From Akkermansiaceae bacterium (lineage in GTDB: Bacteria > Verrucomicrobiota > Verrucomicrobiia > Verrucomicrobiales > Akkermansiaceae), in contig JARWZU010000011.1 in assembly GCA_029866215.1 (NCBI GenBank), positions 62,001 to 126,000 of the forward strand: a DNA stretch of 64,000 nt, in the 5' to 3' direction. Shown in pieces: positions 1 through 64,000 of this stretch. How positions within the stretch are numbered: position 1 is the first letter of the stretch; the number at the start of each line of letters is the position of its first letter. The notes under the pieces are model-generated. The model searched no databases and was not told the DNA's origin. It was given only the letters and a program-made list of their open reading frames with translations. The position numbers and the translations under genes were made by a program.

Positions 1-1
1 C

Positions 2-1135
2 AAGTTGGTTCCCTTGTTTGCATTCATCGCTGTGTTTTGGTCGCTTTACGATCAAACGGGTTCTTCCTGGGTATTTCAGGCGGAGCAAATGAACCTAAAT
101 TTCATGGGAATTCATTGGCTCGAGTCGCAGATCCAAGCGGTCAACCCGATCCTGATCCTCCTGTTCATTCCGTTGTTCACCTTCATCATTTATCCGTGGA
201 TGAATCGAATGTTCCAACTGACGCCGCTGCGCAAGATCGGCATCGGATTGGCCCTGATCGCTGCGTCGTTTGCTCTCACCACGTTGATCCAGTCTTGGAT
301 CGACGCCGGACAGCGGCCGTCGATTGGTTGGCAAATGCTCGCGTATGTGATCATCACTGCGTCTGAAATCATGGTGTCGATTGTTGGGCTTGAATTCGCC
401 TATACTCAGTCACCTAAGGCGATGAAGTCATGGATCATGGCTTTGTTTTGGCTCGCCGTGTGGGGGGGGAATCAATTCACCGCGCAGGTGAATCACGTGA
501 TCGATATTCCCTCGGCTGGGACGAGGCAGTTCGAGCAGGCGAAGGCGCAGCTTCCTGCGGATTGGCAGGCATCGCCACGCACCATCACCCTGCCTGGGTA
601 CGATGGAGTGACCGGTACGGCCGACGATCTCGTCGCACGCTGCCACCAAGGACGCCTTGAATCGTTAGAAATCCCGGGACGCGCTCAGTTTCTCGCTGCG
701 GCGAGCCGGATTGAAGCGGTTTCCAAAGATGCCTTTCCATCAGATGAAGCGGGAGCCAAAACCATCGGCGATGCCAAAGACCCATGGGGCAATCCTTTGG
801 TTTACCACCTTATCGATTCGTCACATGCGCGGATTTCCAGTGCGGGGCCAGATCGGAAAAACAAAACCGAGTGGGACATTGGTGTCATCCTTGAAAAAAT
901 TGACAGCGGAGTAGCAACGGAAACCAACACGTGGTTAGGTCGGCGGAAGGCAGCATTGGGGATTCATGACAAGCCTGCCGAAGCCGGGTTTGCGCTCACC
1001 GAATTTTCCGGCGGGCAAAGTAAGCTCGAGGGGGCCGCCTACTTTCGGTTTTTCACCGTGCTGATCCTCGCGACGACGCTGCTTTTCATTCCGTTCGCGA
1101 TGCTCTATCGTCCGCGCACCTATCTCCACGACTGA
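2..1135 (+). CDS. POT-family proton-dependent oligopeptide transporter, 3' part (5' end outside window)
   Basis: The reading frame is open from the window edge; the track start at 5 is an internal TTG, so the true start lies upstream. The visible part has several hydrophobic helices, including one near FAFIAVFWSLYDQTGSSW, a stretch typical of the POT/PTR2 family of inner-membrane di- and tripeptide symporters. Between the last two membrane segments sits a hydrophilic insert of about 150 residues. Its second half (DPWGNPLVYHL, then SAGPDRKN and DIGV) resembles the C-terminal region of type II secretion pseudopilin G. The protein ends in one hydrophobic helix and YRPRTYLHD. Family assignment is by recognition of motifs; the substrate is not known. 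Confidence 0.8.
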   Translation, partial: KLVPLFAFIAVFWSLYDQTGSSWVFQAEQMNLNFMGIHWLESQIQAVNPILILLFIPLFTFIIYPWMNRMFQLTPLRKIGIGLALIAASFALTTLIQSWIDAGQRPSIGWQMLAYVIITASEIMVSIVGLEFAYTQSPKAMKSWIMALFWLAVWGGNQFTAQVNHVIDIPSAGTRQFEQAKAQLPADWQASPRTITLPGYDGVTGTADDLVARCHQGRLESLEIPGRAQFLAAASRIEAVSKDAFPSDEAGAKTIGDAKDPWGNPLVYHLIDSSHARISSAGPDRKNKTEWDIGVILEKIDSGVATETNTWLGRRKAALGIHDKPAEAGFALTEFSGGQSKLEGAAYFRFFTVLILATTLLFIPFAMLYRPRTYLHD

Positions 1136-1210
1136 GGCGGGGTGGCTTGCGATGAAATCGGAGTCCATAGTTCTTGCGTGTTCGGTGACCGCTGTGGCTA
1201 AATAGGCGAT

Positions 1211-2023
1211 GTGAAGGTCTATCTCGATTTGATGCGCGATGTCTTGGAGCACGGCGAGGAACGCCCAGACCGGACGGGAACGGGAACGGTTTCGGTTTTC
1301 GGAAGACAGGCTCGTTATGATTTGCGGCAAGGATTCCCATGCGTAACAACGAAAAAGTTGCACCTTCGGTCGATCATTCATGAGTTGTTGTGGTTTCTAA
1401 AAGGGGAGACCAACACCCGCTACTTGAAAGAGCATGGCGTGAGCATTTGGGATGAGTGGGCGGACGCCGATGGCGAGCTAGGGCCGGTTTATGGCAAGCA
1501 ATGGCGGGCATGGGAAACGCCTGAGGGGCGGACGGTGGACCAAATCCGCTTATTGATTGATGGCTTGCTCGGAAACCCAGGATCGCGGCGTCACTTGGTT
1601 TCCGCGTGGAATGTCGGTCAAATTCACCAGATGGCCTTGCCTCCTTGTCACTTGCTCTTCCAATTTTACGTCCATGAACCGACCGATGGCGGGCGACGTG
1701 GGCTTTCCTGTCAGCTGTATCAGCGCAGTGCGGATTTATTCTTGGGTGTGCCCTTCAACATTGCGTCGTATGCCTTGCTGACCCAAATGGTTGCCCACGT
1801 TTGCGGGTACGAGGCTCGAGATTTCGTCCACACGTTTGGGGATTTGCACCTTTATTCGAACCATTTGGAGCAGGCGGAGCTCCAGCTCACGCGCGAGCCG
1901 CGGCGCTTGCCGAAGCTGTGGCTGAACCCGGATGTTCGGGACATCGACGCATTCACCTTTGAGGACATTCGCCTTGAAGACTATGACCCTCATCCGCACA
2001 TCAAGGCCCCCGTAGCCATTTGA
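1211..2023 (+). CDS. thyA: Thymidylate synthase
   Basis: This enzyme converts dUMP to dTMP with methylene-tetrahydrofolate, releasing dihydrofolate. The 270 residues match the usual length of bacterial ThyA. Visible signatures are RPDRTGTGT near the N-terminus, the catalytic cysteine in [11 protein letters not shown] at residue 146, [18 protein letters not shown], and the C-terminal KAPVAI. The start is a GTG; the conserved first strand [15 protein letters not shown] follows immediately, so no earlier start is needed. It is followed after 4 bases by a small membrane protein and then by folA, whose product recycles the dihydrofolate made here, so the three genes look like one operon. Confidence 0.97.
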
Positions 2024-2027
2024 CCCC

Positions 2028-2396
2028 ATGTTTGATTACGAGCAACGAGAGGAGAAACTCATTTCTAGGGCCGCCTTCCTGCGTCGGTTGGGGCATTCGC
2101 TTTTTGTCGGTGGATGGCTGATTGGGCTATCGCTGGGCGGGGGGATGCTCGGTTACCGGTGTTTTGAGCGGCTTCCATGGACGGATTCTTTTCTCAATGC
2201 CTCGATGATTTTGGGCGGGATGGGGCCAGTTGACCCGATGAAGTCGGAGGCGGGTAAAATGTTTGCTGGGTTTTATGCGCTTTATTCTGGCCTTGCGTTC
2301 TTGGTCCTTGCTGGATTGTTGTTCGCTCCGGTGGCACATCGGGTACTGCACAGCTTTCATTACGGCCCAGATGGGGAAGAGGAGGAGGATTCGTGA
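2028..2396 (+). CDS. Small two-helix membrane protein between thyA and folA
   Basis: A protein of 122 residues with no family I recognise. It has a charged N-terminus (MFDYEQREEKL), two hydrophobic segments at about residues 24-46 and 80-102, a loop of about 35 residues between them, and an acidic tail (DGEEEEDS). It starts 4 bases after the thyA stop, and its TGA overlaps the GTG start of folA, so it is translationally coupled within a thymidylate/folate operon. The context hints at a role linked to folate or nucleotide metabolism, but nothing in the sequence gives a function. Confidence 0.8.
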   Translation: MFDYEQREEKLISRAAFLRRLGHSLFVGGWLIGLSLGGGMLGYRCFERLPWTDSFLNASMILGGMGPVDPMKSEAGKMFAGFYALYSGLAFLVLAGLLFAPVAHRVLHSFHYGPDGEEEEDS

Positions 2397-2860
2397 GTTT
2401 GAATCTTACGGCGGTGGTTGCCATGACGCCCGAGCGGGTCATCGGGCGTGCTGGCGGGTTGCCATGGCATTTGCCGGAGGATCTGGCATTTTTTAAGCGG
2501 ACCACCTCTGGTCATCCCATCGTGATGGGCCGGAAAACCTACGAATCGATCGGCCGCCCGCTTCCAAAGCGGCGAAACATCGTGCTGACACGCGACACGG
2601 CTTGGTCGGCGGACGGAGTCGAGGTGATTTCGAGGCCTGAGGACCTCTCGAGTTTGCCCGGACTGGAAGGGCGGGTTTTCATCATTGGTGGTGCGGAGAT
2701 CTATGCCGCATTCATGCCAGCGTTGGATGATTTACTGGTGAGCCATGTTTTTGAAGCCTACGAGGGCGATACCCATTTTCCTGAGTTTCTAGTGGATTTT
2801 CCGCAGTCTGAGCGGATCGAGACCCATGAAACTTTTGAGGTGATCAGGCACTTCCGTTGA
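2393..2860 (+). CDS. folA: Dihydrofolate reductase
   Basis: Reduces dihydrofolate to tetrahydrofolate with NADPH, restoring the cofactor consumed by thymidylate synthase encoded two genes upstream. The 155 residues fit bacterial DHFR. Visible motifs are the N-terminal strand LTAVVAM, the substrate loop GGLPWHLPEDLAFFKR containing the catalytic acid at Asp30, the NADPH-binding MGRKTYESIGRPLP, and FIIGGAEIYAAF. The GTG start overlaps the stop of the preceding gene in a GTGA arrangement, the usual sign of translational coupling. Confidence 0.97.
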   Translation: MSLNLTAVVAMTPERVIGRAGGLPWHLPEDLAFFKRTTSGHPIVMGRKTYESIGRPLPKRRNIVLTRDTAWSADGVEVISRPEDLSSLPGLEGRVFIIGGAEIYAAFMPALDDLLVSHVFEAYEGDTHFPEFLVDFPQSERIETHETFEVIRHFR

Positions 2861-2903
2861 GCCTAGAAGGGGTCAAAACGCGCAGGGAAGGGGTCGGGGT
2901 GGC

Positions 2904-2932
2904 TTGCCAGTTTCGGCTTGCAACCTTAATTT
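2904..2932 (+). promoter_or_regulatory. Putative sigma70-type promoter of nusA
   Basis: TTGCCA and TAATTT are separated by exactly 17 bases in the gap between folA and nusA. Transcription would start near 2940, leaving a leader of about 100 bases before the preferred nusA start, and that leader contains a hairpin terminator. The boxes are good but not perfect matches to the E. coli consensus, and the promoter consensus of this organism is unknown. Confidence 0.45.
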
Positions 2933-2975
2933 TCATGGAATAACGTCCAAACGAACAGCTTCTGACGAAAGAAAG

Positions 2976-3002
2976 GAGTGGGTCTAGTACCCACTCTTTT
3001 TT
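2976..3002 (+). terminator. Intrinsic terminator or attenuator in the nusA leader
   Basis: A perfect 8-bp stem (GAGTGGGT / ACCCACTC) with a 5-base loop is followed directly by six T residues. It lies 116 bases after the folA stop and 38 bases before the preferred nusA ATG. It may end the thyA-folA transcript, but because a promoter-like sequence lies between folA and the hairpin it could also act as an attenuator for nusA itself. Confidence 0.8.
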
Positions 3003-3040
3003 GTCTCCAGATGTCACACGCATTCTTTGCAGACACTACC

Positions 3041-4327
3041 ATGACTAACGACATCGTCGCCCTCATTGATTATTACGAAAAGGAAAAAGGCATCGACCGT
3101 GATAAGGTCGTCGCCGCGTTGGAATTTGCCTTTATTTCGGCCTATCGTAAAATGGTTCCCGGCGCTGATGCCATCGAGACGCTTCGTGCGGAAGTGAATA
3201 CCAAGAAGGGTGAAACCCGCGTTTTCGCCGCGCTCACCGTGGTAGCTGACGAAGATTACTCGGACCGATTTAATGAAGTACCGCTGGCTACGGCTTCAAA
3301 GAAAAATCCTGCGGCGCAAGCTGGCGACATTCAGGAATTCAATGTGACTCCAAAGGATTTTGGGCGTATTGCCGTTCAGACTGCCAAACAGACGATGATG
3401 CAGCGCCTCCGCCAAGCGGAGAAGGAAATGATTTATGAGGAATTCAAGGATCGTGCCGGGGATGTTGTCTCTGGAACCGTCCGCCGCTTCGAGCGGAATG
3501 ATGTGATGATCGACCTCGGGAAATTTGAGGGCATCATGCCGAACCGCGAGCGAGTGCAAGGTGAGGACTACAACATCGGCGACCGCATCCGTGCGTATGT
3601 GCTCGCTGTTGAAAATGAAGGCCGTGGCCCTGAAATCATCCTTTCGCGTAGCCACCCAAATTTTGTTCGCCGCTTGTTTGAAGCGGAAGTGAACGAGATC
3701 TCAGATCGCACCGTTGAAATCCGTGGCATCGCTCGAGAAGCCGGATTTCGCACAAAGGTGGCAGTTTGGAGCAGCGATCCAAAGGTTGATCCTGTCGGTG
3801 CTTGCGTTGGCATGCGGGGGGCTCGCGTCAAAAACATCGTCCGTGAGCTGAACAACGAGAAGGTCGACATCATCCGCTGGAGTGAGGACCCCAAAGAATT
3901 TGTCCGTGAGGCCTTGAAGCCGGCGGAACTCCGCTCCATCACGGTTGATGAGGTCGCACGCGCTGTTCACGTGACGGTCGATGAGGCAGACTTGAGCAAA
4001 GCGATCGGCCGCAAGGGCCAAAACGCCCGTCTTTCGTCCCGCTTGATGGGTTGGGACGTTCAAGTCCGTCGCGACGAGTCCAAAGAGGAACAATTCAAAG
4101 AAAAAATCGGTGGTGCTGCCCACACGCTTGGCGAGCAACTCGGAATCACCGACGAATTGGCAAACAAGCTGACTCTTGCCGGTGGTTTCAATCCAGAATT
4201 GGTCATCGATATGCCTGCGGATTACATCGCGGCTGCCCTAGAGATTACCGAAGAGGCCGCAGAAGCGATTCTTGTGCGCGCTCATGGGATCGTCAGTGGC
4301 GCCGATGTCGCCAGCCATGCCGATTGA
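3041..4327 (+). CDS. nusA: Transcription termination/antitermination factor NusA
   Basis: NusA binds RNA polymerase and nascent RNA and modulates pausing, termination and antitermination. Starting at the ATG at 3041 (MTNDIVALIDYYEKEKG), the protein has 428 residues: an N-terminal polymerase-binding domain, an S1 domain from about residue 140 (GDVVSGTVRRF...MIDLGKFEG), KH1 around residue 253 (CVGMRGARVKNIV), KH2 around 320 (AIGRKGQNARLSS), and a short C-terminal helical repeat. The track start at 2978 is rejected because it lies inside the terminator stem; an ATG at 3011 is the alternative. infB and rbfA follow as in the classical operon, but rimP, often upstream, is not present here. Confidence 0.95.
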   Translation: MTNDIVALIDYYEKEKGIDRDKVVAALEFAFISAYRKMVPGADAIETLRAEVNTKKGETRVFAALTVVADEDYSDRFNEVPLATASKKNPAAQAGDIQEFNVTPKDFGRIAVQTAKQTMMQRLRQAEKEMIYEEFKDRAGDVVSGTVRRFERNDVMIDLGKFEGIMPNRERVQGEDYNIGDRIRAYVLAVENEGRGPEIILSRSHPNFVRRLFEAEVNEISDRTVEIRGIAREAGFRTKVAVWSSDPKVDPVGACVGMRGARVKNIVRELNNEKVDIIRWSEDPKEFVREALKPAELRSITVDEVARAVHVTVDEADLSKAIGRKGQNARLSSRLMGWDVQVRRDESKEEQFKEKIGGAAHTLGEQLGITDELANKLTLAGGFNPELVIDMPADYIAAALEITEEAAEAILVRAHGIVSGADVASHAD

Positions 4328-4393
4328 TTTTTTTAACCATTTTTTACCGTTCACCACTCTTTTAAATTTCTACCGAACTCTGCAACAAGCCGG

Positions 4394-6532
4394 ATGCCCG
4401 AAAATAGCGACAGCTCTCCCAATAAAAACAAGGTTCTCGATCTTCTCGACGGAGCCAAAAAACCTTCGCGCCGTGAGCGTCAGCGCAAGGAGGCAGAAGT
4501 CATCCCGCCGGCCCCGAGTGTCTTGGATGCCCAAAAGGCCAATGCCCTCGATCTTTTTGCCGAGGATAAAAAACCAAAAGTACGAAAATCCGTGCGCACG
4601 GGCAAAGCGGTCCTCGGAACGATTTCCAAAATTCTCGACCCTGAAATTCCTGCTCCCGTACCGGAGCCGAAGGTTGCTGAGGAACCCGCCGTGGTCCCGG
4701 TAATCGCGAATAAAGCAGAAATTATTGACTCTGATCTTGCTTCGGATGACCCCAAGTTGATCGTCATCAAGCCGCCGATCCTGATTCCTGATCTGGCCGC
4801 CCGCCTCGGACTCAAGCCATTCAATATCATGGCCGATCTCATCAAGATCGGCGTGTTTCCGGCTCCCAATCAACCGCTCGAACCTGAAATCGCCGCAAAG
4901 GTCTGTGAGATTCACGGATTTGTGTTCGAGCGGGAGAAGCGCGATAAAGAAAAAGGCTTCCACAAGGTCGAGGAAGTCATCAAAGAGCCAGAATTGGTGA
5001 TTGAAGAGCCAGAGGATCTTCTGAAGTACCGTCCGCCGATCATCACGATCATGGGACACGTCGACCATGGCAAAACCTCGATCCTCGATTTCCTTCGCAA
5101 GACGAAGATCACAGCCGGCGAGGCAGGTGGCATCACTCAGCACATCGGTGCCTATCAGGTCATTCACAACGAGCAGGAAATCACCTTCCTCGACACACCA
5201 GGCCATGCGATTTTCTCGGACATGCGCGCCCGCGGTGCCGACATCACCGACATCGTGGTGCTCGTGGTCGCCGCCAATGATGGCATCATGCCGCAGACGA
5301 TCGAGGCGATCAAGCATGCGAAAAAGGCCCGGAAAACGATCATCGTGGCGATCAACAAGTGCGACCTTCCCTCTGCGAATGTGGACCGTGTGAAATCGCA
5401 GCTCGCAGAGCAAGGATTGCAAACCACCGACTTTGGTGGCGACACGGAGTTTGCCGAGGTTTCCGCACTGACGGGCGCGGGGATGGACGATCTTCTGGAT
5501 CTCATGGCCCTCCAAGCCGAAGTGCTTGAGCTGAAGGCAAATCCGAAAGCAACTGCTCGTGCTGCGGTCATCGAGGCCCGCGTGGTTCCCGGCCGTGGAA
5601 CGACTGCTACCGTCATCGTCGAGTCTGGCACGCTGAAGGTTGGCACGCCATTCATCTGCGGCCCCTACGCCGGCAAAGTCCGCTCGCTCATCAATGATCG
5701 CGGCGTGGCAATCAAATCCGCGCACCCAGGCATGCCGGTCGAAGTGATCGGTTTTGAAGAATTGCCGAACGTGGGTGATCATCTCACTGAGATGAAGTCA
5801 GAGCGCGAAGCGAAATCACTCGCGGGCGAGCGCCAAGAGGCCCAGCGCTTGGTCCGTCTCAAGCCACAGCATCGCAATCGCATGGAGGATCTTTACTCGA
5901 TGGTTCGTGATGGCGGCGGTAAGGCTCAACTCAAGTTGATCTTAAAATGCGACGTCCAAGGGTCGGTCGAGGCGATCAAGAAGGCGGTTCTCGCCATCGA
6001 ATCCGAGAAGGTCGATTGTTCGTTCATCACAGCAGCCGCTGGGCCGATCACGGAGTCAGACATTTCCTACGCAGCATCCACGGATGCGATCATCCTCGGA
6101 TTTAACGTCAAGGTAGAAGCCAAGGCCGTGAAGTCTGCGAAGGCGGCGAGCGTCGAGGTGAAGCTCTACTCCGTGGTTTATGAACTCATTGACCAAGTGC
6201 GTGAGGCGATGCTCGGCCTGTTGGAGCCTCTCACTCGCGAGTCGGTCATCGGCCATGCGGAAGTGCGCCAAGTGTTCAAATTGTCCCGCGGACGCGCCGC
6301 AGGTTCGTTCGTCACCGATGGTCGTATTCATCGCAAGGCCCACGCTCGTGTGGTTCGCGGTGGAATCCCTGTTTTCGATGGTCGCATGTCGACGCTCCGC
6401 CGCTTCCATGAGGAGGTCGAGGAGGTCCGCACCAACTTCGAATGCGGCATTCGCCTCGGTGAGTTCAATGAGTATCAGGAAGGTGACATCATCGAGTGCT
6501 ACAAGCTCGAGAAATACGCGCAGACCCTGTAA
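4394..6532 (+). CDS. infB: Translation initiation factor IF-2
   Basis: A GTPase that delivers initiator tRNA to the ribosome. The 712 residues comprise a variable, lysine- and proline-rich N-terminal region, an IF2_N-type segment (PDLAARLGLKPFNIMADLIKIG), and the G domain beginning near residue 217. G1 is GHVDHGKTS at about residue 220, G3 is DTPGH near 266 and G4 is NKCD near 319. Two beta-barrel domains and the IF-2 C-terminal domains follow, ending EGDIIECYKLEKYAQTL. It lies 66 bases after nusA and 83 before rbfA in the standard order. No Shine-Dalgarno sequence is visible before the ATG. Confidence 0.97.
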   Translation: MPENSDSSPNKNKVLDLLDGAKKPSRRERQRKEAEVIPPAPSVLDAQKANALDLFAEDKKPKVRKSVRTGKAVLGTISKILDPEIPAPVPEPKVAEEPAVVPVIANKAEIIDSDLASDDPKLIVIKPPILIPDLAARLGLKPFNIMADLIKIGVFPAPNQPLEPEIAAKVCEIHGFVFEREKRDKEKGFHKVEEVIKEPELVIEEPEDLLKYRPPIITIMGHVDHGKTSILDFLRKTKITAGEAGGITQHIGAYQVIHNEQEITFLDTPGHAIFSDMRARGADITDIVVLVVAANDGIMPQTIEAIKHAKKARKTIIVAINKCDLPSANVDRVKSQLAEQGLQTTDFGGDTEFAEVSALTGAGMDDLLDLMALQAEVLELKANPKATARAAVIEARVVPGRGTTATVIVESGTLKVGTPFICGPYAGKVRSLINDRGVAIKSAHPGMPVEVIGFEELPNVGDHLTEMKSEREAKSLAGERQEAQRLVRLKPQHRNRMEDLYSMVRDGGGKAQLKLILKCDVQGSVEAIKKAVLAIESEKVDCSFITAAAGPITESDISYAASTDAIILGFNVKVEAKAVKSAKAASVEVKLYSVVYELIDQVREAMLGLLEPLTRESVIGHAEVRQVFKLSRGRAAGSFVTDGRIHRKAHARVVRGGIPVFDGRMSTLRRFHEEVEEVRTNFECGIRLGEFNEYQEGDIIECYKLEKYAQTL

Positions 6533-6615
6533 GCTGGCCAACGCGCCCTTGATTATCATGGGCAGCTAGGCGATCGCCATTCATCTCATTTTTAGTTTCC
6601 AGAACTTACCGCACC

Positions 6616-6972
6616 ATGTCCCGCCGTCTTGATCGAGTCAACGAGCTCCTCCGCCGCGAGATCGGCAATGTCATTCAGAAAGACTATGAATGGCACAACC
6701 GACTGGTGACGGTCAGTGAGGTCGAGGTCACTCAGGACCTCAAGGAAGCCAAGGTCTGGGTCGGTGTGCTCGGCGGTGAAGCCGGCTCAGTGATCACGAA
6801 GCTCAATAAGGATCACGGCCAGATTCAGTCCAAGGTGATGAAGCGGGTGGTATTGAAATCGACGCCAGTTTTGCGCTTCAACCACGACGCCTCGTCGATC
6901 CGTGGAGTGGACATTGTCAATCTTCTTGAGGAGGTCGATAAACTGCCGAAAGCTCCCGAAGAACCCGTTTGA
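6616..6972 (+). CDS. rbfA: 30S ribosome-binding factor RbfA
   Basis: A small cold-shock-related factor that binds the immature 30S subunit and assists late 16S rRNA maturation. The 118 residues show the family pattern: SRRLDRVNELLRREIGNVI at the N-terminus, the central VSEVEVTQDLKEAKVWVGV, and TPVLRFNHDASSIRGVDI toward the C-terminus. It closes the nusA-infB-rbfA operon. The start ATG sits in CACCATG without a purine-rich ribosome-binding site. Confidence 0.95.
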   Translation: MSRRLDRVNELLRREIGNVIQKDYEWHNRLVTVSEVEVTQDLKEAKVWVGVLGGEAGSVITKLNKDHGQIQSKVMKRVVLKSTPVLRFNHDASSIRGVDIVNLLEEVDKLPKAPEEPV

Positions 6973-7026
6973 GGGCTGGGACAACTCATTAAATTTCAGT
7001 TGGTTGTGGCGGTCGTTTTTTGTGGG

Positions 7027-7076
7027 GTGTGCGAGTTAGGTGAATTCCGCGCTCGCCAGCGCTCTAACTGGCACAC
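7027..7076 (+). promoter_or_regulatory. Two-part hairpin just upstream of cstA
   Basis: Outer arms GTGTGCGAGTTAG and CTAACTGGCACAC pair over 13 positions with a single mismatch. Inside the loop is a second stem GCGCT/AGCGC with a CGCC loop. The structure ends 12 bases before the cstA ATG. There is no T-run after it, so it is not an ordinary intrinsic terminator. It could be an RNA element controlling cstA translation or a palindromic protein-binding site. Confidence 0.6.
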
Positions 7077-7088
7077 TAGGTTTTAGCC

Positions 7089-9134
7089 ATGCCTCGCACG
7101 TTTCGCATGATTCTTTGGTTTGGCGTTTCCCTTCTTGGGATGGTCGCCGTTGCCATCGCCGCCATCCAGCGGGATGAACCGGTCAACGCGCTTTGGTTAG
7201 TGATCGCCGGGGTTTGCACGTTCGCCGTAGCCTATCGGTTTTATTCGGCATGGTTGATGGCGAAGGTTCTCACAGTGGATGATCTGCGTGCGCCCGCTGC
7301 GGTCACTTGCAGTGACGGAAAAGATTTTGTTCCGACGCCGAAGTGGGTGGTGTTTGGTCACCACTTTGCGGCCATCGCTGGGCCAGGACCACTGGTTGGG
7401 CCGGTGCTTGCTGCGCAGTTTGGCTACCTCCCGGGGATGCTTTGGATTTTGATTGGTGCGACGCTCGGTGGTGGCGTGCATGATGCAGTCATCCTCTTCG
7501 CCTCGATGCGGAGAAATGGAAAATCGCTAGGCCGGATGCTCAAGGAGGAGATGAATCCGGTCATTGGGATCATCGCGATGGTTAGTTTGCTGGCGATCAT
7601 GACGATTCTTCTAGCCGTCTTGGGGTTAGTGGTGGTGAAAGCGCTTGCGGAAAGTCCTTGGGGGCTGTTCACGATCGCGGCGACCATCCCACTGGCCTTC
7701 ATCATGGGGCTAATGATCAAGTCGGGAAAATTCAGCGTCTCGGCGGCGTCGGTCTTTGGGCTGATCGGGCTAACTGCAGCGGTCGTTGGAGGGAAGTATC
7801 TTACTCCTTTTTGGATATCGGTTTTTACCTTGAGTGCCACACAACTTGCATGGGCGGTCATGATTTATGGATTCGCTGCCAGTGTGTTGCCGGTCTGGAT
7901 GTTGTTGGCCCCACGTGACTACCTGAGCACGTTCATGAAGCTTGGCACGGTCGCGGTGCTTGGAGTGTTCATTGTGATTCTCGCGCCGCCGCTTCACATG
8001 CCAGCCATTACGCCCTTCGTGAAAGGTGGGGGATTTGTGGTACCTGGACCGGTGTTTCCTTTCGTGTGCATCACCATCGCGTGCGGCGCTGTCAGTGGTT
8101 TTCATTCGCTCATCGCCTCTGGTACCACGCCGAAATTGCTCACTCGGGAAAAGGACATCCGTTTGATCGGCTATGGCTCGATGGTGGTCGAAATGTTGGT
8201 CGCGCTGATGGCGATCATTGCGGCGTGTGCGCTCCAGCCGGGGGAGTACTTCGCAATCAATTCTCCGGTCGACCCTAACAATCCGGCTGCGGTGACCGCG
8301 CAGATCGCGAAGATCAATTCCTACGGTCCCGTTTATGCGGTCACAGAAGCGCACATGAGCCAACTGGCCAAAGACCTTGGCGAGCCGAACATGATTGGCA
8401 AGGTCGGTGGTGCACCGACGTTTGCGGTAGGCATGGCTCACATGTTTGCCAAGGTCATCCCCGGTAAGACGGCGCTCTCGTTGTGGTATCACTTCGCCAT
8501 CATGTTTGAGGCGCTTTTCATCCTTACCACGTTGGATGCCGGAACCCGTGTGGGGCGTTTCATCTTGCAGGATCTGCTAGGAAATCTATCGCCGCGACTC
8601 GGCAATACCCGCTCATGGTTGGGAAATGTCGTTGCGACCGGTTTGCTGGTTTCGGCTTGGGGATTTTTTCTCTATCAGGGTGCATTGGATCCCGCCGGAA
8701 TCGCGCAGAGCCTATGGCCAATCTTCGGGATCTCTAACCAGCTCCTCTCGGTCATCGCGTTTTGTTTGGGCACGGTTATTCTCATCAAGATGGGAAAGGC
8801 GCGTTACTGCTGGGTCACGGTGGTTCCGATGGTTTTCCTAACATGTGTCACGTTCACTGCAGGCTGGATGAAGATCTTCTCGGCGAAGGCGGCGGGGTTC
8901 TTGCCAGCCATCCAGCGGCTAGAGGCCAAGGCGGTCACGGGCTTGAGCGCTATCGAAAAAAACCAACTTTTCAATGCGCGCATCGATGTGGTAGTGACAA
9001 TGGTCTTTTTGTTTTTTGTCGGGTTGATCGTGGTGGGGACTGCGTATGAATGTTGGCTTCTTCTCACCAAGCGCAAGCCGAGCGTGCTGCGCGAGAGCGA
9101 GTACGTCGCGCAGGCCGACGTGGGTGAGGCTTGA
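7089..9134 (+). CDS. cstA: Carbon starvation protein CstA family transporter
   Basis: An integral membrane transporter of the CstA family, linked in other bacteria to peptide or pyruvate uptake. The protein has 681 residues and many hydrophobic helices along its length. The family signature is plain: TPKWVVFGHHFAAIAGPGP followed by LVGPVLAAQFGYLPG around residues 85-115, then a long conserved membrane core (SGFHSLIASGTTPKLL, LTTLDAGTRVGRFILQDLLG, WPIFGISNQLLS). It stands alone downstream of rbfA and has its own upstream hairpin. The substrate cannot be read from the sequence. Confidence 0.93.
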   Translation: MPRTFRMILWFGVSLLGMVAVAIAAIQRDEPVNALWLVIAGVCTFAVAYRFYSAWLMAKVLTVDDLRAPAAVTCSDGKDFVPTPKWVVFGHHFAAIAGPGPLVGPVLAAQFGYLPGMLWILIGATLGGGVHDAVILFASMRRNGKSLGRMLKEEMNPVIGIIAMVSLLAIMTILLAVLGLVVVKALAESPWGLFTIAATIPLAFIMGLMIKSGKFSVSAASVFGLIGLTAAVVGGKYLTPFWISVFTLSATQLAWAVMIYGFAASVLPVWMLLAPRDYLSTFMKLGTVAVLGVFIVILAPPLHMPAITPFVKGGGFVVPGPVFPFVCITIACGAVSGFHSLIASGTTPKLLTREKDIRLIGYGSMVVEMLVALMAIIAACALQPGEYFAINSPVDPNNPAAVTAQIAKINSYGPVYAVTEAHMSQLAKDLGEPNMIGKVGGAPTFAVGMAHMFAKVIPGKTALSLWYHFAIMFEALFILTTLDAGTRVGRFILQDLLGNLSPRLGNTRSWLGNVVATGLLVSAWGFFLYQGALDPAGIAQSLWPIFGISNQLLSVIAFCLGTVILIKMGKARYCWVTVVPMVFLTCVTFTAGWMKIFSAKAAGFLPAIQRLEAKAVTGLSAIEKNQLFNARIDVVVTMVFLFFVGLIVVGTAYECWLLLTKRKPSVLRESEYVAQADVGEA

Positions 9135-9243
9135 GGTTAGAATCGGTTCCTTGCGCTGATTTTTCGTCGATTCGTCGTTAGGCGCTACCATTCAGATGGT
9201 GAAGAGGACTTGCAGGGAACTCATTCGGAGGGTATCTCCAGAC

Positions 9244-9990
9244 ATGCCATTGATCCTCGGCGTCAACATCGACCACATTGCGACCCTTCGGCAGGCGCGC
9301 TACGCGCAGACTCCGGACTCGCCCAATGCTGAACCTTGTCCGGTGCTAGCGGGGCATGACGCCGTGGCTGGCAGCGCGGATTCGCTGACCATCCATGTCC
9401 GGGGCGATCGGCGACACATGCAGGATGCAGACGCCTTCCGCATTCGGGCCGAGGTCGGCGTTCCGTTGAATTTCGAAATGGGGGTGACCGACGAAATGGT
9501 TGGCATTGCCATTCGGCTGAAGCCGGATTTCGCCTGCCTTGTTCCAGAGGCTCGCATGGAAATCACCACCGAGGGTGGCTTGGACGTGGTGGCAAATTTT
9601 GAAAAAACGCGAGATGCGGTGGCGCGACTGCAAGAGGCTGGCATTCGGGTCAGCTTGTTCATTGATCCTGACCTTGCGCAGATCGAGGCTGCCAGCAAGG
9701 CCGGTGCCGAAATGATCGAGTTGCACACCGGCGAGTTTGCGAATGCCACTGGCGGCCGGCTGGTCGAAGAAATCGCGCGATTGGTTACCAGTGCCAAGGC
9801 TGGACACGGTGCTGGTTTGCAGGTGAATGCGGGCCATGGCATCAACTATTCGAACGTCGATTCCATCCTCACGGTGCCACATCTCACTGAACTCAACATC
9901 GGACACAGCATTGTGGCTCGTGCGACTCGAGTGGGATTGACCCAAGCAGTTAGAGAAATGAAGCAGCTCATGGAGCCCTACCGGTTTTAG
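9244..9990 (+). CDS. pdxJ: Pyridoxine 5'-phosphate synthase
   Basis: Condenses 1-deoxy-D-xylulose 5-phosphate with 3-amino-2-oxopropyl phosphate in the DXP-dependent vitamin B6 pathway. I chose the ATG at 9244 (MPLILGVNIDHIATLRQAR), giving 248 residues as expected for PdxJ; the track's start at 9196 adds 16 unconserved residues. Other family motifs are HVRGDRRHMQDAD, VPLNFEMG, and the C-terminal NAGHGINYSNV and LNIGHSIV. A GGAGG lies 13 bases before the chosen ATG, rather far for a ribosome-binding site. acpS begins 2 bases after its stop. Confidence 0.95.
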   Translation: MPLILGVNIDHIATLRQARYAQTPDSPNAEPCPVLAGHDAVAGSADSLTIHVRGDRRHMQDADAFRIRAEVGVPLNFEMGVTDEMVGIAIRLKPDFACLVPEARMEITTEGGLDVVANFEKTRDAVARLQEAGIRVSLFIDPDLAQIEAASKAGAEMIELHTGEFANATGGRLVEEIARLVTSAKAGHGAGLQVNAGHGINYSNVDSILTVPHLTELNIGHSIVARATRVGLTQAVREMKQLMEPYRF

Positions 9991-9992
9991 CC

Positions 9993-10427
9993 ATGCAGAT
10001 TTTTGGAATTGGAATCGACGTGGTGGAAGTGGATCGGATCGCTTCGGCGATTGAGCGCCACGGAGATTCATTTCTCATGAAGCTATTCACAGACGGGGAG
10101 CGTGCGTATTGCGAGAGTCACCCGAAGCCTGCGGTTCATTACGCGGCTCGATTTGCGGCCAAAGAAGCGATTTCGAAAGCGCTGGGAACTGGTATCGGTG
10201 GACAAGCTGGGTGGTTAGATCTTGAAATCATCCGCACTGCCACGGGGGCGCCCAAGCTCCTGCTTCAAGGCAATGCCGCAGAGTTTGCTCGTCAAAATGG
10301 CATCATCGAGGTTCAGATCAGTCTCACCCACGCCCGTGATTATGCGGCCGCGAATGCGGTGGCCATCTGGGATGGTCTTGATGAACGAGCGACTATTCAA
10401 AAAGATGCGCCAAGCACTGAACTCTAA
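9993..10427 (+). CDS. acpS: Holo-[acyl-carrier-protein] synthase
   Basis: Transfers the 4'-phosphopantetheine arm of CoA to apo-ACP, activating it for fatty-acid synthesis. The 144 residues show both AcpS motifs: GIGIDVVEVDRI with the metal-binding aspartate at the N-terminus, and FAAKEAISKALGTGI in the centre, followed by VQISLTHARDYAAANAVA. The last 15 or so residues extend past the usual family end. The pairing with pdxJ, separated by 2 bases, is also seen in other bacteria and supports both calls. Confidence 0.95.
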   Translation: MQIFGIGIDVVEVDRIASAIERHGDSFLMKLFTDGERAYCESHPKPAVHYAARFAAKEAISKALGTGIGGQAGWLDLEIIRTATGAPKLLLQGNAAEFARQNGIIEVQISLTHARDYAAANAVAIWDGLDERATIQKDAPSTEL

Positions 10428-10433
10428 AATCTG

Positions 10434-11426
10434 ATGATGTCACACCCGCTCATTCGCCCACGCCGCAATCGACGCACTCCTGCGATCCGCTCGATGGTTC
10501 GCGAGACTTCGCTATCGCCCGCGGATTTTGTGCTACCGATGTTCTTTCACGAGGATCCAGTCGACACCCCGATCGCTTCGATGCCCGGAGTCACTCGCTG
10601 GTCGCTCGAGAGCTTGGTGCGAGAAGCCGGTGAGGCTCACGCTCTGGGGATTCCGGCAGTCGTGCTTTTCCCGAAAATCGATGAACCGCTCAAGACGTCG
10701 GGCGCGGAAGAATCATCCAATGATGAAGGTTTGGTTCCTCGGGCGATCCGCGCGCTCAAGGCGGCCCATCCAAGCTTGTGCGTCATCACCGATGTGGCGC
10801 TCGATCCGTACAATTCCGACGGCCATGATGGGATCGTCCAGCGTGATGGCGCGGGTGAAATCCAGGTCTTGAATGACGAAACCGTTGAGGTGCTTTGCCG
10901 ACAAGCGCTTTGCCATGCCCGTGCTGGCGCGGATGTGGTGGCTCCGTCGGACATGATGGACGGGCGTGTTGCGGCCATCCGTGAAGCGCTCGATGATGAA
11001 GGCTTCACGAATGTCTCGATCCTGTCGTACACGGCGAAATATGCATCTGCACTTTATGGTCCATTTCGTGGGGCATTAGATTCCGCGCCTAAAGAAGGAG
11101 ATAAAAAAACCTATCAGATGGATCCGGCCAATGCGCGTGAGGCCGTCCGTGAGTCTTTGTTGGATGAGGCGGAGGGTGCGGACATGCTGATGGTCAAGCC
11201 AGCGGGGCTTTACCTCGACATCATCGCGCGGGTCAGAGAATCCAGCGTATTGCCCGTTGCTGCCTATCAGGTCAGCGGTGAGTATCTGATGCTCAAGAGT
11301 GCTGCGGCGGGCGGTTGGCTGGACGAGCGGGCGATCGTTCTCGAGTCACTTCTTGCGATCAAACGCGCGGGTGCCGACATCATCCTGACCTACTATGCCA
11401 AGCAGGCTTGCGGGTGGCTCGCTTAG
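10434..11426 (+). CDS. hemB: Delta-aminolevulinic acid dehydratase (porphobilinogen synthase)
   Basis: Condenses two 5-aminolevulinate molecules to porphobilinogen in heme synthesis. The protein has 330 residues. The two active-site lysines are visible in SYTAKYASALYGPFR near residue 201 and in MVKPAGLYLDI near residue 255. The metal loop reads DVALDPYNSDGHDG with aspartates where zinc-type enzymes carry cysteines, so this should be a magnesium-type enzyme. It follows acpS by 6 bases. Its stop codon overlaps the stop of the convergent minus-strand methyltransferase gene. Confidence 0.96.
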   Translation: MMSHPLIRPRRNRRTPAIRSMVRETSLSPADFVLPMFFHEDPVDTPIASMPGVTRWSLESLVREAGEAHALGIPAVVLFPKIDEPLKTSGAEESSNDEGLVPRAIRALKAAHPSLCVITDVALDPYNSDGHDGIVQRDGAGEIQVLNDETVEVLCRQALCHARAGADVVAPSDMMDGRVAAIREALDDEGFTNVSILSYTAKYASALYGPFRGALDSAPKEGDKKTYQMDPANAREAVRESLLDEAEGADMLMVKPAGLYLDIIARVRESSVLPVAAYQVSGEYLMLKSAAAGGWLDERAIVLESLLAIKRAGADIILTYYAKQACGWLA

Positions 11427-12577
11427 ATCACACGTGACCAGAGCACTTTGAGATAGCGCGATTCTGGGTAGTTCGAGAGCGTCGGGTGGTCTGGGCCCGC
11501 GCCCGTGCGATCGAAAGTCTGCAAGCGCTTGTTCCGGCGGTGCGCCGAAGTGATCACGATTTGTTCGAACTCCCCAGCGCTCAGCTGTCCGGAGCAGGAG
11601 CAGGTCACGAACAACCCCTCGGGTGCGACCAATTGCAGCGCAAGCTTGTTCAAATCCGCATATTTTGCCGTGCCGATTTCATCTTCACGACCGTGAATGA
11701 ATTTCGGTGGGTCGGCGATGACGAGATCCCAAGTCCGGCCATTTTCAATCATGGTGCGCGCCCAAGTGAAGGCGTCGGCGTGAGTGAATTTGACGCGCGC
11801 ATTGTTGAGATTCGCATTGCGCTTGGCCATGGCGATCGCGGTTTCGTCGAGGTCCACGCCGGTGACTTCTTCTGCCCCAGCGAGTGCAGCGGAAATGCCA
11901 AATCCGCCGGTGTAGCAGCAGAGGTCAAGCACGGTCCGACCATGGGCCAAGGCCCCAAATTTTTTCCGGCTGTCGCGCTGGTCACAGAAAAATCCGGTTT
12001 TGTGGCCAGCGCTGAAATCGACTTCGTATCGCACACCATGTTCGCGGATTTTCACGGATCGCACGTTGTCGGATTCGACTCCGCCGTGGCGGGGGATTCC
12101 CTCGATGCGCGCGAGGTCGGAATCCACGCTGACGACCACGCGGCTGGTGTCGAAGCACTCATGAAGGATCGGAAGCCATTGTTCTAACCTCTGCCATGCG
12201 GCGAGGTTGGTGATCTCCACCGAAAGCACGTCGGCGAACTTGTCCGCGACGATGCCCGGCATGAAATCGGCATCGCCATGAATTGCGCGGTAGCTGTCGG
12301 TTTCAGCGTCTAACCTCAGTGCCTCGCGGCGGAGTTTCGCGGCGCGGCGGATGGCATTTTCAAAAAATGATTCGTCCTCAAGCGTCTCAAGCGAGTGGCT
12401 CACGATCCGGAGAGGCATCCGAGACTTTGGATTCCAGAGCCCCCAGCCAAACGGCGTGCCTTCTTTGCCCAGCACGAGAACGAACGAGCCCGGCGTGGCG
12501 TCACGGGAAACCTCGCCGATCATCTTTGGCCAGATCGACGGATGGAATGTCTGATACTTGAGTTGAACAGTCGGCAC
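11423..12577 (-). CDS. Class I SAM-dependent rRNA methyltransferase, RlmI-like
   Basis: Resembles RlmI, which makes 5-methylcytosine in 23S rRNA. The 384 residues have a PUA-like N-terminal domain (PGSFVLVLGKEGTPFGWGLWNP), a central RNA-binding-like region, and a Rossmann methyltransferase domain with the SAM motif VLDLCCYTGGFG, the acidic strand VTGVDLD, the catalytic-loop motif IADPPKF, and CSCSGQLS carrying the second cysteine. The start is GTG. The gene is convergent with hemB and overlaps its stop by 4 bases. The exact target nucleotide is not certain from sequence. Confidence 0.88.
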   Translation of the reverse strand: MPTVQLKYQTFHPSIWPKMIGEVSRDATPGSFVLVLGKEGTPFGWGLWNPKSRMPLRIVSHSLETLEDESFFENAIRRAAKLRREALRLDAETDSYRAIHGDADFMPGIVADKFADVLSVEITNLAAWQRLEQWLPILHECFDTSRVVVSVDSDLARIEGIPRHGGVESDNVRSVKIREHGVRYEVDFSAGHKTGFFCDQRDSRKKFGALAHGRTVLDLCCYTGGFGISAALAGAEEVTGVDLDETAIAMAKRNANLNNARVKFTHADAFTWARTMIENGRTWDLVIADPPKFIHGREDEIGTAKYADLNKLALQLVAPEGLFVTCSCSGQLSAGEFEQIVITSAHRRNKRLQTFDRTGAGPDHPTLSNYPESRYLKVLWSRVI

Positions 12578-12645
12578 AGCGGAAATACGAAGCAGCGCAG
12601 CGGGAATGTCGATCGCTTTTCGCGAAATCCCCGCCGCTTGGCGAA

Positions 12646-14364
12646 TCAGGGGCGCTCTTGTGGGCCGCGGTCGACGTCCATCCGGAAGGGGCGTCCCCGG
12701 AGGCGAGCCGTGCGGGTCTTGTCGATGACCTGTCCGACGAATTGCTCTGGCACGTCCACGAGTGAGTGTTTCGGGAACAAGGTGATACGACCGAGGCAGC
12801 CGTCTGGCAGGCCTGCTTCGCGGTAAAGCATACCGACGATTTCCTTGGCCATGACGCCGTGCGTTTTTCCGAGCGAGAGGAAAAGGCGTGTCATGCCACC
12901 CTCGGCGGGTTGGGAGGTTCCACGGGGTGGTCCGGGCCGCTCGGAGCGCTCTGGGCGGTCCTGGTAGTCTGGGCGTGGCCCGCGGTCGTCCCGAGGCGGG
13001 CGAGCATCGCGATTTTCTCGGCGGGCGGGACGTTCGGGTTCGCGATCTTCTTCGATCGCTGAGCCTTCGCGGCCGCTTGCTTCGCGGATCATGGTGACCA
13101 ATGCGCCTGCGATGTCGGTTGGTGTGTGGCCTTGTTCGAGGAGGCGGTCGATGCTGTCTTGGTAAGCATCAAATTTGCCAGACTCCAGTCGCTCTTTAAG
13201 ATCGTCGAAAATGAGGTCGGCGCGGCGTCCTTCCACTTGCTCGACCGATGGGATGCGCTCGCGGCGCACCACGCTGCGGGTGTAGCGCTCGATCGACTGC
13301 ATCCGGTAAATTTCACGGCCATACACGAAGCTCACGGCGCGTCCCGAGCGACCTGCACGACCGGTACGACCGATCCGGTGGACGTAATCCTCGGGGTCGG
13401 TCGGGAGGTCGTAGTTGAAAACGATGTCAATTTCATCGATGTCCAAGCCACGGGCGGCCACGTCGGTGGCGACAAGGATTTCCACCGCTCCGTCACGGAA
13501 CCGCTTGAGGACGCGTTCACGCATTTGCTGGGTGATGTCGCCGTGGAGGCGGTCTGCAGCGTAGCCCCGATTGACGAGGTCCTCGGTGCATTCATCGACC
13601 GACCGCTTGGTGTTGCAGAAAACGATGCCGAGGCGCGGCGGGTTCATGTCGAGGATGCGTGAGAGCACCTCAACCTTCGAGCGCTGGCGGACTTCGAAGT
13701 AGGATTGGTCGACGGTGGAAACCGTGCGGGCCTTTTGTTGGATCTCGATGATCTCGGGGCTGTTACCGAATTTCTGGATCAGACGTGAAACGCCGGGATT
13801 CATCGTGGCGGAGAAAAACAAGGTCTGGCGGCCGGCCGGCAGCGCGGCGAGGAGCTCGTCCATCTCGTCCTTGAAGCCCATGTCGAGCATGCGGTCCGCC
13901 TCGTCGAGGATGGCCATTTGGATTCGTGAGGGGTCGAAGCTGCCACGGCGAAGGTGGTCAAGCAAGCGGCCTGGGGTGCCGACGACCAACTGGGCGCCGG
14001 AGCGGAGGGCTCGGAGTTGGCGGTCGATGGGCGCGCCGCCGTAGACTGGGGTCGCGTGGAGGCCGGGCATTTTCGCACCGAGGCGGTGGACTTCCTCGCA
14101 TACTTGGACTGCCAACTCGCGGGTCGGGCAGAGGATGAGCACTTGGGGGTGGCCTTGGCGGACATCGAGCTTCGCCAATGCGGGGAGGGTGAACGCCGCC
14201 GTTTTTCCGGAGCCGGTCGCGGACAGGCCGACCAGATCCTTGCCTAATAGGGCTGGCGGAATGCTCATCGCCTGGATGGGAGATGGGCGCTCGTATCCGA
14301 GTGTTTCGATAGCGGCAAGCAGCGTGTCCGGCAGGCCAAGTTCTGAGAAAGGAGGCGTATCCAT
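12646..14364 (-). CDS. DEAD-box ATP-dependent RNA helicase with C-terminal DbpA-type RNA-binding domain
   Basis: All helicase motifs are present: Q motif [13 protein letters not shown], motif [29 protein letters not shown] in [14 protein letters not shown], and [10 protein letters not shown] in the second RecA domain. After an Arg/Glu/Pro-rich linker ([16 protein letters not shown] region), the last 75 residues ([20 protein letters not shown]...) look like the DbpA/CsdA RNA-binding fold. I start at the ATG at 14364 ([12 protein letters not shown]), giving 572 residues; the track's extension to 14541 runs into the start of the divergent transporter gene and is not conserved in kind. Likely roles are ribosome assembly or cold-adapted RNA unwinding. 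Confidence 0.93.
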
Positions 14365-14520
14365 GAAAAAATAAGGTGTCAAAATCCCGCGTGCTTCGTG
14401 CGATTGGCGCGCTGGGAGAGCACCCTTGCCCAGATTTTCGGCAGAAAACAAGCACGGATGCGAAACAATCGACGAATTTCTCAGGATTGCCATGTCGAGG
14501 CGGGTGTGCAGACTGCTTGA

Positions 14521-15423
14521 GTGGCCAGCTTTGAGGATCAAAAAAAGGTGATGAACCTCTCGCTCGGAGTTGCGGTCTTGCTACTTGCGGCCAAGGTCAC
14601 GGCGGCCGTGGTGACGAGTTCGTCGGCGGTGTATTCTGACGCCGCAGAGTCGGTAGTGCATCTGCTGGCGGTTGGATTTGCAGCATGGGCCTTGCGTTTG
14701 GCTCATAAACCGGCCGATGAGACGCACCATTTCGGCCACGACAAGGTGGCCTTTTTGTCCGCGGGCTTCGAGGGCGCGATGATCGCCGCGGCGGCGGTCT
14801 TGATCCTTTACGAGGCGGTTCGCCAATTCACCTACGGGGTCCAGATCGCGAATATTGGCTTCGGGGTCAAAATCACGGCAGCGGCGGCCCTGATCAATCT
14901 GGTACTTGGAATCATCTTAGTCCGGATCGGGAAAAAAAGCGGTTCGCCCCTGTTGCGGGCGAATGGGATGCATGTGCTGACCGATGTGTGGTCCAGTGTG
15001 GCGGTTTTGGTCGCGCTGGCGCTCATCCAATGGACGAATTGGGTGTGGTGGGACCCGATCGCGGCGGTCTTGGCGGCGTTGAACATCCTCCGAGTGGGTT
15101 TCCAATTGATCCGCCAGAGCCTCGGTGGTCTGCTCGACGAGAGCAACCCGGTGGTGGAACGCCAAATTTGCGAATTGCTCAACCGGCAGGTGGCTGAACG
15201 CGGGTTGTCCTACCACAACCTTCGCTGCCGCCACTCGGGGAGGACTCACTGGGTCGAGTTTCACCTCGTTTTCGATGATGACCTCAGCGTGGGCCAAGCA
15301 CACGAGGCGGCGACGCAAATCGAAGCGACTGTTGCGGATTTGCTCCGTCCCGATGGCCGGGTGATCTCTCACCTCGAGCCGAAATCGGCGGAGCATCACG
15401 AGGAGAGCTGGGAAGGTCGATGA
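14521..15423 (+). CDS. Cation diffusion facilitator (CDF) family metal transporter
   Basis: A 300-residue inner-membrane exporter of divalent metals such as zinc or iron. It shows the CDF pattern of six hydrophobic helices, with [11 protein letters not shown] in helix 2, the [10 protein letters not shown] loop, [18 protein letters not shown] in helix 5, and a cytoplasmic C-terminal domain ([24 protein letters not shown]) ending in a metal-binding-like [12 protein letters not shown]. The track start is a GTG at 14521; an ATG at 14551 (MNLSLGVAV) preceded by AAAGGTG is a good alternative. The stop lies 2 bases from the stop of the convergent bactofilin gene. Confidence 0.92.
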
Positions 15424-15425
15424 AC

Positions 15426-15746
15426 TTAGCCTCCGATCTCGGTGCGTCCCGAAAGCTGGGCACCTTCTTCCATCGAGAAAACCTTGGACTTGATGTCGCC
15501 ATTGATCCGGGATTTGTCCTTCAACTCGCAGCGCTGTGAGGTGATCTTGCCCTCCACCTTGCCGTAGACTTTGACTTCACCGGCGGTGACGTCTCCCTTG
15601 ATCATCGCATTTTCGCCAATCGTCACCCGGCCCTTTTCCGAGGTGATTTCACCATCGATTTTTCCATCGATGATCATGTCGTTGGAAAAGCGGATGGAAC
15701 CGGTGATTTCGATTCCGCTGGAGAGCACATTTGTCTGGGTTGCCAT
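15426..15746 (-). CDS. Bactofilin (polymer-forming cytoskeletal protein)
   Basis: A protein of 106 residues when started at the ATG at 15746 (MATQTNVLSSGIEITGSIRF), made almost entirely of short beta repeats such as IIDGKIDGEITS, RVTIGENAMIKGDVTAGEVKVYGKVEGKITS and RINGDIKS. This is the right-handed beta-helix pattern of bactofilins, which form nucleotide-free filaments that scaffold cell-shape or envelope enzymes. The track's 21-residue N-terminal extension is unlike the family and is omitted. Confidence 0.92.
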   Translation of the reverse strand: MATQTNVLSSGIEITGSIRFSNDMIIDGKIDGEITSEKGRVTIGENAMIKGDVTAGEVKVYGKVEGKITSQRCELKDKSRINGDIKSKVFSMEEGAQLSGRTEIGG

Positions 15747-15868
15747 GGGGCACTTAAATGAACAAAGCCGGAGGAACTTGGCAATCGCAAAGATTGCCGC
15801 CGCCATCACGCCCGGGGGCGTTTGGGGTAAACTGGAAATTTGGAAAGCAGAAAGCCGAAATGGTGATT

Positions 15869-15910
15869 ACGGAGGGAAAAATGCATGTGACGGAGGGAAA
15901 AATGCATGTG
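15869..15910. repeat. 21-bp perfect tandem duplication
   Basis: The unit ACGGAGGGAAAAATGCATGTG (21 bp) occurs twice back to back in the gap between the bactofilin start and the GH115 stop. It contains GGAGGGAAAAATG, which looks like a ribosome-binding site plus ATG, but the short reading frame through it has no recognisable product. It may be a small slippage duplication or a pair of binding sites upstream of the bactofilin gene. Confidence 0.85.
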
Positions 15911-16008
15911 CGCTGGGGGGAAACGCCTTTGCGCTACCCGACGGCCTGGATCAACCGGGTGGTCGCGGTTTTTCGGGCATGATCGCTTGCAGATTCAAAA
16001 TCGACAAC

Positions 16009-18141
16009 TCACTGCGCGGCTGGCGGTGCCAATGGCAGGTCGGCGAGCCGCTTTCTGAATGCCTCCAGCTCAGTGATGCTCTGATCGGGACGCAAAGACC
16101 ATTTGATATCCCAGTTGTAGTCTCCACGGAACCAGTTTTCCCAATGGCCATGCATCGCGGTTTCACGGCGATCCAGAATCACCTGCATGGCGGACCTGGC
16201 GGATTCACAGGCGGTGTCGATGCCGGCTTTGTCACCACGCAATGCGGCGTCGATCATCCGACGAAGACCCATGGCGAAACGGTTCACCCCGCTGGATGTC
16301 TCGATGTGCAACAGTCTGCAGTCCTTGTAGAATTGCCGGCGTTGCTCAGGCACCAGACTGAGTGCGGCCACGGCGTCGGTCCTCAGTTTTTCCCACAAAG
16401 GTTCGTCACGTTTTAAATTTTCCTCACTGACCCTGAAACGCTCATCTTTTTTAAAGTTAAGCTCCGACAATACCTTTCTTAGCTCGTCATTATTTTTTTG
16501 TTTGGGAGCGTCCCACATGATTGGCCTGACGACTTCCATCACACTGGTGCAACGCATGTCGCTTTCCAGAGCAAAATAGCGATTGTATAGATTGAGGATC
16601 GTCCGTTCGCCAACACTTCCAGCCTTCACATCGAAATGATTGCGGATCCATTGTGCCATGAATACTTGGTCATAGCCCGGCGCCTGCCACGGCCGGTGAT
16701 CCCAAGCTATGTTAAACCCGGCGGCGATCGAGAGCGGCAGTTCCCGTACATCCCCCACGTTATACATCACATATTGCGAGCATTTCCTTCCATCAATTGC
16801 CTTCAGCATTTCTGTGCATATAACTGTTGGTGAGACCCACTCCACATGATGGTTATCGCAATAGGTCAAATGATAGTAGGTGCCGTGCCCGCCCTCACGC
16901 TCCAACTCCTTGCCGCTGGGCAAAGCCGGAAACGTCGCCCAAGAACCTGAATCGCCCCAAACCAAGATGCAGTGTTTGGGGAGCTTGAGTAACCCGGTCT
17001 TGTAAAGTTCAAAAGGTAGACCCCGCATGGTGAACGTGGTGACGATATCCTTCGCGGGAATGTATTTTTCAAGGAGTTTGCATTGGGCTTCCATGACCTC
17101 GTTCATCATAGCCGCCATGGCTTCTTTGGTTTTAGGCGCGCTCTTGTCCACTTCATCAATGTCACGGTCATCCATTCCGCGTAAACCGATCGGCCAGATA
17201 TTGTGTTTGAACTTGGCGTTGTAGGCGACCTTATCCTCCCAGAAGGCCAATAATGCCTGCTTGTTGGTCACCCACGACCATTCAGTTGGGAATCCATTTT
17301 TCTTGCAGAAGTCAGGGAAATTCATGGTCTGGACGAGCATTCCCTGAAGATGATTGCCGGTTAAAAAGAGCCCGCGTTCCTCCAGCAACATCCGTGAAGC
17401 GTCGTCGAGGTAGCCTTTATTGTATTCGTCCGGCAGCGAGACGAAGTTGGCCCTCGTGCGAGCGGCCGTCTCGAAGATCCGCGCCCAGATTTCCGGCTCG
17501 ATGTTCTTGGAACGGATGGGCCCCGGCTGGATCCAGTTGAGTAGGTACTTCTCATCATTGATAAAATAGCCACGGTACTTTACTGACGGGCCTGAGAAAT
17601 AGGAAGTCCCCTCCCAGAACACGCTGTCTCGCTTACTAGGAATGTAGTCGGTCCACAATTTCGTGGGATCGGTTCCCAGTGATTTCTCGCTGATTTCGTA
17701 CAGGCCATAGGCCACTGCTCGTGGGGAGCTTCCGACCACAACAAGCGCATCCGGTACTTGGCCATTGATGCCGGGGACGGCCTGGATGAGATAGGATTCC
17801 CACTTGCCGCGCACTTGGGAAAGGTCGAGCTTGCCGGCCTTCTCCAGTTTTTCGAGGATCGGCTCTTTATCCACGACCGCTGGCAGGATGAGCAGGCGGT
17901 GTTTGCCGCCCAAGGTAGGGGTTGTCTTCAATGTTTTTCCCGTAGCCTCTTGGAAGTCTTTTGAGAAATCCTTGCCGCCCCAATTGATGGCGGATTCGAC
18001 GTTTTGTGGAACATAGAGCACCGCAGCCTCAAGGCTCGGACCGGTGAGCTGTATTTTTTTAGGAGCCTCTCCGGCAATAGCACCTAACGTGACCACCGAC
18101 ATCAGTATCATAGTGGTGAGGAGTGTGATCGGGTCTTTCAT
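16009..18141 (-). CDS. Exported glycoside hydrolase, GH115-like (alpha-1,2-glucuronidase family)
   Basis: A 710-residue protein beginning with a signal peptide (MKDPITLLTTMILMSVVTLGAIAG). Family-like features are the early region VVVGSSPRAVAYGLYEISE, PSVKYRGYFINDEKYLL, the catalytic-domain stretch NIWPIGLRGMDDRD, FTMRGLPFELY, ILVWGDSGSWATFP, GGHGTYYHLTYCDNHHVEW, and MYNVGDVRELPLS. GH115 enzymes remove (4-O-methyl-)glucuronic acid from xylan or arabinogalactan. The protein is shorter than many GH115 members and may lack the far C-terminal domain. It sits in a cluster with two other exported hydrolases, one of them divergent, suggesting a shared polysaccharide target. Confidence 0.82.
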   Translation of the reverse strand: MKDPITLLTTMILMSVVTLGAIAGEAPKKIQLTGPSLEAAVLYVPQNVESAINWGGKDFSKDFQEATGKTLKTTPTLGGKHRLLILPAVVDKEPILEKLEKAGKLDLSQVRGKWESYLIQAVPGINGQVPDALVVVGSSPRAVAYGLYEISEKSLGTDPTKLWTDYIPSKRDSVFWEGTSYFSGPSVKYRGYFINDEKYLLNWIQPGPIRSKNIEPEIWARIFETAARTRANFVSLPDEYNKGYLDDASRMLLEERGLFLTGNHLQGMLVQTMNFPDFCKKNGFPTEWSWVTNKQALLAFWEDKVAYNAKFKHNIWPIGLRGMDDRDIDEVDKSAPKTKEAMAAMMNEVMEAQCKLLEKYIPAKDIVTTFTMRGLPFELYKTGLLKLPKHCILVWGDSGSWATFPALPSGKELEREGGHGTYYHLTYCDNHHVEWVSPTVICTEMLKAIDGRKCSQYVMYNVGDVRELPLSIAAGFNIAWDHRPWQAPGYDQVFMAQWIRNHFDVKAGSVGERTILNLYNRYFALESDMRCTSVMEVVRPIMWDAPKQKNNDELRKVLSELNFKKDERFRVSEENLKRDEPLWEKLRTDAVAALSLVPEQRRQFYKDCRLLHIETSSGVNRFAMGLRRMIDAALRGDKAGIDTACESARSAMQVILDRRETAMHGHWENWFRGDYNWDIKWSLRPDQSITELEAFRKRLADLPLAPPAAQ

Positions 18142-18305
18142 ATTCTATTTTTGATTCTTTAAATTTACTGCTCGTAGATTTCGATGCCCATGCAGGAGGG
18201 GAACGATTGCCTCTGATTATGGTCGCAGGCCGGTTTGCCGATCACGCGCACCGCTGGCGCTTGCGGAAAAGAACTGACGCCTCCGTTGGAGGTGGCCATG
18301 CTAGG

Positions 18306-20129
18306 CTATTTCGCACTGCTGAGGCGGGCTTGGGCGGCGGCGGCGGTCCAGGTCTTGATGAGTGCTTCGGTGACGGATTGGTCGTAGCGGTAGTTGAAAC
18401 GGCGATCTGGTGCGCTGTCGCCGTGGAGCGCGAACTCGGTGACGTCAGCTTCTTTTTGCTGATTGTCCGCCCACTTGAAATCGAAGCGGAGCAGAGGTGC
18501 CGTGCCGAAGTGTGCGCGTGGGATGCTGAGTTCGAGGTCGGTGCCTTTCACCGAGTGGCGAATGCGCGGCAGCTCGGTGGATTTCCCGTCCTTGATGAGA
18601 TGGAGGGAAAGGCCCGCGGCAGTCGGAGCGTTGAGGTTCGCGATCAAATCATAGCCGTTCCAGCCCGTTTTTGAGTTCAAGTCTGCGTCGATGTAGAGGC
18701 GCATCCAGCAAGGACCGGAGGCAGCGGTGATGGGCGCCGCGCAGGATACGTGGAAGGCGACGCTCTCTGCGCTGGAAGAAACGTGGGCACGAACGATGTC
18801 ATTCCGGCCCGTGGTGTCGGTGTATTTCAGGAGCTTGGTCCAGCCGTGGAAATTGCGGTGGAGGGTGTCGCCTTGGAAATCCCGGAACTCGGGTAGCACG
18901 CCATTCCAATCGCTGAATTCGCCGTCGATGGTGATCGGCTTGATGACCGGCACGGTGGGTGGACGCACCCCTTTGTAGCGCCGGATGTTGGCGACGAGTT
19001 GGTAGTAATAGTTGTCGCTATGGCCGTTCTTCATCGGTTCGATGTCGCGGCTGAATTCTTGGTTGTATTGATCGACAAAGTAGGTGTCGTCCTTGGCTAG
19101 CTTGGTGTAGGCCATTTGCTTGGGCTTGTGGGGTTTCCCCCAGGTTTGGCGCTGGGCGATCCATTCGTTCCAGCCGGTCACGAAGATGAAGGGTGGGTCG
19201 AGCTTCAAGGCATGCTGCCACTGGTCTGCGGCATAGATTCCTTCTGCTGTGCGAAGTTCCTCGACGGGGACAATGGGGGCATCTTTGCCGCCCGTGGCGC
19301 TGCGGCCTCTGCCGTCGAGCGGGTGGGGAGCGACGCAGACGGAGGTTTGCTCAGGCTTGCTCGGAGACTCGTGCCAGCCGGTTTTTTGAGGGGACCAGTC
19401 CACCCATGTCCATTTGTCACGGCCATCTCCAAACCATTTGTGAGAGCTGAATGCCCAGGTGTGGCGGATGGTGAAGAAATCCTTCATCGCGGGAGTGAGG
19501 GTCGTGGGGTCCGAGAGAAGTAGTGGCTTGCCGAGCCATTTGAACCAAAGCTCTGGATACTTATTCGCCGCATAGAGGTCGTTGTGGAGTTGGGGCACGG
19601 AGACCTCTGGCTTGGTGTTATGAATGCCTGCTACTTGAGGCACAGGCAGGCCTTGGCGGCGGCCTTGGTCCAGATTTTCACAAACGGCGAGCATTTCATC
19701 TGGATAGACACGGGTATTGGTCTGATCGAAAAAAAGTGCATCGATGCCCGCTGCGGTGAGCATGGAGCGGTGACGGGTGAGGACGAAGGGGTCCCTGATG
19801 TCGTAGTAGCCGAGTTCAGGCTCTCCCCAAAAGTGGAAGGAACCGGGCTTCCCCCATTTTGGAAAGAGTGGGTTCTTGGCGAGAATCTGGGTGATGTCTT
19901 GGACCGGAAGGTCTTGTTCGTTGTGCGCATCCCGGCTGACCCAGAGGAAATAGAACAAACCAACTTGGCGGTCCGCACGCGGTGGACCGACTTCGGCATA
20001 CGTGGGTAGCTTGCGGCCAAGCGCATCGGTGCCCACCCAGGTGTCGGCATACACATCACCAACGCCTGCGGAAGCGGCCAGTGAAGTTAGAAGAGAAATG
20101 ATTAGAATGCAGGAGGAATGGTGGAGCAT
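18306..20129 (-). CDS. Exported TIM-barrel hydrolase of uncharacterised family with C-terminal CBM9-like domain
   Basis: About 607 residues when started at the ATG at 20129, which opens a clear signal peptide (MLHHSSCILIISLLTSLAASAG). The catalytic-looking part contains VGLFYFLWVSRDAHNEQD, FHFWGEPELGYYDIRDPFV, AAGIDALFFDQTN and FIFVTGWNEWIAQR, a pattern of acidic and aromatic residues at strand ends that resembles TIM-barrel glycoside hydrolases. The last 200 residues begin with ITIDGEFSDWNGVLPEF, typical of CBM9-like sugar-binding domains. I do not know a characterised member. It lies 164 bases upstream of the GH115-like gene on the same strand. Confidence 0.75.
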   Translation of the reverse strand: MLHHSSCILIISLLTSLAASAGVGDVYADTWVGTDALGRKLPTYAEVGPPRADRQVGLFYFLWVSRDAHNEQDLPVQDITQILAKNPLFPKWGKPGSFHFWGEPELGYYDIRDPFVLTRHRSMLTAAGIDALFFDQTNTRVYPDEMLAVCENLDQGRRQGLPVPQVAGIHNTKPEVSVPQLHNDLYAANKYPELWFKWLGKPLLLSDPTTLTPAMKDFFTIRHTWAFSSHKWFGDGRDKWTWVDWSPQKTGWHESPSKPEQTSVCVAPHPLDGRGRSATGGKDAPIVPVEELRTAEGIYAADQWQHALKLDPPFIFVTGWNEWIAQRQTWGKPHKPKQMAYTKLAKDDTYFVDQYNQEFSRDIEPMKNGHSDNYYYQLVANIRRYKGVRPPTVPVIKPITIDGEFSDWNGVLPEFRDFQGDTLHRNFHGWTKLLKYTDTTGRNDIVRAHVSSSAESVAFHVSCAAPITAASGPCWMRLYIDADLNSKTGWNGYDLIANLNAPTAAGLSLHLIKDGKSTELPRIRHSVKGTDLELSIPRAHFGTAPLLRFDFKWADNQQKEADVTEFALHGDSAPDRRFNYRYDQSVTEALIKTWTAAAAQARLSSAK

Positions 20130-20456
20130 GACTCGTTCGATTGGGAGTTCAGTTCTTTTGGGTTTATCAGTTCGTGGGGCGAGGCGATTCGGTGGTGAGG
20201 CCCACGTCCACATGCTAGCCGTCCGTTATTTGGTGGCGGATTCTAGCAGCCAGCGCAACCGGGGGTAGCGAGGGCAAGATGTCATTAGGCGTGGCATAGT
20301 CGAGGAATTTTTTGGATGTGTGTTCAGCTTGTTTTGCACTTGGGCCACCTCCCGCAAATCGGGTACCGTTCCTTTTTAGAAAAAAGCTGACTCGTTGTAA
20401 ACCGGTGGCGACACGTCATGATTTTCACTTGACTGAACAAACTTATTGTTAGCCAT
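20130..20456. other. Divergent intergenic region between two hydrolase genes
   Basis: About 330 bases separate the minus-strand TIM-barrel hydrolase from the plus-strand GH106-like gene, so both promoters and any shared operator should lie here. I see no clear sigma70 promoter pair, no inverted repeat of operator quality and no ORF of interest. A short palindromic TTTTTAGAAAAA occurs near 20375. No regulator gene is nearby. Confidence 0.5.
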
Positions 20457-23400
20457 ATGACGCCGATATTTATGAAATACCTCCTGTCCCCCTTGATTCT
20501 TGGAACACTAGGAATCTTATGCGCCTTCGGTGATGTCCTCGAAACAGGATTTGTGACGATGCCAGCACAGACTCAGCCGTGGTGCTACTATTACTGGGTC
20601 AATGATAACATATCCAAAGAAGGCATCACCAAGGATCTGGAGGCCATGAAGCGCTTCGGGATCGGCGAGGCACTCATCGGAAACATTTTTCAAGAGGATC
20701 AGCCTGCTGGCCGCATCAAGGTGCTCAGTGAAGAATGGTGGTCACTCGTGGAGCACGCGATTCGCGAAGGCGGGCGCCTCGGCGTGAACATCGGCTTGTT
20801 CAACTGCCCTGGCTGGAGCCAATCCGGTGGCCCATGGATCAAGCCAGACCAGACGATGCGCTACTTGGTCTCGTCGGAAATCCGTGTGTCCGGCCCAAAG
20901 AAATTTTCCGAAAATTTAAACCCTCCGAACGCTCAATTCCAAGACGTGGCCGTCCTCGCCTACCCTGCGCCAGAAAATGATGCGGATACACTCGTTTCAA
21001 AGTCGGCCAAGCTCAGCATCAGCTCGGCCCAGCCTAACATTGAAGCGCTCACCGACGGTAAGCTCGACACCGCCTTCGTGCTCGGCGCTGGCCCTGCGCC
21101 GAAGATTGCTCCGGTGACCCTTTCCATCGACCTCGCCTCGCCCCTCACGGCGCGCAGCCTGCAACTTTTCCCGAGCACAACCTCTTTCTCTGCCGAGTGC
21201 GACCTGCAAGCTCAGGACGCAACAGGGAGTTTTGTCACCATTCGTAAGTTCAAATGCGACCGCTCGAACCCTACGCCCCACGTCGGTGCGATGACGCAGG
21301 GCCCTGTTACGGTCTCATTTTCTGCAGCGACCTCGAAGCATTTCCGCATCATCTTTTCCAAGTTCTCCGGCAGTTTACCCAAGTCCGAGTTGGCCGAGAT
21401 CAACCTCTCCGGGGCTGCTCGGCTTGAGTCCTTTGTCGAGAAGCAGCTTGGGAAAATGCACCCCACGCCCCTGCCCACCGCCACCTCTTACGTCTGGGAA
21501 ACTCAGTCCGAGCCAGAGTCCTCAAAACTCGTCGTCTCCGCCTCAGGCATTGTCAATCTCTCATCCAAGCTCGCGGCCGATGGCACCCTCACTTGGGACG
21601 TTCCTCCCGGTGACTGGATCATCCAGCGCAGCGGCATGACCCCGACCGGGATGAAAAACGCACCCGCTTCTCCTGAGGGCCAGGGCCTCGAAGTGGATAA
21701 GATGAACCGCCAGCTCGCCCAAAAGCACTTCGATGCCTTCGTCGGCGAACTCCTCAGACGGATGCCTGCCGCCGACCGCAAAGCCTTCACCCAAGTCGTC
21801 GGTGATAGCTATGAAATGGGATCGCAGAACTGGACCGACGGCCTTGCTGAAGTTTTTAAAGCCCAATTTCACTACGATCCAATCCCTTGGTTGCCCGTCC
21901 TCAGTGGTCGTCTCGTCGGCAGCGCCAGCCAGAGTGAGCGTTTCCTCTGGGACCTCCGCCGCCTTGTCGCAGACCGCATTTCCACCGAATACGTCGGCGG
22001 GCTCAAGGAGTCCGCGAACAGAAATGGCCTTGGCCTCTGGTTAGAAAATTACGGGCACTGGGGATTTCCGGGCGAGTTCCTGAAATATGGCGGCCAGTCC
22101 GATCGCATCGCGGGTGAGTTTTGGGTGACCGGCGACCTCGGCTCCATCGAGTGCCGTGCAGCCTCGTCCGCTGGAAATACCTATGGTAAGCCCTTCATTT
22201 CCGCCGAATCCTTCACCGGTGGCCCTCCCTTCCAAACCGCACCCGCCGACATGAAAGCGCGCGGCGACTGGTCGTTCTGTGAGGGCATCAATCACGTCGT
22301 GCTCCACGTTTACATCCAGCAGCCAGACGAAACCCGCCCCGGTATCAATGCACCTTGGGGCACCGAATTTAACCGCCACAATACTTGGTTTGAAAAAGGC
22401 AAAGCTTGGGCAGACTACGAGCGCCGCGCTTGCTGGATGCTGCAACAAGGCGTCCGTGCCACGGACATCGCCTACTTCATCGGCGAGGATGCTCCGAAGA
22501 TGACCGGCGAAAAAGTCCCGCCACTCCCCGCCGGCCGCGACTTCGACTACATCAATGCCGAAGTCATCGAGCGCGACCTAAGCGTGAAAAATGGCCTGCT
22601 CGTCCTCCCTCACGGCGTCAGCTACAAGGTGCTCGTCCTGCCGAACGTGAAGACCATGCGCCCTGCGGTGTTGGAAAAAATCCGCGACCTCGTCAAGGCC
22701 GGTGCCACCGTGCTCGGCAGTCCACCGAGCGAGTCGCCGAGCCTCCAAGATTTCCCTGACAGCGACCGCCAAGTCCGCGCCCTCGCCCAAGAAATGTGGG
22801 GTGATGCCGACGTGAAAACTTCCGGCGAGCGCAGCTTCGGCAAGGGCAAACTCATCTGGGGTAAATCCCTCGTGGAAATCTTCTCCACCGTCCACACCAT
22901 CCCAGATATCGAGTACCGTGGAGCCCCAGCCGATGCAAATTTCCTCTTCACTCATCGCACCACCCCAGAGGCGGAAATCTACTTCGTCACCAATCAGAAA
23001 GACCGCAGTGAGAACATCTCCGCCGCTTTCCGTATCAGTGGCCGCCAGCCAGAACTCTGGGACGCCGTGACCGGTGAACGCCGCGAACTCCCGGAATGGA
23101 GTGAGTCCACCGGACAAACGATCGTTCCCCTTGTCTTTGCAGCGAAGCAATCGTGGTTCGTCGTCTTCCGTAAGCCCGGCAGCCCAGTCGCCGGTGGTAA
23201 AAATTTCCCCGAGCTGAAGACCCTTAGCACCCTCAGCGGTGCCTGGGATGTCTCGTTCGACACGAAATGGGGTGGCCCCGAGAAGGTCAGTTTCTCCGAA
23301 CTCAGCGACTGGATCACCCGTCCCGAAGAGGGCATCAAATTCTACTCCGGCACCGCCACCTACCGGAAAACGTTTGAAATCACCGAAGAAACCCCGCTCT

Positions 23401-23696
23401 CGGCCGGGCTCCTTTTGGATCTTGGAAAAGTCCGCGATGTCGCGACCATCAAGCTGAACGGCAAGGAACTCGGAACCCTCTGGATCGCCCCTTATCGTGT
23501 CGATATTTCTAATGCCGCCAAACTCGGTAGCAACACCTTGGAAATCGAAGTCATCAATCCATGGAACAACCGCCTCGTCGGCGACAGCGAGCTCCCCGCG
23601 GAGAAACGACTCACCTCCATTTTCCTCAACACGATCAAACCGAAGTCCCCACTGCAATCTGCCGGGCTTTTGGGTCCGGTGACCTTGCAAAAATAA
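20457..23696 (+). CDS. Exported glycoside hydrolase, GH106-like (alpha-L-rhamnosidase family)
   Basis: A 1079-residue protein with an N-terminal signal peptide (MKYLLSPLILGTLGILCAFG); the ATG at 20472 is an equally good start. The N-terminal catalytic region has the GH106 pattern of QPWCYYYWVNDNISKEGI, LEAMKRFGIGEALIGN, LSEEWWSLVEHAIREG and CPGWSQSGGPWI. The C-terminus is a jelly-roll-like galactose-binding module (LLLDLGKVRDVATIKLNGKE, VINPWNNRLVGD). GH106 enzymes release L-rhamnose from pectin-type or other rhamnose-bearing glycans. With the GH115-like glucuronidase next door, a polymer carrying both rhamnose and glucuronic acid is a plausible but unproven substrate. Confidence 0.85.
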   Translation: MTPIFMKYLLSPLILGTLGILCAFGDVLETGFVTMPAQTQPWCYYYWVNDNISKEGITKDLEAMKRFGIGEALIGNIFQEDQPAGRIKVLSEEWWSLVEHAIREGGRLGVNIGLFNCPGWSQSGGPWIKPDQTMRYLVSSEIRVSGPKKFSENLNPPNAQFQDVAVLAYPAPENDADTLVSKSAKLSISSAQPNIEALTDGKLDTAFVLGAGPAPKIAPVTLSIDLASPLTARSLQLFPSTTSFSAECDLQAQDATGSFVTIRKFKCDRSNPTPHVGAMTQGPVTVSFSAATSKHFRIIFSKFSGSLPKSELAEINLSGAARLESFVEKQLGKMHPTPLPTATSYVWETQSEPESSKLVVSASGIVNLSSKLAADGTLTWDVPPGDWIIQRSGMTPTGMKNAPASPEGQGLEVDKMNRQLAQKHFDAFVGELLRRMPAADRKAFTQVVGDSYEMGSQNWTDGLAEVFKAQFHYDPIPWLPVLSGRLVGSASQSERFLWDLRRLVADRISTEYVGGLKESANRNGLGLWLENYGHWGFPGEFLKYGGQSDRIAGEFWVTGDLGSIECRAASSAGNTYGKPFISAESFTGGPPFQTAPADMKARGDWSFCEGINHVVLHVYIQQPDETRPGINAPWGTEFNRHNTWFEKGKAWADYERRACWMLQQGVRATDIAYFIGEDAPKMTGEKVPPLPAGRDFDYINAEVIERDLSVKNGLLVLPHGVSYKVLVLPNVKTMRPAVLEKIRDLVKAGATVLGSPPSESPSLQDFPDSDRQVRALAQEMWGDADVKTSGERSFGKGKLIWGKSLVEIFSTVHTIPDIEYRGAPADANFLFTHRTTPEAEIYFVTNQKDRSENISAAFRISGRQPELWDAVTGERRELPEWSESTGQTIVPLVFAAKQSWFVVFRKPGSPVAGGKNFPELKTLSTLSGAWDVSFDTKWGGPEKVSFSELSDWITRPEEGIKFYSGTATYRKTFEITEETPLSAGLLLDLGKVRDVATIKLNGKELGTLWIAPYRVDISNAAKLGSNTLEIEVINPWNNRLVGDSELPAEKRLTSIFLNTIKPKSPLQSAGLLGPVTLQK

Positions 23697-23821
23697 GGGT
23701 GGTGTTGACTGTCATCCAGTCGATGGAAGCCTCGATGTAGGTGACCCAGAACCGGATTTCACAACTGGCTTGCCTGATCTTTGTTCAGCCGTTATTTCCT
23801 TCCTGCGCAGCTGGCAAATTC

Positions 23822-23893
23822 GCCCCCGTAGTTCAATGGATAGAACAAGGGTTTCCTAAACTCTAGATTCAAGTTCGATTCTTGACGGGGGCA
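23822..23893 (+). tRNA. tRNA-Arg (anticodon CCT)
   Basis: A full cloverleaf can be drawn: acceptor GCCCCCG/CGGGGGC with 7 perfect pairs, D stem GTTC/GAAC, anticodon stem AGGGT/ACTCT with one G-T pair and loop TTCCTAA giving anticodon CCT, and T stem TCAAG/CTTGA with loop TTCGATT. The discriminator base is A. CCA is not encoded. It reads AGG arginine codons. No integrated element or attachment-site repeat is evident next to it. Confidence 0.95.
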
Positions 23894-23989
23894 CATTTGT
23901 GAAACGATGGTCATGCTTTGCCAGCGCTTGACGCTGAGCTTGGAATCTTCGCTTGCCAATCTCTGTGGGTGAGAATCATGCTCCCCGTC

Positions 23990-24481
23990 ATGACTGAAGA
24001 AATCTCGTACTGGAAGGGAAGTTCATCGCAGTGGCTTAACCTTGGCCCGATCGTGACGGCCTCGGTGGTTTCTGTTGGGATCCTCATTGGCGGACTGTTT
24101 TTTCCGTTAGCGCTGGTCGCGTGGGTGCTGCCTGCTGGATACCTGATTTGGAAGTACCTGGTGGTTCGGTGCGGAGTTTTCGAGCTCACCAATGAGCGGA
24201 TTCGGATCACCTCGGGTGTGATCAATCAAAGTTGCGACGAGATTGAACTCTATCGCGTCAAGGACTCGCGGACCATTCGCCCATGGTGGATGCGTCTCAC
24301 TGGACTCGCTTCGATTGTGTTAGAAACCTCGGATCGCTCAACGCCCGTTTTGGTGATTCCGGCCATTCGCAACGGCATGGAAATCCGTGAATTGCTTCGC
24401 CAGCAGGTCGAGCTTCAGCGTGACCGCAAGCGCGTCCGCGAGATGGACTTCGATGAGCATGGTGGGGATTCCAGTCATTGA
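23990..24481 (+). CDS. Membrane protein with bacterial PH domain (YdbT/DUF304-like)
   Basis: Starting at the ATG at 23990 (MTEEISYWKGSSSQW) the protein has 163 residues; 23978 is an alternative. Two hydrophobic helices at about residues 18-60 (VTASVVSVGILIGGLFF, LALVAWVLPAGYLIWKYLVV) are followed by a soluble domain with CGVFELTNERIRITSGVINQSCDEIELYRVKDSR, the typical bacterial PH (bPH2) pattern. The tail is charged. Function is unknown; such proteins are usually small inner-membrane proteins. Its gene is convergent with the DUF4340 gene. Confidence 0.8.
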   Translation: MTEEISYWKGSSSQWLNLGPIVTASVVSVGILIGGLFFPLALVAWVLPAGYLIWKYLVVRCGVFELTNERIRITSGVINQSCDEIELYRVKDSRTIRPWWMRLTGLASIVLETSDRSTPVLVIPAIRNGMEIRELLRQQVELQRDRKRVREMDFDEHGGDSSH

Positions 24482-24547
24482 AGCTGAAATCCCGCAGTGC
24501 CCTCGGATTGTATGAGATCGAGGCGGGCGGAGCCTTGGTGTCGGCCG

Positions 24548-25888
24548 TTATTTTTTCGGCTCATCCTCAGCAGGTGGTACTGAGATCGGTGGCGTGACCG
24601 CCTCGATTGGCGGGGTGGTTGCCGTCACCGGTGGGCGGGCGATCATGCCACCCGGGAATTTCTGCACATTAGCGGCAGGCTTGGCGTCCGCTGATGGAGC
24701 GGGGGTGGCTTTGGTCAAAAGAGTGGCTCGTTCCTTGAGGAGAGCTTCGAGTGTGCTTTTGCTGACTTCGAAGGTGATGCCGGAGAATCCTTTTTCCTTG
24801 GTTAGCTTTTCGGCGAGTGTCTTCTGCTGCTCGGCAAAGGTCATGTCCTTCGACTTCGCGTCTTCAGGTTTTTCTCCCTCGTCTTTTTTGCGTTCCTTGG
24901 CCAACTCGGCGGTCACGTCCACGGTGAGAAGAAATTGCTCGCCTGCGGGTGGTTCACCAGTACTTTCCGATGGGGCAGACTCTGCCTTGTCGGTCTTTGC
25001 GGGGGTAATGTGGATCGTGTAGGTGAAGCCATCGAAGGTTTCAAGGGTTGCGGTGCGTTTGCCGATGGTGGCAGCGCGGGTGGCGACTTGGCTAACTGGC
25101 ACGACATCATCGAAACGTGCGTAGGAGAAAATGCTCTTCAGTGGATTGGTGGCCGTGGTGTCGAGAACTTCGGTCGGGGAAGCGCCGTCGAGCTTGAATT
25201 CAGCGGTATCGGCATCGCGGGTGAGTTTCCAAGCAGCATCAGACTTGTCCAAGGCGCTCACGGTGATGGATTTGATTTTCTCAGGGTTGATGAATGTCGA
25301 GTCCAGCCAGCGCTTTGGATCCGAGCTGATCGATGAAAACATCTCGTTTACTGCGTAGAATCCGGACTCATCCGCATGGTTGCGGACATAGCGACCGACC
25401 GCACCGCCACCACCCATGGGGGATGATTCGGCGCCGTTTTCGATATTTTTCCCGAGAGACACCTTGGCGATTTCCTTGTCGCTCGCGTCTTTGAAACTGG
25501 CGGTTAGGCCGCGGTCCGCAGGTTTGGAGGCGGCCTCATCCATGCCAAATCGAGGTGCAAACGATGGACCAGCTTCGAGTGCCAGCGTGACCTTCAGTTC
25601 GCCAAGCGTGCGGATGAAATCGTTGGCGAAGGTGTTGTTTGCTGGGTAACCATCACGCTGGGAGACTTTCCACTTGCCATCTTTTTTTGTCAGGGTGACT
25701 GAGTCGGTTGTGCCTCGGATATCGATCGAGGTCGTCTCGGTGGCAGGGAATGATTCAAAAAGTGTCTGGCCCCTGTTGCGTTTGATGGTGCTGCTGGTCG
25801 ACTGTTTTTGGCTGATTTTTAAGGTGGCAACTGCAGCACCGAGTACGATGGCAATGACCCAGAGGATGGTAACCTGGCGTTTGTTCAT
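24548..25888 (-). CDS. DUF4340-domain membrane-anchored protein
   Basis: 446 residues with one N-terminal membrane helix (VTILWVIAIVLGAAVATLKI) and a large extracytoplasmic part. The region IDIRGTTDSVTLTKKDGKWKVSQRDGYPAN and FIRTLGELKVTLALEAG fits the DUF4340 pattern, which recurs in the body of the protein. The C-terminal third is rich in Glu and Lys, then Pro and Ala. It is the last gene of a four-gene minus-strand set with an ABC ATPase, permease and GldG-like protein, a combination found widely in environmental bacteria. The role is unknown; a sensor or substrate-handling part of the ABC machine is inferred. Confidence 0.85.
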   Translation of the reverse strand: MNKRQVTILWVIAIVLGAAVATLKISQKQSTSSTIKRNRGQTLFESFPATETTSIDIRGTTDSVTLTKKDGKWKVSQRDGYPANNTFANDFIRTLGELKVTLALEAGPSFAPRFGMDEAASKPADRGLTASFKDASDKEIAKVSLGKNIENGAESSPMGGGGAVGRYVRNHADESGFYAVNEMFSSISSDPKRWLDSTFINPEKIKSITVSALDKSDAAWKLTRDADTAEFKLDGASPTEVLDTTATNPLKSIFSYARFDDVVPVSQVATRAATIGKRTATLETFDGFTYTIHITPAKTDKAESAPSESTGEPPAGEQFLLTVDVTAELAKERKKDEGEKPEDAKSKDMTFAEQQKTLAEKLTKEKGFSGITFEVSKSTLEALLKERATLLTKATPAPSADAKPAANVQKFPGGMIARPPVTATTPPIEAVTPPISVPPAEDEPKK

Positions 25889-25953
25889 GGTTGAAATGAA
25901 GTTTGGAGATTTTGAGAGAAAGGAGACGTTTGAATGCGATGCGGGGTGGTGCC

Positions 25954-27846
25954 TTATCTCGCGCGAGTTGCGCGGCGGCGTTTGATGAAGAGCGAGAGTC
26001 CGACGAGAATCACAAGCGCTGGCATGGCGGTGACGTTGAGCAGGGTGATTTGCGCGCCGAGCTTATCCTTCTGGCGGCGGAGTTCTTTTTCCTGGTCGCG
26101 AATGAGCTTGGCGTATTCCACCTGTTCGGCGCGGAGTTTTTTGATTTCTTCTTCTTGTGCCGGTGAGAGATAGAGCTCAGAGCCACTCGATTTTTGAGAT
26201 TGGAGTTGGCTGAGTTTTTGTTGGGCGTCCTTGCGCTTGTTTTCGAACTCCTCGATTTTCACACCAACCGTCTTGTTGAAATTCGCCTCCATTTCTTGGA
26301 TCACCGTGAATGGACGACGGATGGCGGAGCGTGAGCGCGAGCCGATCAAATACTTGGAGCCGGTGGCTTGATCGAGGAGGTTAAATAGCAAACTTGAATT
26401 CCCGTTAGACGGCGAGGCCATCTGTGTGCCACCGAAGTTTTGCACATTGTAGGCGAAGCGGTCATAGAATGCATCCACATCACCAATCAGGAATACATTG
26501 CCTGAGGCTGAGGCTTCCTTGAGGGATTCAGGTTTTGGCGCGTCTTTGTCTGTGGGGGACTTCGTGTCTTCAGTTGCGGCTTTGGGTTTGCCGTCAGGGA
26601 AGGCGGTTTTAAATTTGCCGGAGAGGTGAGTCACGAGATCGTAGGCGGTTCCATTCGATTTGAGGGTGCGTGCGAGCGCGGGATCGAGTTGAGCCGCACG
26701 CATCGCACTGACGAAACCGGCTTGGGTTGTCGAGCGGATGAGCGTGTCTGCGGTTACGCCAGCAGTGCCGGTCTTGGTGAAGGCACCGGGCAGGAAGAGG
26801 GTGACTGATTCTAAAGATTTGGTGATCACGTCATCCTTCATGGGCATTGCATTTTTCCCCAAGGTAAGAACTGCGAGTCCGAGACGGTCCCCGCCAAGTT
26901 TGGTCGCAAGGGTGGGGTCTGCTAGAACTTGGGTGGATTCAAAGGAAATCCCCCAGGCGGTGAGGAGCGTGGGAAGCGTAGAAGTGGTGGGGGTTCCCTG
27001 CTGGCCCATCATGGGATTCCCGCCGCCCGACATTTGTGCTGCCACTGAGTATGCGTCAAGGCAGGCGACAACGGTTCCGCCGCCGAGCACGTATTGGTCG
27101 ACTGCAAATTCGGCGGCTGGTGTGATGCCCGCAGGATGGAACATGAGAAGAACTTTGATTTCCTTTGGATCGATGGTGGTCGAGTCCATGGCCACGTCCA
27201 CCACATCGAATGACTGTTTGAGTTGTTGATAGATCACCCAGCCCGGGGTTGGTGGTTGGCCCGGCATCATGGCTGGGGCTCCCTTGAGGTCGAAGGCCGT
27301 CATCACACCGATCTTGGGCTTGGTCGGGGTCGTGACTTCGCCGATGGCTTTCGAAATGTGATATTCCAGCATCGTTTCCTCACGTGGATTGAGGAATGGA
27401 ATCACGCTGGTCTTATCGAGGCAGGAAATGGCGAGGCCAAAGTAGAGGTTCTGGTCGTCCATGCGCTGCCCGCTGATGCCGTCGAGGTTGGCGGAGTCCT
27501 CAGCATCGGTGTCGGGTTGGGGGTCGAGGTTTTCGATGCGGAGTTTTCCTTTGGAGAGTGAGGCGTACTCCTTGAGGATGTCATCGACTCGGCGCATGTG
27601 GAGTTTGAGCTCCTCTGGCATGTAGTCGGTGCTACGGGATGCATAGTAGCGAATCACGACAGGGGTATCGAGTTCCGTGAGGATCGAGCGGGTGCCGCTT
27701 GAAACGGTGTGGACCTTGTTTTCGGTGAAGTCCGTGCCGCGGTTGCCGAGTGGCGTCAGCGAGACAAGCCAATTTGAGAGGAGAGCGATCGTGACGAGCG
27801 CGGCAACACCGAGGGCTGCGCGGGTGACCGGATGGGTGGTTTTCAT
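25954..27846 (-). CDS. GldG-like ABC transporter auxiliary protein
   Basis: 630 residues with an N-terminal helix (AALGVAALVTIALLSNWLVSL), a large extracytoplasmic domain of the ABC_transp_aux type (TPVVIRYYASRSTDYMPEEL near residue 60, IGVMTAFDLKGAP, VLLMFHPAGITPAAEFAVDQYVLGGG), a predicted coiled coil (VEYAKLIRDQEKELRRQK) and a C-terminal helix with a basic tail. The family takes its name from gliding-motility protein GldG but is common in non-gliding bacteria. It lies 41 bases from the permease gene, in the same operon. Confidence 0.88.
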   Translation of the reverse strand: MKTTHPVTRAALGVAALVTIALLSNWLVSLTPLGNRGTDFTENKVHTVSSGTRSILTELDTPVVIRYYASRSTDYMPEELKLHMRRVDDILKEYASLSKGKLRIENLDPQPDTDAEDSANLDGISGQRMDDQNLYFGLAISCLDKTSVIPFLNPREETMLEYHISKAIGEVTTPTKPKIGVMTAFDLKGAPAMMPGQPPTPGWVIYQQLKQSFDVVDVAMDSTTIDPKEIKVLLMFHPAGITPAAEFAVDQYVLGGGTVVACLDAYSVAAQMSGGGNPMMGQQGTPTTSTLPTLLTAWGISFESTQVLADPTLATKLGGDRLGLAVLTLGKNAMPMKDDVITKSLESVTLFLPGAFTKTGTAGVTADTLIRSTTQAGFVSAMRAAQLDPALARTLKSNGTAYDLVTHLSGKFKTAFPDGKPKAATEDTKSPTDKDAPKPESLKEASASGNVFLIGDVDAFYDRFAYNVQNFGGTQMASPSNGNSSLLFNLLDQATGSKYLIGSRSRSAIRRPFTVIQEMEANFNKTVGVKIEEFENKRKDAQQKLSQLQSQKSSGSELYLSPAQEEEIKKLRAEQVEYAKLIRDQEKELRRQKDKLGAQITLLNVTAMPALVILVGLSLFIKRRRATRAR

Positions 27847-27887
27847 GAGCGTTGAAATTTTGGATTAAATGGGATGGGGTGGTGTCC

Positions 27888-28619
27888 TCAGGCGCGCTTG
27901 GATGAAAGGATGGCATTGGTGCCGAGGAGGCAAACGGAGATAATCGAACCGAACCAGATGAAGTCCTTTAGCCGGAAGATTCCGCTGCTCAGTGAGCTGA
28001 AATGATCCCAGATTCCGAGAGCGACGACGCCTTCAAAAATGCTGGGTGGTAGGACTTTGGAGAGTTCGCGAGTGACGGGGTCATAGCCGCAAAGCAGGAC
28101 GAGCACACAGATCGAGACCGAGACGATGAGGCAGACGACTTGGTCGCGGGTGCAGGCGGAGACTAGCATCGTGATGGCGAGGAACGTGCAGCAAACGAGG
28201 AAACTACCGATGTAGCCGGAGAGGATCGCGCCATTGTCGGGGCTACCCAGATAATTCACCGTGCATACGATGGGGAAGGTAAGCACCAGTGCGATCAACC
28301 AGACGGTGGCGGCGGCGAGATATTTTCCGATGATCGCACTCCAAGTCGAGAGGGGGAAAGTCCCTAACAGCTCGATGGTCCCGGTGCGTTGTTCGTCTGC
28401 CCAGAGTTTCATGCCAACGGCTGGTGCGAGCAGCATGTAAACCCATGGGTGCCAGAAGATGAATGTCCATTCGAGTGATGAGTCACCCACTCGCATGAAT
28501 TCTCCGAAGGTGAACGTCAGTCCAAGCGAGAATAGGAGGAAGATGACGATGATCGCGTAGGCGGTTGGTTGCGAGAAATAGCTGGAGAGCTCGCGTTTGT
28601 AGATGGTGCAGGAAGACAT
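27888..28619 (-). CDS. ABC transporter permease, GldF-like
   Basis: 243 residues, almost all in six hydrophobic segments. The N-terminus IYKRELSSYFSQPTAYAIIVIF is the hallmark of ABC-2 permeases of the GldF/NosY type, followed by FWHPWVYMLLAPAVGMKLWADEQRTGTIELLGTFPLS, which contains the conserved coupling region. It pairs with the ATPase gene 32 bases upstream and the GldG-like gene downstream. Confidence 0.9.
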   Translation of the reverse strand: MSSCTIYKRELSSYFSQPTAYAIIVIFLLFSLGLTFTFGEFMRVGDSSLEWTFIFWHPWVYMLLAPAVGMKLWADEQRTGTIELLGTFPLSTWSAIIGKYLAAATVWLIALVLTFPIVCTVNYLGSPDNGAILSGYIGSFLVCCTFLAITMLVSACTRDQVVCLIVSVSICVLVLLCGYDPVTRELSKVLPPSIFEGVVALGIWDHFSSLSSGIFRLKDFIWFGSIISVCLLGTNAILSSKRA

Positions 28620-28651
28620 GGTGAAATCGTCTAGTTAGGTTTTTGGGTGGA

Positions 28652-29383
28652 TCAGGCGGCGGCTTCGGTGTCGCGTGAAGTGACCTTGCGGAACAAGTCG
28701 GTGAGTGAGCCCGTGCCCGATTGATCGAGCAGCTCGGCGGGCGTGCCATCGGCCACGATTTTTCCTCGGTCGACGATCACCGCGCGGCTGCAGGCGGCCT
28801 CGACCTCCTCGAGGATGTGGGTTGAAAACAGGATGGCCTTGGTTTGGCCGAGGCGTTTGATGAGTTGGCGGACTTCAAATTTCTGGTTCGGGTCCAAGCC
28901 GTCGGTGGGTTCGTCGAGAATCAGCACCTCTGGATCGTGCAGCAGTGCTTGGGCGAGGCAGGTCCGGTGGCGGTAGCCCTTCGAGAGCGTGTCGATCGAT
29001 TGCTGGGCCACGGTATTGAGGAAGCAGGTCTCGATGGCGCGTTCGACCGCGTCATTTTTTTCGCTGCCTTTGAGGCCACGGATCGATGCGCAAAATTTGA
29101 GGAATCCGATGACCGTCATGTCGTTGTAGAGCGGAGCGGACTCGGGGAGGTAGCCGATTTTGGTTTTGGCCTCGCGTGGGTTGTCGACGATCGAGATCCC
29201 GCAGACCTTGGCATCGCCGGAGGTGGGCGGGATGAAGCCGGTGATCATGCGCATGGTGGTGGATTTTCCGGCGCCATTGGGTCCGAGGAAACCAAGGACT
29301 TCGCCCTTTTTCACGGTGAACGAAAGATGGTCCACGGCGCGTTTGGTGCCGAATTGTTTGGTGAGGTGGTCGACTTCGATCAT
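28652..29383 (-). CDS. ABC transporter ATP-binding protein, GldA-like
   Basis: 243 residues with Walker A GPNGAGKSTT, Q-loop IGYLPESAPLYNDMT, a degenerate signature LSKGYRHR in place of LSGGQ, Walker B LILDEPTDGLDP, and the H-loop STHILEE. This is the ABC-2 exporter ATPase type. It is the first gene of the four-gene minus-strand operon and should energise the adjacent GldF-like permease. The transported substrate is unknown. Confidence 0.93.
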   Translation of the reverse strand: MIEVDHLTKQFGTKRAVDHLSFTVKKGEVLGFLGPNGAGKSTTMRMITGFIPPTSGDAKVCGISIVDNPREAKTKIGYLPESAPLYNDMTVIGFLKFCASIRGLKGSEKNDAVERAIETCFLNTVAQQSIDTLSKGYRHRTCLAQALLHDPEVLILDEPTDGLDPNQKFEVRQLIKRLGQTKAILFSTHILEEVEAACSRAVIVDRGKIVADGTPAELLDQSGTGSLTDLFRKVTSRDTEAAA

Positions 29384-29544
29384 GGGATAACAAGAGGTGG
29401 GATTAGAAATTCGTGCGTTGAGCGGTACCGAGCTGAAAGATTGTTTGGGAAAATGTCTAACTCAGAAATTTTTGGCGAGAAAGGTAATTCTGCTTAGTCA
29501 ATCGGCCTTGCATCGAGCGAGGCTGGGTGTTTGCATACAAATCC

Positions 29545-30171
29545 ATGGCCGCCATTGATCTTCCTGAGCGCTGCGGCGTGATGCTTTTACCGGATTGCAC
29601 CTTGTTTCCGCACGGCGGTTTGCCGTTGTTCGTTTTCGAGCCACGCTACCGCAAGATGCTTGCCGAGGCGTTGGAGGGGGATTGTTTTTTTGGGGTGGGG
29701 CGGCTTTTAGGCGACGAGTCGGGAGATCCAGCAGACTATGTGGCGAAGGTGGGTACGGTAGGGCTGGTTCGGGCGTCCCGTGAGCAGGACGACGGCACGT
29801 CTCAGCTTCTGATCCACGGGGTGATGCGGGTTCGTTTCACCGAGTGGCACGACGATCGGGACTATCCATGTGCTTCCATTGAGCCCGTGATTTCTCTGTT
29901 TTCGCCTGAGTCGCAGGCGGAGGCGGCCATCAAGACCTTGCGGGGAGCGGTTGAGGATGCGATCCGGTCATTGCCTGAAGAGGTTCAGGCGGGGATCACT
30001 ACGTTGTTGGATCGCGCCGATGATGTGGGGTTGATGACCGATATGATTTCTCAGCAGTTCATTCATGAAGCGAATCTCAGGCAGCGGTTACTGGAAATGG
30101 ATTCGATTGGTGACCGGATTCCGCTCATTTGTGATTTTCTCGCGCGGGCGCAACTCGCCCTTGAGGATTGA
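29545..30171 (+). CDS. Lon-protease substrate-binding (LON) domain protein
   Basis: 208 residues starting at the ATG at 29545 (MAAIDLPERCGVMLLPDCTLFPHGGLPLFVFEPRYRKM), which is the N-terminal substrate-recognition fold of Lon protease without an ATPase or protease domain. The track's GTG at 29527 adds six unconserved residues. Such stand-alone LON proteins are common; function is mostly unproven. It is divergent from the ABC operon and upstream of purD. Confidence 0.88.
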   Translation: MAAIDLPERCGVMLLPDCTLFPHGGLPLFVFEPRYRKMLAEALEGDCFFGVGRLLGDESGDPADYVAKVGTVGLVRASREQDDGTSQLLIHGVMRVRFTEWHDDRDYPCASIEPVISLFSPESQAEAAIKTLRGAVEDAIRSLPEEVQAGITTLLDRADDVGLMTDMISQQFIHEANLRQRLLEMDSIGDRIPLICDFLARAQLALED

Positions 30172-30265
30172 TGAGCGTTAATCTGGTGGGATTGAGCCAT
30201 AAATGAGCCCCTGCGATGAGATTCAGGATTGAGTCTGTCGCGTTATTCCGTGAAAATCTTCGTTG

Positions 30266-31516
30266 ATGAAAATTTTGGTCGTTGGCAAAGGCGGGCGTGA
30301 ACACGCTCTTGTGAGGGCATTGGCGGAATCGCCGAGTGCGCCCGAGTTGTTTTGTTTTCCAGGCAGCGATGCCATTTTTCGCTTGGCCAAGCCGGTTGAG
30401 GCTGACGGGCTTGAGTCGCTGGTCGCATGGATGAAGTCCAATGCGATTGACCTCTGCGTGGCGGGTGAAGAAAGCTATTTGGTAAAGGGCGAGGGACTGG
30501 CGAATCTTTGTGAAAAACAGGGAATTCCTTGCTGGGGACCACCCAAAGAGTCGGCGCAACTCGAGGCAAGCAAAGAATTTGCAAAGGAATTTTTGGTCCG
30601 CAATGCGATCCCGACGGCGCGTGCCACAGCGACGGATACGCTCGACGAGGCGTTGCGAGCGATTGACGGCGAGTTCCCGACAGTTCTCAAGTTTGACGGG
30701 CTTGCGGCGGGAAAGGGCGTGGCGGTTTGTCCGGATGAAGCGTCGGCCTTGGCGTTTCTGGATGAGGTGTTCACTCAGCGCCGTTTTGGGCCGGGGCGGG
30801 TGCTGGTCGAGCAGTGCCTTACGGGCCCTGAGGTTTCGGTGTTTGCCGCAATTGTGGACGACCAATACTTAATTTTCACTCCAGCGCGAGATTACAAGCG
30901 TGCAGCGGATGGCGACCTTGGGCCGAATACCGGCGGGATGGGCGCAGTGGCGAGCCGCCAACTTATTTCAGAGGAGGTGCTGGAGGTCATCGAGCGGGAA
31001 ATTGTTCGGCCCACGGTCAATGGGCTTCGGCAGGAAAATTTGCCCTACCGCGGATTTCTCTATTTCGGATTGATGCTCACCCCAACTGGGCCGCAGGTGA
31101 TCGAGTACAATTGTCGGTTTGGCGACCCAGAGTGTCAGGCGGTGATGCCGCTGGTTCGTGGAGATCTCGCGGGATTTTGTTTGGCCGGTGCCCAAGGCCA
31201 GCTTCGCAGCGATCTCATCGATTTTAGCGATGGGTGGAGTGTATGCGTCATTCTTGCCTCGGCGGGATACCCTGAGAGTTCCCGCAATGGCGACCGGATT
31301 TCTGGGCTTGATGCCATCACCGACGCTCGAGTGTACCACTCGGGAACGCGAATGGATGCAGCGGGAAATTGGGAGACCCAAGGTGGCCGCGTGCTTGCAG
31401 TCGTCGCCGGTGCCGAGACGCGGGAGGTGGCCGTTACGTTGGCTCATGCGGCGGCGGATTGTGTCGCATTCGATGGGTTGCAACGGCGGCGCGATATCGG
31501 TATTCTCAACTTCTAA
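30266..31516 (+). CDS. purD: Phosphoribosylamine--glycine ligase
   Basis: Joins glycine to phosphoribosylamine in the second step of purine synthesis. The 416 residues have the expected order: N-terminal VVGKGGREHALVRAL, ATP-grasp region with VLKFDGLAAGKGVAVC, ARDYKRAADGDLGPNTGGMGA, GFLYFGLMLT and EYNCRFGDPECQAVMP, and the C-terminal domain SAGYPESSRNGDRISGL. The ATG at 30266 is preferred over the track's TTG at 30263. It runs into pyrR after 12 bases, giving a mixed purine/pyrimidine operon. Confidence 0.96.
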   Translation: MKILVVGKGGREHALVRALAESPSAPELFCFPGSDAIFRLAKPVEADGLESLVAWMKSNAIDLCVAGEESYLVKGEGLANLCEKQGIPCWGPPKESAQLEASKEFAKEFLVRNAIPTARATATDTLDEALRAIDGEFPTVLKFDGLAAGKGVAVCPDEASALAFLDEVFTQRRFGPGRVLVEQCLTGPEVSVFAAIVDDQYLIFTPARDYKRAADGDLGPNTGGMGAVASRQLISEEVLEVIEREIVRPTVNGLRQENLPYRGFLYFGLMLTPTGPQVIEYNCRFGDPECQAVMPLVRGDLAGFCLAGAQGQLRSDLIDFSDGWSVCVILASAGYPESSRNGDRISGLDAITDARVYHSGTRMDAAGNWETQGGRVLAVVAGAETREVAVTLAHAAADCVAFDGLQRRRDIGILNF

Positions 31517-31528
31517 CGCACACCCCTC

Positions 31529-32062
31529 ATGGAAAGAACTTTTACTGCCGAAGACATTGCCGCTGGAGTCGAGCGCCTCGCTCAGGCGATCCGGGCAAAA
31601 CACATCGGCCAACCCATCGCATTGGTTGGCATTCGCAGCCGTGGCGATGAAGTCGCCGAGCGGGTACTGACGCTGCTTTCCGCTGAGGATCACTGGGACT
31701 TATCGTTCGGGGTGTTGGATATTTCCCTCTATCGCGACGACTTTGAGCACCTCCACGAAAACCCATCCCTGCAAGAGAGCGATATCCCGTTTTCGGTCGA
31801 TGGGGCGCACATTATTTTAGTCGATGACGTGCTTTTCACCGGGCGGACGATCCGGGCGGCCTTGGATGCACTTTCTGACTACGGGCGCCCAGCATCGGTG
31901 GAGCTTGCGGTGTTGATCGACCGAGGACACCGGGAAATGCCAATTCAGCCAAACTATGTTGGTATCCTTCTCGACACCTGCCGCCACGATCATGTATGGG
32001 TCTCTCTCGTAGGGAGCGACGGGGTGGATCAAATCCAGATTGTCGCAAAGGAAAATCCATGA
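31529..32062 (+). CDS. pyrR: PyrR-like bifunctional pyrimidine regulator / uracil phosphoribosyltransferase
   Basis: 177 residues with the PyrR pattern: IALVGIRSRGDEVAERV, the substrate region LDISLYRDDF, the PRPP-binding loop IILVDDVLFTGRTIRAALDAL, and VELAVLIDRGHREMPIQPNYVG. In Gram-positive bacteria PyrR binds pyr mRNA and attenuates transcription; I see no matching attenuator in this cluster. pyrB lies one gene downstream, which supports a pyrimidine role. Its stop overlaps the start of the following membrane-protein gene (ATGA). Confidence 0.93.
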   Translation: MERTFTAEDIAAGVERLAQAIRAKHIGQPIALVGIRSRGDEVAERVLTLLSAEDHWDLSFGVLDISLYRDDFEHLHENPSLQESDIPFSVDGAHIILVDDVLFTGRTIRAALDALSDYGRPASVELAVLIDRGHREMPIQPNYVGILLDTCRHDHVWVSLVGSDGVDQIQIVAKENP

Positions 32063-32718
32063 GTCTCCTGCCGCAAAACAAGAAGTCTGCCGAGGAAATC
32101 GCTAAAATCCGCGAGGATCTTGGGATTTCTGGTCAATTTCTGGTTGAAAAGAGTTTGCATGCTGAGGGCATCGATTTGGCGAAGGAAGAAGTCCCTGCCG
32201 ATTCTAGCCCGCCGCCGATCGGGGTGACGCAGACTCCGGAATCAGCTGAGTTAGCAAGTGCGCCTGCAGCCACTCGTTCCCCCAAGGTGGTTCGTTCGCT
32301 GCGCAAGTCCGAGCAGGCTCCGCTGCCAGTGGAGCGTCCCTCCGTGCAGCCGGTGGAATCGATTCTCCCTGTTCTGAAACACTCCGATCGAGAGCTCCAA
32401 GAACTGCGGCGTCGGGAAGCTCTTGCGGCGATTGGGACTTCGGGCCAGGCGGTCCATCCTCTCCTTCGAAGCGCGCATCCATTGCTGATTCTGCCGGGAT
32501 ACTTGCTCGTGATGGCAGCACCGGTTTGCTACGAAGTTTATCAATTGAGAATGCGAGTGCCCCTAGCCTGCATTCTGCTTGCGATGGTTTTCTCATTGAT
32601 CATCTTCCTCCGGAAGCCGCAATCGCGGCACCACGCAGCGTTCATCGTTGTGATCGCCATCTTTGCCATCGCTTTTGGCGCTCTCCATTATTTTCCACAT
32701 CTACGGCATGGTACGTAA
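32059..32718 (+). CDS. Membrane protein of unknown function between pyrR and pyrB
   Basis: 219 residues starting at the ATG at 32059, which overlaps the pyrR stop. The N-terminal 60% is hydrophilic, proline- and alanine-rich and probably disordered (begins MSLLPQNKKSAEEIAKIREDLGIS). The C-terminal part has three hydrophobic segments (HPLLILPGYLLVMAAPVCYEV, ACILLAMVFSLIIFL, AAFIVVIAIFAIAFGALHYF). It overlaps the pyrB start by 11 bases. I recognise no family; the longer track start at 31996 would lie inside pyrR and is rejected. Confidence 0.75.
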   Translation: MSLLPQNKKSAEEIAKIREDLGISGQFLVEKSLHAEGIDLAKEEVPADSSPPPIGVTQTPESAELASAPAATRSPKVVRSLRKSEQAPLPVERPSVQPVESILPVLKHSDRELQELRRREALAAIGTSGQAVHPLLRSAHPLLILPGYLLVMAAPVCYEVYQLRMRVPLACILLAMVFSLIIFLRKPQSRHHAAFIVVIAIFAIAFGALHYFPHLRHGT

Positions 32719-33640
32719 AGACTTACTCGACATCGCCTCGCTTGATCGCGGAGACATCGAACATCTCCTGGATCAATCGGTTCCCTTTAAGGAACTCTTC
32801 ACGCGGTCCGTGAAAAAAGTTCCAGCTCTCAAGGGCAAGTCAGTTCTCATGCTCTTTTACGAGCCAAGCACCCGCACCCACTCTTCGTTCGAAGTGGCCG
32901 CCAAGCGTCTTTCGGCCGATGTGACGAACTTCGATGTAGCTCATTCGTCGATCACCAAGGGTGAGTCTGTTAGGGAAACCGTTGAGACGCTTCAAGCCAT
33001 GCGGACTGACTACATCATCGTCCGCCATGGCCGCTCCGGGTTGCCGGGCATGATCGCTAGACAGACCCGAGCATCGGTCATCAATGCGGGAGATGGTGCA
33101 CATGCACATCCGACTCAGGCGTTGTTAGATGCTTTCACGATCAAGGAAAAATTCCCGGACCCGACAGGCAAGAAAGTCCTCATTGTCGGGGACATTCTCC
33201 ACTCGCGAGTCGCGCGCTCGACCAGCACCATTCTGAAAAAGCTCGGGATCGATGTGGCTTACCTCGGCCCAGGATCATTGGTTCCACGCATGGGTCCTGA
33301 AAATATCCGGCGCTTCACGGATTACCAAGAAGCCATGGCTTGGTCACCCGATGTCGTCTACCTGCTTCGGGTTCAGATGGAGCGCCAAGACGTCCAGTTT
33401 TTCCCAAGCATCCGTGAGTATCACAAGCTCTATGGAGTGACCGACGCCCGCCTTGATGAGATTCGCAAGCGCGGGTTGTACATCATGCATCCGGGACCTG
33501 TGAATCGTGGTGTTGAGTTGTGTGACGCCGTCATGGATTACGAACGTAGCCTCATCAACGACCAGGTTGAAAACGGAATCGCTGTCAGAATGGCGGTGCT
33601 CTATTGGTTGAAGCCAGGCGTGGCAGCGGGCAAGGAGTGA
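32708..33640 (+). CDS. pyrB: Aspartate carbamoyltransferase catalytic subunit
   Basis: Makes carbamoyl-aspartate in the second step of pyrimidine synthesis. The 310 residues carry FYEPSTRTHSSFEVAAKRL (carbamoyl-phosphate site), the mobile loop SSITKGESVRETVETL, INAGDGAHAHPTQALLDAF, VGDILHSRVARS, and the C-terminal IMHPGPVNRGVEL. I chose the ATG at 32708 (MVRKDLLDIASL), the usual family start; the track's 32663 start would add a stretch that overlaps the upstream membrane protein. No pyrC or pyrI follows; the next kilobase has no clear gene. Confidence 0.96.
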   Translation: MVRKDLLDIASLDRGDIEHLLDQSVPFKELFTRSVKKVPALKGKSVLMLFYEPSTRTHSSFEVAAKRLSADVTNFDVAHSSITKGESVRETVETLQAMRTDYIIVRHGRSGLPGMIARQTRASVINAGDGAHAHPTQALLDAFTIKEKFPDPTGKKVLIVGDILHSRVARSTSTILKKLGIDVAYLGPGSLVPRMGPENIRRFTDYQEAMAWSPDVVYLLRVQMERQDVQFFPSIREYHKLYGVTDARLDEIRKRGLYIMHPGPVNRGVELCDAVMDYERSLINDQVENGIAVRMAVLYWLKPGVAAGKE

Positions 33641-33891
33641 CAGCTGTTCGGGCGTGGATCTCCAGTCGTCGGTGCAAGATCGTGATGCGGGCAGGCCCTC
33701 GTGGTTCTACAAGTTGGCGCCGGCTGGAATCCAACCTAGAATCCGCGACTGGGCTGCGGCTGGGGCGAGCGGATGGGTCAGGCGCGGGCACTGGTAGCGA
33801 AGGTTCGGCGAGATGATTCTCAACCTATTTCAGGTGGGACTCGTCGATGATCCATCGAAAGTGTGCTGGTGGAAGTGGGTTCCCAAAATCT

Positions 33892-34131
33892 TCAGATGAT
33901 CCGATGGACCCAGCTTACGTTGTGGCTGTCCCACGTGTAAGAGTTGCCGTTCCGCAAGTTGAGGTTGCCGTTGGCATCGGCGCAGGTGTCGCTGAGTCCG
34001 GTGCCTCCAGTCTCAGCGGTGCCGCAGCCGAGGAGACGACCGTTTGTGTCGTGGCAAATGATTTCCCGGCTCAAGCCGGAAATCCCCCTTAGCTGCAGGG
34101 TGGTCTTCAGCTTGTCCGGAAACTTGAATTG
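33892..34131 (-). pseudogene. Possible gene remnant with RHS/YD-repeat-like end
   Basis: An open frame of 79 codons on the minus strand, bounded upstream by an in-frame TGA and with no good start. The translation ends with LSDTCADANGNLNLRNGNSY followed by TWDSHNV, which resembles the DANGN...YTWD core of RHS/YD-repeat proteins. A few residues earlier it has DTNGRLLG, another YD-like phrase. It could be the fossil end of such a gene, but the match is short. Confidence 0.3.
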
Positions 34132-34141
34132 TCAGGGGAGC

Positions 34142-34184
34142 ACACGCGCCCTCGCGTGTCGGATGGGGCGCCCTCGCCGCATCC
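34142..34184. repeat. Two adjacent hairpins with identical CCCT loops
   Basis: The first is ACACGCG-CCCT-CGCGTGT, a perfect 7-bp stem. One base later comes GGATGGGGCG-CCCT-CGCCGCATCC, a 10-position stem with one mismatch. No T-run follows either, so they are not standard terminators. The shared loop and back-to-back placement resemble REP-type palindromic elements. Confidence 0.7.
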
Positions 34185-34298
34185 ATGGTGGTGCCGTCCT
34201 TGCGGGCCGAATTTACTGTCCGCGCGTCCTTGTGAGGGTCTCGGGTAGTTGGAAACGCTAGGCGAAAGCTCATCCTGCGGCCTGCCCCCCCTTGGGAA

Positions 34299-34571
34299 AT
34301 CCCAACGGGTGTCAGAATCTTCCCAGGAGCTGTCAGCCAATTCCCAGACGCTGTCAGCTCATTCCCAGACGCTGTCAGTCAATTCCCAGGCGCTGTCAGC
34401 TCATTCCCAGCCGCTGTCAGCTCATTCCCAGCCGCTGTCAGCTCATTCCCAGCCGCTGTCAGCTCATTCCCAGCCGCTGTCAGCCAATTCCCAGGCGCTG
34501 TCAGCCAATTCCCAGGCGCTGTCAGCCAATTCCCAAGCGCTGTCAGAGACTCCCTAAGTCCTGTAAGCCCC
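34299..34571. repeat. 21-bp tandem repeat array, 11 clear units plus degenerate edges
   Basis: Eleven units of exactly 21 bp run from 34320 to 34550 with consensus TTCCCAGNCGCTGTCAGCYM plus A. The units at 34404, 34425 and 34446 are identical; one more at 34467 differs only in its last bases. The edges (34299 and 34551) hold decayed copies, the usual pattern of arrays homogenised in the centre by unequal exchange. Each unit contains the odd palindromes CAGC-N-GCTG and GCTG-T-CAGC. The plus frame reads as heptads like SAHSQPL and the minus frame as LTAAGNE, but unit differences change the residues, so coding is doubtful. Confidence 0.9.
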
Positions 34572-34697
34572 AGACCCGTCGCAGTCAGCCACTTCCGCCG
34601 GTTATCGCAAAGCCTGATCGGCCGACAACTGGGAGAATTGGAAAAAGTGATGGACTTCGCATGGACCGACCCCACCGACTACTGACCCCTCTACTCC

Positions 34698-35762
34698 TTA
34701 AGCGCCAGGTGCGTTGTAGGCGCTGATGATTCTTTCGACGAACTTGGCCTGAACTTTTTCGGTTGCTGACTCGATTGCCTTTTTCTCCGCAACAAAGTTG
34801 CTGAGATCGGTACCGACTCCATAGCCGCTGGTAGCTGCTAAAATCCGGCTGTCACTCACCCTGACGGCTGAGAATTCCACCCGCGCGCGGGCGGCGCTGA
34901 AGCTGCCGATCTGAGTCGCACGTTCCGAGGTTGCTACGCCGAGAATGATGACTTGGACCCCTTTTGCCCGCGCTTCGGCTAACAGATCCTCATGTTCCTT
35001 GCCTTCCAAATGCGCACCGAGTTTGACGGGAGCCTGTGAGGTCGCCAATACCGCGATGGCTGCCACCGGGGGAGCTGACTCAGACTGACTTGGACGAGAA
35101 AGGGCTACCATTTTGCAATCATTGGTTTGAAGAAATCCCTCCAGACTCTTTTCGGCTGCCGGATCAGCAGTGTTTGCGGATGTGGTGACGCTCACTTCAG
35201 GGATGCGGAACGCGAATACCGGGCGCTTTGCGTCTGCGGCCACATCCAACTTCTGCGCGGCTTCCACAGCCGCTTGCTCTTGGGCGGATCTCCCTTCGAG
35301 TTTTGCAATGGCGTCGTTCACCTGAGTCGCGAGCTGCTCGCCCGCTTTCATGGGATCTTCATTGTTAGGCACAATCAGCAACACAGGCTTGAGAAGCCCC
35401 GTCTCAACTTGGACCACCCGACATTGAATCGCCGTGCGTCCGCCTGCTTGTTTGGATTGACCGAAAACATAGTATTTCGCACCAACCAACTTACCCACCT
35501 TCGAGGCTTGATCTTGGGTCAACGCCGCAGCTCCCAGAGTCTGCTCGGCTAGCATATCGCTGAGTTTTTTACGATCCACAAGATCGTATTGAGCGTTTCC
35601 TGAAAGGTTGACTTCGAGGATTTCAAAAACAAACGCCTCGACCCCCTCTGCCTCCGCTGTGGCGATAGGAGGGGTGATGGCGATCGAGATGCCAGCATAG
35701 GCCGATAGAGTGCCAACAAACGAAGTGAGTAAAAATGTGGCGAGATGAGAGCGGATTTTCAT
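34698..35762 (-). CDS. Exported CsgG-like protein
   Basis: 354 residues with a signal peptide (MKIRSHLATFLLTSFVGTLSAYAG). The N-terminal region IAITPPIATAEAEGVEAF, then YDLVDRKKLSDMLAEQTLGAA, VGKLVGAKYYVFGQ and CRVVQVETGLL, has the shape of the CsgG/TolB-N domain, which in CsgG forms an outer-membrane channel for curli subunits. No lipobox cysteine is present. A second, similar domain seems to follow (VQVIILGVATSERATQIG, VRVSDSRILAATSG). It is 14 bases downstream of a larger partner gene with a related domain; no curli genes are nearby, so function is open. Confidence 0.6.
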   Translation of the reverse strand: MKIRSHLATFLLTSFVGTLSAYAGISIAITPPIATAEAEGVEAFVFEILEVNLSGNAQYDLVDRKKLSDMLAEQTLGAAALTQDQASKVGKLVGAKYYVFGQSKQAGGRTAIQCRVVQVETGLLKPVLLIVPNNEDPMKAGEQLATQVNDAIAKLEGRSAQEQAAVEAAQKLDVAADAKRPVFAFRIPEVSVTTSANTADPAAEKSLEGFLQTNDCKMVALSRPSQSESAPPVAAIAVLATSQAPVKLGAHLEGKEHEDLLAEARAKGVQVIILGVATSERATQIGSFSAARARVEFSAVRVSDSRILAATSGYGVGTDLSNFVAEKKAIESATEKVQAKFVERIISAYNAPGA

Positions 35763-35776
35763 GGAGTCAAATTCAG

Positions 35777-38401
35777 TTAGGGATTGATGATGGTGGGTTT
35801 TGCTTCTGAAATCTGTTGGTTAAACTCAATGATTATCGCCAGATCCGTTCCTGCGGGTGGAGCGGTTTCCGCTTTGGCCCTGGCATTGATTTCAGGAATG
35901 GATTGCATGAGTGCGGAGGGTGAAACCTTTTCTAACATGGCACCGGTCGCAGGAGAAACCCCCAGATCAAGCGCCACAAGGTGAAGGTTACCGTTGGCAC
36001 TATACAAATCAGGAGGCGGAGGGAAAAACACTTCCTCCCATGAACCGGTTCCTTTGGTTTGGCTTCGAACCATCCTCGATACACCGGTCAGTTTAGCCGC
36101 AGCGATCGCAGTAATCAAAGGCAGCGGCCTCGCATCGGAGTCCTTGAACTTTCTAAAATAATGATCGGATAAAACGAGAATCGCCCCTCGGCTTAGGCAA
36201 TAGACATCGCCCGTATAGTCCTTCTTTTTCGATATCAATTTTGTCTGAGTGAGGAAAACGGTTCCGATCGCTGATCCATCAGGAAACGACACATGGGTTA
36301 ACAAATCCGCAAAAAAGTTCAATTCCAGTGCTTGTGACAATTTCTGATAGCCGCTGCATCCCGTCAAATCGACCCGCACCGAACGAACATGAACCGGGCA
36401 GCCCCAGAAAGCTGCGACATGGGCCGCAACTTCGCTGACATACTTGAGATCAACCGTCTGATCATGGATGAGGTCGATCCGGAATCCCTTCGGGAAAACC
36501 AAGAATTCGCGGGCGGCTGGCAGCGACACGATTGGACTGGCTCCCAGTTCGGAAATGATGGCTCTCATCTCCTTTTGCGTTTCCACGTCTTTTGCTTTCA
36601 CCGCAGCAATTAGCCCGCACTGGGCATCGGAGATTGCAAGTTCCTTCTGGCCCGCAGCAACTCTGGCACGGCTCATCGACTTCCTCACCCGTGGAGAACT
36701 GATCATCCAACTGTTCCCGGTAGCGACGACAGCCCCGACCACAGGGCCAGCCTCACCTCTTTCTATCGCAAGATCGAGAAACCGTGAAGTCGTCCGCTCG
36801 GTCTTGCAGGCGCTCTTCAGATTCAAACGCATGATCTCGAACTCGCGCTGTTTGTTTCCAAGAGCCCGATAGGCATCCAGCAGGATGGTGGTGCAAAGGC
36901 TGTTCCATTTTTTCCGATTCTCTAACAAATCCACACACTCCTGGTAGCGTCCGAGATTCATCAACGCGACGACCATCGTTTGATAATAGGGAGACTTGAG
37001 CGCGAGTTCCTGAATCGGTTGCCCGCCGCGGGTCAGAATCGACCATGCTTTTGTGGAATCTCCCAGACGGATCCAAAGCTCCGCGAGGAGTTGCAGGTCA
37101 TCATCGGCATTGGTTCGGGCAAGTTCGGTCATCGGCAGCTCAAACACCTGCCGCGCCTGCTGGAGAAGCAAGTCCAGTTGTCCTGATTTTTTCAAAGCCG
37201 AAATCTGGGAGATCCCCTGATCGTCTGGGTTGTATTCGAAAACCAGCGGATGGAGCGCCGCGGGAGTGGCATCCCGATAGAATGTTTTTGCCGCTTTCCT
37301 CATGATTGCCTCGTCGTCACTGGCCAGAGCTAGCGCCGCATCACCCAGGCGGATGGAGAGTTCCGCTTCGGTCGCAACAAGCTGCCGCAATCCGTTCCAA
37401 CCTTGTTTCAACCCAATCATGAAACCAGCCTCAGCATGACGGAGTCCGCGATCATCTGGAACAGGGCTCAATGAAGACTCTCCGGCCGTTTGAACTGCCT
37501 CGAAAAGAAGCTCACGAACCAGCGCGGCGGGAGGTGTATCTAGCAGACCGCCCGTCCATGAACGGCAGGCAAGCATTCGACCGGTGGCCACATCCACGGC
37601 AAAAAGGTCCGTGTCGATCCTATCCGGATTTTGAAAATGGATGAAAGGAATGAGAATCAGGTCTGCCTTCACCATGCGTCCGAGATGGGTGGCGCCATTC
37701 GAATCAAGGCCGTTGATGGAATTCATGGCTTTTTCTTCGAGAAGTTTGGACGACTCACTTCGCTCGACCAGAGTGGCTCCCACCTCTTCGCTTGCAACCA
37801 GACTTTCCAAAACCGCCCGGATGAGCGGGGAAACTTGGCCGAGATTCGGATTGGCCCCGCCAGTGTTGACCGGCTCCAGAAGCGAACAAACCACTGCTTT
37901 TTGGGTGCCTGACCTGCTAGGTGCCGCCTGATCGTTCGGGGAGAGGCCAGCAACGGCTGCGACATGCTTTGCAACTTCGCGGGGCAATTCATTCGCGATA
38001 CTCTTCGCATCCCGGATTGGGAACATGCGGGGCTCCGCAAGTGCCATCCCAGCGCTCACTCGGTTGACGTAAACACGCAGCTGTTTGTTAGGTTGATCCA
38101 AAACACAGAACACCAAAAAACCACTGGGCAGCACCCGAAGCATCGGAACAGACGGTTCACCTACAGCTCGCAGCTTTTGTTCGAAAACAACGACCGACAA
38201 ACCGGCCCGCGAGAGCACCTCAGAGTTCCACCCTTTTAGCAATTCCGCTTGCAGTCGCGCGTCAAACGCTGGCAGGGCCGCCCGCATCGGAGTCCCCCCA
38301 TCGAAATCGGAGAATGAGGGCAAAAAAGCAATTTTGGGCACCTCTTTGGCAACGCAATATCCGGCAAATACGATTGCAATGACCGAAATGATATTTAACA
38401 C
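35777..38401 (-). CDS. Large exported protein with CsgG/TolB-N-like domains, function unknown
   Basis: I start at the GTG at 38401, giving 874 residues with a signal peptide (MLNIISVIAIVFAGYCVAKE). The track's start at 38689 adds 96 residues translated from a 34-bp inverted repeat and is rejected. After the signal, PKIAFLPSFSDFDGG and LSVVVFEQKL suggest one TolB-N-like domain; GATLVERSESSKLLEEKAM, VKADLILIPFIHFQ and VDVATGRMLACRSWTGG suggest a second CsgG-like one. The middle is helical and TPR-like (WIRLGDSTKAWSILTRGG, LMNLGRYQECVDLLENR). It is translated just before the CsgG-like gene and probably works with it. No specific function can be assigned. Confidence 0.65.
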   Translation of the reverse strand: MLNIISVIAIVFAGYCVAKEVPKIAFLPSFSDFDGGTPMRAALPAFDARLQAELLKGWNSEVLSRAGLSVVVFEQKLRAVGEPSVPMLRVLPSGFLVFCVLDQPNKQLRVYVNRVSAGMALAEPRMFPIRDAKSIANELPREVAKHVAAVAGLSPNDQAAPSRSGTQKAVVCSLLEPVNTGGANPNLGQVSPLIRAVLESLVASEEVGATLVERSESSKLLEEKAMNSINGLDSNGATHLGRMVKADLILIPFIHFQNPDRIDTDLFAVDVATGRMLACRSWTGGLLDTPPAALVRELLFEAVQTAGESSLSPVPDDRGLRHAEAGFMIGLKQGWNGLRQLVATEAELSIRLGDAALALASDDEAIMRKAAKTFYRDATPAALHPLVFEYNPDDQGISQISALKKSGQLDLLLQQARQVFELPMTELARTNADDDLQLLAELWIRLGDSTKAWSILTRGGQPIQELALKSPYYQTMVVALMNLGRYQECVDLLENRKKWNSLCTTILLDAYRALGNKQREFEIMRLNLKSACKTERTTSRFLDLAIERGEAGPVVGAVVATGNSWMISSPRVRKSMSRARVAAGQKELAISDAQCGLIAAVKAKDVETQKEMRAIISELGASPIVSLPAAREFLVFPKGFRIDLIHDQTVDLKYVSEVAAHVAAFWGCPVHVRSVRVDLTGCSGYQKLSQALELNFFADLLTHVSFPDGSAIGTVFLTQTKLISKKKDYTGDVYCLSRGAILVLSDHYFRKFKDSDARPLPLITAIAAAKLTGVSRMVRSQTKGTGSWEEVFFPPPPDLYSANGNLHLVALDLGVSPATGAMLEKVSPSALMQSIPEINARAKAETAPPAGTDLAIIIEFNQQISEAKPTIINP

Positions 38402-38484
38402 CCCACCACCCTGAATCGCGAGATTTCGAGTGTCAAAGAGATATCCGGCCCCCGGCTGTGTATCGAACTCGATCCCCGCCCTGC

Positions 38485-38608
38485 CCGGTGGTGTCGCTGC
38501 GCTCAACCACCGGCTACAGGATGAAACGCCTCCGGCATCATGGGAGCCAATTTGATCCCAGCGGGATCCGAGCTTGTAGCCGGTGGTTGAGCGACGCGAC
38601 ACCACCGG
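38485..38608. repeat. 34-bp inverted repeat with 56-bp spacer (REP-like element)
   Basis: The arm at 38485-38518, starting CCGGTGGTGTCGC and ending CCACCGGCTACA, is matched by the reverse complement of 38575-38608 at 32 of 34 positions. The spacer holds a smaller stem TGGGA/TCCCA. It lies between the large CsgG-type gene and the esterase gene and reads, in several frames, as SRWLSAATPPG-type peptides that appear as spurious ORFs. The shape fits a dispersed palindromic element. Confidence 0.85.
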
Positions 38609-38763
38609 AACTCGGAGAGAAAATCCGCCGCGTCTGCATTTACCCCGCAACCCTCTTCTCCGCCCTGAGGCTTTGAGGACGTCGGCCACGGGTGCCTCGT
38701 CGCTGCCAAGTAGGTGAAATTGCCGAAGTTGAAATTCAGCTCTCTCTCACCCAATGCTCTGAC

Positions 38764-41724
38764 TCATTTCCCGGCGGTGATGGGAACTTCGCAGAAGGTG
38801 AGAGCGGCGATGCCATTTTCACCGCGCAACAACGTGCGTTGGCTCCATGAATTCCCGTCGATGTACGTGATGTTCTGCGCAGCAGAAGCGGCCTTGAGCT
38901 TGAGGGTCACCGTGTTTCCATGGGATGCACCAGAGGCGATTTTATCCTTTTTGCCATCGAGGTAGAACTGGCTGGTGAGCGTGTTGTTCCATTTCACCGG
39001 TTGATCGAACTCTAGCATAATTTCGTCGCGGCGCGGACTGGTGAAGCGGCATGCTTTAAGATCGGGCGGAGTGATTGGATTGGGCGGCTTGATGCCATAT
39101 TGATACTGATCCACCAGTGGGCTGATCAAGCGAGCGAGATTCACATAGCCCTCCGGCGGGTAGTGGCAGCCTCCGGCCGGCTCGATCCCAAGGGTCGACA
39201 TGATGCTCATGTTAGAAAACAAGCGTGGGAGTTGTCGTTGCACCTCACGCAGGCGGTTGTCCGAGCCATTGATGCCCATCGCGCAGGATTTCGGCCAGAT
39301 TTGGAATAGATAGTAGTGCTGGATGTTCGGAAAGTCGTCCTTCCATGCGGCGGAGAGTTCGACGAAATATTTCTGATAGGTTTCCCATCCGAAGCCGCCG
39401 GCTGGTCCATCTGCGCCTTGGTCATTTTCACCTTGGTGCCAGAACAATCCGCGGATGCCATGGGTGAGCTTTGCTTGTTTCACCCGCCAGAGCAGACGGC
39501 CGTAGATGGTTTCGAGGTCTTCGGGATTTTCTGAGTTGCGCTGGTGGAGGTCGATGCGAGTCCCACCGACCGCGCCATTGATGATGCAGATCGGGATCTT
39601 CTGGGTTTCCAACAAATGTTTTGCGAGTTCAAATCCCCAGAATCCAATCGCGAGGAGATCGCCCTTGGTGCGGCGAATCGCATTGCCCCAACGGATGCTG
39701 CTAGGGTCACCACCCGTGCTGCCGAAGCTGCGGATCCATTCGTTGGTTTCAGGGAACTCGCCTTTGCCCCAGTCGGTTGATAGCGCATTGGATTGCCCGT
39801 CGATCACATAGGCGTCGCCACAAACCAGGTTGTTCACCTTGCGGATGATGGTTTCGCGATTACCGAATTTAGTGCCAAACTCCACTTGGTAATGGATGAG
39901 CCCCGGCTTGAGTTTAACGGTGAATGCGTAGGACTTATTCGCCCCGACTTTGATGCTCTGGCCTTGGTAGGGTTTGCCATCGGCATATACTTTGATGAAG
40001 ACCGAATCCGCGGGTTCCGTTAGAACTCCGTTGTAGATGAGGGTGCCTTCATTCTTGTCGTCGCGAGCATAGAATTGGTTGTCCTCAGGCTGTTCATCTT
40101 TCTCGGGTGTGCGTGCGATCCATGGGTCGGACTTGGGCTCGGTGACTTGGAGCGTGACGGTTTTGGTGACAGGCTGCCCGCCATTGGATAGAGTCGCCGT
40201 GACCGTGGCATTTCCGCTGTTTTGGGCACGGGTGAGGATGAGATTTCCGTTAGCCTCTTCCTTGGTGATTGCGATGCCAGACACACTCCATTCGGTTTTG
40301 AGTGTGTTGCCTCCGTCGGATGGGAGTTTTGCGAGATTGGTGATCTGCGGGACGATTTCGATCGAGGTGCGGCCGTTCCATTCGGTAGGCGCTTTGAGGG
40401 TGAACTCCGGATCGGCGATGTTTTCGCGGATTCGAACAGGGATCTCCTTCGTCTTCGCGCCACTCGGAAAGACGGCCTTTAGGCAGAGCGTCGCGGTCTG
40501 GTCGCCAGTGACGCGGCCCGCATCGATTGTGCAGGAGAATTGGTCGGTGGCGATCGTTGTTTCTGTGCCGTTGGATTTGAGAATCCAGTACAGTTTGATG
40601 GCGCCGCCAGCCCTTGCAGTGATGGTGGTACTTGCGCCTTCTAATAGATCAATTTTCGGTTGGGATACCTCAAAATCATTGCCACGTTGAACGATCGGGC
40701 CGACGAGAGTTTGCTGAGGTTTTTGGTTCTCATACTGCAGCTTGATCCAATCGGGCGAGCGCACGACATTCGAAATACGTACTTCATCGATGTCGCCGAT
40801 GAATTTGTAGTTGTCATACCAACCGCCGATCCAGAGGGCTGAGGTTTTTGGAATGTTTAGCTCAGGGTGGGTTGCGCCTTCGAGTTTTCCATTGATGTAA
40901 ACGCGCGAGTCCTTGTTTTGGTAGGTGTGCACCACATGGTACCATTGTTTGACTTGCAGCGAAGTGCCGGCCTCCACATCGGCAAAGTAGCATTGGATGG
41001 CGATTCGTGGCGGACTGAGGAAATTCATCATCACCTTGCCGGGGCGTTGTTCCTTGCCCCATGCGACGATGGTCGTGTTAGGCTTTTCTGCTTGGAACCA
41101 TGCTTCAGTGGTCATCGGTCCAGTGCCGGACGGATACTGGGTGATGTTTTCTCCAGCAGAGATTCCTTGGTTCCCGGCAAAGTGGCGTGCCTTTCCGACC
41201 ATGCCAGTAATGGTCGTGGTGCCCTCGTCTTTCGAATTCACCGTGCCCACCTCATCCTTCACGGGGGCGCTCATGTGCCAGACGCTGAGGTAGGAGTTGG
41301 ATTTGTTGAAGACGGCCGCTCCATTGGATTCGCTCGATGCGTTAGGCTTACCCCAGTGCATCTTGATTTCCTGGCGGTCATTGCCTCTGACCGATGGAAT
41401 GCGAATCCAGATGCTGGCTTTGCCTGCTGAAGAGTCCCATTCCTCGATTTGATAGGCCAAGGGTTTGCCGTCTTTTCCCGAAAATCGAAGGTCTTCGCCG
41501 TGGGGTTTCGCCTGGCTGAAATCGAATCCTTCGCGGTTGATGCGCAGAAGAGCGGGGAAATCGTGTTCAGAGGTCGATGGCGGCAGATTGGCACCGTCCG
41601 GGGTGGTCAGGATCCAGATGGAACCCGAGTGTTGCCAGCCTGCGAATTGCGCGGATACAGACTGCAAAAGGCCCGCGGCCAAGATGGCAGCGCGGAGCAG
41701 GTCCTTTGATGGGTGGGTTTTCAT
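38764..41724 (-). CDS. Exported DUF2341-LamG-SGNH (sialate O-acetylesterase-like) multidomain esterase
   Basis: 986 residues from the ATG at 41724 (MKTHPSKDLLRAAILAAGLLQSVSAQ, a signal peptide). Residues about 50-150 fit DUF2341 (FPALLRINREGFDFSQ, DLRFSGKDGKPLAY). Residues about 170-350 fit a LamG/concanavalin fold (TTEAWFQAEKPNT, QWYHVVHTYQNKDSRVYING, DIDEVRISNVVRS). Two Ig-like stretches follow. The esterase part has VIDGQSNA near 640 with the nucleophile serine, INGAVGGTRID, LFWHQGENDQG near 760, and GCHYPPEGYVNLA near 853 with the likely catalytic histidine. It probably removes acetyl groups from glycans outside the cytoplasm. It stands alone, divergent from the cyclophilin gene. Confidence 0.82.
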   Translation of the reverse strand: MKTHPSKDLLRAAILAAGLLQSVSAQFAGWQHSGSIWILTTPDGANLPPSTSEHDFPALLRINREGFDFSQAKPHGEDLRFSGKDGKPLAYQIEEWDSSAGKASIWIRIPSVRGNDRQEIKMHWGKPNASSESNGAAVFNKSNSYLSVWHMSAPVKDEVGTVNSKDEGTTTITGMVGKARHFAGNQGISAGENITQYPSGTGPMTTEAWFQAEKPNTTIVAWGKEQRPGKVMMNFLSPPRIAIQCYFADVEAGTSLQVKQWYHVVHTYQNKDSRVYINGKLEGATHPELNIPKTSALWIGGWYDNYKFIGDIDEVRISNVVRSPDWIKLQYENQKPQQTLVGPIVQRGNDFEVSQPKIDLLEGASTTITARAGGAIKLYWILKSNGTETTIATDQFSCTIDAGRVTGDQTATLCLKAVFPSGAKTKEIPVRIRENIADPEFTLKAPTEWNGRTSIEIVPQITNLAKLPSDGGNTLKTEWSVSGIAITKEEANGNLILTRAQNSGNATVTATLSNGGQPVTKTVTLQVTEPKSDPWIARTPEKDEQPEDNQFYARDDKNEGTLIYNGVLTEPADSVFIKVYADGKPYQGQSIKVGANKSYAFTVKLKPGLIHYQVEFGTKFGNRETIIRKVNNLVCGDAYVIDGQSNALSTDWGKGEFPETNEWIRSFGSTGGDPSSIRWGNAIRRTKGDLLAIGFWGFELAKHLLETQKIPICIINGAVGGTRIDLHQRNSENPEDLETIYGRLLWRVKQAKLTHGIRGLFWHQGENDQGADGPAGGFGWETYQKYFVELSAAWKDDFPNIQHYYLFQIWPKSCAMGINGSDNRLREVQRQLPRLFSNMSIMSTLGIEPAGGCHYPPEGYVNLARLISPLVDQYQYGIKPPNPITPPDLKACRFTSPRRDEIMLEFDQPVKWNNTLTSQFYLDGKKDKIASGASHGNTVTLKLKAASAAQNITYIDGNSWSQRTLLRGENGIAALTFCEVPITAGK

Positions 41725-41875
41725 GGTCAAATTCAGTGACTGACGCGACAAGTACAGTGGCATGGAGGCCCGTATTTCACTAGAAATCAAGGCCGGGGTC
41801 GATCAATCTGCTGGATTGACGGATCGGGTTGCATTCTTTTTCCTTGGGGCAGTTCAAAAACCTTAGATCGCCACG

Positions 41876-43261
41876 ATGATGATTTTATTTTTTTCCCGCC
41901 GTTTTGGGTTGTTTGCAGTTTTGGCATTTTGGGGGATGGTGGCGCCCTTGTTCGGGGGGACGATGTTATTGCCAGTGCTCGACACACCCCTTGCGGATCG
42001 CAGTGGTTTAGCGGGTTCTCCGCTGGTCGTCGATGTCGCGGCGGCGTTTAAGATGGAGCCAATCGATGATCAGATCGTGCGCTTCACATCGTGGTTTGAT
42101 TCTGGAGGTGTGCCACTTTCGCTCGACATGGCGATCTTCAGCAATCGAACGCCGATCACGCGGCAGAATTTTCTCAAGTACGTCAGCGATGGTGATTTTT
42201 TGAATTCGTTCATTCATCGCAGCGTGCCGGGATTTGTGATCCAAGGTGGTGGATTCCGTCTTACCAGTGATGGCATCGAACCCGTCCCAACGGATCCTAC
42301 GATTGCCAATGAATTTGGGATTTCTAACACACTTGGCACCATCTCGATGGCCAAGTTGGGATCAAATCCGAATAGTGCGACGAGCCAGTGGTTTGTGAGC
42401 TTGGGGGGAAATTCGGATATCCTAGATCCACAGAATGGGGGCTTCACGGTGTTTGGGCGCCTGACGAAGGCCACTCTTCCTGTTGCTCAGCTTTTTGGAA
42501 ACCCTCAGGTTTTTCCGACATGGTCGTTCGATTCTCCTTTTGGTGAATTACCTCTTTTTTATGGATATGACTCTCAAACGGACAATCCTCTCAATAATGT
42601 GATCTTGTTCAATAGCGTTGCTCTTGCGCCCCTGCCAGCGGGGCAAGCTGGGAGCATATCGACCTTGAACTATTCGGTTATATCGAACAGCGATTCTGCC
42701 ATTGCAGCGACCAGCATGCAGTCGGATGGTCATCTGCTCATCACTCCCTTCGCGGGGAAAACGGGGACGATTTCCATCACCGTGCGGGCGACGGATAGCG
42801 TTGGGAATACGGTGGACGACACCTTCAGCGTTAACCTGAGCGACACGTATTCGACTTGGGCATCCCGAAATTCGTTTGTGGGTGGTCAAAGTGGGATGAC
42901 TCAAAATCCAGAAGGTGACGTCTGGAATAACTTACAAGAGTTTGCATTTCTTGGCGATCCGGCGACTTCTAACTCTTCAGCAAACATGGTGTTCCAAGGG
43001 GTGACTGGAGTTACACAGAAATCCCTAACAATCACGTTCCCTGTTAGGAAATTCACTCAAGGTCTAAGCTATGGCGTTGAGGCGAGTGATGCGCTGGCAG
43101 GGACATGGACAGAGATTTGGAAGACCGCCGATGGGTTTGCGAGTTCTCAAGTGGTTTCTGCGCTGGATCAGGCCGACCGGACGATTCTTACGGTGAAAGA
43201 TCTCGGTTTCATGAGTGGCCAAGCCAAGCGATTCATGCGCGTCAAAGTCACGCAGAACTAG
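41876..43261 (+). CDS. Exported cyclophilin-type peptidyl-prolyl isomerase with verrucomicrobial C-terminal region
   Basis: 461 residues with a signal peptide (FGLFAVLAFWGMVAPLFGG). The cyclophilin domain spans about residues 70-250: ITRQNFLKYVSDGDFLNSFIHRSVPGFVIQGGGF, TISMAKLGSNPNSATSQWFVSLGGN and FTVFGRLTKA. A cadherin-like stretch (ISITVRATDSVGNTVDDTFSV) follows, then NLQEFAFLGDPATSN and YGVEASDALAGTWTEIW, a C-terminal pattern common in exported verrucomicrobial proteins. It should assist folding of proteins outside the cytoplasm. No partner gene is obvious. Confidence 0.85.
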   Translation: MMILFFSRRFGLFAVLAFWGMVAPLFGGTMLLPVLDTPLADRSGLAGSPLVVDVAAAFKMEPIDDQIVRFTSWFDSGGVPLSLDMAIFSNRTPITRQNFLKYVSDGDFLNSFIHRSVPGFVIQGGGFRLTSDGIEPVPTDPTIANEFGISNTLGTISMAKLGSNPNSATSQWFVSLGGNSDILDPQNGGFTVFGRLTKATLPVAQLFGNPQVFPTWSFDSPFGELPLFYGYDSQTDNPLNNVILFNSVALAPLPAGQAGSISTLNYSVISNSDSAIAATSMQSDGHLLITPFAGKTGTISITVRATDSVGNTVDDTFSVNLSDTYSTWASRNSFVGGQSGMTQNPEGDVWNNLQEFAFLGDPATSNSSANMVFQGVTGVTQKSLTITFPVRKFTQGLSYGVEASDALAGTWTEIWKTADGFASSQVVSALDQADRTILTVKDLGFMSGQAKRFMRVKVTQN

Positions 43262-43412
43262 GTGCGTGTTCGGAATCTGCTTTTGATTATGCGGGTCAAG
43301 CTAGTGGATTCAGACATGGCATGAATTTCTAGAATTGAGGGAGTGAATGTGACCGATCAAGTGCTAAGTGCAGCATGATTTGTACGTTAGCTACCATCTC
43401 CAGAATGACATC

Positions 43413-45377
43413 CTAGCGTGTCAGGTCGCGCGGTAATGCCGATCGATTTTTCTTTTTTCTGAAGTCTTCGTTGGGGTCTTGTGAAGTGGCGGGAGTTGTT
43501 GTTGTCTCTGCGGGTGGAGTGGTCACTGCAGGGCGTACTCTTTGCGCTTGGGGTGCAACCGCTTTTGGCTGCTTTTGCTGAACCTGTGTCGGTGGTGTTG
43601 GTTGTGTTTGGCGGAATGGTGTTTGCCGGACAGCGGGTAGTTTTTTCATCTCTGGGCGTGTCGGCGAGTCCTTTGCGGCTTCCGGGGCAATGCTGGGTGC
43701 TTTTTGGCGAGAGGGGACTTTCGGCGTCGCCTTGGTCTCAGTTGTGGTGGTAGCTTGCGGTGGCTGTTTTTCTGCAGGTGCTTCAGTCCGACTTGGAATC
43801 GAGGTCGCTTGGCGCTTGGTTTCAGTTGGAACGATGTCCTGAGTCACTGCCGGTTGCCTTGTTTTAGGCGTAGCATCCGCCTTGCGGTTGCCGCGGGCAG
43901 GGCTTTTGCTGGGAATGATTGCTGGCTCGGTTGGGGTTGTGGGAGGAACTCGTATTTCAGAGGTCGAAGGCTGCAGCGGTGTCCCGTCTACACCCGATGA
44001 GGTGGTTCTCGGTGGTTCAGGGTTACTCGGTTCCAACCTCGCAGGTGGAGCCCCACTTTTGCCGGGTCGGGCAGACTGCTTCACTGCAATTGGTGAACGT
44101 GCGATCTTGAGGCGGGAAGGCTCGGCGGCGATTTTTGCAGCAGCACCTGCAACCGGTGCTACCTGAGTTTCAAGTTGCTGACGCTCCGTGGTGATTTTTT
44201 GGATATCCTTGGTTTGCGACGCGAGGCGTGCGCGGTCTTTTGGGCCTACGGGTTGGAAACTTTGGTCGCCTGTACCCCCGTTGGTCACATACTGGTTGAG
44301 TGGTACGGCGAGATTGGAGTTGGTGCTGATTCCGGCGCTCGTAGCTGGAAGTGCTGCTTGAGCAGCATAAGTGCGAGGTGGTCGAGCAGCAGAATGATCG
44401 CGGAGGTTTTCAAAATTGCGAAGGCGTGATGCCTCCCAATTCGGATCACTGCGGTTTTGCCAGCGCCTGTAGGCATAGATTGGATCATACCCCCGGTTAG
44501 TTGAGCGATAGGAAACGGAAGAGAAGTAGCCGCGGTTGCGATATTCAGGCCCGTAGTAGTCCCCGAAATAATAGTGGTCGTAGCTGGGTCTGAGAAAAAG
44601 GTGCTCTGCAAAAAGAGCGAGACTGATCACCGTGGTCGGGGAGTAATGAAAACTGGGTTGCAAGTAGGAGTCGCGCTCGAAATGCACCGGTGCAAAGATC
44701 ATGCCGCGGCGAGCCACAGCGTAATCCCAGTAACCGTCGACATACACATAGCCATGGGGTGTCCAGCGGTAATAGGATGGCGTCCAGCTCCAACTTTCTC
44801 GAACCGTTGCCCAATATCCCGCCCTCCATGCATAGCGGCCATTGCGCCAGATCCAAGTGCCAGGAATCCAGGTTTGATTATTGGAGGGAGATTGGATGTT
44901 TGGCCCAGCTTCTACGCTGCGAGGAGGCTCTGGGAGATAGGCGACTTCTTTGGCCGCTTCGTTTTCCCAGTAGCCTGAACTCCACTGATAACGGCCGCCC
45001 ACCTCCGCCCAATAGCCTGGAAACCATTGCCGCCCCGGTGGCAGGTTACGCCAAATTCCGCTGACCCATAAAAAGTCATTCCGATCCTCATCCCAAGCCC
45101 AGTAGCCTGGAATCCATGCGACGTTTTCCCCTTTCAGGCGTTGCTCAGGCGGCACCTCATTAATTGTGCTTGGGGGTTGTGCGTTTACGATGACTCCGGG
45201 TTTTGGATCGAAGGATACAATTCCAGCGAAGGCCTCGTGAACTGGCCCCCTCGTCATGATTTCAGTGCCTGAAGTGCTATCGTTCTGTTGGGCTAACAGA
45301 AGTTCTGTCTGCGCCGGAAGCCATGCTAGCAAAAGAAAGGTAAAGCGCATTAGAAGTTTGTGTTGTTTTGAATTCAT
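43413..45377 (-). CDS. Exported YXWGXW-repeat protein with long disordered tail
   Basis: 654 residues with a signal peptide (RFTFLLLAWLPAQTELLLA). Residues about 85-240 hold repeated WIPGYWAWDEDRNDFLWVSG-type motifs (WFPGYWAEVGGRYQW, WIPGTWIWRNGRYAW), the YXWGXW/WxPG repeat of exported proteins of unknown role. A Tyr/Arg-rich section (YDHYYFGDYYGPEYRNRGYF) follows. The last 280 residues are Pro/Thr/Lys/Gln-rich and low in order, ending in RKKKNRSALPRDLTR. It is preceded by an unusually AT-rich region of about 280 bases. The protein may sit at the cell surface or in the periplasm. Confidence 0.78.
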   Translation of the reverse strand: MNSKQHKLLMRFTFLLLAWLPAQTELLLAQQNDSTSGTEIMTRGPVHEAFAGIVSFDPKPGVIVNAQPPSTINEVPPEQRLKGENVAWIPGYWAWDEDRNDFLWVSGIWRNLPPGRQWFPGYWAEVGGRYQWSSGYWENEAAKEVAYLPEPPRSVEAGPNIQSPSNNQTWIPGTWIWRNGRYAWRAGYWATVRESWSWTPSYYRWTPHGYVYVDGYWDYAVARRGMIFAPVHFERDSYLQPSFHYSPTTVISLALFAEHLFLRPSYDHYYFGDYYGPEYRNRGYFSSVSYRSTNRGYDPIYAYRRWQNRSDPNWEASRLRNFENLRDHSAARPPRTYAAQAALPATSAGISTNSNLAVPLNQYVTNGGTGDQSFQPVGPKDRARLASQTKDIQKITTERQQLETQVAPVAGAAAKIAAEPSRLKIARSPIAVKQSARPGKSGAPPARLEPSNPEPPRTTSSGVDGTPLQPSTSEIRVPPTTPTEPAIIPSKSPARGNRKADATPKTRQPAVTQDIVPTETKRQATSIPSRTEAPAEKQPPQATTTTETKATPKVPSRQKAPSIAPEAAKDSPTRPEMKKLPAVRQTPFRQTQPTPPTQVQQKQPKAVAPQAQRVRPAVTTPPAETTTTPATSQDPNEDFRKKKNRSALPRDLTR

Positions 45378-45653
45378 GAACTCTGGTATTTAAAGGTTTA
45401 AAAAATAGAGTATCTGTCGTAAAAATGTTAATAGCATGATAAGATCTTAAATAAAAGTATTAAACATTCTATCTAATTATGGAAATTGCAAATAAGAAAA
45501 TAAATGTATTAAATACTCAAAAGTTAAACAATTCAAAAACCGAAAATGATTTCGCAAAGTGCTTGAAATTTTTTTTAAATCAGTGGCACTATAAATATAT
45601 TCCATGATGATTTTTCATGGGATTAGTTGATTTCAAATAAAAACAAAAATCAT
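45378..45653. other. AT-rich intergenic region
   Basis: This 276-base stretch is visibly much richer in A and T than its surroundings, with runs of A and T throughout. It lies between the divergent YXWGXW gene and the two small membrane-protein genes and so should hold both promoters. A TATAAAT at 45590-45596 is the best -10-like box; no -35 box stands at a normal distance. I see no strong inverted repeat. Confidence 0.6.
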
Positions 45654-45785
45654 ATGTTATATGCCCTTGCAATTATTCTTGTTGTCCTATGGCTGGCAGG
45701 CCTTGTGACCAGCACTACCATGGGGGGATTTATCCACATTTTGTTGGTGATTGCCATTATTGTGGTGCTCGTCAGGATCATTTAG
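45654..45785 (+). CDS. lmo0937-family (DUF5670) small membrane protein
   Basis: A 43-residue gene absent from the ORF track: MLYALAIILVVLWLAGLVTS is followed by TMGGFIHILLVIAIIVVLVR. The two short hydrophobic helices around a GLVTSxTMGGFIHILL core are the exact pattern of the lmo0937/DUF5670 family. These tiny proteins are often near stress-response genes. The gene precedes another small membrane protein by 29 bases, probably in one transcript. Function is unknown. Confidence 0.88.
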   Translation: MLYALAIILVVLWLAGLVTSTTMGGFIHILLVIAIIVVLVRII

Positions 45786-45814
45786 GGGAGACGGATTCTT
45801 TGAAAAAGTTTTTT

Positions 45815-46030
45815 ATGGAAACTAAAGCTATTATTTCGATTTTATTGATCATCTTTGGTGTGGTAGTGCTGGCCTATTCAGGCATTACCTACACCACACC
45901 AAGAGAGACCGTGAGTTTTCTTGGACTCCTCATTGAAACGAGGGAAGCGCACTACATCCCCCCAATCGCAGGGGTCGTCTCTTTGCTCGTTGGAATCGTT
46001 CTGCTATTGGTAAAGCCAAGAGCGATCTAA
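45815..46030 (+). CDS. Small DUF3185-like membrane protein
   Basis: 71 residues from the ATG at 45815 (METKAIISILLIIFGVVVLAYSG). The pattern ITYTTPRETVSFLGLLIETREAHYIPPIAGVVSLLVG, with one helix at each end and YTT-RE between them, matches small DUF3185-type membrane proteins. The track's earlier start at 45689 runs through the preceding gene in another frame and is rejected. Proteins of this and the DUF5670 type often occur together in bacteria with general stress functions; the role is unknown. Confidence 0.75.
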   Translation: METKAIISILLIIFGVVVLAYSGITYTTPRETVSFLGLLIETREAHYIPPIAGVVSLLVGIVLLLVKPRAI

Positions 46031-46098
46031 AGGCTGAGAAATGAAAGACCTTCTGGGGCAATTAGTATTTGAAGATCGAGAGACCAGTTAGAGTAGGG

Positions 46099-46181
46099 TG
46101 CCGCCGGCCGGACTCGAACCGGCACGACCGTGAGATCAACAGATTTTAAGTCTGTGGTGTCTACCATTCCACCACGGCGGC
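46099..46181 (-). tRNA. tRNA-Leu (anticodon TAA)
   Basis: Reading the minus strand, GCCGCCG pairs with CGGCGGC as acceptor. The anticodon stem is ACAGA/TCTGT with loop CTTAAAA giving anticodon TAA, the long variable arm typical of leucine tRNAs follows (TGATCTCACGGTCGT), and the T stem is GCCGG/CCGGC with loop TTCGAGT. Discriminator A; CCA is not encoded. It reads UUA codons. Confidence 0.95.
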
Positions 46182-46365
46182 AATCAGGAAGATTCAATGA
46201 TTTCCAGTATGATCCGGTAGGCATTGATCCTGTGAAGGTGCGACAGGTTATCTTTGTGACCGTTCGGATGACAAGGTGATTCGGTCAAGGGCTCGCGCGA
46301 TTCTCATGTGCAGGGATTAAAATAAAAGCATGCATCGGGTTGGCTTTTGGGTCTATCCTGTGGGC

Positions 46366-46881
46366 ATGACTTGGAATGATCGATTTTTGGCTCTTTTTGA
46401 CCGTTGTGCCGCCGCATACAAGGGTGGGGATCATGATTTCGAGAATTATTACCGCGCCGAGGATTTTGAACTTTTTGCTGAGGTCGGCTATCAGCCGAGG
46501 GAGTTTTTCGACTTCGTCGAGGATTTTTGCGGTGAGGGTACCCCGTCGATTTCGACCGCGCTGTTGATTGCTGCGGTACGGCGTGATTATTTTTTGGTGG
46601 TTCAAAAAGGGGTGGTCAGTGACAAGATTTTGACCCGCGATGAGGTGCCGAGCTTCGGTGAGGAGCTTAATGGAATGACGTATTTGCCGCGTCTCATTGC
46701 CAAGGGGCGCGCGAAGCTCCGTGGTGAGCTTCATCCCGACCTGATGTTCGGCTGTGGGGGGGATCGCAATTTTCTTCAAAAACATGGGGATCTGCATCCG
46801 GCGGATTTCCTTCGTCGGCTTTGGGCCGCGGGCGAAGATGACCAGAAAATCGCCGCTTGGATCGCGGGTCAGCCGTCGTAG
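46366..46881 (+). CDS. DUF5069-domain protein
   Basis: 171 residues from the ATG at 46366 (MTWNDRFLALFDRC); an ATG at 46330 would add 12 residues. The C-terminal part reads MTYLPRLIAKGRAKLRGELHPDLMFGCGGDRNFLQKHG and later AGEDDQKIAAWI, the DUF5069 pattern common in Verrucomicrobiota and Planctomycetota. The N-terminal part (GGDHDFENYYRAEDFELFAEVGYQPREFFDFVEDFC) is acidic and aromatic. A 204-codon ORF exists antisense but is a shadow. Function is unknown. Confidence 0.82.
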   Translation: MTWNDRFLALFDRCAAAYKGGDHDFENYYRAEDFELFAEVGYQPREFFDFVEDFCGEGTPSISTALLIAAVRRDYFLVVQKGVVSDKILTRDEVPSFGEELNGMTYLPRLIAKGRAKLRGELHPDLMFGCGGDRNFLQKHGDLHPADFLRRLWAAGEDDQKIAAWIAGQPS

Positions 46882-46979
46882 TTTTTCATTTTCATTCATT
46901 TTGAGGGAGTGATCTCGCTTGAACTCAAACTACGGGCTTGCTTCCACGGGGCTCGCAGCCTATCCCCAACGCACCAACC

Positions 46980-47543
46980 ATGGCTAGCACACCCATCATT
47001 AACCTCCGCAAAGGACACGCCGTTCGTCATAACAACGAAGTGTGCCTCGTCATTGAGCACGAATTGAAGACCCCTCCACGGATGGCGTCTTATGTCCAAA
47101 TGTCGATCCGCAGCGTGGCGACCAAGAAAGTCTTCAACCTGCGCATGACCTCCAACGACAGCGTCGAGGGTGTGGTCCTGGAGCGGACGCCACACGAATA
47201 TTCCTACAAGGATAGCAGCGGATACCATTTCTTGGATCCGAGTACCTACGAAGATGCGGTGGTTTATGAAGATCTCATCGAAGGGGTGAAGAATTACCTC
47301 ATCGAAGGGCAGATTTACAATTTGATGATTGCTGACGGCATCGTGGTCGCGGTGGATTTACCTCTCTCGATGGTGATGAAGGTCGCGGAGTCGTCCGAGG
47401 GCGTCAAAGGTGACTCGGCCAACAATGTTTACAAGCCAGCTGTGATGGAAACCGGATTGATCGTTCAAGTGCCGTTGTTCATCAATGTCGGTGAGAGAAT
47501 CAACATCAAGACCGAGGACAATTCCTACACGGGTCGCGCTTGA
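46980..47543 (+). CDS. efp: Translation elongation factor P
   Basis: Helps ribosomes through proline stretches. 187 residues from the ATG at 46980 (MASTPIINLRKGHAVRHNNEVCLVIEHEL). The three domains are visible, with VFNLRMTSNDSVEGVVLE, the central YHFLDPSTYEDAVV, VVAVDLPLSMVMKV and the C-terminal VPLFINVGERINIKTEDNSYTGRA. The loop that normally reads PGKG/A reads TPPRMAS, with arginine at or near the position of the modified lysine. It ends in a strong terminator. Confidence 0.94.
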   Translation: MASTPIINLRKGHAVRHNNEVCLVIEHELKTPPRMASYVQMSIRSVATKKVFNLRMTSNDSVEGVVLERTPHEYSYKDSSGYHFLDPSTYEDAVVYEDLIEGVKNYLIEGQIYNLMIADGIVVAVDLPLSMVMKVAESSEGVKGDSANNVYKPAVMETGLIVQVPLFINVGERINIKTEDNSYTGRA

Positions 47544-47575
47544 GTCGTTGATTCCATCATTCGATTTTTGTTTCA

Positions 47576-47608
47576 GCGAGCGCTCCATTTGGGGCGTTCG
47601 CTTTTTTT
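47576..47608 (+). terminator. Intrinsic terminator of efp
   Basis: GCGAGCGCTCC pairs with GGGGCGTTCGC over 11 positions, two of them G-T, with an ATTT loop and seven T residues directly after. It lies 33 bases after the efp stop. Confidence 0.9.
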
Positions 47609-47705
47609 AGGGGTGGAAGCATTGTGAACATCATTGCGTCAATCCTTCATAAAAATTGATTTCCGCTTGATCTAAAGGAATCCATTTGGAACAAGCGGTG
47701 TCGTT

Positions 47706-48647
47706 ATGAAACCTAATTTATGGTTCACCGCCATTTCGCTGCTGCTTGCGGCGCCATCCGGCTTTGCGAAATCCGAGTTAGAGGCGCTGCGTGCGCTTTG
47801 TTCCGAGCAGGAGCGTCAGATTCGCCAATTGGCCGAAGAGAACGGAAAGTTGCGTGCGGGCGTGCAAGAGTCCGCCAAGCCTGAGCAAGAGGCTGCAGCG
47901 AAGCCAGTTGCGGTTGAGGCGGTGCCCACTTCGACGGTGGCTCCAGCGGATGCAGGCCAGACTTACGTGGTTCAAGCGGGCGACAGTTTCGCAAAGATTG
48001 CTCGTAGGACGGGTTCCACGGCTCAGAAGATCGCGGACGCCAGTGGGTTGGAAATCGACTCGATTCTCCACCTTGGGCAGAAGTTGACCATTCCTGCAGC
48101 TACTCCGCCGGGGGCGACTCCGGCAAAGGAAGTGGCTTTGGAAGCGCCAGGAAAGTCGCACACCGTGCAAGCGGGTGAGACGTTCACGAGTATTGCGAAG
48201 AAGCATGGGGTCAGTTCTGCTGCTCTCATGGCCGCCAACCCAACGGTCCAAGCCACATCGATCCGGCTCGGCCAGCTGATCCGTCTCCCAGAGTCGCCTG
48301 CGGAGGTCGGCCAGAGTGGGAATGATTCAAACGTGCCGTCTGAGACGGTTCCCGTGCTTCAGGCTCCGGAGGCTCCGGCGCCCCAAGTTCAGGCGAGCGA
48401 ACCACCGCCCTTGGCACCAGCGCCGCCCGTGGCTCAGGGTGCAGAAGAGCTCAAGCCAGCGTCTGCGTCTGCGGTTACCAGGAAGAAGTATCAGGCCGTA
48501 GTGGTCGAACGCGACATGACCTTTGGGGAGTTTGCGACCCTGCATCAAACCAGCACTGAGAGGCTGAATGAGCTCAATGGGCTGGATCTTTCTAGCACGA
48601 CGATTTTGGCGAAGGGATCAGAGATTTACCTGAGTCCCAAACCTTGA
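47706..48647 (+). CDS. Exported LysM-repeat protein
   Basis: 313 residues with a signal peptide (MKPNLWFTAISLLLAAPSGFA), a short coiled coil (LRALCSEQERQIRQLAEENGKLR), and two clear LysM modules: YVVQAGDSFAKIARRTGSTAQK near residue 87 and HTVQAGETFTSIAKKHGVSS near 152. A more divergent third module lies at the end (VERDMTFGEFATLHQTSTERL), and a Pro-rich linker separates the second and third. LysM domains bind peptidoglycan, so an envelope role is likely. It has its own terminator downstream. Confidence 0.88.
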   Translation: MKPNLWFTAISLLLAAPSGFAKSELEALRALCSEQERQIRQLAEENGKLRAGVQESAKPEQEAAAKPVAVEAVPTSTVAPADAGQTYVVQAGDSFAKIARRTGSTAQKIADASGLEIDSILHLGQKLTIPAATPPGATPAKEVALEAPGKSHTVQAGETFTSIAKKHGVSSAALMAANPTVQATSIRLGQLIRLPESPAEVGQSGNDSNVPSETVPVLQAPEAPAPQVQASEPPPLAPAPPVAQGAEELKPASASAVTRKKYQAVVVERDMTFGEFATLHQTSTERLNELNGLDLSSTTILAKGSEIYLSPKP

Positions 48648-48692
48648 TTTTAGGGGTGGGAGGTAAACTCCTTTGATGCATCGGTAACACAA

Positions 48693-48722
48693 AAAACCCG
48701 ATTCGTTGCCGAATCGGGTTTT
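48693..48722. terminator. Bidirectional intrinsic terminator between the LysM gene and rplI
   Basis: AAAACCCGATTCG and CGAATCGGGTTTT form a perfect 13-bp stem with loop TTGC. With A and T tracts at both ends it can serve the plus-strand LysM gene and the minus-strand rplI gene, whose stops are about 45 and 27 bases away. Confidence 0.92.
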
Positions 48723-48748
48723 AGAAAGGTTGGAAGTTGGGGGCTGGA

Positions 48749-49219
48749 TTAGCCTTCCTCTTCTTCGGTACCGGCATCCACCGAGATCGTCAGGGTCGCA
48801 ACCACCTCGGGATGGAGGCGGATTTGCACTTCAGATTTGCCAGACTTTTTAACGGGCTTCTCAAGCTCAATGGCGTGGCGGTCGATCACGATACCGGCGG
48901 ATTCGAGCTCCTTGTGGATGTCGATGCTGGTGACAGATCCGAATGCTTTGCCGCCTTGACCGGTTGAGAGTATGAATTTCGGCTTCAGCTTGGTGATTTT
49001 TGCGGCGATTTCTTGGAGGCCGATGAGTTCCTCGGCTTCGCGAGCTGCACGGCGCCCTTTGAGGGCTTCGACATGGCGGAGATTCGCACGGCTTGCTTCG
49101 AAAGCTTTACCTTGTGGGATCAGGAAATTCCGAGCGTATCCGGCGCGGACTTTAACAACATCTGCTTCGGCACCAAGGCCTGCGATTTTTTCTTTGAGAA
49201 TAACTTGTGCGTTGGCCAT
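48749..49219 (-). CDS. rplI: 50S ribosomal protein L9
   Basis: 156 residues. The N-terminal RNA-binding domain reads AQVILKEKIAGLGAEADVVKVRAGYARNFLIPQGKA, the classical L9 signature, followed by the long helix and the C-terminal domain (LSTGQGGKAFGSVTSIDI). The tail is acidic (TEEEEG). It is encoded alone here, not beside rpsF and rpsR as in many bacteria. Confidence 0.96.
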   Translation of the reverse strand: MANAQVILKEKIAGLGAEADVVKVRAGYARNFLIPQGKAFEASRANLRHVEALKGRRAAREAEELIGLQEIAAKITKLKPKFILSTGQGGKAFGSVTSIDIHKELESAGIVIDRHAIELEKPVKKSGKSEVQIRLHPEVVATLTISVDAGTEEEEG

Positions 49220-49353
49220 TTGAGTCAGAGATAAAAGTTCGTTTGGGGGGGTGGATTTAGGCTGCGTTTAGGGATGAGTCAAGAAGAATGAACACATAAT
49301 CGGCATCTGTGTCGAAAAATCGTCCCGCAACCGTCAATTTGGGGTGGTTTCGG

Positions 49354-50235
49354 CTAATTCTGGAGTTCGCCGAGGGATTTCTTTTGGTAGCCTTCATCGC
49401 GCAATTTCCTGAGGTATTCGAGGCTACGTTGTTGCGCCAGCAGATTGGGTTGGCTCGTTGGTGTTGGGTCTTGGCCGTATTTTTTCCAGGGGCCGTAGGG
49501 GACCTGGCTCGCTTCGACAAAGCGCCAGTGGACGCGTTTTCCTGAGCCTAGGCTGAGGTAATCGCGGATGGAGGGTGAGATGTCGATGCCGGCCGCGCCG
49601 TTCTGGGTGTTTTTGGGCGGCTTGTTGCCGAAGACGAACTCCCAGTCATCGGTCACCCAAGGGCCACAATCTTCCCACTGCGCATAGCAACTGCGACTTC
49701 CGTTGTAAATCTGGACCCAGCGACCTTTGCAGACGGATTTCCCTGGCTTTGGCTGCGTCCGTGCAAACCACGGGATGACTTTGGAAGCTTCCGGTTTGTG
49801 GGTGTGGGAATCGGCGATGTCGTTGTACGGCAGGGCGACGTAAAATGGGTTGAGCTTTGGAATAAATCCTTTCGGGCGGAAGTCGCCAGTGGAATGGTTG
49901 GCGATACGATTTGAAGGGCTTGGATCGTCCACCCCGCCAAAGTTGCTGGTCCATTTTTGGTCCCAAGACGACATGTGGTTGGTCACTGGGTTGCGTTTAC
50001 AGGGGTCTTCTCCGACCCAAAATACCGTGCAGGTGACACGAATTTTCCATGGGTAACGGATCGGTGATGCGGGGACTTGGGTCGCAGCGGAGGAGGATCT
50101 CGATCGATCACCGGTGGACACGACCACTCGGGGCGCGTTAGATCTGCTGGTGGTCTGCAGATCCGCCATGGCAGGCCCTGCGCACAGGACGAGCATGAGA
50201 ATGGACAAAAGTGGGTTTTTCAGCAGAAATGACAT
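49354..50235 (-). CDS. Exported protein of unknown function, possibly double-psi beta-barrel-like
   Basis: 293 residues from the ATG at 50235 (MSFLLKNPLLSILMLVLCAGPAMA, a signal peptide); the track's start is an unneeded TTG. The centre has RVTCTVFWVGEDPCKRN, FYVALPYNDIADSHTH, WVQIYNGSRSCYAQWEDCGPW and GAAGIDISPSIRDYLSLGSG, with paired cysteines. The pattern of a small barrel closing on AGIDIS-type residues resembles RlpA or barwin-like double-psi barrels, but I cannot assign a family. It may act in the envelope. Confidence 0.7.
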   Translation of the reverse strand: MSFLLKNPLLSILMLVLCAGPAMADLQTTSRSNAPRVVVSTGDRSRSSSAATQVPASPIRYPWKIRVTCTVFWVGEDPCKRNPVTNHMSSWDQKWTSNFGGVDDPSPSNRIANHSTGDFRPKGFIPKLNPFYVALPYNDIADSHTHKPEASKVIPWFARTQPKPGKSVCKGRWVQIYNGSRSCYAQWEDCGPWVTDDWEFVFGNKPPKNTQNGAAGIDISPSIRDYLSLGSGKRVHWRFVEASQVPYGPWKKYGQDPTPTSQPNLLAQQRSLEYLRKLRDEGYQKKSLGELQN

Positions 50236-50365
50236 GACACGAGAAACGGCCAAGGTGGCGGCGAAGTAATCGGAGATTTAGAGTGAACGAAAATTCACCA
50301 TCGGCAAGCGAAAGATCGGTTGACAATCAGGGTTGCGGCGAGCGGGTGAATCGCTATCACAAGTC

Positions 50366-51187
50366 ATGGCAAATGAGATTCCTGTGGCATTGACGATCGC
50401 TGGTTCGGATTGTTCGGCGGGTGCAGGAATTCAGGCCGATTTAAAAACCTTCCAGCACTTTCGCGTTTATGGCCTGACGGCGGTGACGTGTGTCGTTTCA
50501 GAGACGGCCAACATCGTGAGAGCGATCCACCCAGTGCCGGTTGGGATCATGAGTGACCAGGTGTTGCTCATGCTTGAAAGTTTTCCGGTTGCGGCGGTCA
50601 AGATGGGGATGCTGCATTCGGCTGAGCACGTCGAGGCGGTGGCGGCGATTTTTCGGAGCCATCCGCAGGTGCAGTTGGTGGTGGATCCCGTGATGATTGC
50701 ATCGAGTGGTGCGGCCTTGGTGCGAGATGATGCGGTGGCAGCGTACCGCGAATCACTGCTGCCGCTGGCCACGGTGATCACGCCGAACTTGCCGGAGGCG
50801 GAGGTTCTGCTCGGGCAGTCGATTGGCGACGAGCAAGCCATGGAAGTGGCGGTGCGGCGATTGGAGGAAATGTTTGGCGTCGCGGTTTTGTTGAAGGGCG
50901 GGCACTTGGGTGGGGGCGAGTGTGTTGATTTGCTGCTAGATCATGGGGTGCTGCACCGGTTTTCGGCATCACGAATCGTTGGAGCCGCTGGGCATGGGAC
51001 GGGTTGCACGCTTTCTGCGGCGGTGGCTGCATTGCTTGCGCTGGGGAGGTCAGTTCCGCAGGCGGTCGGCCTCGCCAAGGATTATCTCGGGGAGACCTTG
51101 CTTCACTCGCTTGAATTTGAATCGGGCACCGGTTGCGTCGTTCACGCGTTGAATCAAGGGACGACCTTGGTGAAAAACGGGGCGTGA
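50366..51187 (+). CDS. thiD: Hydroxymethylpyrimidine (phospho)kinase
   Basis: Phosphorylates HMP and HMP-P in thiamine synthesis. 273 residues from the ATG at 50366 (MANEIPVALTIAGSDCSAGAGIQADLKTFQHF), with VYGLTAVTCVVSETA, VAAVKMGMLHSAE, VVDPVMIASSGAALV, VITPNLPEAEVLLG, VLLKGGHL and the C-terminal GAAGHGTGCTLSAAVAA anion hole. The track's start at 50333 adds 11 unconserved residues. No other thiamine gene is nearby. It leads a plus-strand run of four genes. Confidence 0.93.
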   Translation: MANEIPVALTIAGSDCSAGAGIQADLKTFQHFRVYGLTAVTCVVSETANIVRAIHPVPVGIMSDQVLLMLESFPVAAVKMGMLHSAEHVEAVAAIFRSHPQVQLVVDPVMIASSGAALVRDDAVAAYRESLLPLATVITPNLPEAEVLLGQSIGDEQAMEVAVRRLEEMFGVAVLLKGGHLGGGECVDLLLDHGVLHRFSASRIVGAAGHGTGCTLSAAVAALLALGRSVPQAVGLAKDYLGETLLHSLEFESGTGCVVHALNQGTTLVKNGA

Positions 51188-51224
51188 CATTGAGCTGGGA
51201 TTTCGTAGCCTTCCAGTCTAGTTT

Positions 51225-52166
51225 ATGGAGCATTTCCACTCAACAAAATCTTCGCTGCATGGCATCGGTTGCAAGGTCTCTCAACCGTTGGAAGATGGGA
51301 GGGTAGTGAATTCAGGCGCCCATTCGATATTCTCGCGCCGTGGCTTTTTGTTGCTCACCGCAGGGCTTGCCAGCTGCACCGCTGCTCCTCCATTGCAAGA
51401 GGTTGCCCTGAAATCAGGGGCAGTACCGAAGGTCGGCTCTGGAGATCGCTCTGTGGCACCTCGCGGACCCGTTCCTCGCAATCCTGATATGGCGCTGAGG
51501 TCTGATTTCGATGCCGGCTCGGGTTCGTCATTCTCAAGGGTTTTGGTTTCAGGGAATTACATCGCCATGACCTTTGACGATGGGCCGCATCCTCAACACA
51601 CACCGCGTCTGTTAGAAATTCTACGCAAGCGGAACATCAAGGCGACATTTTATCTGGTGGGGCGCAGTGTAGATCTCTATCCGCAAGTGGCCCGAAACAC
51701 TCTAGCGGAAGGGCATGAGATCGGTAATCACAGCTACACGCACCGGCTGCTGAGTAAGCTGAGCGACCGGGAAATCCTAGCAGATTTAGCCCGTTGCCGC
51801 GGCTCGATTCAGCGCGCGACGGGTATCATCCCGCGCACGATGCGTCCTCCCTATGGAGGATTGAATGTGCGCCAACGCCAGCTCGTGTGCCAAGAAATGG
51901 GCTACCCTTCCATTTTTTGGTCGGTCGATCCACTCGACTGGAAGCGCCCCGGCGCAAAGGTTGTCACATCAAGGATTCTTCGCGACACCACGAAGGGAGG
52001 CATTATTCTGGCTCATGACATTCATTCGCAAACGGTGGATGCCATGCCTGCCACTCTCGATGGCTTGCTTCGCGCGGGATTTAAATTTGTGACGGTCTCA
52101 CAGTTGATCGCCATGAAGGTCTCTGCACCGGTTCCTCAAGTGGCGGCGGCGACCGCCTCCCTTTGA
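51225..52166 (+). CDS. Polysaccharide deacetylase (NodB-homology domain)
   Basis: 313 residues. The N-terminal 45 residues are charged, followed by a hydrophobic stretch (GFLLLTAGLASCTAAPPLQ) that resembles a lipoprotein signal with cysteine after AS. The NodB domain starts with AMTFDDGPHPQHTP (metal-binding Asp pair), then LRKRNIKATFYLVG, EIGNHSYTHRLLSKLS (metal histidines), MRPPYGG, SVDPLDWKRPG, and GGIILAHDIH. Such enzymes remove acetyl groups from peptidoglycan or other glycans at the cell envelope. Confidence 0.92.
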   Translation: MEHFHSTKSSLHGIGCKVSQPLEDGRVVNSGAHSIFSRRGFLLLTAGLASCTAAPPLQEVALKSGAVPKVGSGDRSVAPRGPVPRNPDMALRSDFDAGSGSSFSRVLVSGNYIAMTFDDGPHPQHTPRLLEILRKRNIKATFYLVGRSVDLYPQVARNTLAEGHEIGNHSYTHRLLSKLSDREILADLARCRGSIQRATGIIPRTMRPPYGGLNVRQRQLVCQEMGYPSIFWSVDPLDWKRPGAKVVTSRILRDTTKGGIILAHDIHSQTVDAMPATLDGLLRAGFKFVTVSQLIAMKVSAPVPQVAAATASL

Positions 52167-52182
52167 CTCAATCATTGACCTT

Positions 52183-53910
52183 GTGAACCACTCCGAGTTC
52201 AGCGACCGCCACTTTGCGACGCGTGAACGACTCTCTGAAGTCATCCGCGGCATCGCGGCATTGTCGGAAGAAACGGAGACAGAGCTTGGGCATTTGCTCT
52301 CGGAGTCAGGGGAGCGAATCGATCTTGATTCGCCATGGCTGATGGTCGTGGCTGGGGAGCCAATTGCAGACACGCCTCGCTTCATTCATGGTCTGGTGGG
52401 CCAGGATTTGGGTCCCGGAAACGCCTCGCAGAAGTCGGCTCGCATTCGTTGGTACCGCCATGGACTTGAAACCCGCAACAATACCCGCTCGGCGAATTTC
52501 GAAATTTGCGAGCGGCCGATTGATTTCTTGCGCCGTTTCAGTCTGGTTGAGGTGCCGAGCGCGCAGGTGGGATCTCAAATCCAGCTGGACGCCACCACCC
52601 GCTTGTTACCCCGTGCAGATTTGATTTTCATGGTTTTTCCTGCATCGAATCCTTGGGGAGCGGCGACGTGGAATGCCATCGCAACGTTCCCGCCGGAAAC
52701 TCTTGAAAAGACGGTACTTGTCCTTCAGCAGTCGAATCCGTGCGAGTCATCGGATTTGAAGGTGATCACGGGTCATGTGGCGGATCTGGCGGTGAAGCGA
52801 ATCGGACGGGTTCTTCCGCTTTTTACCGTTTCTGGCAAGCTAGCGAGTGAGGCGAAACGAACCAGTCCGCCCGCGGTGGAGACCTACCAGGCTAGTGGCT
52901 ATTTCGAGTTGGAGCATTTCATTGGGCAGCGGATTCGCGAGTCAAAGGACCGGCAGCAGATGTTGAAAACTTGGTATGAACGCGCGGAATCTGCCATCCG
53001 TCTCATCGATGATCAGATCGAGTCGCAGAGTCGAGCGCTCAGCGACCACGGTCGTTTCCTCGACACGATCGAGCGTGAGATTGATGACATCCGCGAATAT
53101 TTCATTGCCCGCTTGCCCCTTCATCTCGTGGGAGTCGCGGAGGTTTTTCAGTTAGAAACCATTGGGATTGCCAAGGTTCTCCGCCGGCGATTGGCAGTGA
53201 TACCCTCCGTTTATCGGCTTTTTGCGGCGGACCGAACGGGTGTGTCGATCGAGTCGCTTTTTATCGAGCGTCTCCAAGCGGCGGTTGAGGTTGTCGCCGA
53301 GAACGACGGGGCCGAGGTGGTTCTTCACTGCAAGCGCCATCGACAAACGTTGGATGCAAGGGCGAGGGAAACGATGGGGATCGATCTCAAAAATGCCGAT
53401 CAACTGGATGAAGTTTTGGACACGAGTAAAATCCATTTTAAGCAGCATTTGTCAGGGGCCGCTCGACACGGGGTTCATGATTTGCGAGTTCGGCATGAGT
53501 TGGAAAAGCAGATCCGGCGGCGCAATTCGGAGCTGCAGTCGTTCGTGATCGCGGTGCTGATTTCTACGTCGGCAGGAGGAATCACCGGGGCCCTTGGGGT
53601 TGCGTGGCTGCCGTTCGCATGTTGTGGAATTGCGGGGCTTTTGGGGCTTGTTTGCATCGTCAAGGCGTACGGCACCCGACGGGCCATTGAACACGAGTTT
53701 CAAAGTCGCCTGCTGGATGCGTGTGACGAATTTGCGACCATGCTCCGCTCGGATTACAGCGAAGCGCTGCGGCGGGTTTGCCAAGATTACGCATCGTCGT
53801 TGTCAGAGGTTCGAGGCTACCTTTTTCGTGAAAAGCATGCGCTCGCACCGCGTCTCAAGCGGTGGAAAGAGTTGTTCCTCACGCTCAAGGCGGTGGAGCA
53901 GGATCTTTGA
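52183..53910 (+). CDS. Dynamin-like protein with degenerate GTPase domain
   Basis: 575 residues beginning with GTG. After a helical start, residues about 51-76 read PWLMVVAGEPIADTPRFIHG and then LVGQDL, which lines up without gaps with the P-loop region of bacterial dynamin-like proteins (VVVGEFNAGKSTLINALLG). The GKST positions are DTPR here. The G3 DTPG position reads EVPS, and the G4 NKxD position reads QQSN. The rest is largely alpha-helical, with a hydrophobic paired segment near residues 447-488, as in dynamins with membrane paddles. I infer a dynamin-fold protein that no longer binds GTP. It follows the deacetylase by 16 bases. Confidence 0.65.
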   Translation: MNHSEFSDRHFATRERLSEVIRGIAALSEETETELGHLLSESGERIDLDSPWLMVVAGEPIADTPRFIHGLVGQDLGPGNASQKSARIRWYRHGLETRNNTRSANFEICERPIDFLRRFSLVEVPSAQVGSQIQLDATTRLLPRADLIFMVFPASNPWGAATWNAIATFPPETLEKTVLVLQQSNPCESSDLKVITGHVADLAVKRIGRVLPLFTVSGKLASEAKRTSPPAVETYQASGYFELEHFIGQRIRESKDRQQMLKTWYERAESAIRLIDDQIESQSRALSDHGRFLDTIEREIDDIREYFIARLPLHLVGVAEVFQLETIGIAKVLRRRLAVIPSVYRLFAADRTGVSIESLFIERLQAAVEVVAENDGAEVVLHCKRHRQTLDARARETMGIDLKNADQLDEVLDTSKIHFKQHLSGAARHGVHDLRVRHELEKQIRRRNSELQSFVIAVLISTSAGGITGALGVAWLPFACCGIAGLLGLVCIVKAYGTRRAIEHEFQSRLLDACDEFATMLRSDYSEALRRVCQDYASSLSEVRGYLFREKHALAPRLKRWKELFLTLKAVEQDL

Positions 53911-53960
53911 GCGAATCGAACCGCAAAATCGCTTCAAATGTAGACCCGCCAGTCACCAAC

Positions 53961-54470
53961 ATGCAACGGGAGGCTTCGCATGACGCAATGAGAGATCAGC
54001 GCTTTGTCGCAAAGCACCGCGGTGGGCCACTTGAGTTGGCGCATCACCAGTTGCTGGTGCTTTGGGCGGCGGATTGCGCGGAGCGGGTATTCTTGCGCTT
54101 CGAAGCGGCACAAGTAGATGATCGGCCTCGGCAAGCCATTGCGGTGGCGAGATTATGGGCGAGGGGAGAGGTTCGCACGGGAGCAGCACAAAAAGCATCG
54201 GTCGCCGCGCACGCTGCGGCCCGTAGTTTGAGCAATCCATTAGCGGTTGCCGTCGCACGGGCTGCGGGCCATGCGGCCGCCACCGCTCACATGGCGGATC
54301 ATTGCATCGGTGCTGCCAGCTACGCGCTCAAAGCCATTGAGGCCTCGCAAGGGGCGAGTGACGCCGAACTAGCGTGGCAGGACGCCCAAGTCCCAGAAAT
54401 ACTGCAGGCTTGGATCGTCCCAGCCATGCGCCGCGGGTTTCCTGCTCGATTTCGTGGGAAAAAGGAGTGA
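53961..54470 (+). CDS. Imm-5-like putative immunity-family protein
   Basis: 169 residues from the ATG at 53961 (MQREASHDAMRDQRFVAKH); ATG at 53988 is an alternative, and the track's 53862 start overlaps the preceding gene by 49 bases. The core LAHHQLLVLWAADCAERVFL, DDRPRQAIAVARLWARGE, and AGHAAATAHMADHCIGAASYALKA is the pattern of the putative immunity/Imm-5-like family, an all-helical fold with a repeated Ala/His-rich layout. No toxin gene is adjacent, so an immunity role is unproven. Confidence 0.7.
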   Translation: MQREASHDAMRDQRFVAKHRGGPLELAHHQLLVLWAADCAERVFLRFEAAQVDDRPRQAIAVARLWARGEVRTGAAQKASVAAHAAARSLSNPLAVAVARAAGHAAATAHMADHCIGAASYALKAIEASQGASDAELAWQDAQVPEILQAWIVPAMRRGFPARFRGKKE

Positions 54471-54806
54471 TTTTATCGTTAAATCTGGTGAAAGAGCTCT
54501 TTGAACGGCTCAGCTCGGGTTTTTGATGTTATCTCGGCACGGAAGTTCGTGCAATCGGCAGCAATTTTGCAGGATTTGACAAAAATTCGTCATTTTTTGA
54601 AGAAAATTTGAAAATAGGACTTGTCAGGTTCGATTCGGCTCCTAGAGTCGCCCCCCCCACAGCGAGGGCCGCTGACGATTTTATCGAAGCGGCTTAAATT
54701 ACAGGGAAAATTTATCGGGTGCAGCTCCGGAAAAAAGCTCTTACGAGGAATCCTCGTCGGCGCTCCGGTTTGCCCCCATGGGAAAATCAGAACCACGCAG
54801 GAAATC
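54471..54806 (+). other. Leader region of the str operon
   Basis: About 336 bases before rpsL. It holds an exact 12-bp palindrome AAAGAGCTCTTT (54491-54502), a TTGACA at 54576 without a matching -10 box at 16-18 bases, a run of eight C residues near 54652, and a short hairpin ACGAGG-AAT-CCTCGT at 54743-54757. A long leader is usual for ribosomal-protein operons and may carry an autoregulatory site. The open frame through it is an extension of rpsL and not coding. Confidence 0.5.
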
Positions 54807-55214
54807 ATGCCGACAATCAATCAGCTCGTTCGCAAGGGACGCCTCACTCCGGCCGAAAAGTCGAAGTCACCCGCTCTCGTGAACTGCCCACAGCGCCGCG
54901 GAGTATGTCTTCAAGTCATGACTCGGACGCCCAAGAAGCCGAACTCGGCTCTCCGCAAAGTGGCCAAAGTGCGCCTCACCAACGGATTCGAGGTCATCGC
55001 CTACATTGGTGGTGAAGGACACAACCTCCAGGAACACTCGATCGTCCTCGTTCGCGGTGGACGGGTTAAGGACCTTCCAGGGGTACGGTACCACATCGTT
55101 CGTGGTTCACTCGACACCCTTGGTATCGATAAGCGCCGCCAAAGCCGCTCGAAGTACGGTGCAAAGCGTCCGAAACCCGGCGCCGCTGCCGCTCCTGCCA
55201 AAAAAGGCAAGTAA
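54807..55214 (+). CDS. rpsL: 30S ribosomal protein S12
   Basis: 135 residues from the ATG at 54807 ([12 protein letters not shown]). It carries [31 protein letters not shown], with lysine 43 of the decoding loop in the streptomycin-sensitive state, and [16 protein letters not shown] with the aspartate often methylthiolated. The last 20 residues are Pro/Ala/Lys-rich. The track's 54621 start is an upstream in-frame extension without family likeness. First gene of the str operon. Confidence 0.97.
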
Positions 55215-55250
55215 TTAACGGTCAACCATCCATCACAAACTCCAACCGCC

Positions 55251-55724
55251 ATGCCACGCCGCAAGCGCATTTTCACCAAGCCAGACCGTCGCGATCCTCG
55301 CTATGACAGTCCTCTCGTCGGTCACCTCATCACCAAGGTGATGGAGTCCGGCAAGCGTTCACTCGCTCAACGCATCGTTTATGCTGCGATTGACCGCGCC
55401 AACGAGGGTGTCGACACCATCGATCCACTCGAAGTCATTACCCGTGCCGTTGAAAATACCAAACCACGTGTGGAAGTGAAATCCCGCCGCGTGGGAGGTG
55501 CAACTTACCAGGTGCCGCTTGAAGTGGCGCCAGATCGCTCTGAGTCGCTTTCGATGCGTTGGCTTGTCAATTACGCCCGCAACCGCAAGGGGACTCCAAT
55601 GCACGTAGCCCTTGCCAATGAAATTAAGGACGCCGCCAACAACCAAGGCAGCGCCGTTCGCAAGCGTGACGACGTTCATAAGATGGCACAAGCCAACCGT
55701 GCCTTCGCCCATTTCCGTTTCTAA
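55251..55724 (+). CDS. rpsG: 30S ribosomal protein S7
   Basis: 157 residues. MPRRKRIFTKPDRRDPRYDS leads, followed by LITKVMESGKRSLAQRIVYAA, VENTKPRVEVKSRRVGGATYQVPLEV, and the C-terminal DDVHKMAQANRAFAHFRF. It nucleates assembly of the 30S head. It lies 36 bases after rpsL and 27 before fusA. No Shine-Dalgarno sequence is seen; the ATG sits in GCCATG. Confidence 0.97.
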   Translation: MPRRKRIFTKPDRRDPRYDSPLVGHLITKVMESGKRSLAQRIVYAAIDRANEGVDTIDPLEVITRAVENTKPRVEVKSRRVGGATYQVPLEVAPDRSESLSMRWLVNYARNRKGTPMHVALANEIKDAANNQGSAVRKRDDVHKMAQANRAFAHFRF

Positions 55725-55751
55725 TCGATCCTCGTACACGAGTTTTTCTCA

Positions 55752-57893
55752 GTGAATCCTAACAGTCCCAACCGCCAATACGTGCTCGACCGCACCCGAA
55801 ATATCGGGATCGCTGCGCACATTGATGCGGGTAAGACAACGCTCACCGAGCGGATTCTCTTCTACACTGGGATGATCCACAAAATCGGCGAAGTCCACGA
55901 TGGCGGCGCAACGACGGACTGGATGGAGCAAGAGCGCGAACGTGGAATTACGATCACTTCCGCTGCCGTCACGACTGAGTGGTGGCAACACGAGGAGCCT
56001 GGAATGACCAAGCTCTTTCCGAGCCAAAAAAATCGGATCAATATCATTGATACTCCAGGACACGTTGATTTCACCGCAGAAGTCGAGCGTTCCCTCAGAG
56101 TCCTCGACGGTGCAATTGTGGTTTTCTGCGGTGTTGCTGGTGTTCAGCCTCAGTCCGAGACCGTTTGGCGCCAAGCGACGAAGTACCGTGTACCTCGACT
56201 CGTGTTCGTCAACAAGATGGACCGTACCGGGGCAAACTTCGAGAATGTCTTTTCTGAGGTGAAGGAAAAGCTCGGTGCAAACGCCGTGAAAGTCCTCATT
56301 CCAATCGGTTCTGAAGATCAGTTGATCGGACAGATCGACGTGGTCAACCAGAAGGCTGTCTATTTTTCGGATGACGACAAGTTCGGTTCGACTTACACAG
56401 TCAAGGAGCTTGAAGGAGATCTCATCGATCTCTGCAAGCAGGCTCACGACGAGCTGGTGAATGCTGTTGCTGATGTCGACGAATTGGTTGGGGAAAAATT
56501 CCTCAACGAAGAAACCATCACGCTGGAGGAACTCAAACAGGGGATCCGCCGCGCAACGATCGCAAACCATCTGGTTCCAGTCGCGGGTGGTTCGGCCTTC
56601 AAAAACAAAGGTGTCCAGTACCTGCTCGATGCCGTCATCGACTATCTTCCAAGCCCGCTAGACATTCCTTCGGCGATCGGAATGGACCCCGACCATGAGG
56701 AAACTCAGATCGAAGTCGTCACCTCCGACAACGAGAAATTCGTCTCACTCGCATTCAAGCTTTGGGCGGACAAGTTCGTCGGCAAGTTGGTGTTCTTCCG
56801 CGTTTACTCCGGTGTCATTCGCAAAGGTGACACTGTTTACAACCCTCGCACTCGCCGTTCGGAGCGTGTTGGTCGCCTGATTCAGATTCAAGCAAACGAG
56901 CACAAAGACATCGATGCCTGCTACGCTGGCGACATTGCGGCAATGGTGGGGATTAAAAATGTCACCACCGGCGACACGCTCGCTGCGGAAAAGTACGACG
57001 TGGTCTTGGAGCCACCGACCTTCCCAGAACCGGTTATCTCGATGGCTGTCGAACCGAAGACCGTCGCTGACCAAGAGAAGTTGGGACTTGCCCTCGGCCG
57101 CTTGTCGGAAGAGGACCCGACCTTCATGGTGAAAACCGATGAAGAAACTGGCCAAGTCATCATTTCTGGTATGGGTGAGCTTCACCTAGAAATCATCATC
57201 GATCGCATCCGCCGCGAATTCAAGGTAGAGGCAAACACCGGTGCTCCTCAAATCGCTTACCGCGAAACCATCACGCAGTCTGCGGGTGGCGAGGGCAAGC
57301 TGATCAAGCAATCCGGTGGCCGTGGTCAATATGGCCACGTTGTTCTCTCGATCCAGCCGAATGACAAAGGAAAAGGCCTTACCATCGAAAATAAGGTGAT
57401 CGGTGGCGCGATTCCTAAGGAATACATCAACGCAGTTTACAAGGGGATCACGGAGTCCATGTCGAATGGCGTAATTGCGGGCTACCCTGTCATCGATGTG
57501 CTTGTCGAGATTCTCGATGGTTCCTACCACGACGTGGATTCGAACGAAAATGCATTTACGATGGCCGCCATTTTTGCAATGAAGGATGGCTTTAAGAAGG
57601 CAAACTCGATTCTTCTTGAGCCCATCATGGCCGTCGAAGTTTCAACGCCTGATGACTACCAAGGTGATGTGATGGGGGATCTCAGCCGCCGCAGGGGCCA
57701 GATTCAAAACACCGAGTCCAAGGGCAGACTCTCCATCGTCCACGCCAACGTTCCTCTCAAAGAAATGTTCGGCTACTCCACCGCCGTACGCACTCTCTCT
57801 TCGGGCCGCGCTTCTTATGCAATGACCCCATCGCATTTCGAGCAAGTCCCTAAAAACATCGTCGAAGAAATCGTCAGCGACCGCATGGGCTAA
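55752..57893 (+). CDS. fusA: Elongation factor G
   Basis: 713 residues starting with GTG. A GTPase that moves tRNAs and mRNA during translocation. G1 is [15 protein letters not shown], switch I region ends in [10 protein letters not shown]3 is DTPGHVDFT, and G4 is NKMDRTGAN. Domains II to V follow, with [13 protein letters not shown] in domain III and the domain IV region [12 protein letters not shown]. tuf, which usually follows fusA in the str operon, is absent; rpsJ begins 46 bases later. Confidence 0.97.
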
Positions 57894-57939
57894 TATGCCC
57901 TTTCACTAACTCACGCAAACCGCCAACTCAATCTCCACC

Positions 57940-58248
57940 ATGGAAAACCAGAAAATCCGAATCCGCCTGCGTGCCTTTGATCACCGTGCGATCGACCGTT
58001 CAGCTCAAGAAATCGTCGAAACCGCTAAGAGAACTGGAGCCCGCGTTGCCGGACCGATCCCGCTCCCAACTCGCATCGAAAAGTTCACCGTTAACCGCTC
58101 GGTTCACGTGAACAAAAAGTCGATGGAGCAGTTCGAAATCCGCACCCACAAGCGCCTTCTCGACATCGTCGATCCAACCGCACGCACCGTCGATGAGCTC
58201 AAAAAGCTCAATCTTCCTGCCGGTGTGGACATCACCATCCGCATCTGA
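57940..58248 (+). CDS. rpsJ: 30S ribosomal protein S10
   Basis: 102 residues: [26 protein letters not shown], then [35 protein letters not shown], and a C-terminal GVDITIRI. It binds 16S rRNA in the head and also takes part in Nus-factor antitermination with NusB. First gene of the S10 operon. The ATG lies in CACCATG without a Shine-Dalgarno sequence. Confidence 0.97.
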
Positions 58249-58304
58249 GTTTTTTTGAATCAGATTTTCTACTCTCACTTTTCACTCTCAACTTCAATAC
58301 CGCC

Positions 58305-58940
58305 ATGTCACTCGGCCTCCTCGGCAAAAAAATCGGAATGACCCGCCTGTTCGACCAACAGGCAGGGATCATGATCCCTGTCACCGTCATCGACGTTTCC
58401 GGCAACACGGTTCTTCAGGTCAAGACCCCAGAAACCGATGGTTACACTGCAGTCCAAGTCGGCTATGGCGATCAGAAAGAACAACGTGTGAGCAAGCCAG
58501 CTCTCGGAATCTTCAAGAAAGCAGGATCAACTCCGAAGCGCTTCATCCAAGAGTTCCGTCTCGAGAATGGCACCGAAGCTCCAGCCGTGCATCCCGGCCT
58601 TGAAACTTTCACTGAAGGCCAGTGGGTTGACGTGATTGGTGAATCGAAGGGACGCGGTTTCCAAGGTGCCGTCAAGCGCCACGGCTTCGGCGGTCTCAAA
58701 ATGACCCACGGATCCATGATGCATCGCCGGACGGGTGCAATTGGTTGCCGCTCGACCCCAGGTCGGGTTTGGAAAAACCAAAAAATGCCAGGTCACATGG
58801 GTACAACCCGTGCCACCGTCCAAAATCTCAAAATTGTCGCCGTACGCGCTGAAGATGGTGTTATCCTCGTCTCTGGTGCAGTTCCCGGTTCAAACGGAAA
58901 CTATGTTACCGTCCGCCCCGCAAAGAAAAAGTCCGCCTAA
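58305..58940 (+). CDS. rplC: 50S ribosomal protein L3
   Basis: 211 residues. SLGLLGKKIGMTRLFDQ opens the protein; the conserved loop near the peptidyl-transferase centre reads GFGGLKMTHGSMMHRRTGAIG followed by RVWKNQKMPGHMG. It is an early assembly protein of the 50S subunit. Standard second gene of the S10 operon. Confidence 0.97.
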   Translation: MSLGLLGKKIGMTRLFDQQAGIMIPVTVIDVSGNTVLQVKTPETDGYTAVQVGYGDQKEQRVSKPALGIFKKAGSTPKRFIQEFRLENGTEAPAVHPGLETFTEGQWVDVIGESKGRGFQGAVKRHGFGGLKMTHGSMMHRRTGAIGCRSTPGRVWKNQKMPGHMGTTRATVQNLKIVAVRAEDGVILVSGAVPGSNGNYVTVRPAKKKSA

Positions 58941-58977
58941 TCGGGTGGCATTCTGAAACATTTCACGATTCACAGTC

Positions 58978-59586
58978 ATGTCAGCTAAGACTTTCACCGC
59001 AGAAGACGCTCAAGCCGCCAACCTCGTGTTGGTAGGTGCTGAGAAAGGTCGCCAAGCCGTTCACGATCTCGTGATCGCCTACCGCGCCAACCGCCGCACC
59101 GGCTCCGCATGCACGAAAACCCGTGGCGAGGTTTCCGGTAACAACCGTAAGATATATAAGCAAAAAGGCACTGGCGGCGCACGCCACGGCGACAAACGCG
59201 CTCCGATCTTCGTCGGTGGTGGTGTTGTTTTCGGCCCACGCCCAAGAGATTATTCCAAGAAGGTGACCAAGACTGTCCGCAAGCTCGCGCTTCGTCGCAC
59301 CCTTGGTGACTTGGTTCGTGCTGAAAAAATCAAGTCCGTAGAGAGCTTTTCCGTGGCCGATGGAAAGACAAAGTCTTTCATTGCCGCCCTCGATGCGCTC
59401 GTCAACCCTGGCAAAATCCTGGTGGTTGCCAACCACTTCGACGATTCCACCTACTTAGCCGGCCGCAATGTCGCTTGGGTTCAGTTGGTGAATGCCTCCG
59501 ACGTTAACGTCGAACAACTCCTCCTCGCCAACAGTGTCATCCTCGTGGGTGATGCCGTTCAAACTCTTGCAGCTCGTACTGCCTGA
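58978..59586 (+). CDS. rplD: 50S ribosomal protein L4
   Basis: 202 residues. The tentacle loop that lines the exit tunnel reads [40 protein letters not shown], which is the family signature. The C-terminal globular part is typical. In E. coli L4 represses the S10 operon; whether this applies here is not known, as no S10 leader like that of E. coli is recognisable. Confidence 0.96.
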
Positions 59587-59609
59587 ACCCCGGACCTAAT
59601 ACCGAGATT

Positions 59610-59894
59610 ATGAAAGACATTTACCAGGTCATTAAAAACGTCCGACTCTCCGAAAAAGCAACCTTGCTTCAAGAGACAAATAACGAGATCACTCTCGAAG
59701 TTGACCGCAAGGCCAACAAACTCGAGATCAAACAAGCCGTTGAACAGCTCTTCGGAAAAACTGTCTTGGCCGTCCGCACTGCCAACTATGACGGTAAACT
59801 CCGCCGCCAACGACGCGCCGATGCCGGTCGCACTAACCACTGGAAGAAAGCCATCGTTCGCCTCAAGGAAGGTGAATCTCTCGACCTCGTCTGA
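59610..59894 (+). CDS. rplW: 50S ribosomal protein L23
   Basis: 94 residues with YQVIKNVRLSEKATLLQET, ITLEVDRKANKLEIKQAVEQLFGKTVLAVRT, and the extended loop GKLRRQRRADAGRTNHWKKAIVRL. L23 sits at the exit of the peptide tunnel and docks trigger factor and SRP. Standard order in the S10 operon. Confidence 0.96.
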   Translation: MKDIYQVIKNVRLSEKATLLQETNNEITLEVDRKANKLEIKQAVEQLFGKTVLAVRTANYDGKLRRQRRADAGRTNHWKKAIVRLKEGESLDLV

Positions 59895-59942
59895 GTGATC
59901 CATCCGTTGTTCCCAACGTAATAAACTAACGTTCAGATTGCC

Positions 59943-60788
59943 ATGCCCCTGAAAAATTTCAAGCCAATCACTCCATCTGCCCGCTACAAGAGTCTTCCGT
60001 CCTTCGACGAGATTACCAAGAGCAAGCCTGAGAAGAGTCTTCTCACTCCACTCAAGCGCAGTGGTGGTCGTAATAACACCGGCCGCATCACCTGCCGTCA
60101 CATCGGTGGTGGTCACAAGCGTCACTACCGTCTGATCGATTTCAAGCGCGGCAAGCACGATGCTCCTGCAACCGTCGTTGGTATCGAGTACGATCCAAAC
60201 CGCACCTGCCGCATCGCGCTCATCCAATATGCCGACGGACAAAAGTCTTACATCCTTGCACCGCTTGGTCTTGAGGTTGGGAGCACAGTCGTCGCTGGCG
60301 AGAATGTTGCACCGAAGACGGGAAATGCCATGCCTCTCAGCGCTGTTCCACTTGGTACTTCGATTCATAACATCGAGTTGATCCCAGGTAATGGCGGCAA
60401 GGTCGCACGTGCCGCGGGCCAGCTCGCCGTCCTTTCCAACCGCGATGGTGGTTGGGCGCTCGTGAAAATGCCTTCAGGTGAGATTCGCCGATTCAATGAT
60501 CGTTGTTTCTGTACGATCGGGCAGGTCGGAAATCGTGACCACATGAACGAAACCTCAGGCAAAGCCGGCCGCACTCGCTGGCAGGGTGTCCGCCCAACCG
60601 TCCGTGGTATGACGATGAACCCAGTCGATCACCCCAACGGCGGTGGTGAAGGTAAGTCGAAGTCCGGTGGTGGTCGTCAGCACCTCACGAGCCCATGGGG
60701 CCACGCGAAGGGTCAAAAGACCCGCAACAAGCGCAAGCCAACCAGTGTGTTCATTGTCGAGTCTCGCCACAAGGCGAAGAAGAAGTAA
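59943..60788 (+). CDS. rplB: 50S ribosomal protein L2
   Basis: 281 residues. [33 protein letters not shown] near the N-terminus and the C-terminal [27 protein letters not shown] are the invariant regions; the latter carries the histidine near the peptidyl-transferase centre. It is the largest protein of the 50S core and needed for subunit joining. Confidence 0.97.
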
Positions 60789-60822
60789 TCCCATTTCTTG
60801 AACCATTCAACTTACTGATTTC

Positions 60823-61095
60823 ATGCCACGCTCACTAAAAAAAGGCCCATTCGTCGACCAAAAGCTTCTTGCGAAGATCGATGCTGTTGCCGACGCCGGA
60901 TCCGACCGCAAGCCCATCAAAACATGGAGCCGCAAGTCGATGATCACTCCAGACTTCGTCAGCCACAACTTTGCAGTACACAACGGCAAGACGTTCGTGC
61001 CGGTGTACGTCACGGAAAATATGGTTGGCCATAAGCTTGGCGAATTCGCACCGACCCGGATTTTCCGGACTCACGGTGGTATCGGCAAGAAGTAA
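60823..61095 (+). CDS. rpsS: 30S ribosomal protein S19
   Basis: 90 residues: [64 protein letters not shown] and the C-terminal [10 protein letters not shown]. It sits in the 30S head with S13. In most bacteria rplV follows directly; here a gene for an exported coiled-coil protein intervenes after 26 bases. Confidence 0.97.
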
Positions 61096-61121
61096 ACCTT
61101 TTAGGCGTCATCCTCGTATCC

Positions 61122-61847
61122 ATGTCCTCGACATTCCATTTCAAAGCAGTTGCCACGGCCCTTGGGTTTATGGCCGTCGCGGAGATGTGTGTCGGAGAGG
61201 TGCCAACCGCTGCACAATACCAGGACCGGATTGTTGCGCTCGAGACCCAGAATCAAACACTGCAACGCAGCTTGGTTGAGGCAAATCGGGGCGAGAAGCA
61301 AGCTTCTGAGCAATTGGCTCAGGTCCGTGAGCGCCTTGAAGCTCTTGGGAAAAATCTTCTCGATGGTGGTGACGATCGGCTCATCCATGCTGCAGCTGAC
61401 CTGCAGTTGGCAAATGAGAAAGCTTCAAGTCTCGAGCACTCGGCGATGAACCTGACTTCGGCCATCACCGATTACCTGCATCAGGCAGTGGTTTCTGACC
61501 CCGCTGCAAGAATTCGTGTAGAAACTTCTCTCAGAGAGCTTGACGCTGTCCTTGGACTGCGTCAAAAGCCTCTCCCCGATGTTCACGCCGGCTCGCTCCA
61601 GCAAGCTCGGATTGTGAGTCTCGATCAGGAAAGCGGAATGATGGTTTTGAATCTTGGTGAAACCCAAGGTGCCAAAATTGGAATGACGTTCACTCTCACC
61701 CGTGGGCAGCAGCCTTACGGTAAAGCCATTCTCGCTGATGTCCGCAAGGGCGTCAGTGGTGCCTTTGTCGAAAACCTCGACAACGTCGCCGAATCCCCAC
61801 GCACAGGCGATCTCGCCAATCTCGAAACACAAGCATCCGCTCAGTAA
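61122..61847 (+). CDS. Exported coiled-coil protein of unknown function inside the S10 operon
   Basis: 241 residues with a likely signal sequence (FKAVATALGFMAVAEMCVGE), a coiled-coil region at about residues 32-80 (YQDRIVALETQNQTLQRSLV, EKQASEQLAQVRERLEAL), a helical middle part, and a C-terminal beta domain (ARIVSLDQESGMMVLNLGET, AKIGMTFTLTRG, YGKAILADVRKGVSGAFVEN). That last domain resembles C-terminal barrels of flagellar FlgT or similar envelope proteins, where NLG.xxGxxxGMxF is common. It is not a ribosomal protein. It lies 26 bases after rpsS and 18 before rplV, so it must be on the S10 transcript. The start is not preceded by a Shine-Dalgarno sequence, like its neighbours. Confidence 0.82.
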   Translation: MSSTFHFKAVATALGFMAVAEMCVGEVPTAAQYQDRIVALETQNQTLQRSLVEANRGEKQASEQLAQVRERLEALGKNLLDGGDDRLIHAAADLQLANEKASSLEHSAMNLTSAITDYLHQAVVSDPAARIRVETSLRELDAVLGLRQKPLPDVHAGSLQQARIVSLDQESGMMVLNLGETQGAKIGMTFTLTRGQQPYGKAILADVRKGVSGAFVENLDNVAESPRTGDLANLETQASAQ

Positions 61848-61865
61848 TTATCCACGCCCGACGAC

Positions 61866-62291
61866 ATGGAAGTCAAAAGTACCACTAAATTTGTTCGCCT
61901 CTCGCCTAAAAAGGCGCGTGACGTCGCCCGCGAAATTCAAGGACTCGCAGTCTCAAGCGCCCTTGATATTCTTACCTTCACTCCGAAGAAGGCTGCCCAA
62001 TTGATTGGCAAGACTTTGAAGACCGCCATCGCGGATGCGGAAAATAATTTTTCCCTCGATGCCTCGTCCCTTGTGATCAAGGAGGCCGTCATCGGCGCGG
62101 GCCCAACGCTTCGTCGCTTCAAGCCACGCGCCAAGGGTTCAGCAGGTCCAATCCTCAAGCGTACCAGCCATATTTCGATCACACTCGTCGGCTCTGCCCC
62201 CGAGAAGAAAAAGAAGGTGGCCCGCAAGGCTGCCGCGAAAGCTGTAGAAGAAACTCCAGTGGCTGCCACCGCCGTTGAAGAACAAGCCTGA
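61866..62291 (+). CDS. rplV: 50S ribosomal protein L22
   Basis: 141 residues: KFVRLSPKKARDVAREIQGLAV, LTFTPKKAAQLIGKTLKTAIADAENNF, and the tunnel loop region VGAGPTLRRFKPRAKGSAGPILKRTSHISITL (here IGAGPTLRRFKPRAKG). The last 35 residues are a Lys/Ala/Glu-rich extension beyond the usual family end. L22 lines the exit tunnel. Confidence 0.96.
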   Translation: MEVKSTTKFVRLSPKKARDVAREIQGLAVSSALDILTFTPKKAAQLIGKTLKTAIADAENNFSLDASSLVIKEAVIGAGPTLRRFKPRAKGSAGPILKRTSHISITLVGSAPEKKKKVARKAAAKAVEETPVAATAVEEQA

Positions 62292-62324
62292 ATTCATCTC
62301 TCTTAATCTCATCCTTCACCGAAC

Positions 62325-63059
62325 ATGGGCCAAAAAGTAAATCCGATCGCATTCCGTCTCGCCGTCAACAAAGACTGGCGCTCAAAGTGGTATGCCAGTG
62401 GTAAAGACTATACCGACAAACTCCACGAGGATCTCGCGATCCGTGGCTACCTGAAAAATAAGCTGGTGAACGCCGGTTTGGCGCGAGTCGTCATCGAACG
62501 CGCCTGGAACAGTGTGCGTGTGACACTCCACACCTCACGTCCCGGGCTGATCATCGGTCGCCAAGGCAAGGAAATCGAGGTGATGACCAAAGATATTTCC
62601 GGCCTCTGCAAGGGTGCCCAAGTCAAAATCGACATCATCGAAATTCGCAAGCCTGAGCTCGACGCCCAACTGGTCGCTGAGCAAATTGCCGTTCAACTTG
62701 AGCGCCGTATTAGTTTCCGCCGTGCGATGAAGCGTGCACTCCAGACCGCCATGGAATTCGGTGCCGAAGGAATTCGTCTCCGTTGTGCTGGCCGTCTTGG
62801 TGGCGCTGACATCGCCCGTGCTGAAGGATATCGCGAAGGCAAGGTGCCTCTCCAGACTCTCCGTGTTCCTCTCGACTACGGTTTTGCCGAAGCTCGTACC
62901 TTGTATGGCATCATCGGCATCAAGTGCTGGGTCAACAAGAAGGAAGACGACGGCACAGGCAAGCAGCCTCAAGGTCGTAATGATCGGGGAGACCGCGGTG
63001 ATCGTGGTGGCCGCGGCGGTGACCGTGGAGGTGATCGCCGTCCAAACAATCGCAACTGA
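62325..63059 (+). CDS. rpsC: 30S ribosomal protein S3
   Basis: 244 residues. GQKVNPIAFRLAVNKDWRSKWYA, the KH domain with RPGLIIGRQGKEIEVM, FRRAMKRALQTAMEFGAEGIRLRCAGRLGGADIAR, and VPLQTLRVPLDYGFAEARTLYG are the family features. The tail carries an unusual repeat of Gly/Arg/Asp (GDRGDRGGRGGDRGGDRRPN), an RGG-like RNA-binding extension. It takes part in mRNA entry to the ribosome. Confidence 0.96.
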   Translation: MGQKVNPIAFRLAVNKDWRSKWYASGKDYTDKLHEDLAIRGYLKNKLVNAGLARVVIERAWNSVRVTLHTSRPGLIIGRQGKEIEVMTKDISGLCKGAQVKIDIIEIRKPELDAQLVAEQIAVQLERRISFRRAMKRALQTAMEFGAEGIRLRCAGRLGGADIARAEGYREGKVPLQTLRVPLDYGFAEARTLYGIIGIKCWVNKKEDDGTGKQPQGRNDRGDRGDRGGRGGDRGGDRRPNNRN

Positions 63060-63096
63060 TTTATTCATTTCACATATTTTAAACCACACTTTTCCT

Positions 63097-63102
63097 AGGA
63101 GG
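63097..63102 (+). promoter_or_regulatory. Perfect Shine-Dalgarno sequence AGGAGG of rplP
   Basis: AGGAGG ends 8 bases before the rplP ATG. It is the only full Shine-Dalgarno match I see before a ribosomal-protein gene in this window; the others begin in CC(A)TG-like contexts without purine-rich sequence. Confidence 0.85.
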
Positions 63103-63110
63103 ACCGAGTT

Positions 63111-63530
63111 ATGCCTTTGATGCCCAAACGAACCAAGTTCCGCAAGAGCCACCGCGGAAGCCGCTCTGGCAATGCCCAGCGTGGAACCACTGTTGCCTTC
63201 GGAGATTTCGGCCTGCAAACCCTTGATCGCGGATGGATGACCAACCGCCAGATCGAAGCTTGCCGGATCGCAATCAACCGCTCACTGAAACGGAAAGGAA
63301 AAGTCTGGATCCGGATTTTCCCACACAAGTCGATCACCTCACGACCACCTGAAACCCGGATGGGTAAAGGTAAAGGTGCTGTCGAAGGCTGGGTGGCCGT
63401 GATTCGTCCGGGCAACGTCCTCTTCGAAATCGGAGGTGTTCCTGAGTCTGCAGCCAAAGAAGCGATGCGCCTCGCATCCTATAAGCTCGGCATTCGCACC
63501 CGCCTCGTCACCCGCAATCCTCACGCCTGA
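63111..63530 (+). CDS. rplP: 50S ribosomal protein L16
   Basis: 139 residues: [84 protein letters not shown], all family hallmarks, with the conserved arginine region near the peptidyl-transferase centre. It has the only perfect ribosome-binding site of the cluster. Confidence 0.97.
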
Positions 63531-63565
63531 TCTTCCCGATCTTCTCAACCTCATTTTTTTGAACC

Positions 63566-63766
63566 ATGGCAAAATCCAAAGCCAAATCCGCCAACGAGTT
63601 GTCTCCTACAGAGCTTGAAGTTCGCCTTCGCGAGCTCAAGCAGGAAGCACTCAATCTCCGTCTCCAGCGCGCCACCGGCACCTTGGAAAATCCTGCACGC
63701 ATTCGCCAAGTGCGTCGCGAAACTGCGCAAGTTCTTACGGCTGTGACCGCTAAGAAGAGTGTTTGA
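63566..63766 (+). CDS. rpmC: 50S ribosomal protein L29
   Basis: 66 residues: AKSKAKSANELSPTELEVRLRELKQEALNLRLQRATGTLENPARIRQVRRETAQVLT. The two-helix hairpin and LRLQxATGxLENPxRIRxVRR motif identify L29, which sits beside L23 at the tunnel exit. Confidence 0.96.
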   Translation: MAKSKAKSANELSPTELEVRLRELKQEALNLRLQRATGTLENPARIRQVRRETAQVLTAVTAKKSV

Positions 63767-63799
63767 TCCGAGACCCTAACGCAATAACCTACCGATACC

Positions 63800-64000
63800 A
63801 TGAGCGAGACTCCCCAGGAAACAAAGATCCACATCCGTAAAACCCGCGTTGGCGTGGTCATTTCCAATAAAATGGATAAAACCCTCGTTGTTGAACACAT
63901 TGCCCGTGTTCCGCATCCCAAATTCAATAAAATCGTCAAACGTTCCAAGAAATACTACGTGCACGACGAAACCAACCAGGGGCAAATCGGCGATCGCGTA
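63800..64000 (+). CDS. rpsQ: 30S ribosomal protein S17, 5' part (runs off the window)
   Basis: The first 67 codons are present ([20 protein letters not shown], then [20 protein letters not shown] and [11 protein letters not shown]). [14 protein letters not shown] and [14 protein letters not shown] are S17 hallmarks. The ATG at 63800 lies in TACCATG; the ORF track shows only an antisense ORF here. The gene continues past the window edge. Confidence 0.95.

Follow-up and report, generated by a model that had tools for sequence, protein, structure and literature searches.

Nonribosomal genes do occur within bacterial ribosomal operons, as secY, adk, and map do in spc, and in Chlamydiae and Planctomycetes rpsS and rplV are, as far as is known, contiguous. 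A search of the open literature gave no description of a gene between rpsS and rplV, nor of nonribosomal inserts in the S10 operon, and no phylum-wide passenger inside the rpsS–rplV pair. For the encoded protein considered below, the closest described counterparts are FlgT, a flagellar basal-body component according to its PDB title, whose C-terminal domain (PF16538; PDB 3w1e; LPHT ring 8z5n) is a six-stranded barrel; TsaP, a LysM-containing component of the type IV pilus machine (PDB 3jc8) that stabilizes the outer-membrane secretin PilQ (PMC10653833); and MreC, in which a membrane-proximal helix or coil is followed by a beta domain and for which Verrucomicrobium spinosum has a separate mreC gene (PMC12283558). 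The known PVC signature protein CT421.2 is about 53–80 aa long (PMC3444138).

The window, by which we mean the whole stretch of 64,000 nucleotides from an Akkermansiaceae bacterium that was analyzed, ends in a str/S10-type cluster in which all genes lie on the + strand in the order fusA, rpsJ, rplC, rplD, rplW, rplB, rpsS, X, rplV, rpsC, rplP, rpmC, and rpsQ. X is an ORF that starts with ATG, and its size and its distances from rpsS and rplV (Table 1) are exactly those given by an earlier, sequence-only reading of this DNA. The spacers are similarly short elsewhere, with medians over 122 loci of 21 bp for rpsS–X and 20 bp for X–rplV, and no promoter- or terminator-like site was found on the + strand at either junction. 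Because X lies on the same strand as its neighbors, with short spacers and without such junction sites or an internal terminator, it is probably transcribed within the S10 ribosomal operon, on the S10 mRNA. No Shine–Dalgarno-like motif was found at the start of X, and most neighboring genes likewise have none; an Rfam scan of window positions 50000-64000 gave no matches. Elsewhere in the cluster, rpsJ directly follows fusA (57894-57939) and tuf, often located between the two, is absent; a repeat tail rich in RGD/RGG closes rpsC (62325-63059), and rplV has a terminal extension rich in Lys, Ala, and Glu.

Table 1. Gene X, its neighbors, and the predicted parts of its protein, in window coordinates
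Feature	Coordinates	Strand	Evidence
Gene X: exported coiled-coil/beta-barrel protein (predicted), 241 aa, uncharacterized family	61122..61847	+	ORF, homologues, purifying selection
rpsS (ribosomal protein S19), upstream neighbor of X	60823..61095	+	
rplV (ribosomal protein L22), downstream neighbor and constant partner of X	61866..62291	+	
Spacer rpsS–X, 26 bp; no terminator- or promoter-like site	61096..61121	+	
Spacer X–rplV, 18 bp; no terminator- or promoter-like site on the + strand	61848..61865	+	
Probable Sec-type signal sequence, about residues 1–26	61122..61199	+	hydropathy scan of homologues
Coiled-coil/helical stalk (predicted), residues 30–143	61209..61550	+	AF2 helices
C-terminal beta-barrel domain (predicted), about residues 157–238	61590..61835	+	AF2 strands, conserved residues

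X is a real gene under purifying selection. Its dN/dS is 0.08–0.09 against two close relatives (95% protein identity) and 0.12–0.19 against more distant congeners, with dS ranging from 0.28 to 1.65 in these comparisons, compared with 0–0.06 for the ribosomal neighbors. Of 59 relatives, 56 have a homologue, as does every one of the 42 with a completeness of 90% or more; given its length, the purifying selection, and these homologues, X is not a chance ORF. The relatives found by sequence that carry names are mostly Akkermansiaceae metagenome genomes. Three metagenome records titled Akkermansia muciniphila (L035, L036, and L037) contain an X 76–80% identical to that of the window; they resemble members of the window's genus-level group, not gut Akkermansia, and are probably misnamed.

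Among the 68 loci first compared, which represent six families of the order, X adjoins rplV on the same strand in every case and also follows rpsS wherever the locus extends that far. Comparison of the rpsS–rplV gap across Verrucomicrobiota, which the sequence-only reading had suggested, placed X no more than 2 kb downstream of rpsS, on the same strand, in 87 of the 138 genomes of the class with a detectable rpsS, and in several other classes, where 19 genomes have X between rpsS and rplV (profile E 1e-10 to 1e-25). In a class-wide search, the 76 best profile matches to X were all beside rpsS, ahead of the first match elsewhere. Several families of other classes have an S10 cluster that breaks off after rpsS, with rplV located elsewhere; in one set of loci (L149, L150, L152, L153, L155, L157, L159, L166, and L167, with L169-L184) the split falls exactly after rpsS, and rplV–rpsC–rplP are at another site of the genome. 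We located rplV in 16 split-cluster genomes and found X directly upstream of it in 11 of these, a related, weakly scoring ORF (E 0.0017) having the same position in a twelfth, L177. As X stays upstream of rplV in the split genomes, it belongs with rplV and not with rpsS.

Synteny and the tree show that X is an ancient, vertically inherited gene of Verrucomicrobiota that has been located between rpsS and rplV since an early ancestor of the phylum. The presence and absence of X need at least 11 changes on a tree of 107 genomes, which is based on five ribosomal proteins and alone cannot root the history of gain and loss; short versus full-length X needs one change on the same tree. Since lineages on either side of the deepest split have X at the same site, ancestral presence is the simplest reading, and the tree implies an ancestral gene that was cleanly lost several times and that once lost its coiled coil. 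One clade without X comprises 17 sampled genomes with 16 family codes (f11, f16, f20, f22, f24, f26, f27, f29, f31, f34, f37, f39, f42, f45, f47, and f51), in which the rpsS–rplV spacer is −1 to 14 bp, and X was lost separately in f12 and others. Searches for remnants in the loci without X gave chance-level matches only. At one locus, L105, rpsS and rplV are separated by a GC-rich spacer of 552 bp without a recognizable X or a convincing ORF; this spacer may represent either a decayed X or a new regulatory region inside the operon. The short X (108–130 aa), with the signal and the barrel and without the coil, is found in one clade (f13, f17, f38, f43, f46, and f49). In two genomes of a single genus, g110 in family f52, X has moved from rplV: the copy in L190 (2570-3322) shares 4 bp with the end of an RND efflux pump gene and that in L189 (2652-3350) lies 23 bp behind the gene for a large secreted protein, and both match the rplV-linked X of their own family best. 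The suggestion that X had been inserted between rpsS and rplV is right about the location and misleading about the event, X being ancestral over most of the phylum, whereas its use as a lineage marker reaches far deeper than guessed, across most of the phylum with losses. Decay of the reading frame in relatives lacking the ORF was looked for and not found, the absences being clean deletions in separate clades.

The predicted protein has three parts, and a hydropathy scan of the homologues and an AF2 model support the signal-like N terminus, long coiled coil, and C-terminal beta domain that had been read from the sequence. In the simple hydropathy scan, 127 of 135 homologues have an N-terminal hydrophobic segment and 115 of the 135 a net positive charge before it, the charged and hydrophobic pattern of an export-type segment; together with the conserved position, this bears out the earlier view of a nonribosomal gene with an export-type signal fixed in the S10 cluster. 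The N terminus resembles a cleavable signal in most homologues, although apparent lipoboxes, indicating a lipoprotein signal, are seen in L137 and L141 and membrane-anchor-like N termini in L138 and L143-L146. We infer from this conserved N terminus that X is a Sec-exported protein. The AF2 model (mean pLDDT 70) predicts an N-terminal helix, a long helix at residues 30–123, a second helix at 127–143, and six beta strands at 161–236, and a model of the barrel alone reaches pLDDT 74 and pTM 0.65, the models being built from shallow alignments of 12–13 close sequences (pTM 0.35 and 0.65). Across 84 nonredundant barrels, G179, G183, G187, R208 of a D-V-R motif, and a C-terminal Gly-Asp pair are near-invariant.

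The explanation that we favor, with moderate confidence, is that X is an ancestral gene of the phylum for an exported periplasmic scaffold, made of a coil and a barrel resembling the C-terminal domains of FlgT and TsaP, and that it resides in the ribosomal operon by historical lock-in. The protein would be exported by Sec and would combine a coiled-coil stalk with a beta barrel like those of FlgT/TsaP-C. The coil may drive oligomerization and act as an adjustable spacer or oligomerizer, and the barrel is probably the working core, being the only one of the two that the short forms retain in the clade that dropped the coil. By analogy with FlgT and TsaP, X could form an oligomeric scaffold or collar in the periplasm against an envelope assembly or a peptidoglycan-proximal layer. 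Breakage of the S10 cluster would be costly, so that X would be either kept in place or cleanly deleted, and X would be able to work elsewhere, as seen in one genus.

A different account, anticipated in the sequence-only reading as a link between growth rate and an envelope function, is that X is kept in the S10 operon since its amount must follow ribosome synthesis. The X–rplV linkage, kept over the phylum and surviving the splitting of the operon, is what such functional coupling predicts, as are the short spacers (median 20 bp) and the lack of an internal promoter or terminator in our searches, but operon lock-in accounts for the linkage without coupling. Codon usage is average and nonribosomal: the CAI of X is 0.556 against 0.61–0.73 for the ribosomal genes, at the 58th percentile of 38 other genes, and in 40 of 61 loci X ranks lower than all of the ribosomal genes. 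The high expression expected under coupling was thus not found in the codon usage. Coupling is also opposed by the clean losses, which occurred independently and one of which takes in 17 sampled genomes from 16 families. Because two genomes of a single genus retain an X that has left the ribosomal locus, ribosomal coexpression is not required. Historical lock-in explains the average codon usage, the clean losses, and the relocation better than a required coupling to growth rate, which we regard as unlikely. Rather improbable is the stronger version in which X is a dedicated device tying envelope building to ribosome production, an exported scaffold with its dosage set by the ribosomal operon and its linkage to rplV selected; if it were true, envelope capacity in Verrucomicrobiota would follow growth rate.

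X might instead belong to the known FlgT, TsaP, or MreC family and simply have a new location. When the window protein by itself was compared with Pfam, NCBIfam, and the PDB, the matches were coiled-coil noise only, and FlgT_C (PF16538) had no match in it. FlgT_C does match 5 of 33 homologues below the threshold (best E 0.0089), with 16.7 bits for the homologue L138 and 19.9 bits for an anchored paralogue, neither reaching the Pfam gathering score of 27 bits; the match to the TsaP profile spans the barrel together with its DVR motif (E 0.0089), and the MreC profile matches weakly (E 0.025). In comparison with the PDB, the two best matches of the barrel-only model are FlgT structures (TMq 0.64 and 0.62, E 4e-3 to 6e-3), with F1-ATPase N-terminal barrels scoring almost as well, and a viral fold search gave one FlgT_C-named model (TMt 0.65, rmsd 2.6), its other matches being noise. 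The structure-database search advised at the outset returned FlgT matches to the barrel, but none in Foldseek at E ≤ 0.001, and the fold assignment is not unique. Three weak signals, from Pfam, the TsaP profile, and the PDB fold, agree on a FlgT/TsaP-like barrel, none being significant alone; they weakly suggest a resemblance to the FlgT and TsaP C-terminal domains at the level of the domain, not membership.

Full membership is contradicted by missing domains, by scores below the curated cutoffs, and by the ribosomal context. The X model shares the six-stranded barrel with FlgT, but the N-terminal and middle domains of FlgT are missing and a coiled coil is found instead; X is a predicted exported protein with ribosomal neighbors, and we saw no flagellar gene context around it. 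With TsaP, the barrel alone matches: a LysM domain was found neither in X nor in the list of families for the 33 homologues, and no pilus genes surround X. MreC shares the order of helix or coil and then beta domain, but X has one beta domain and is not beside mreB, the NCBIfam matches to MreC are all below threshold, and the MreC fold is not among the top structural matches. We therefore give membership in any of these families little credence, whereas a relation at the domain level remains likely. Secretins, considered as a partner of X, were uninformative: 58 of the 60 genomes sampled from the class have them, whether X is present or not, and they are absent together with X only in family f12; the two genomes concerned, G065 and G072, are small and, unlike the other 58, have neither X nor a secretin.

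L22, the product of rplV, lines the ribosomal exit tunnel, and the constant partnership of X with rplV, along with the membrane-anchored appearance of some homologues, could be taken to mean that X is linked to translation or to the ribosome, serving through its N-terminal anchor as a membrane tether for ribosomes or for nascent chains near L22. We find this very improbable: most homologues have cleavable-looking signals and two have apparent lipoboxes, the positive charge before the hydrophobic segment predicts a C terminus on the outside, the barrel resembles periplasmic proteins, and X has been lost many times with the ribosomal genes undisturbed. Finally, many of the genomes are metagenome assemblies, but a misassembly, binning error, or spurious ORF is refuted, to near certainty, by the occurrence of rpsS–X–rplV in genomes of one or two contigs (G004, G041, G077, G098, and G171), its span over several classes, and the purifying selection on X.

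The order of genes in S10 serves as a fixed landmark of bacterial genomes, and for most of the phylum, probably including gut Akkermansia, a nonribosomal gene for a predicted secreted protein is part of this landmark and travels with rplV when the cluster breaks. X is a real, ancient, and unexplained component and not a local oddity, and it provides a clear marker of the history of the phylum, with countable losses and one domain loss. It also offers a natural test case for asking whether function or history holds operon partners together. The family is uncharacterized but belongs to a cultivable group, and a transposon essentiality data set, which should include a result for X if the species has the gene, has been published for Verrucomicrobium spinosum (PMC12283558), a species in which targeted mutagenesis is available.

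The same phylum contains a second family of anchored coiled-coil and barrel proteins, widespread and apparently undescribed (L192, L193, L195, L197, L199, L202, L185:2577-4422, and L188:3671-4417); an Akkermansia-like genome has two of its genes in tandem near rplS, flanked by pnp and nth. These paralogues share the coil-plus-barrel architecture of X and are clearly similar to it by profile (E 1e-15 to 1e-24), but they have a transmembrane anchor and an 'NPxWNFVVLxxG' motif, mostly lack the DVR motif, lie in other genomic places, and match one another better than X. CT421.2 is a different and much smaller protein than X. The nearest parallels in genomic setting are secY, adk, and map, which, as X probably is, are nonribosomal genes within a ribosomal transcription unit, but which differ from X in belonging to other clusters and having known functions.
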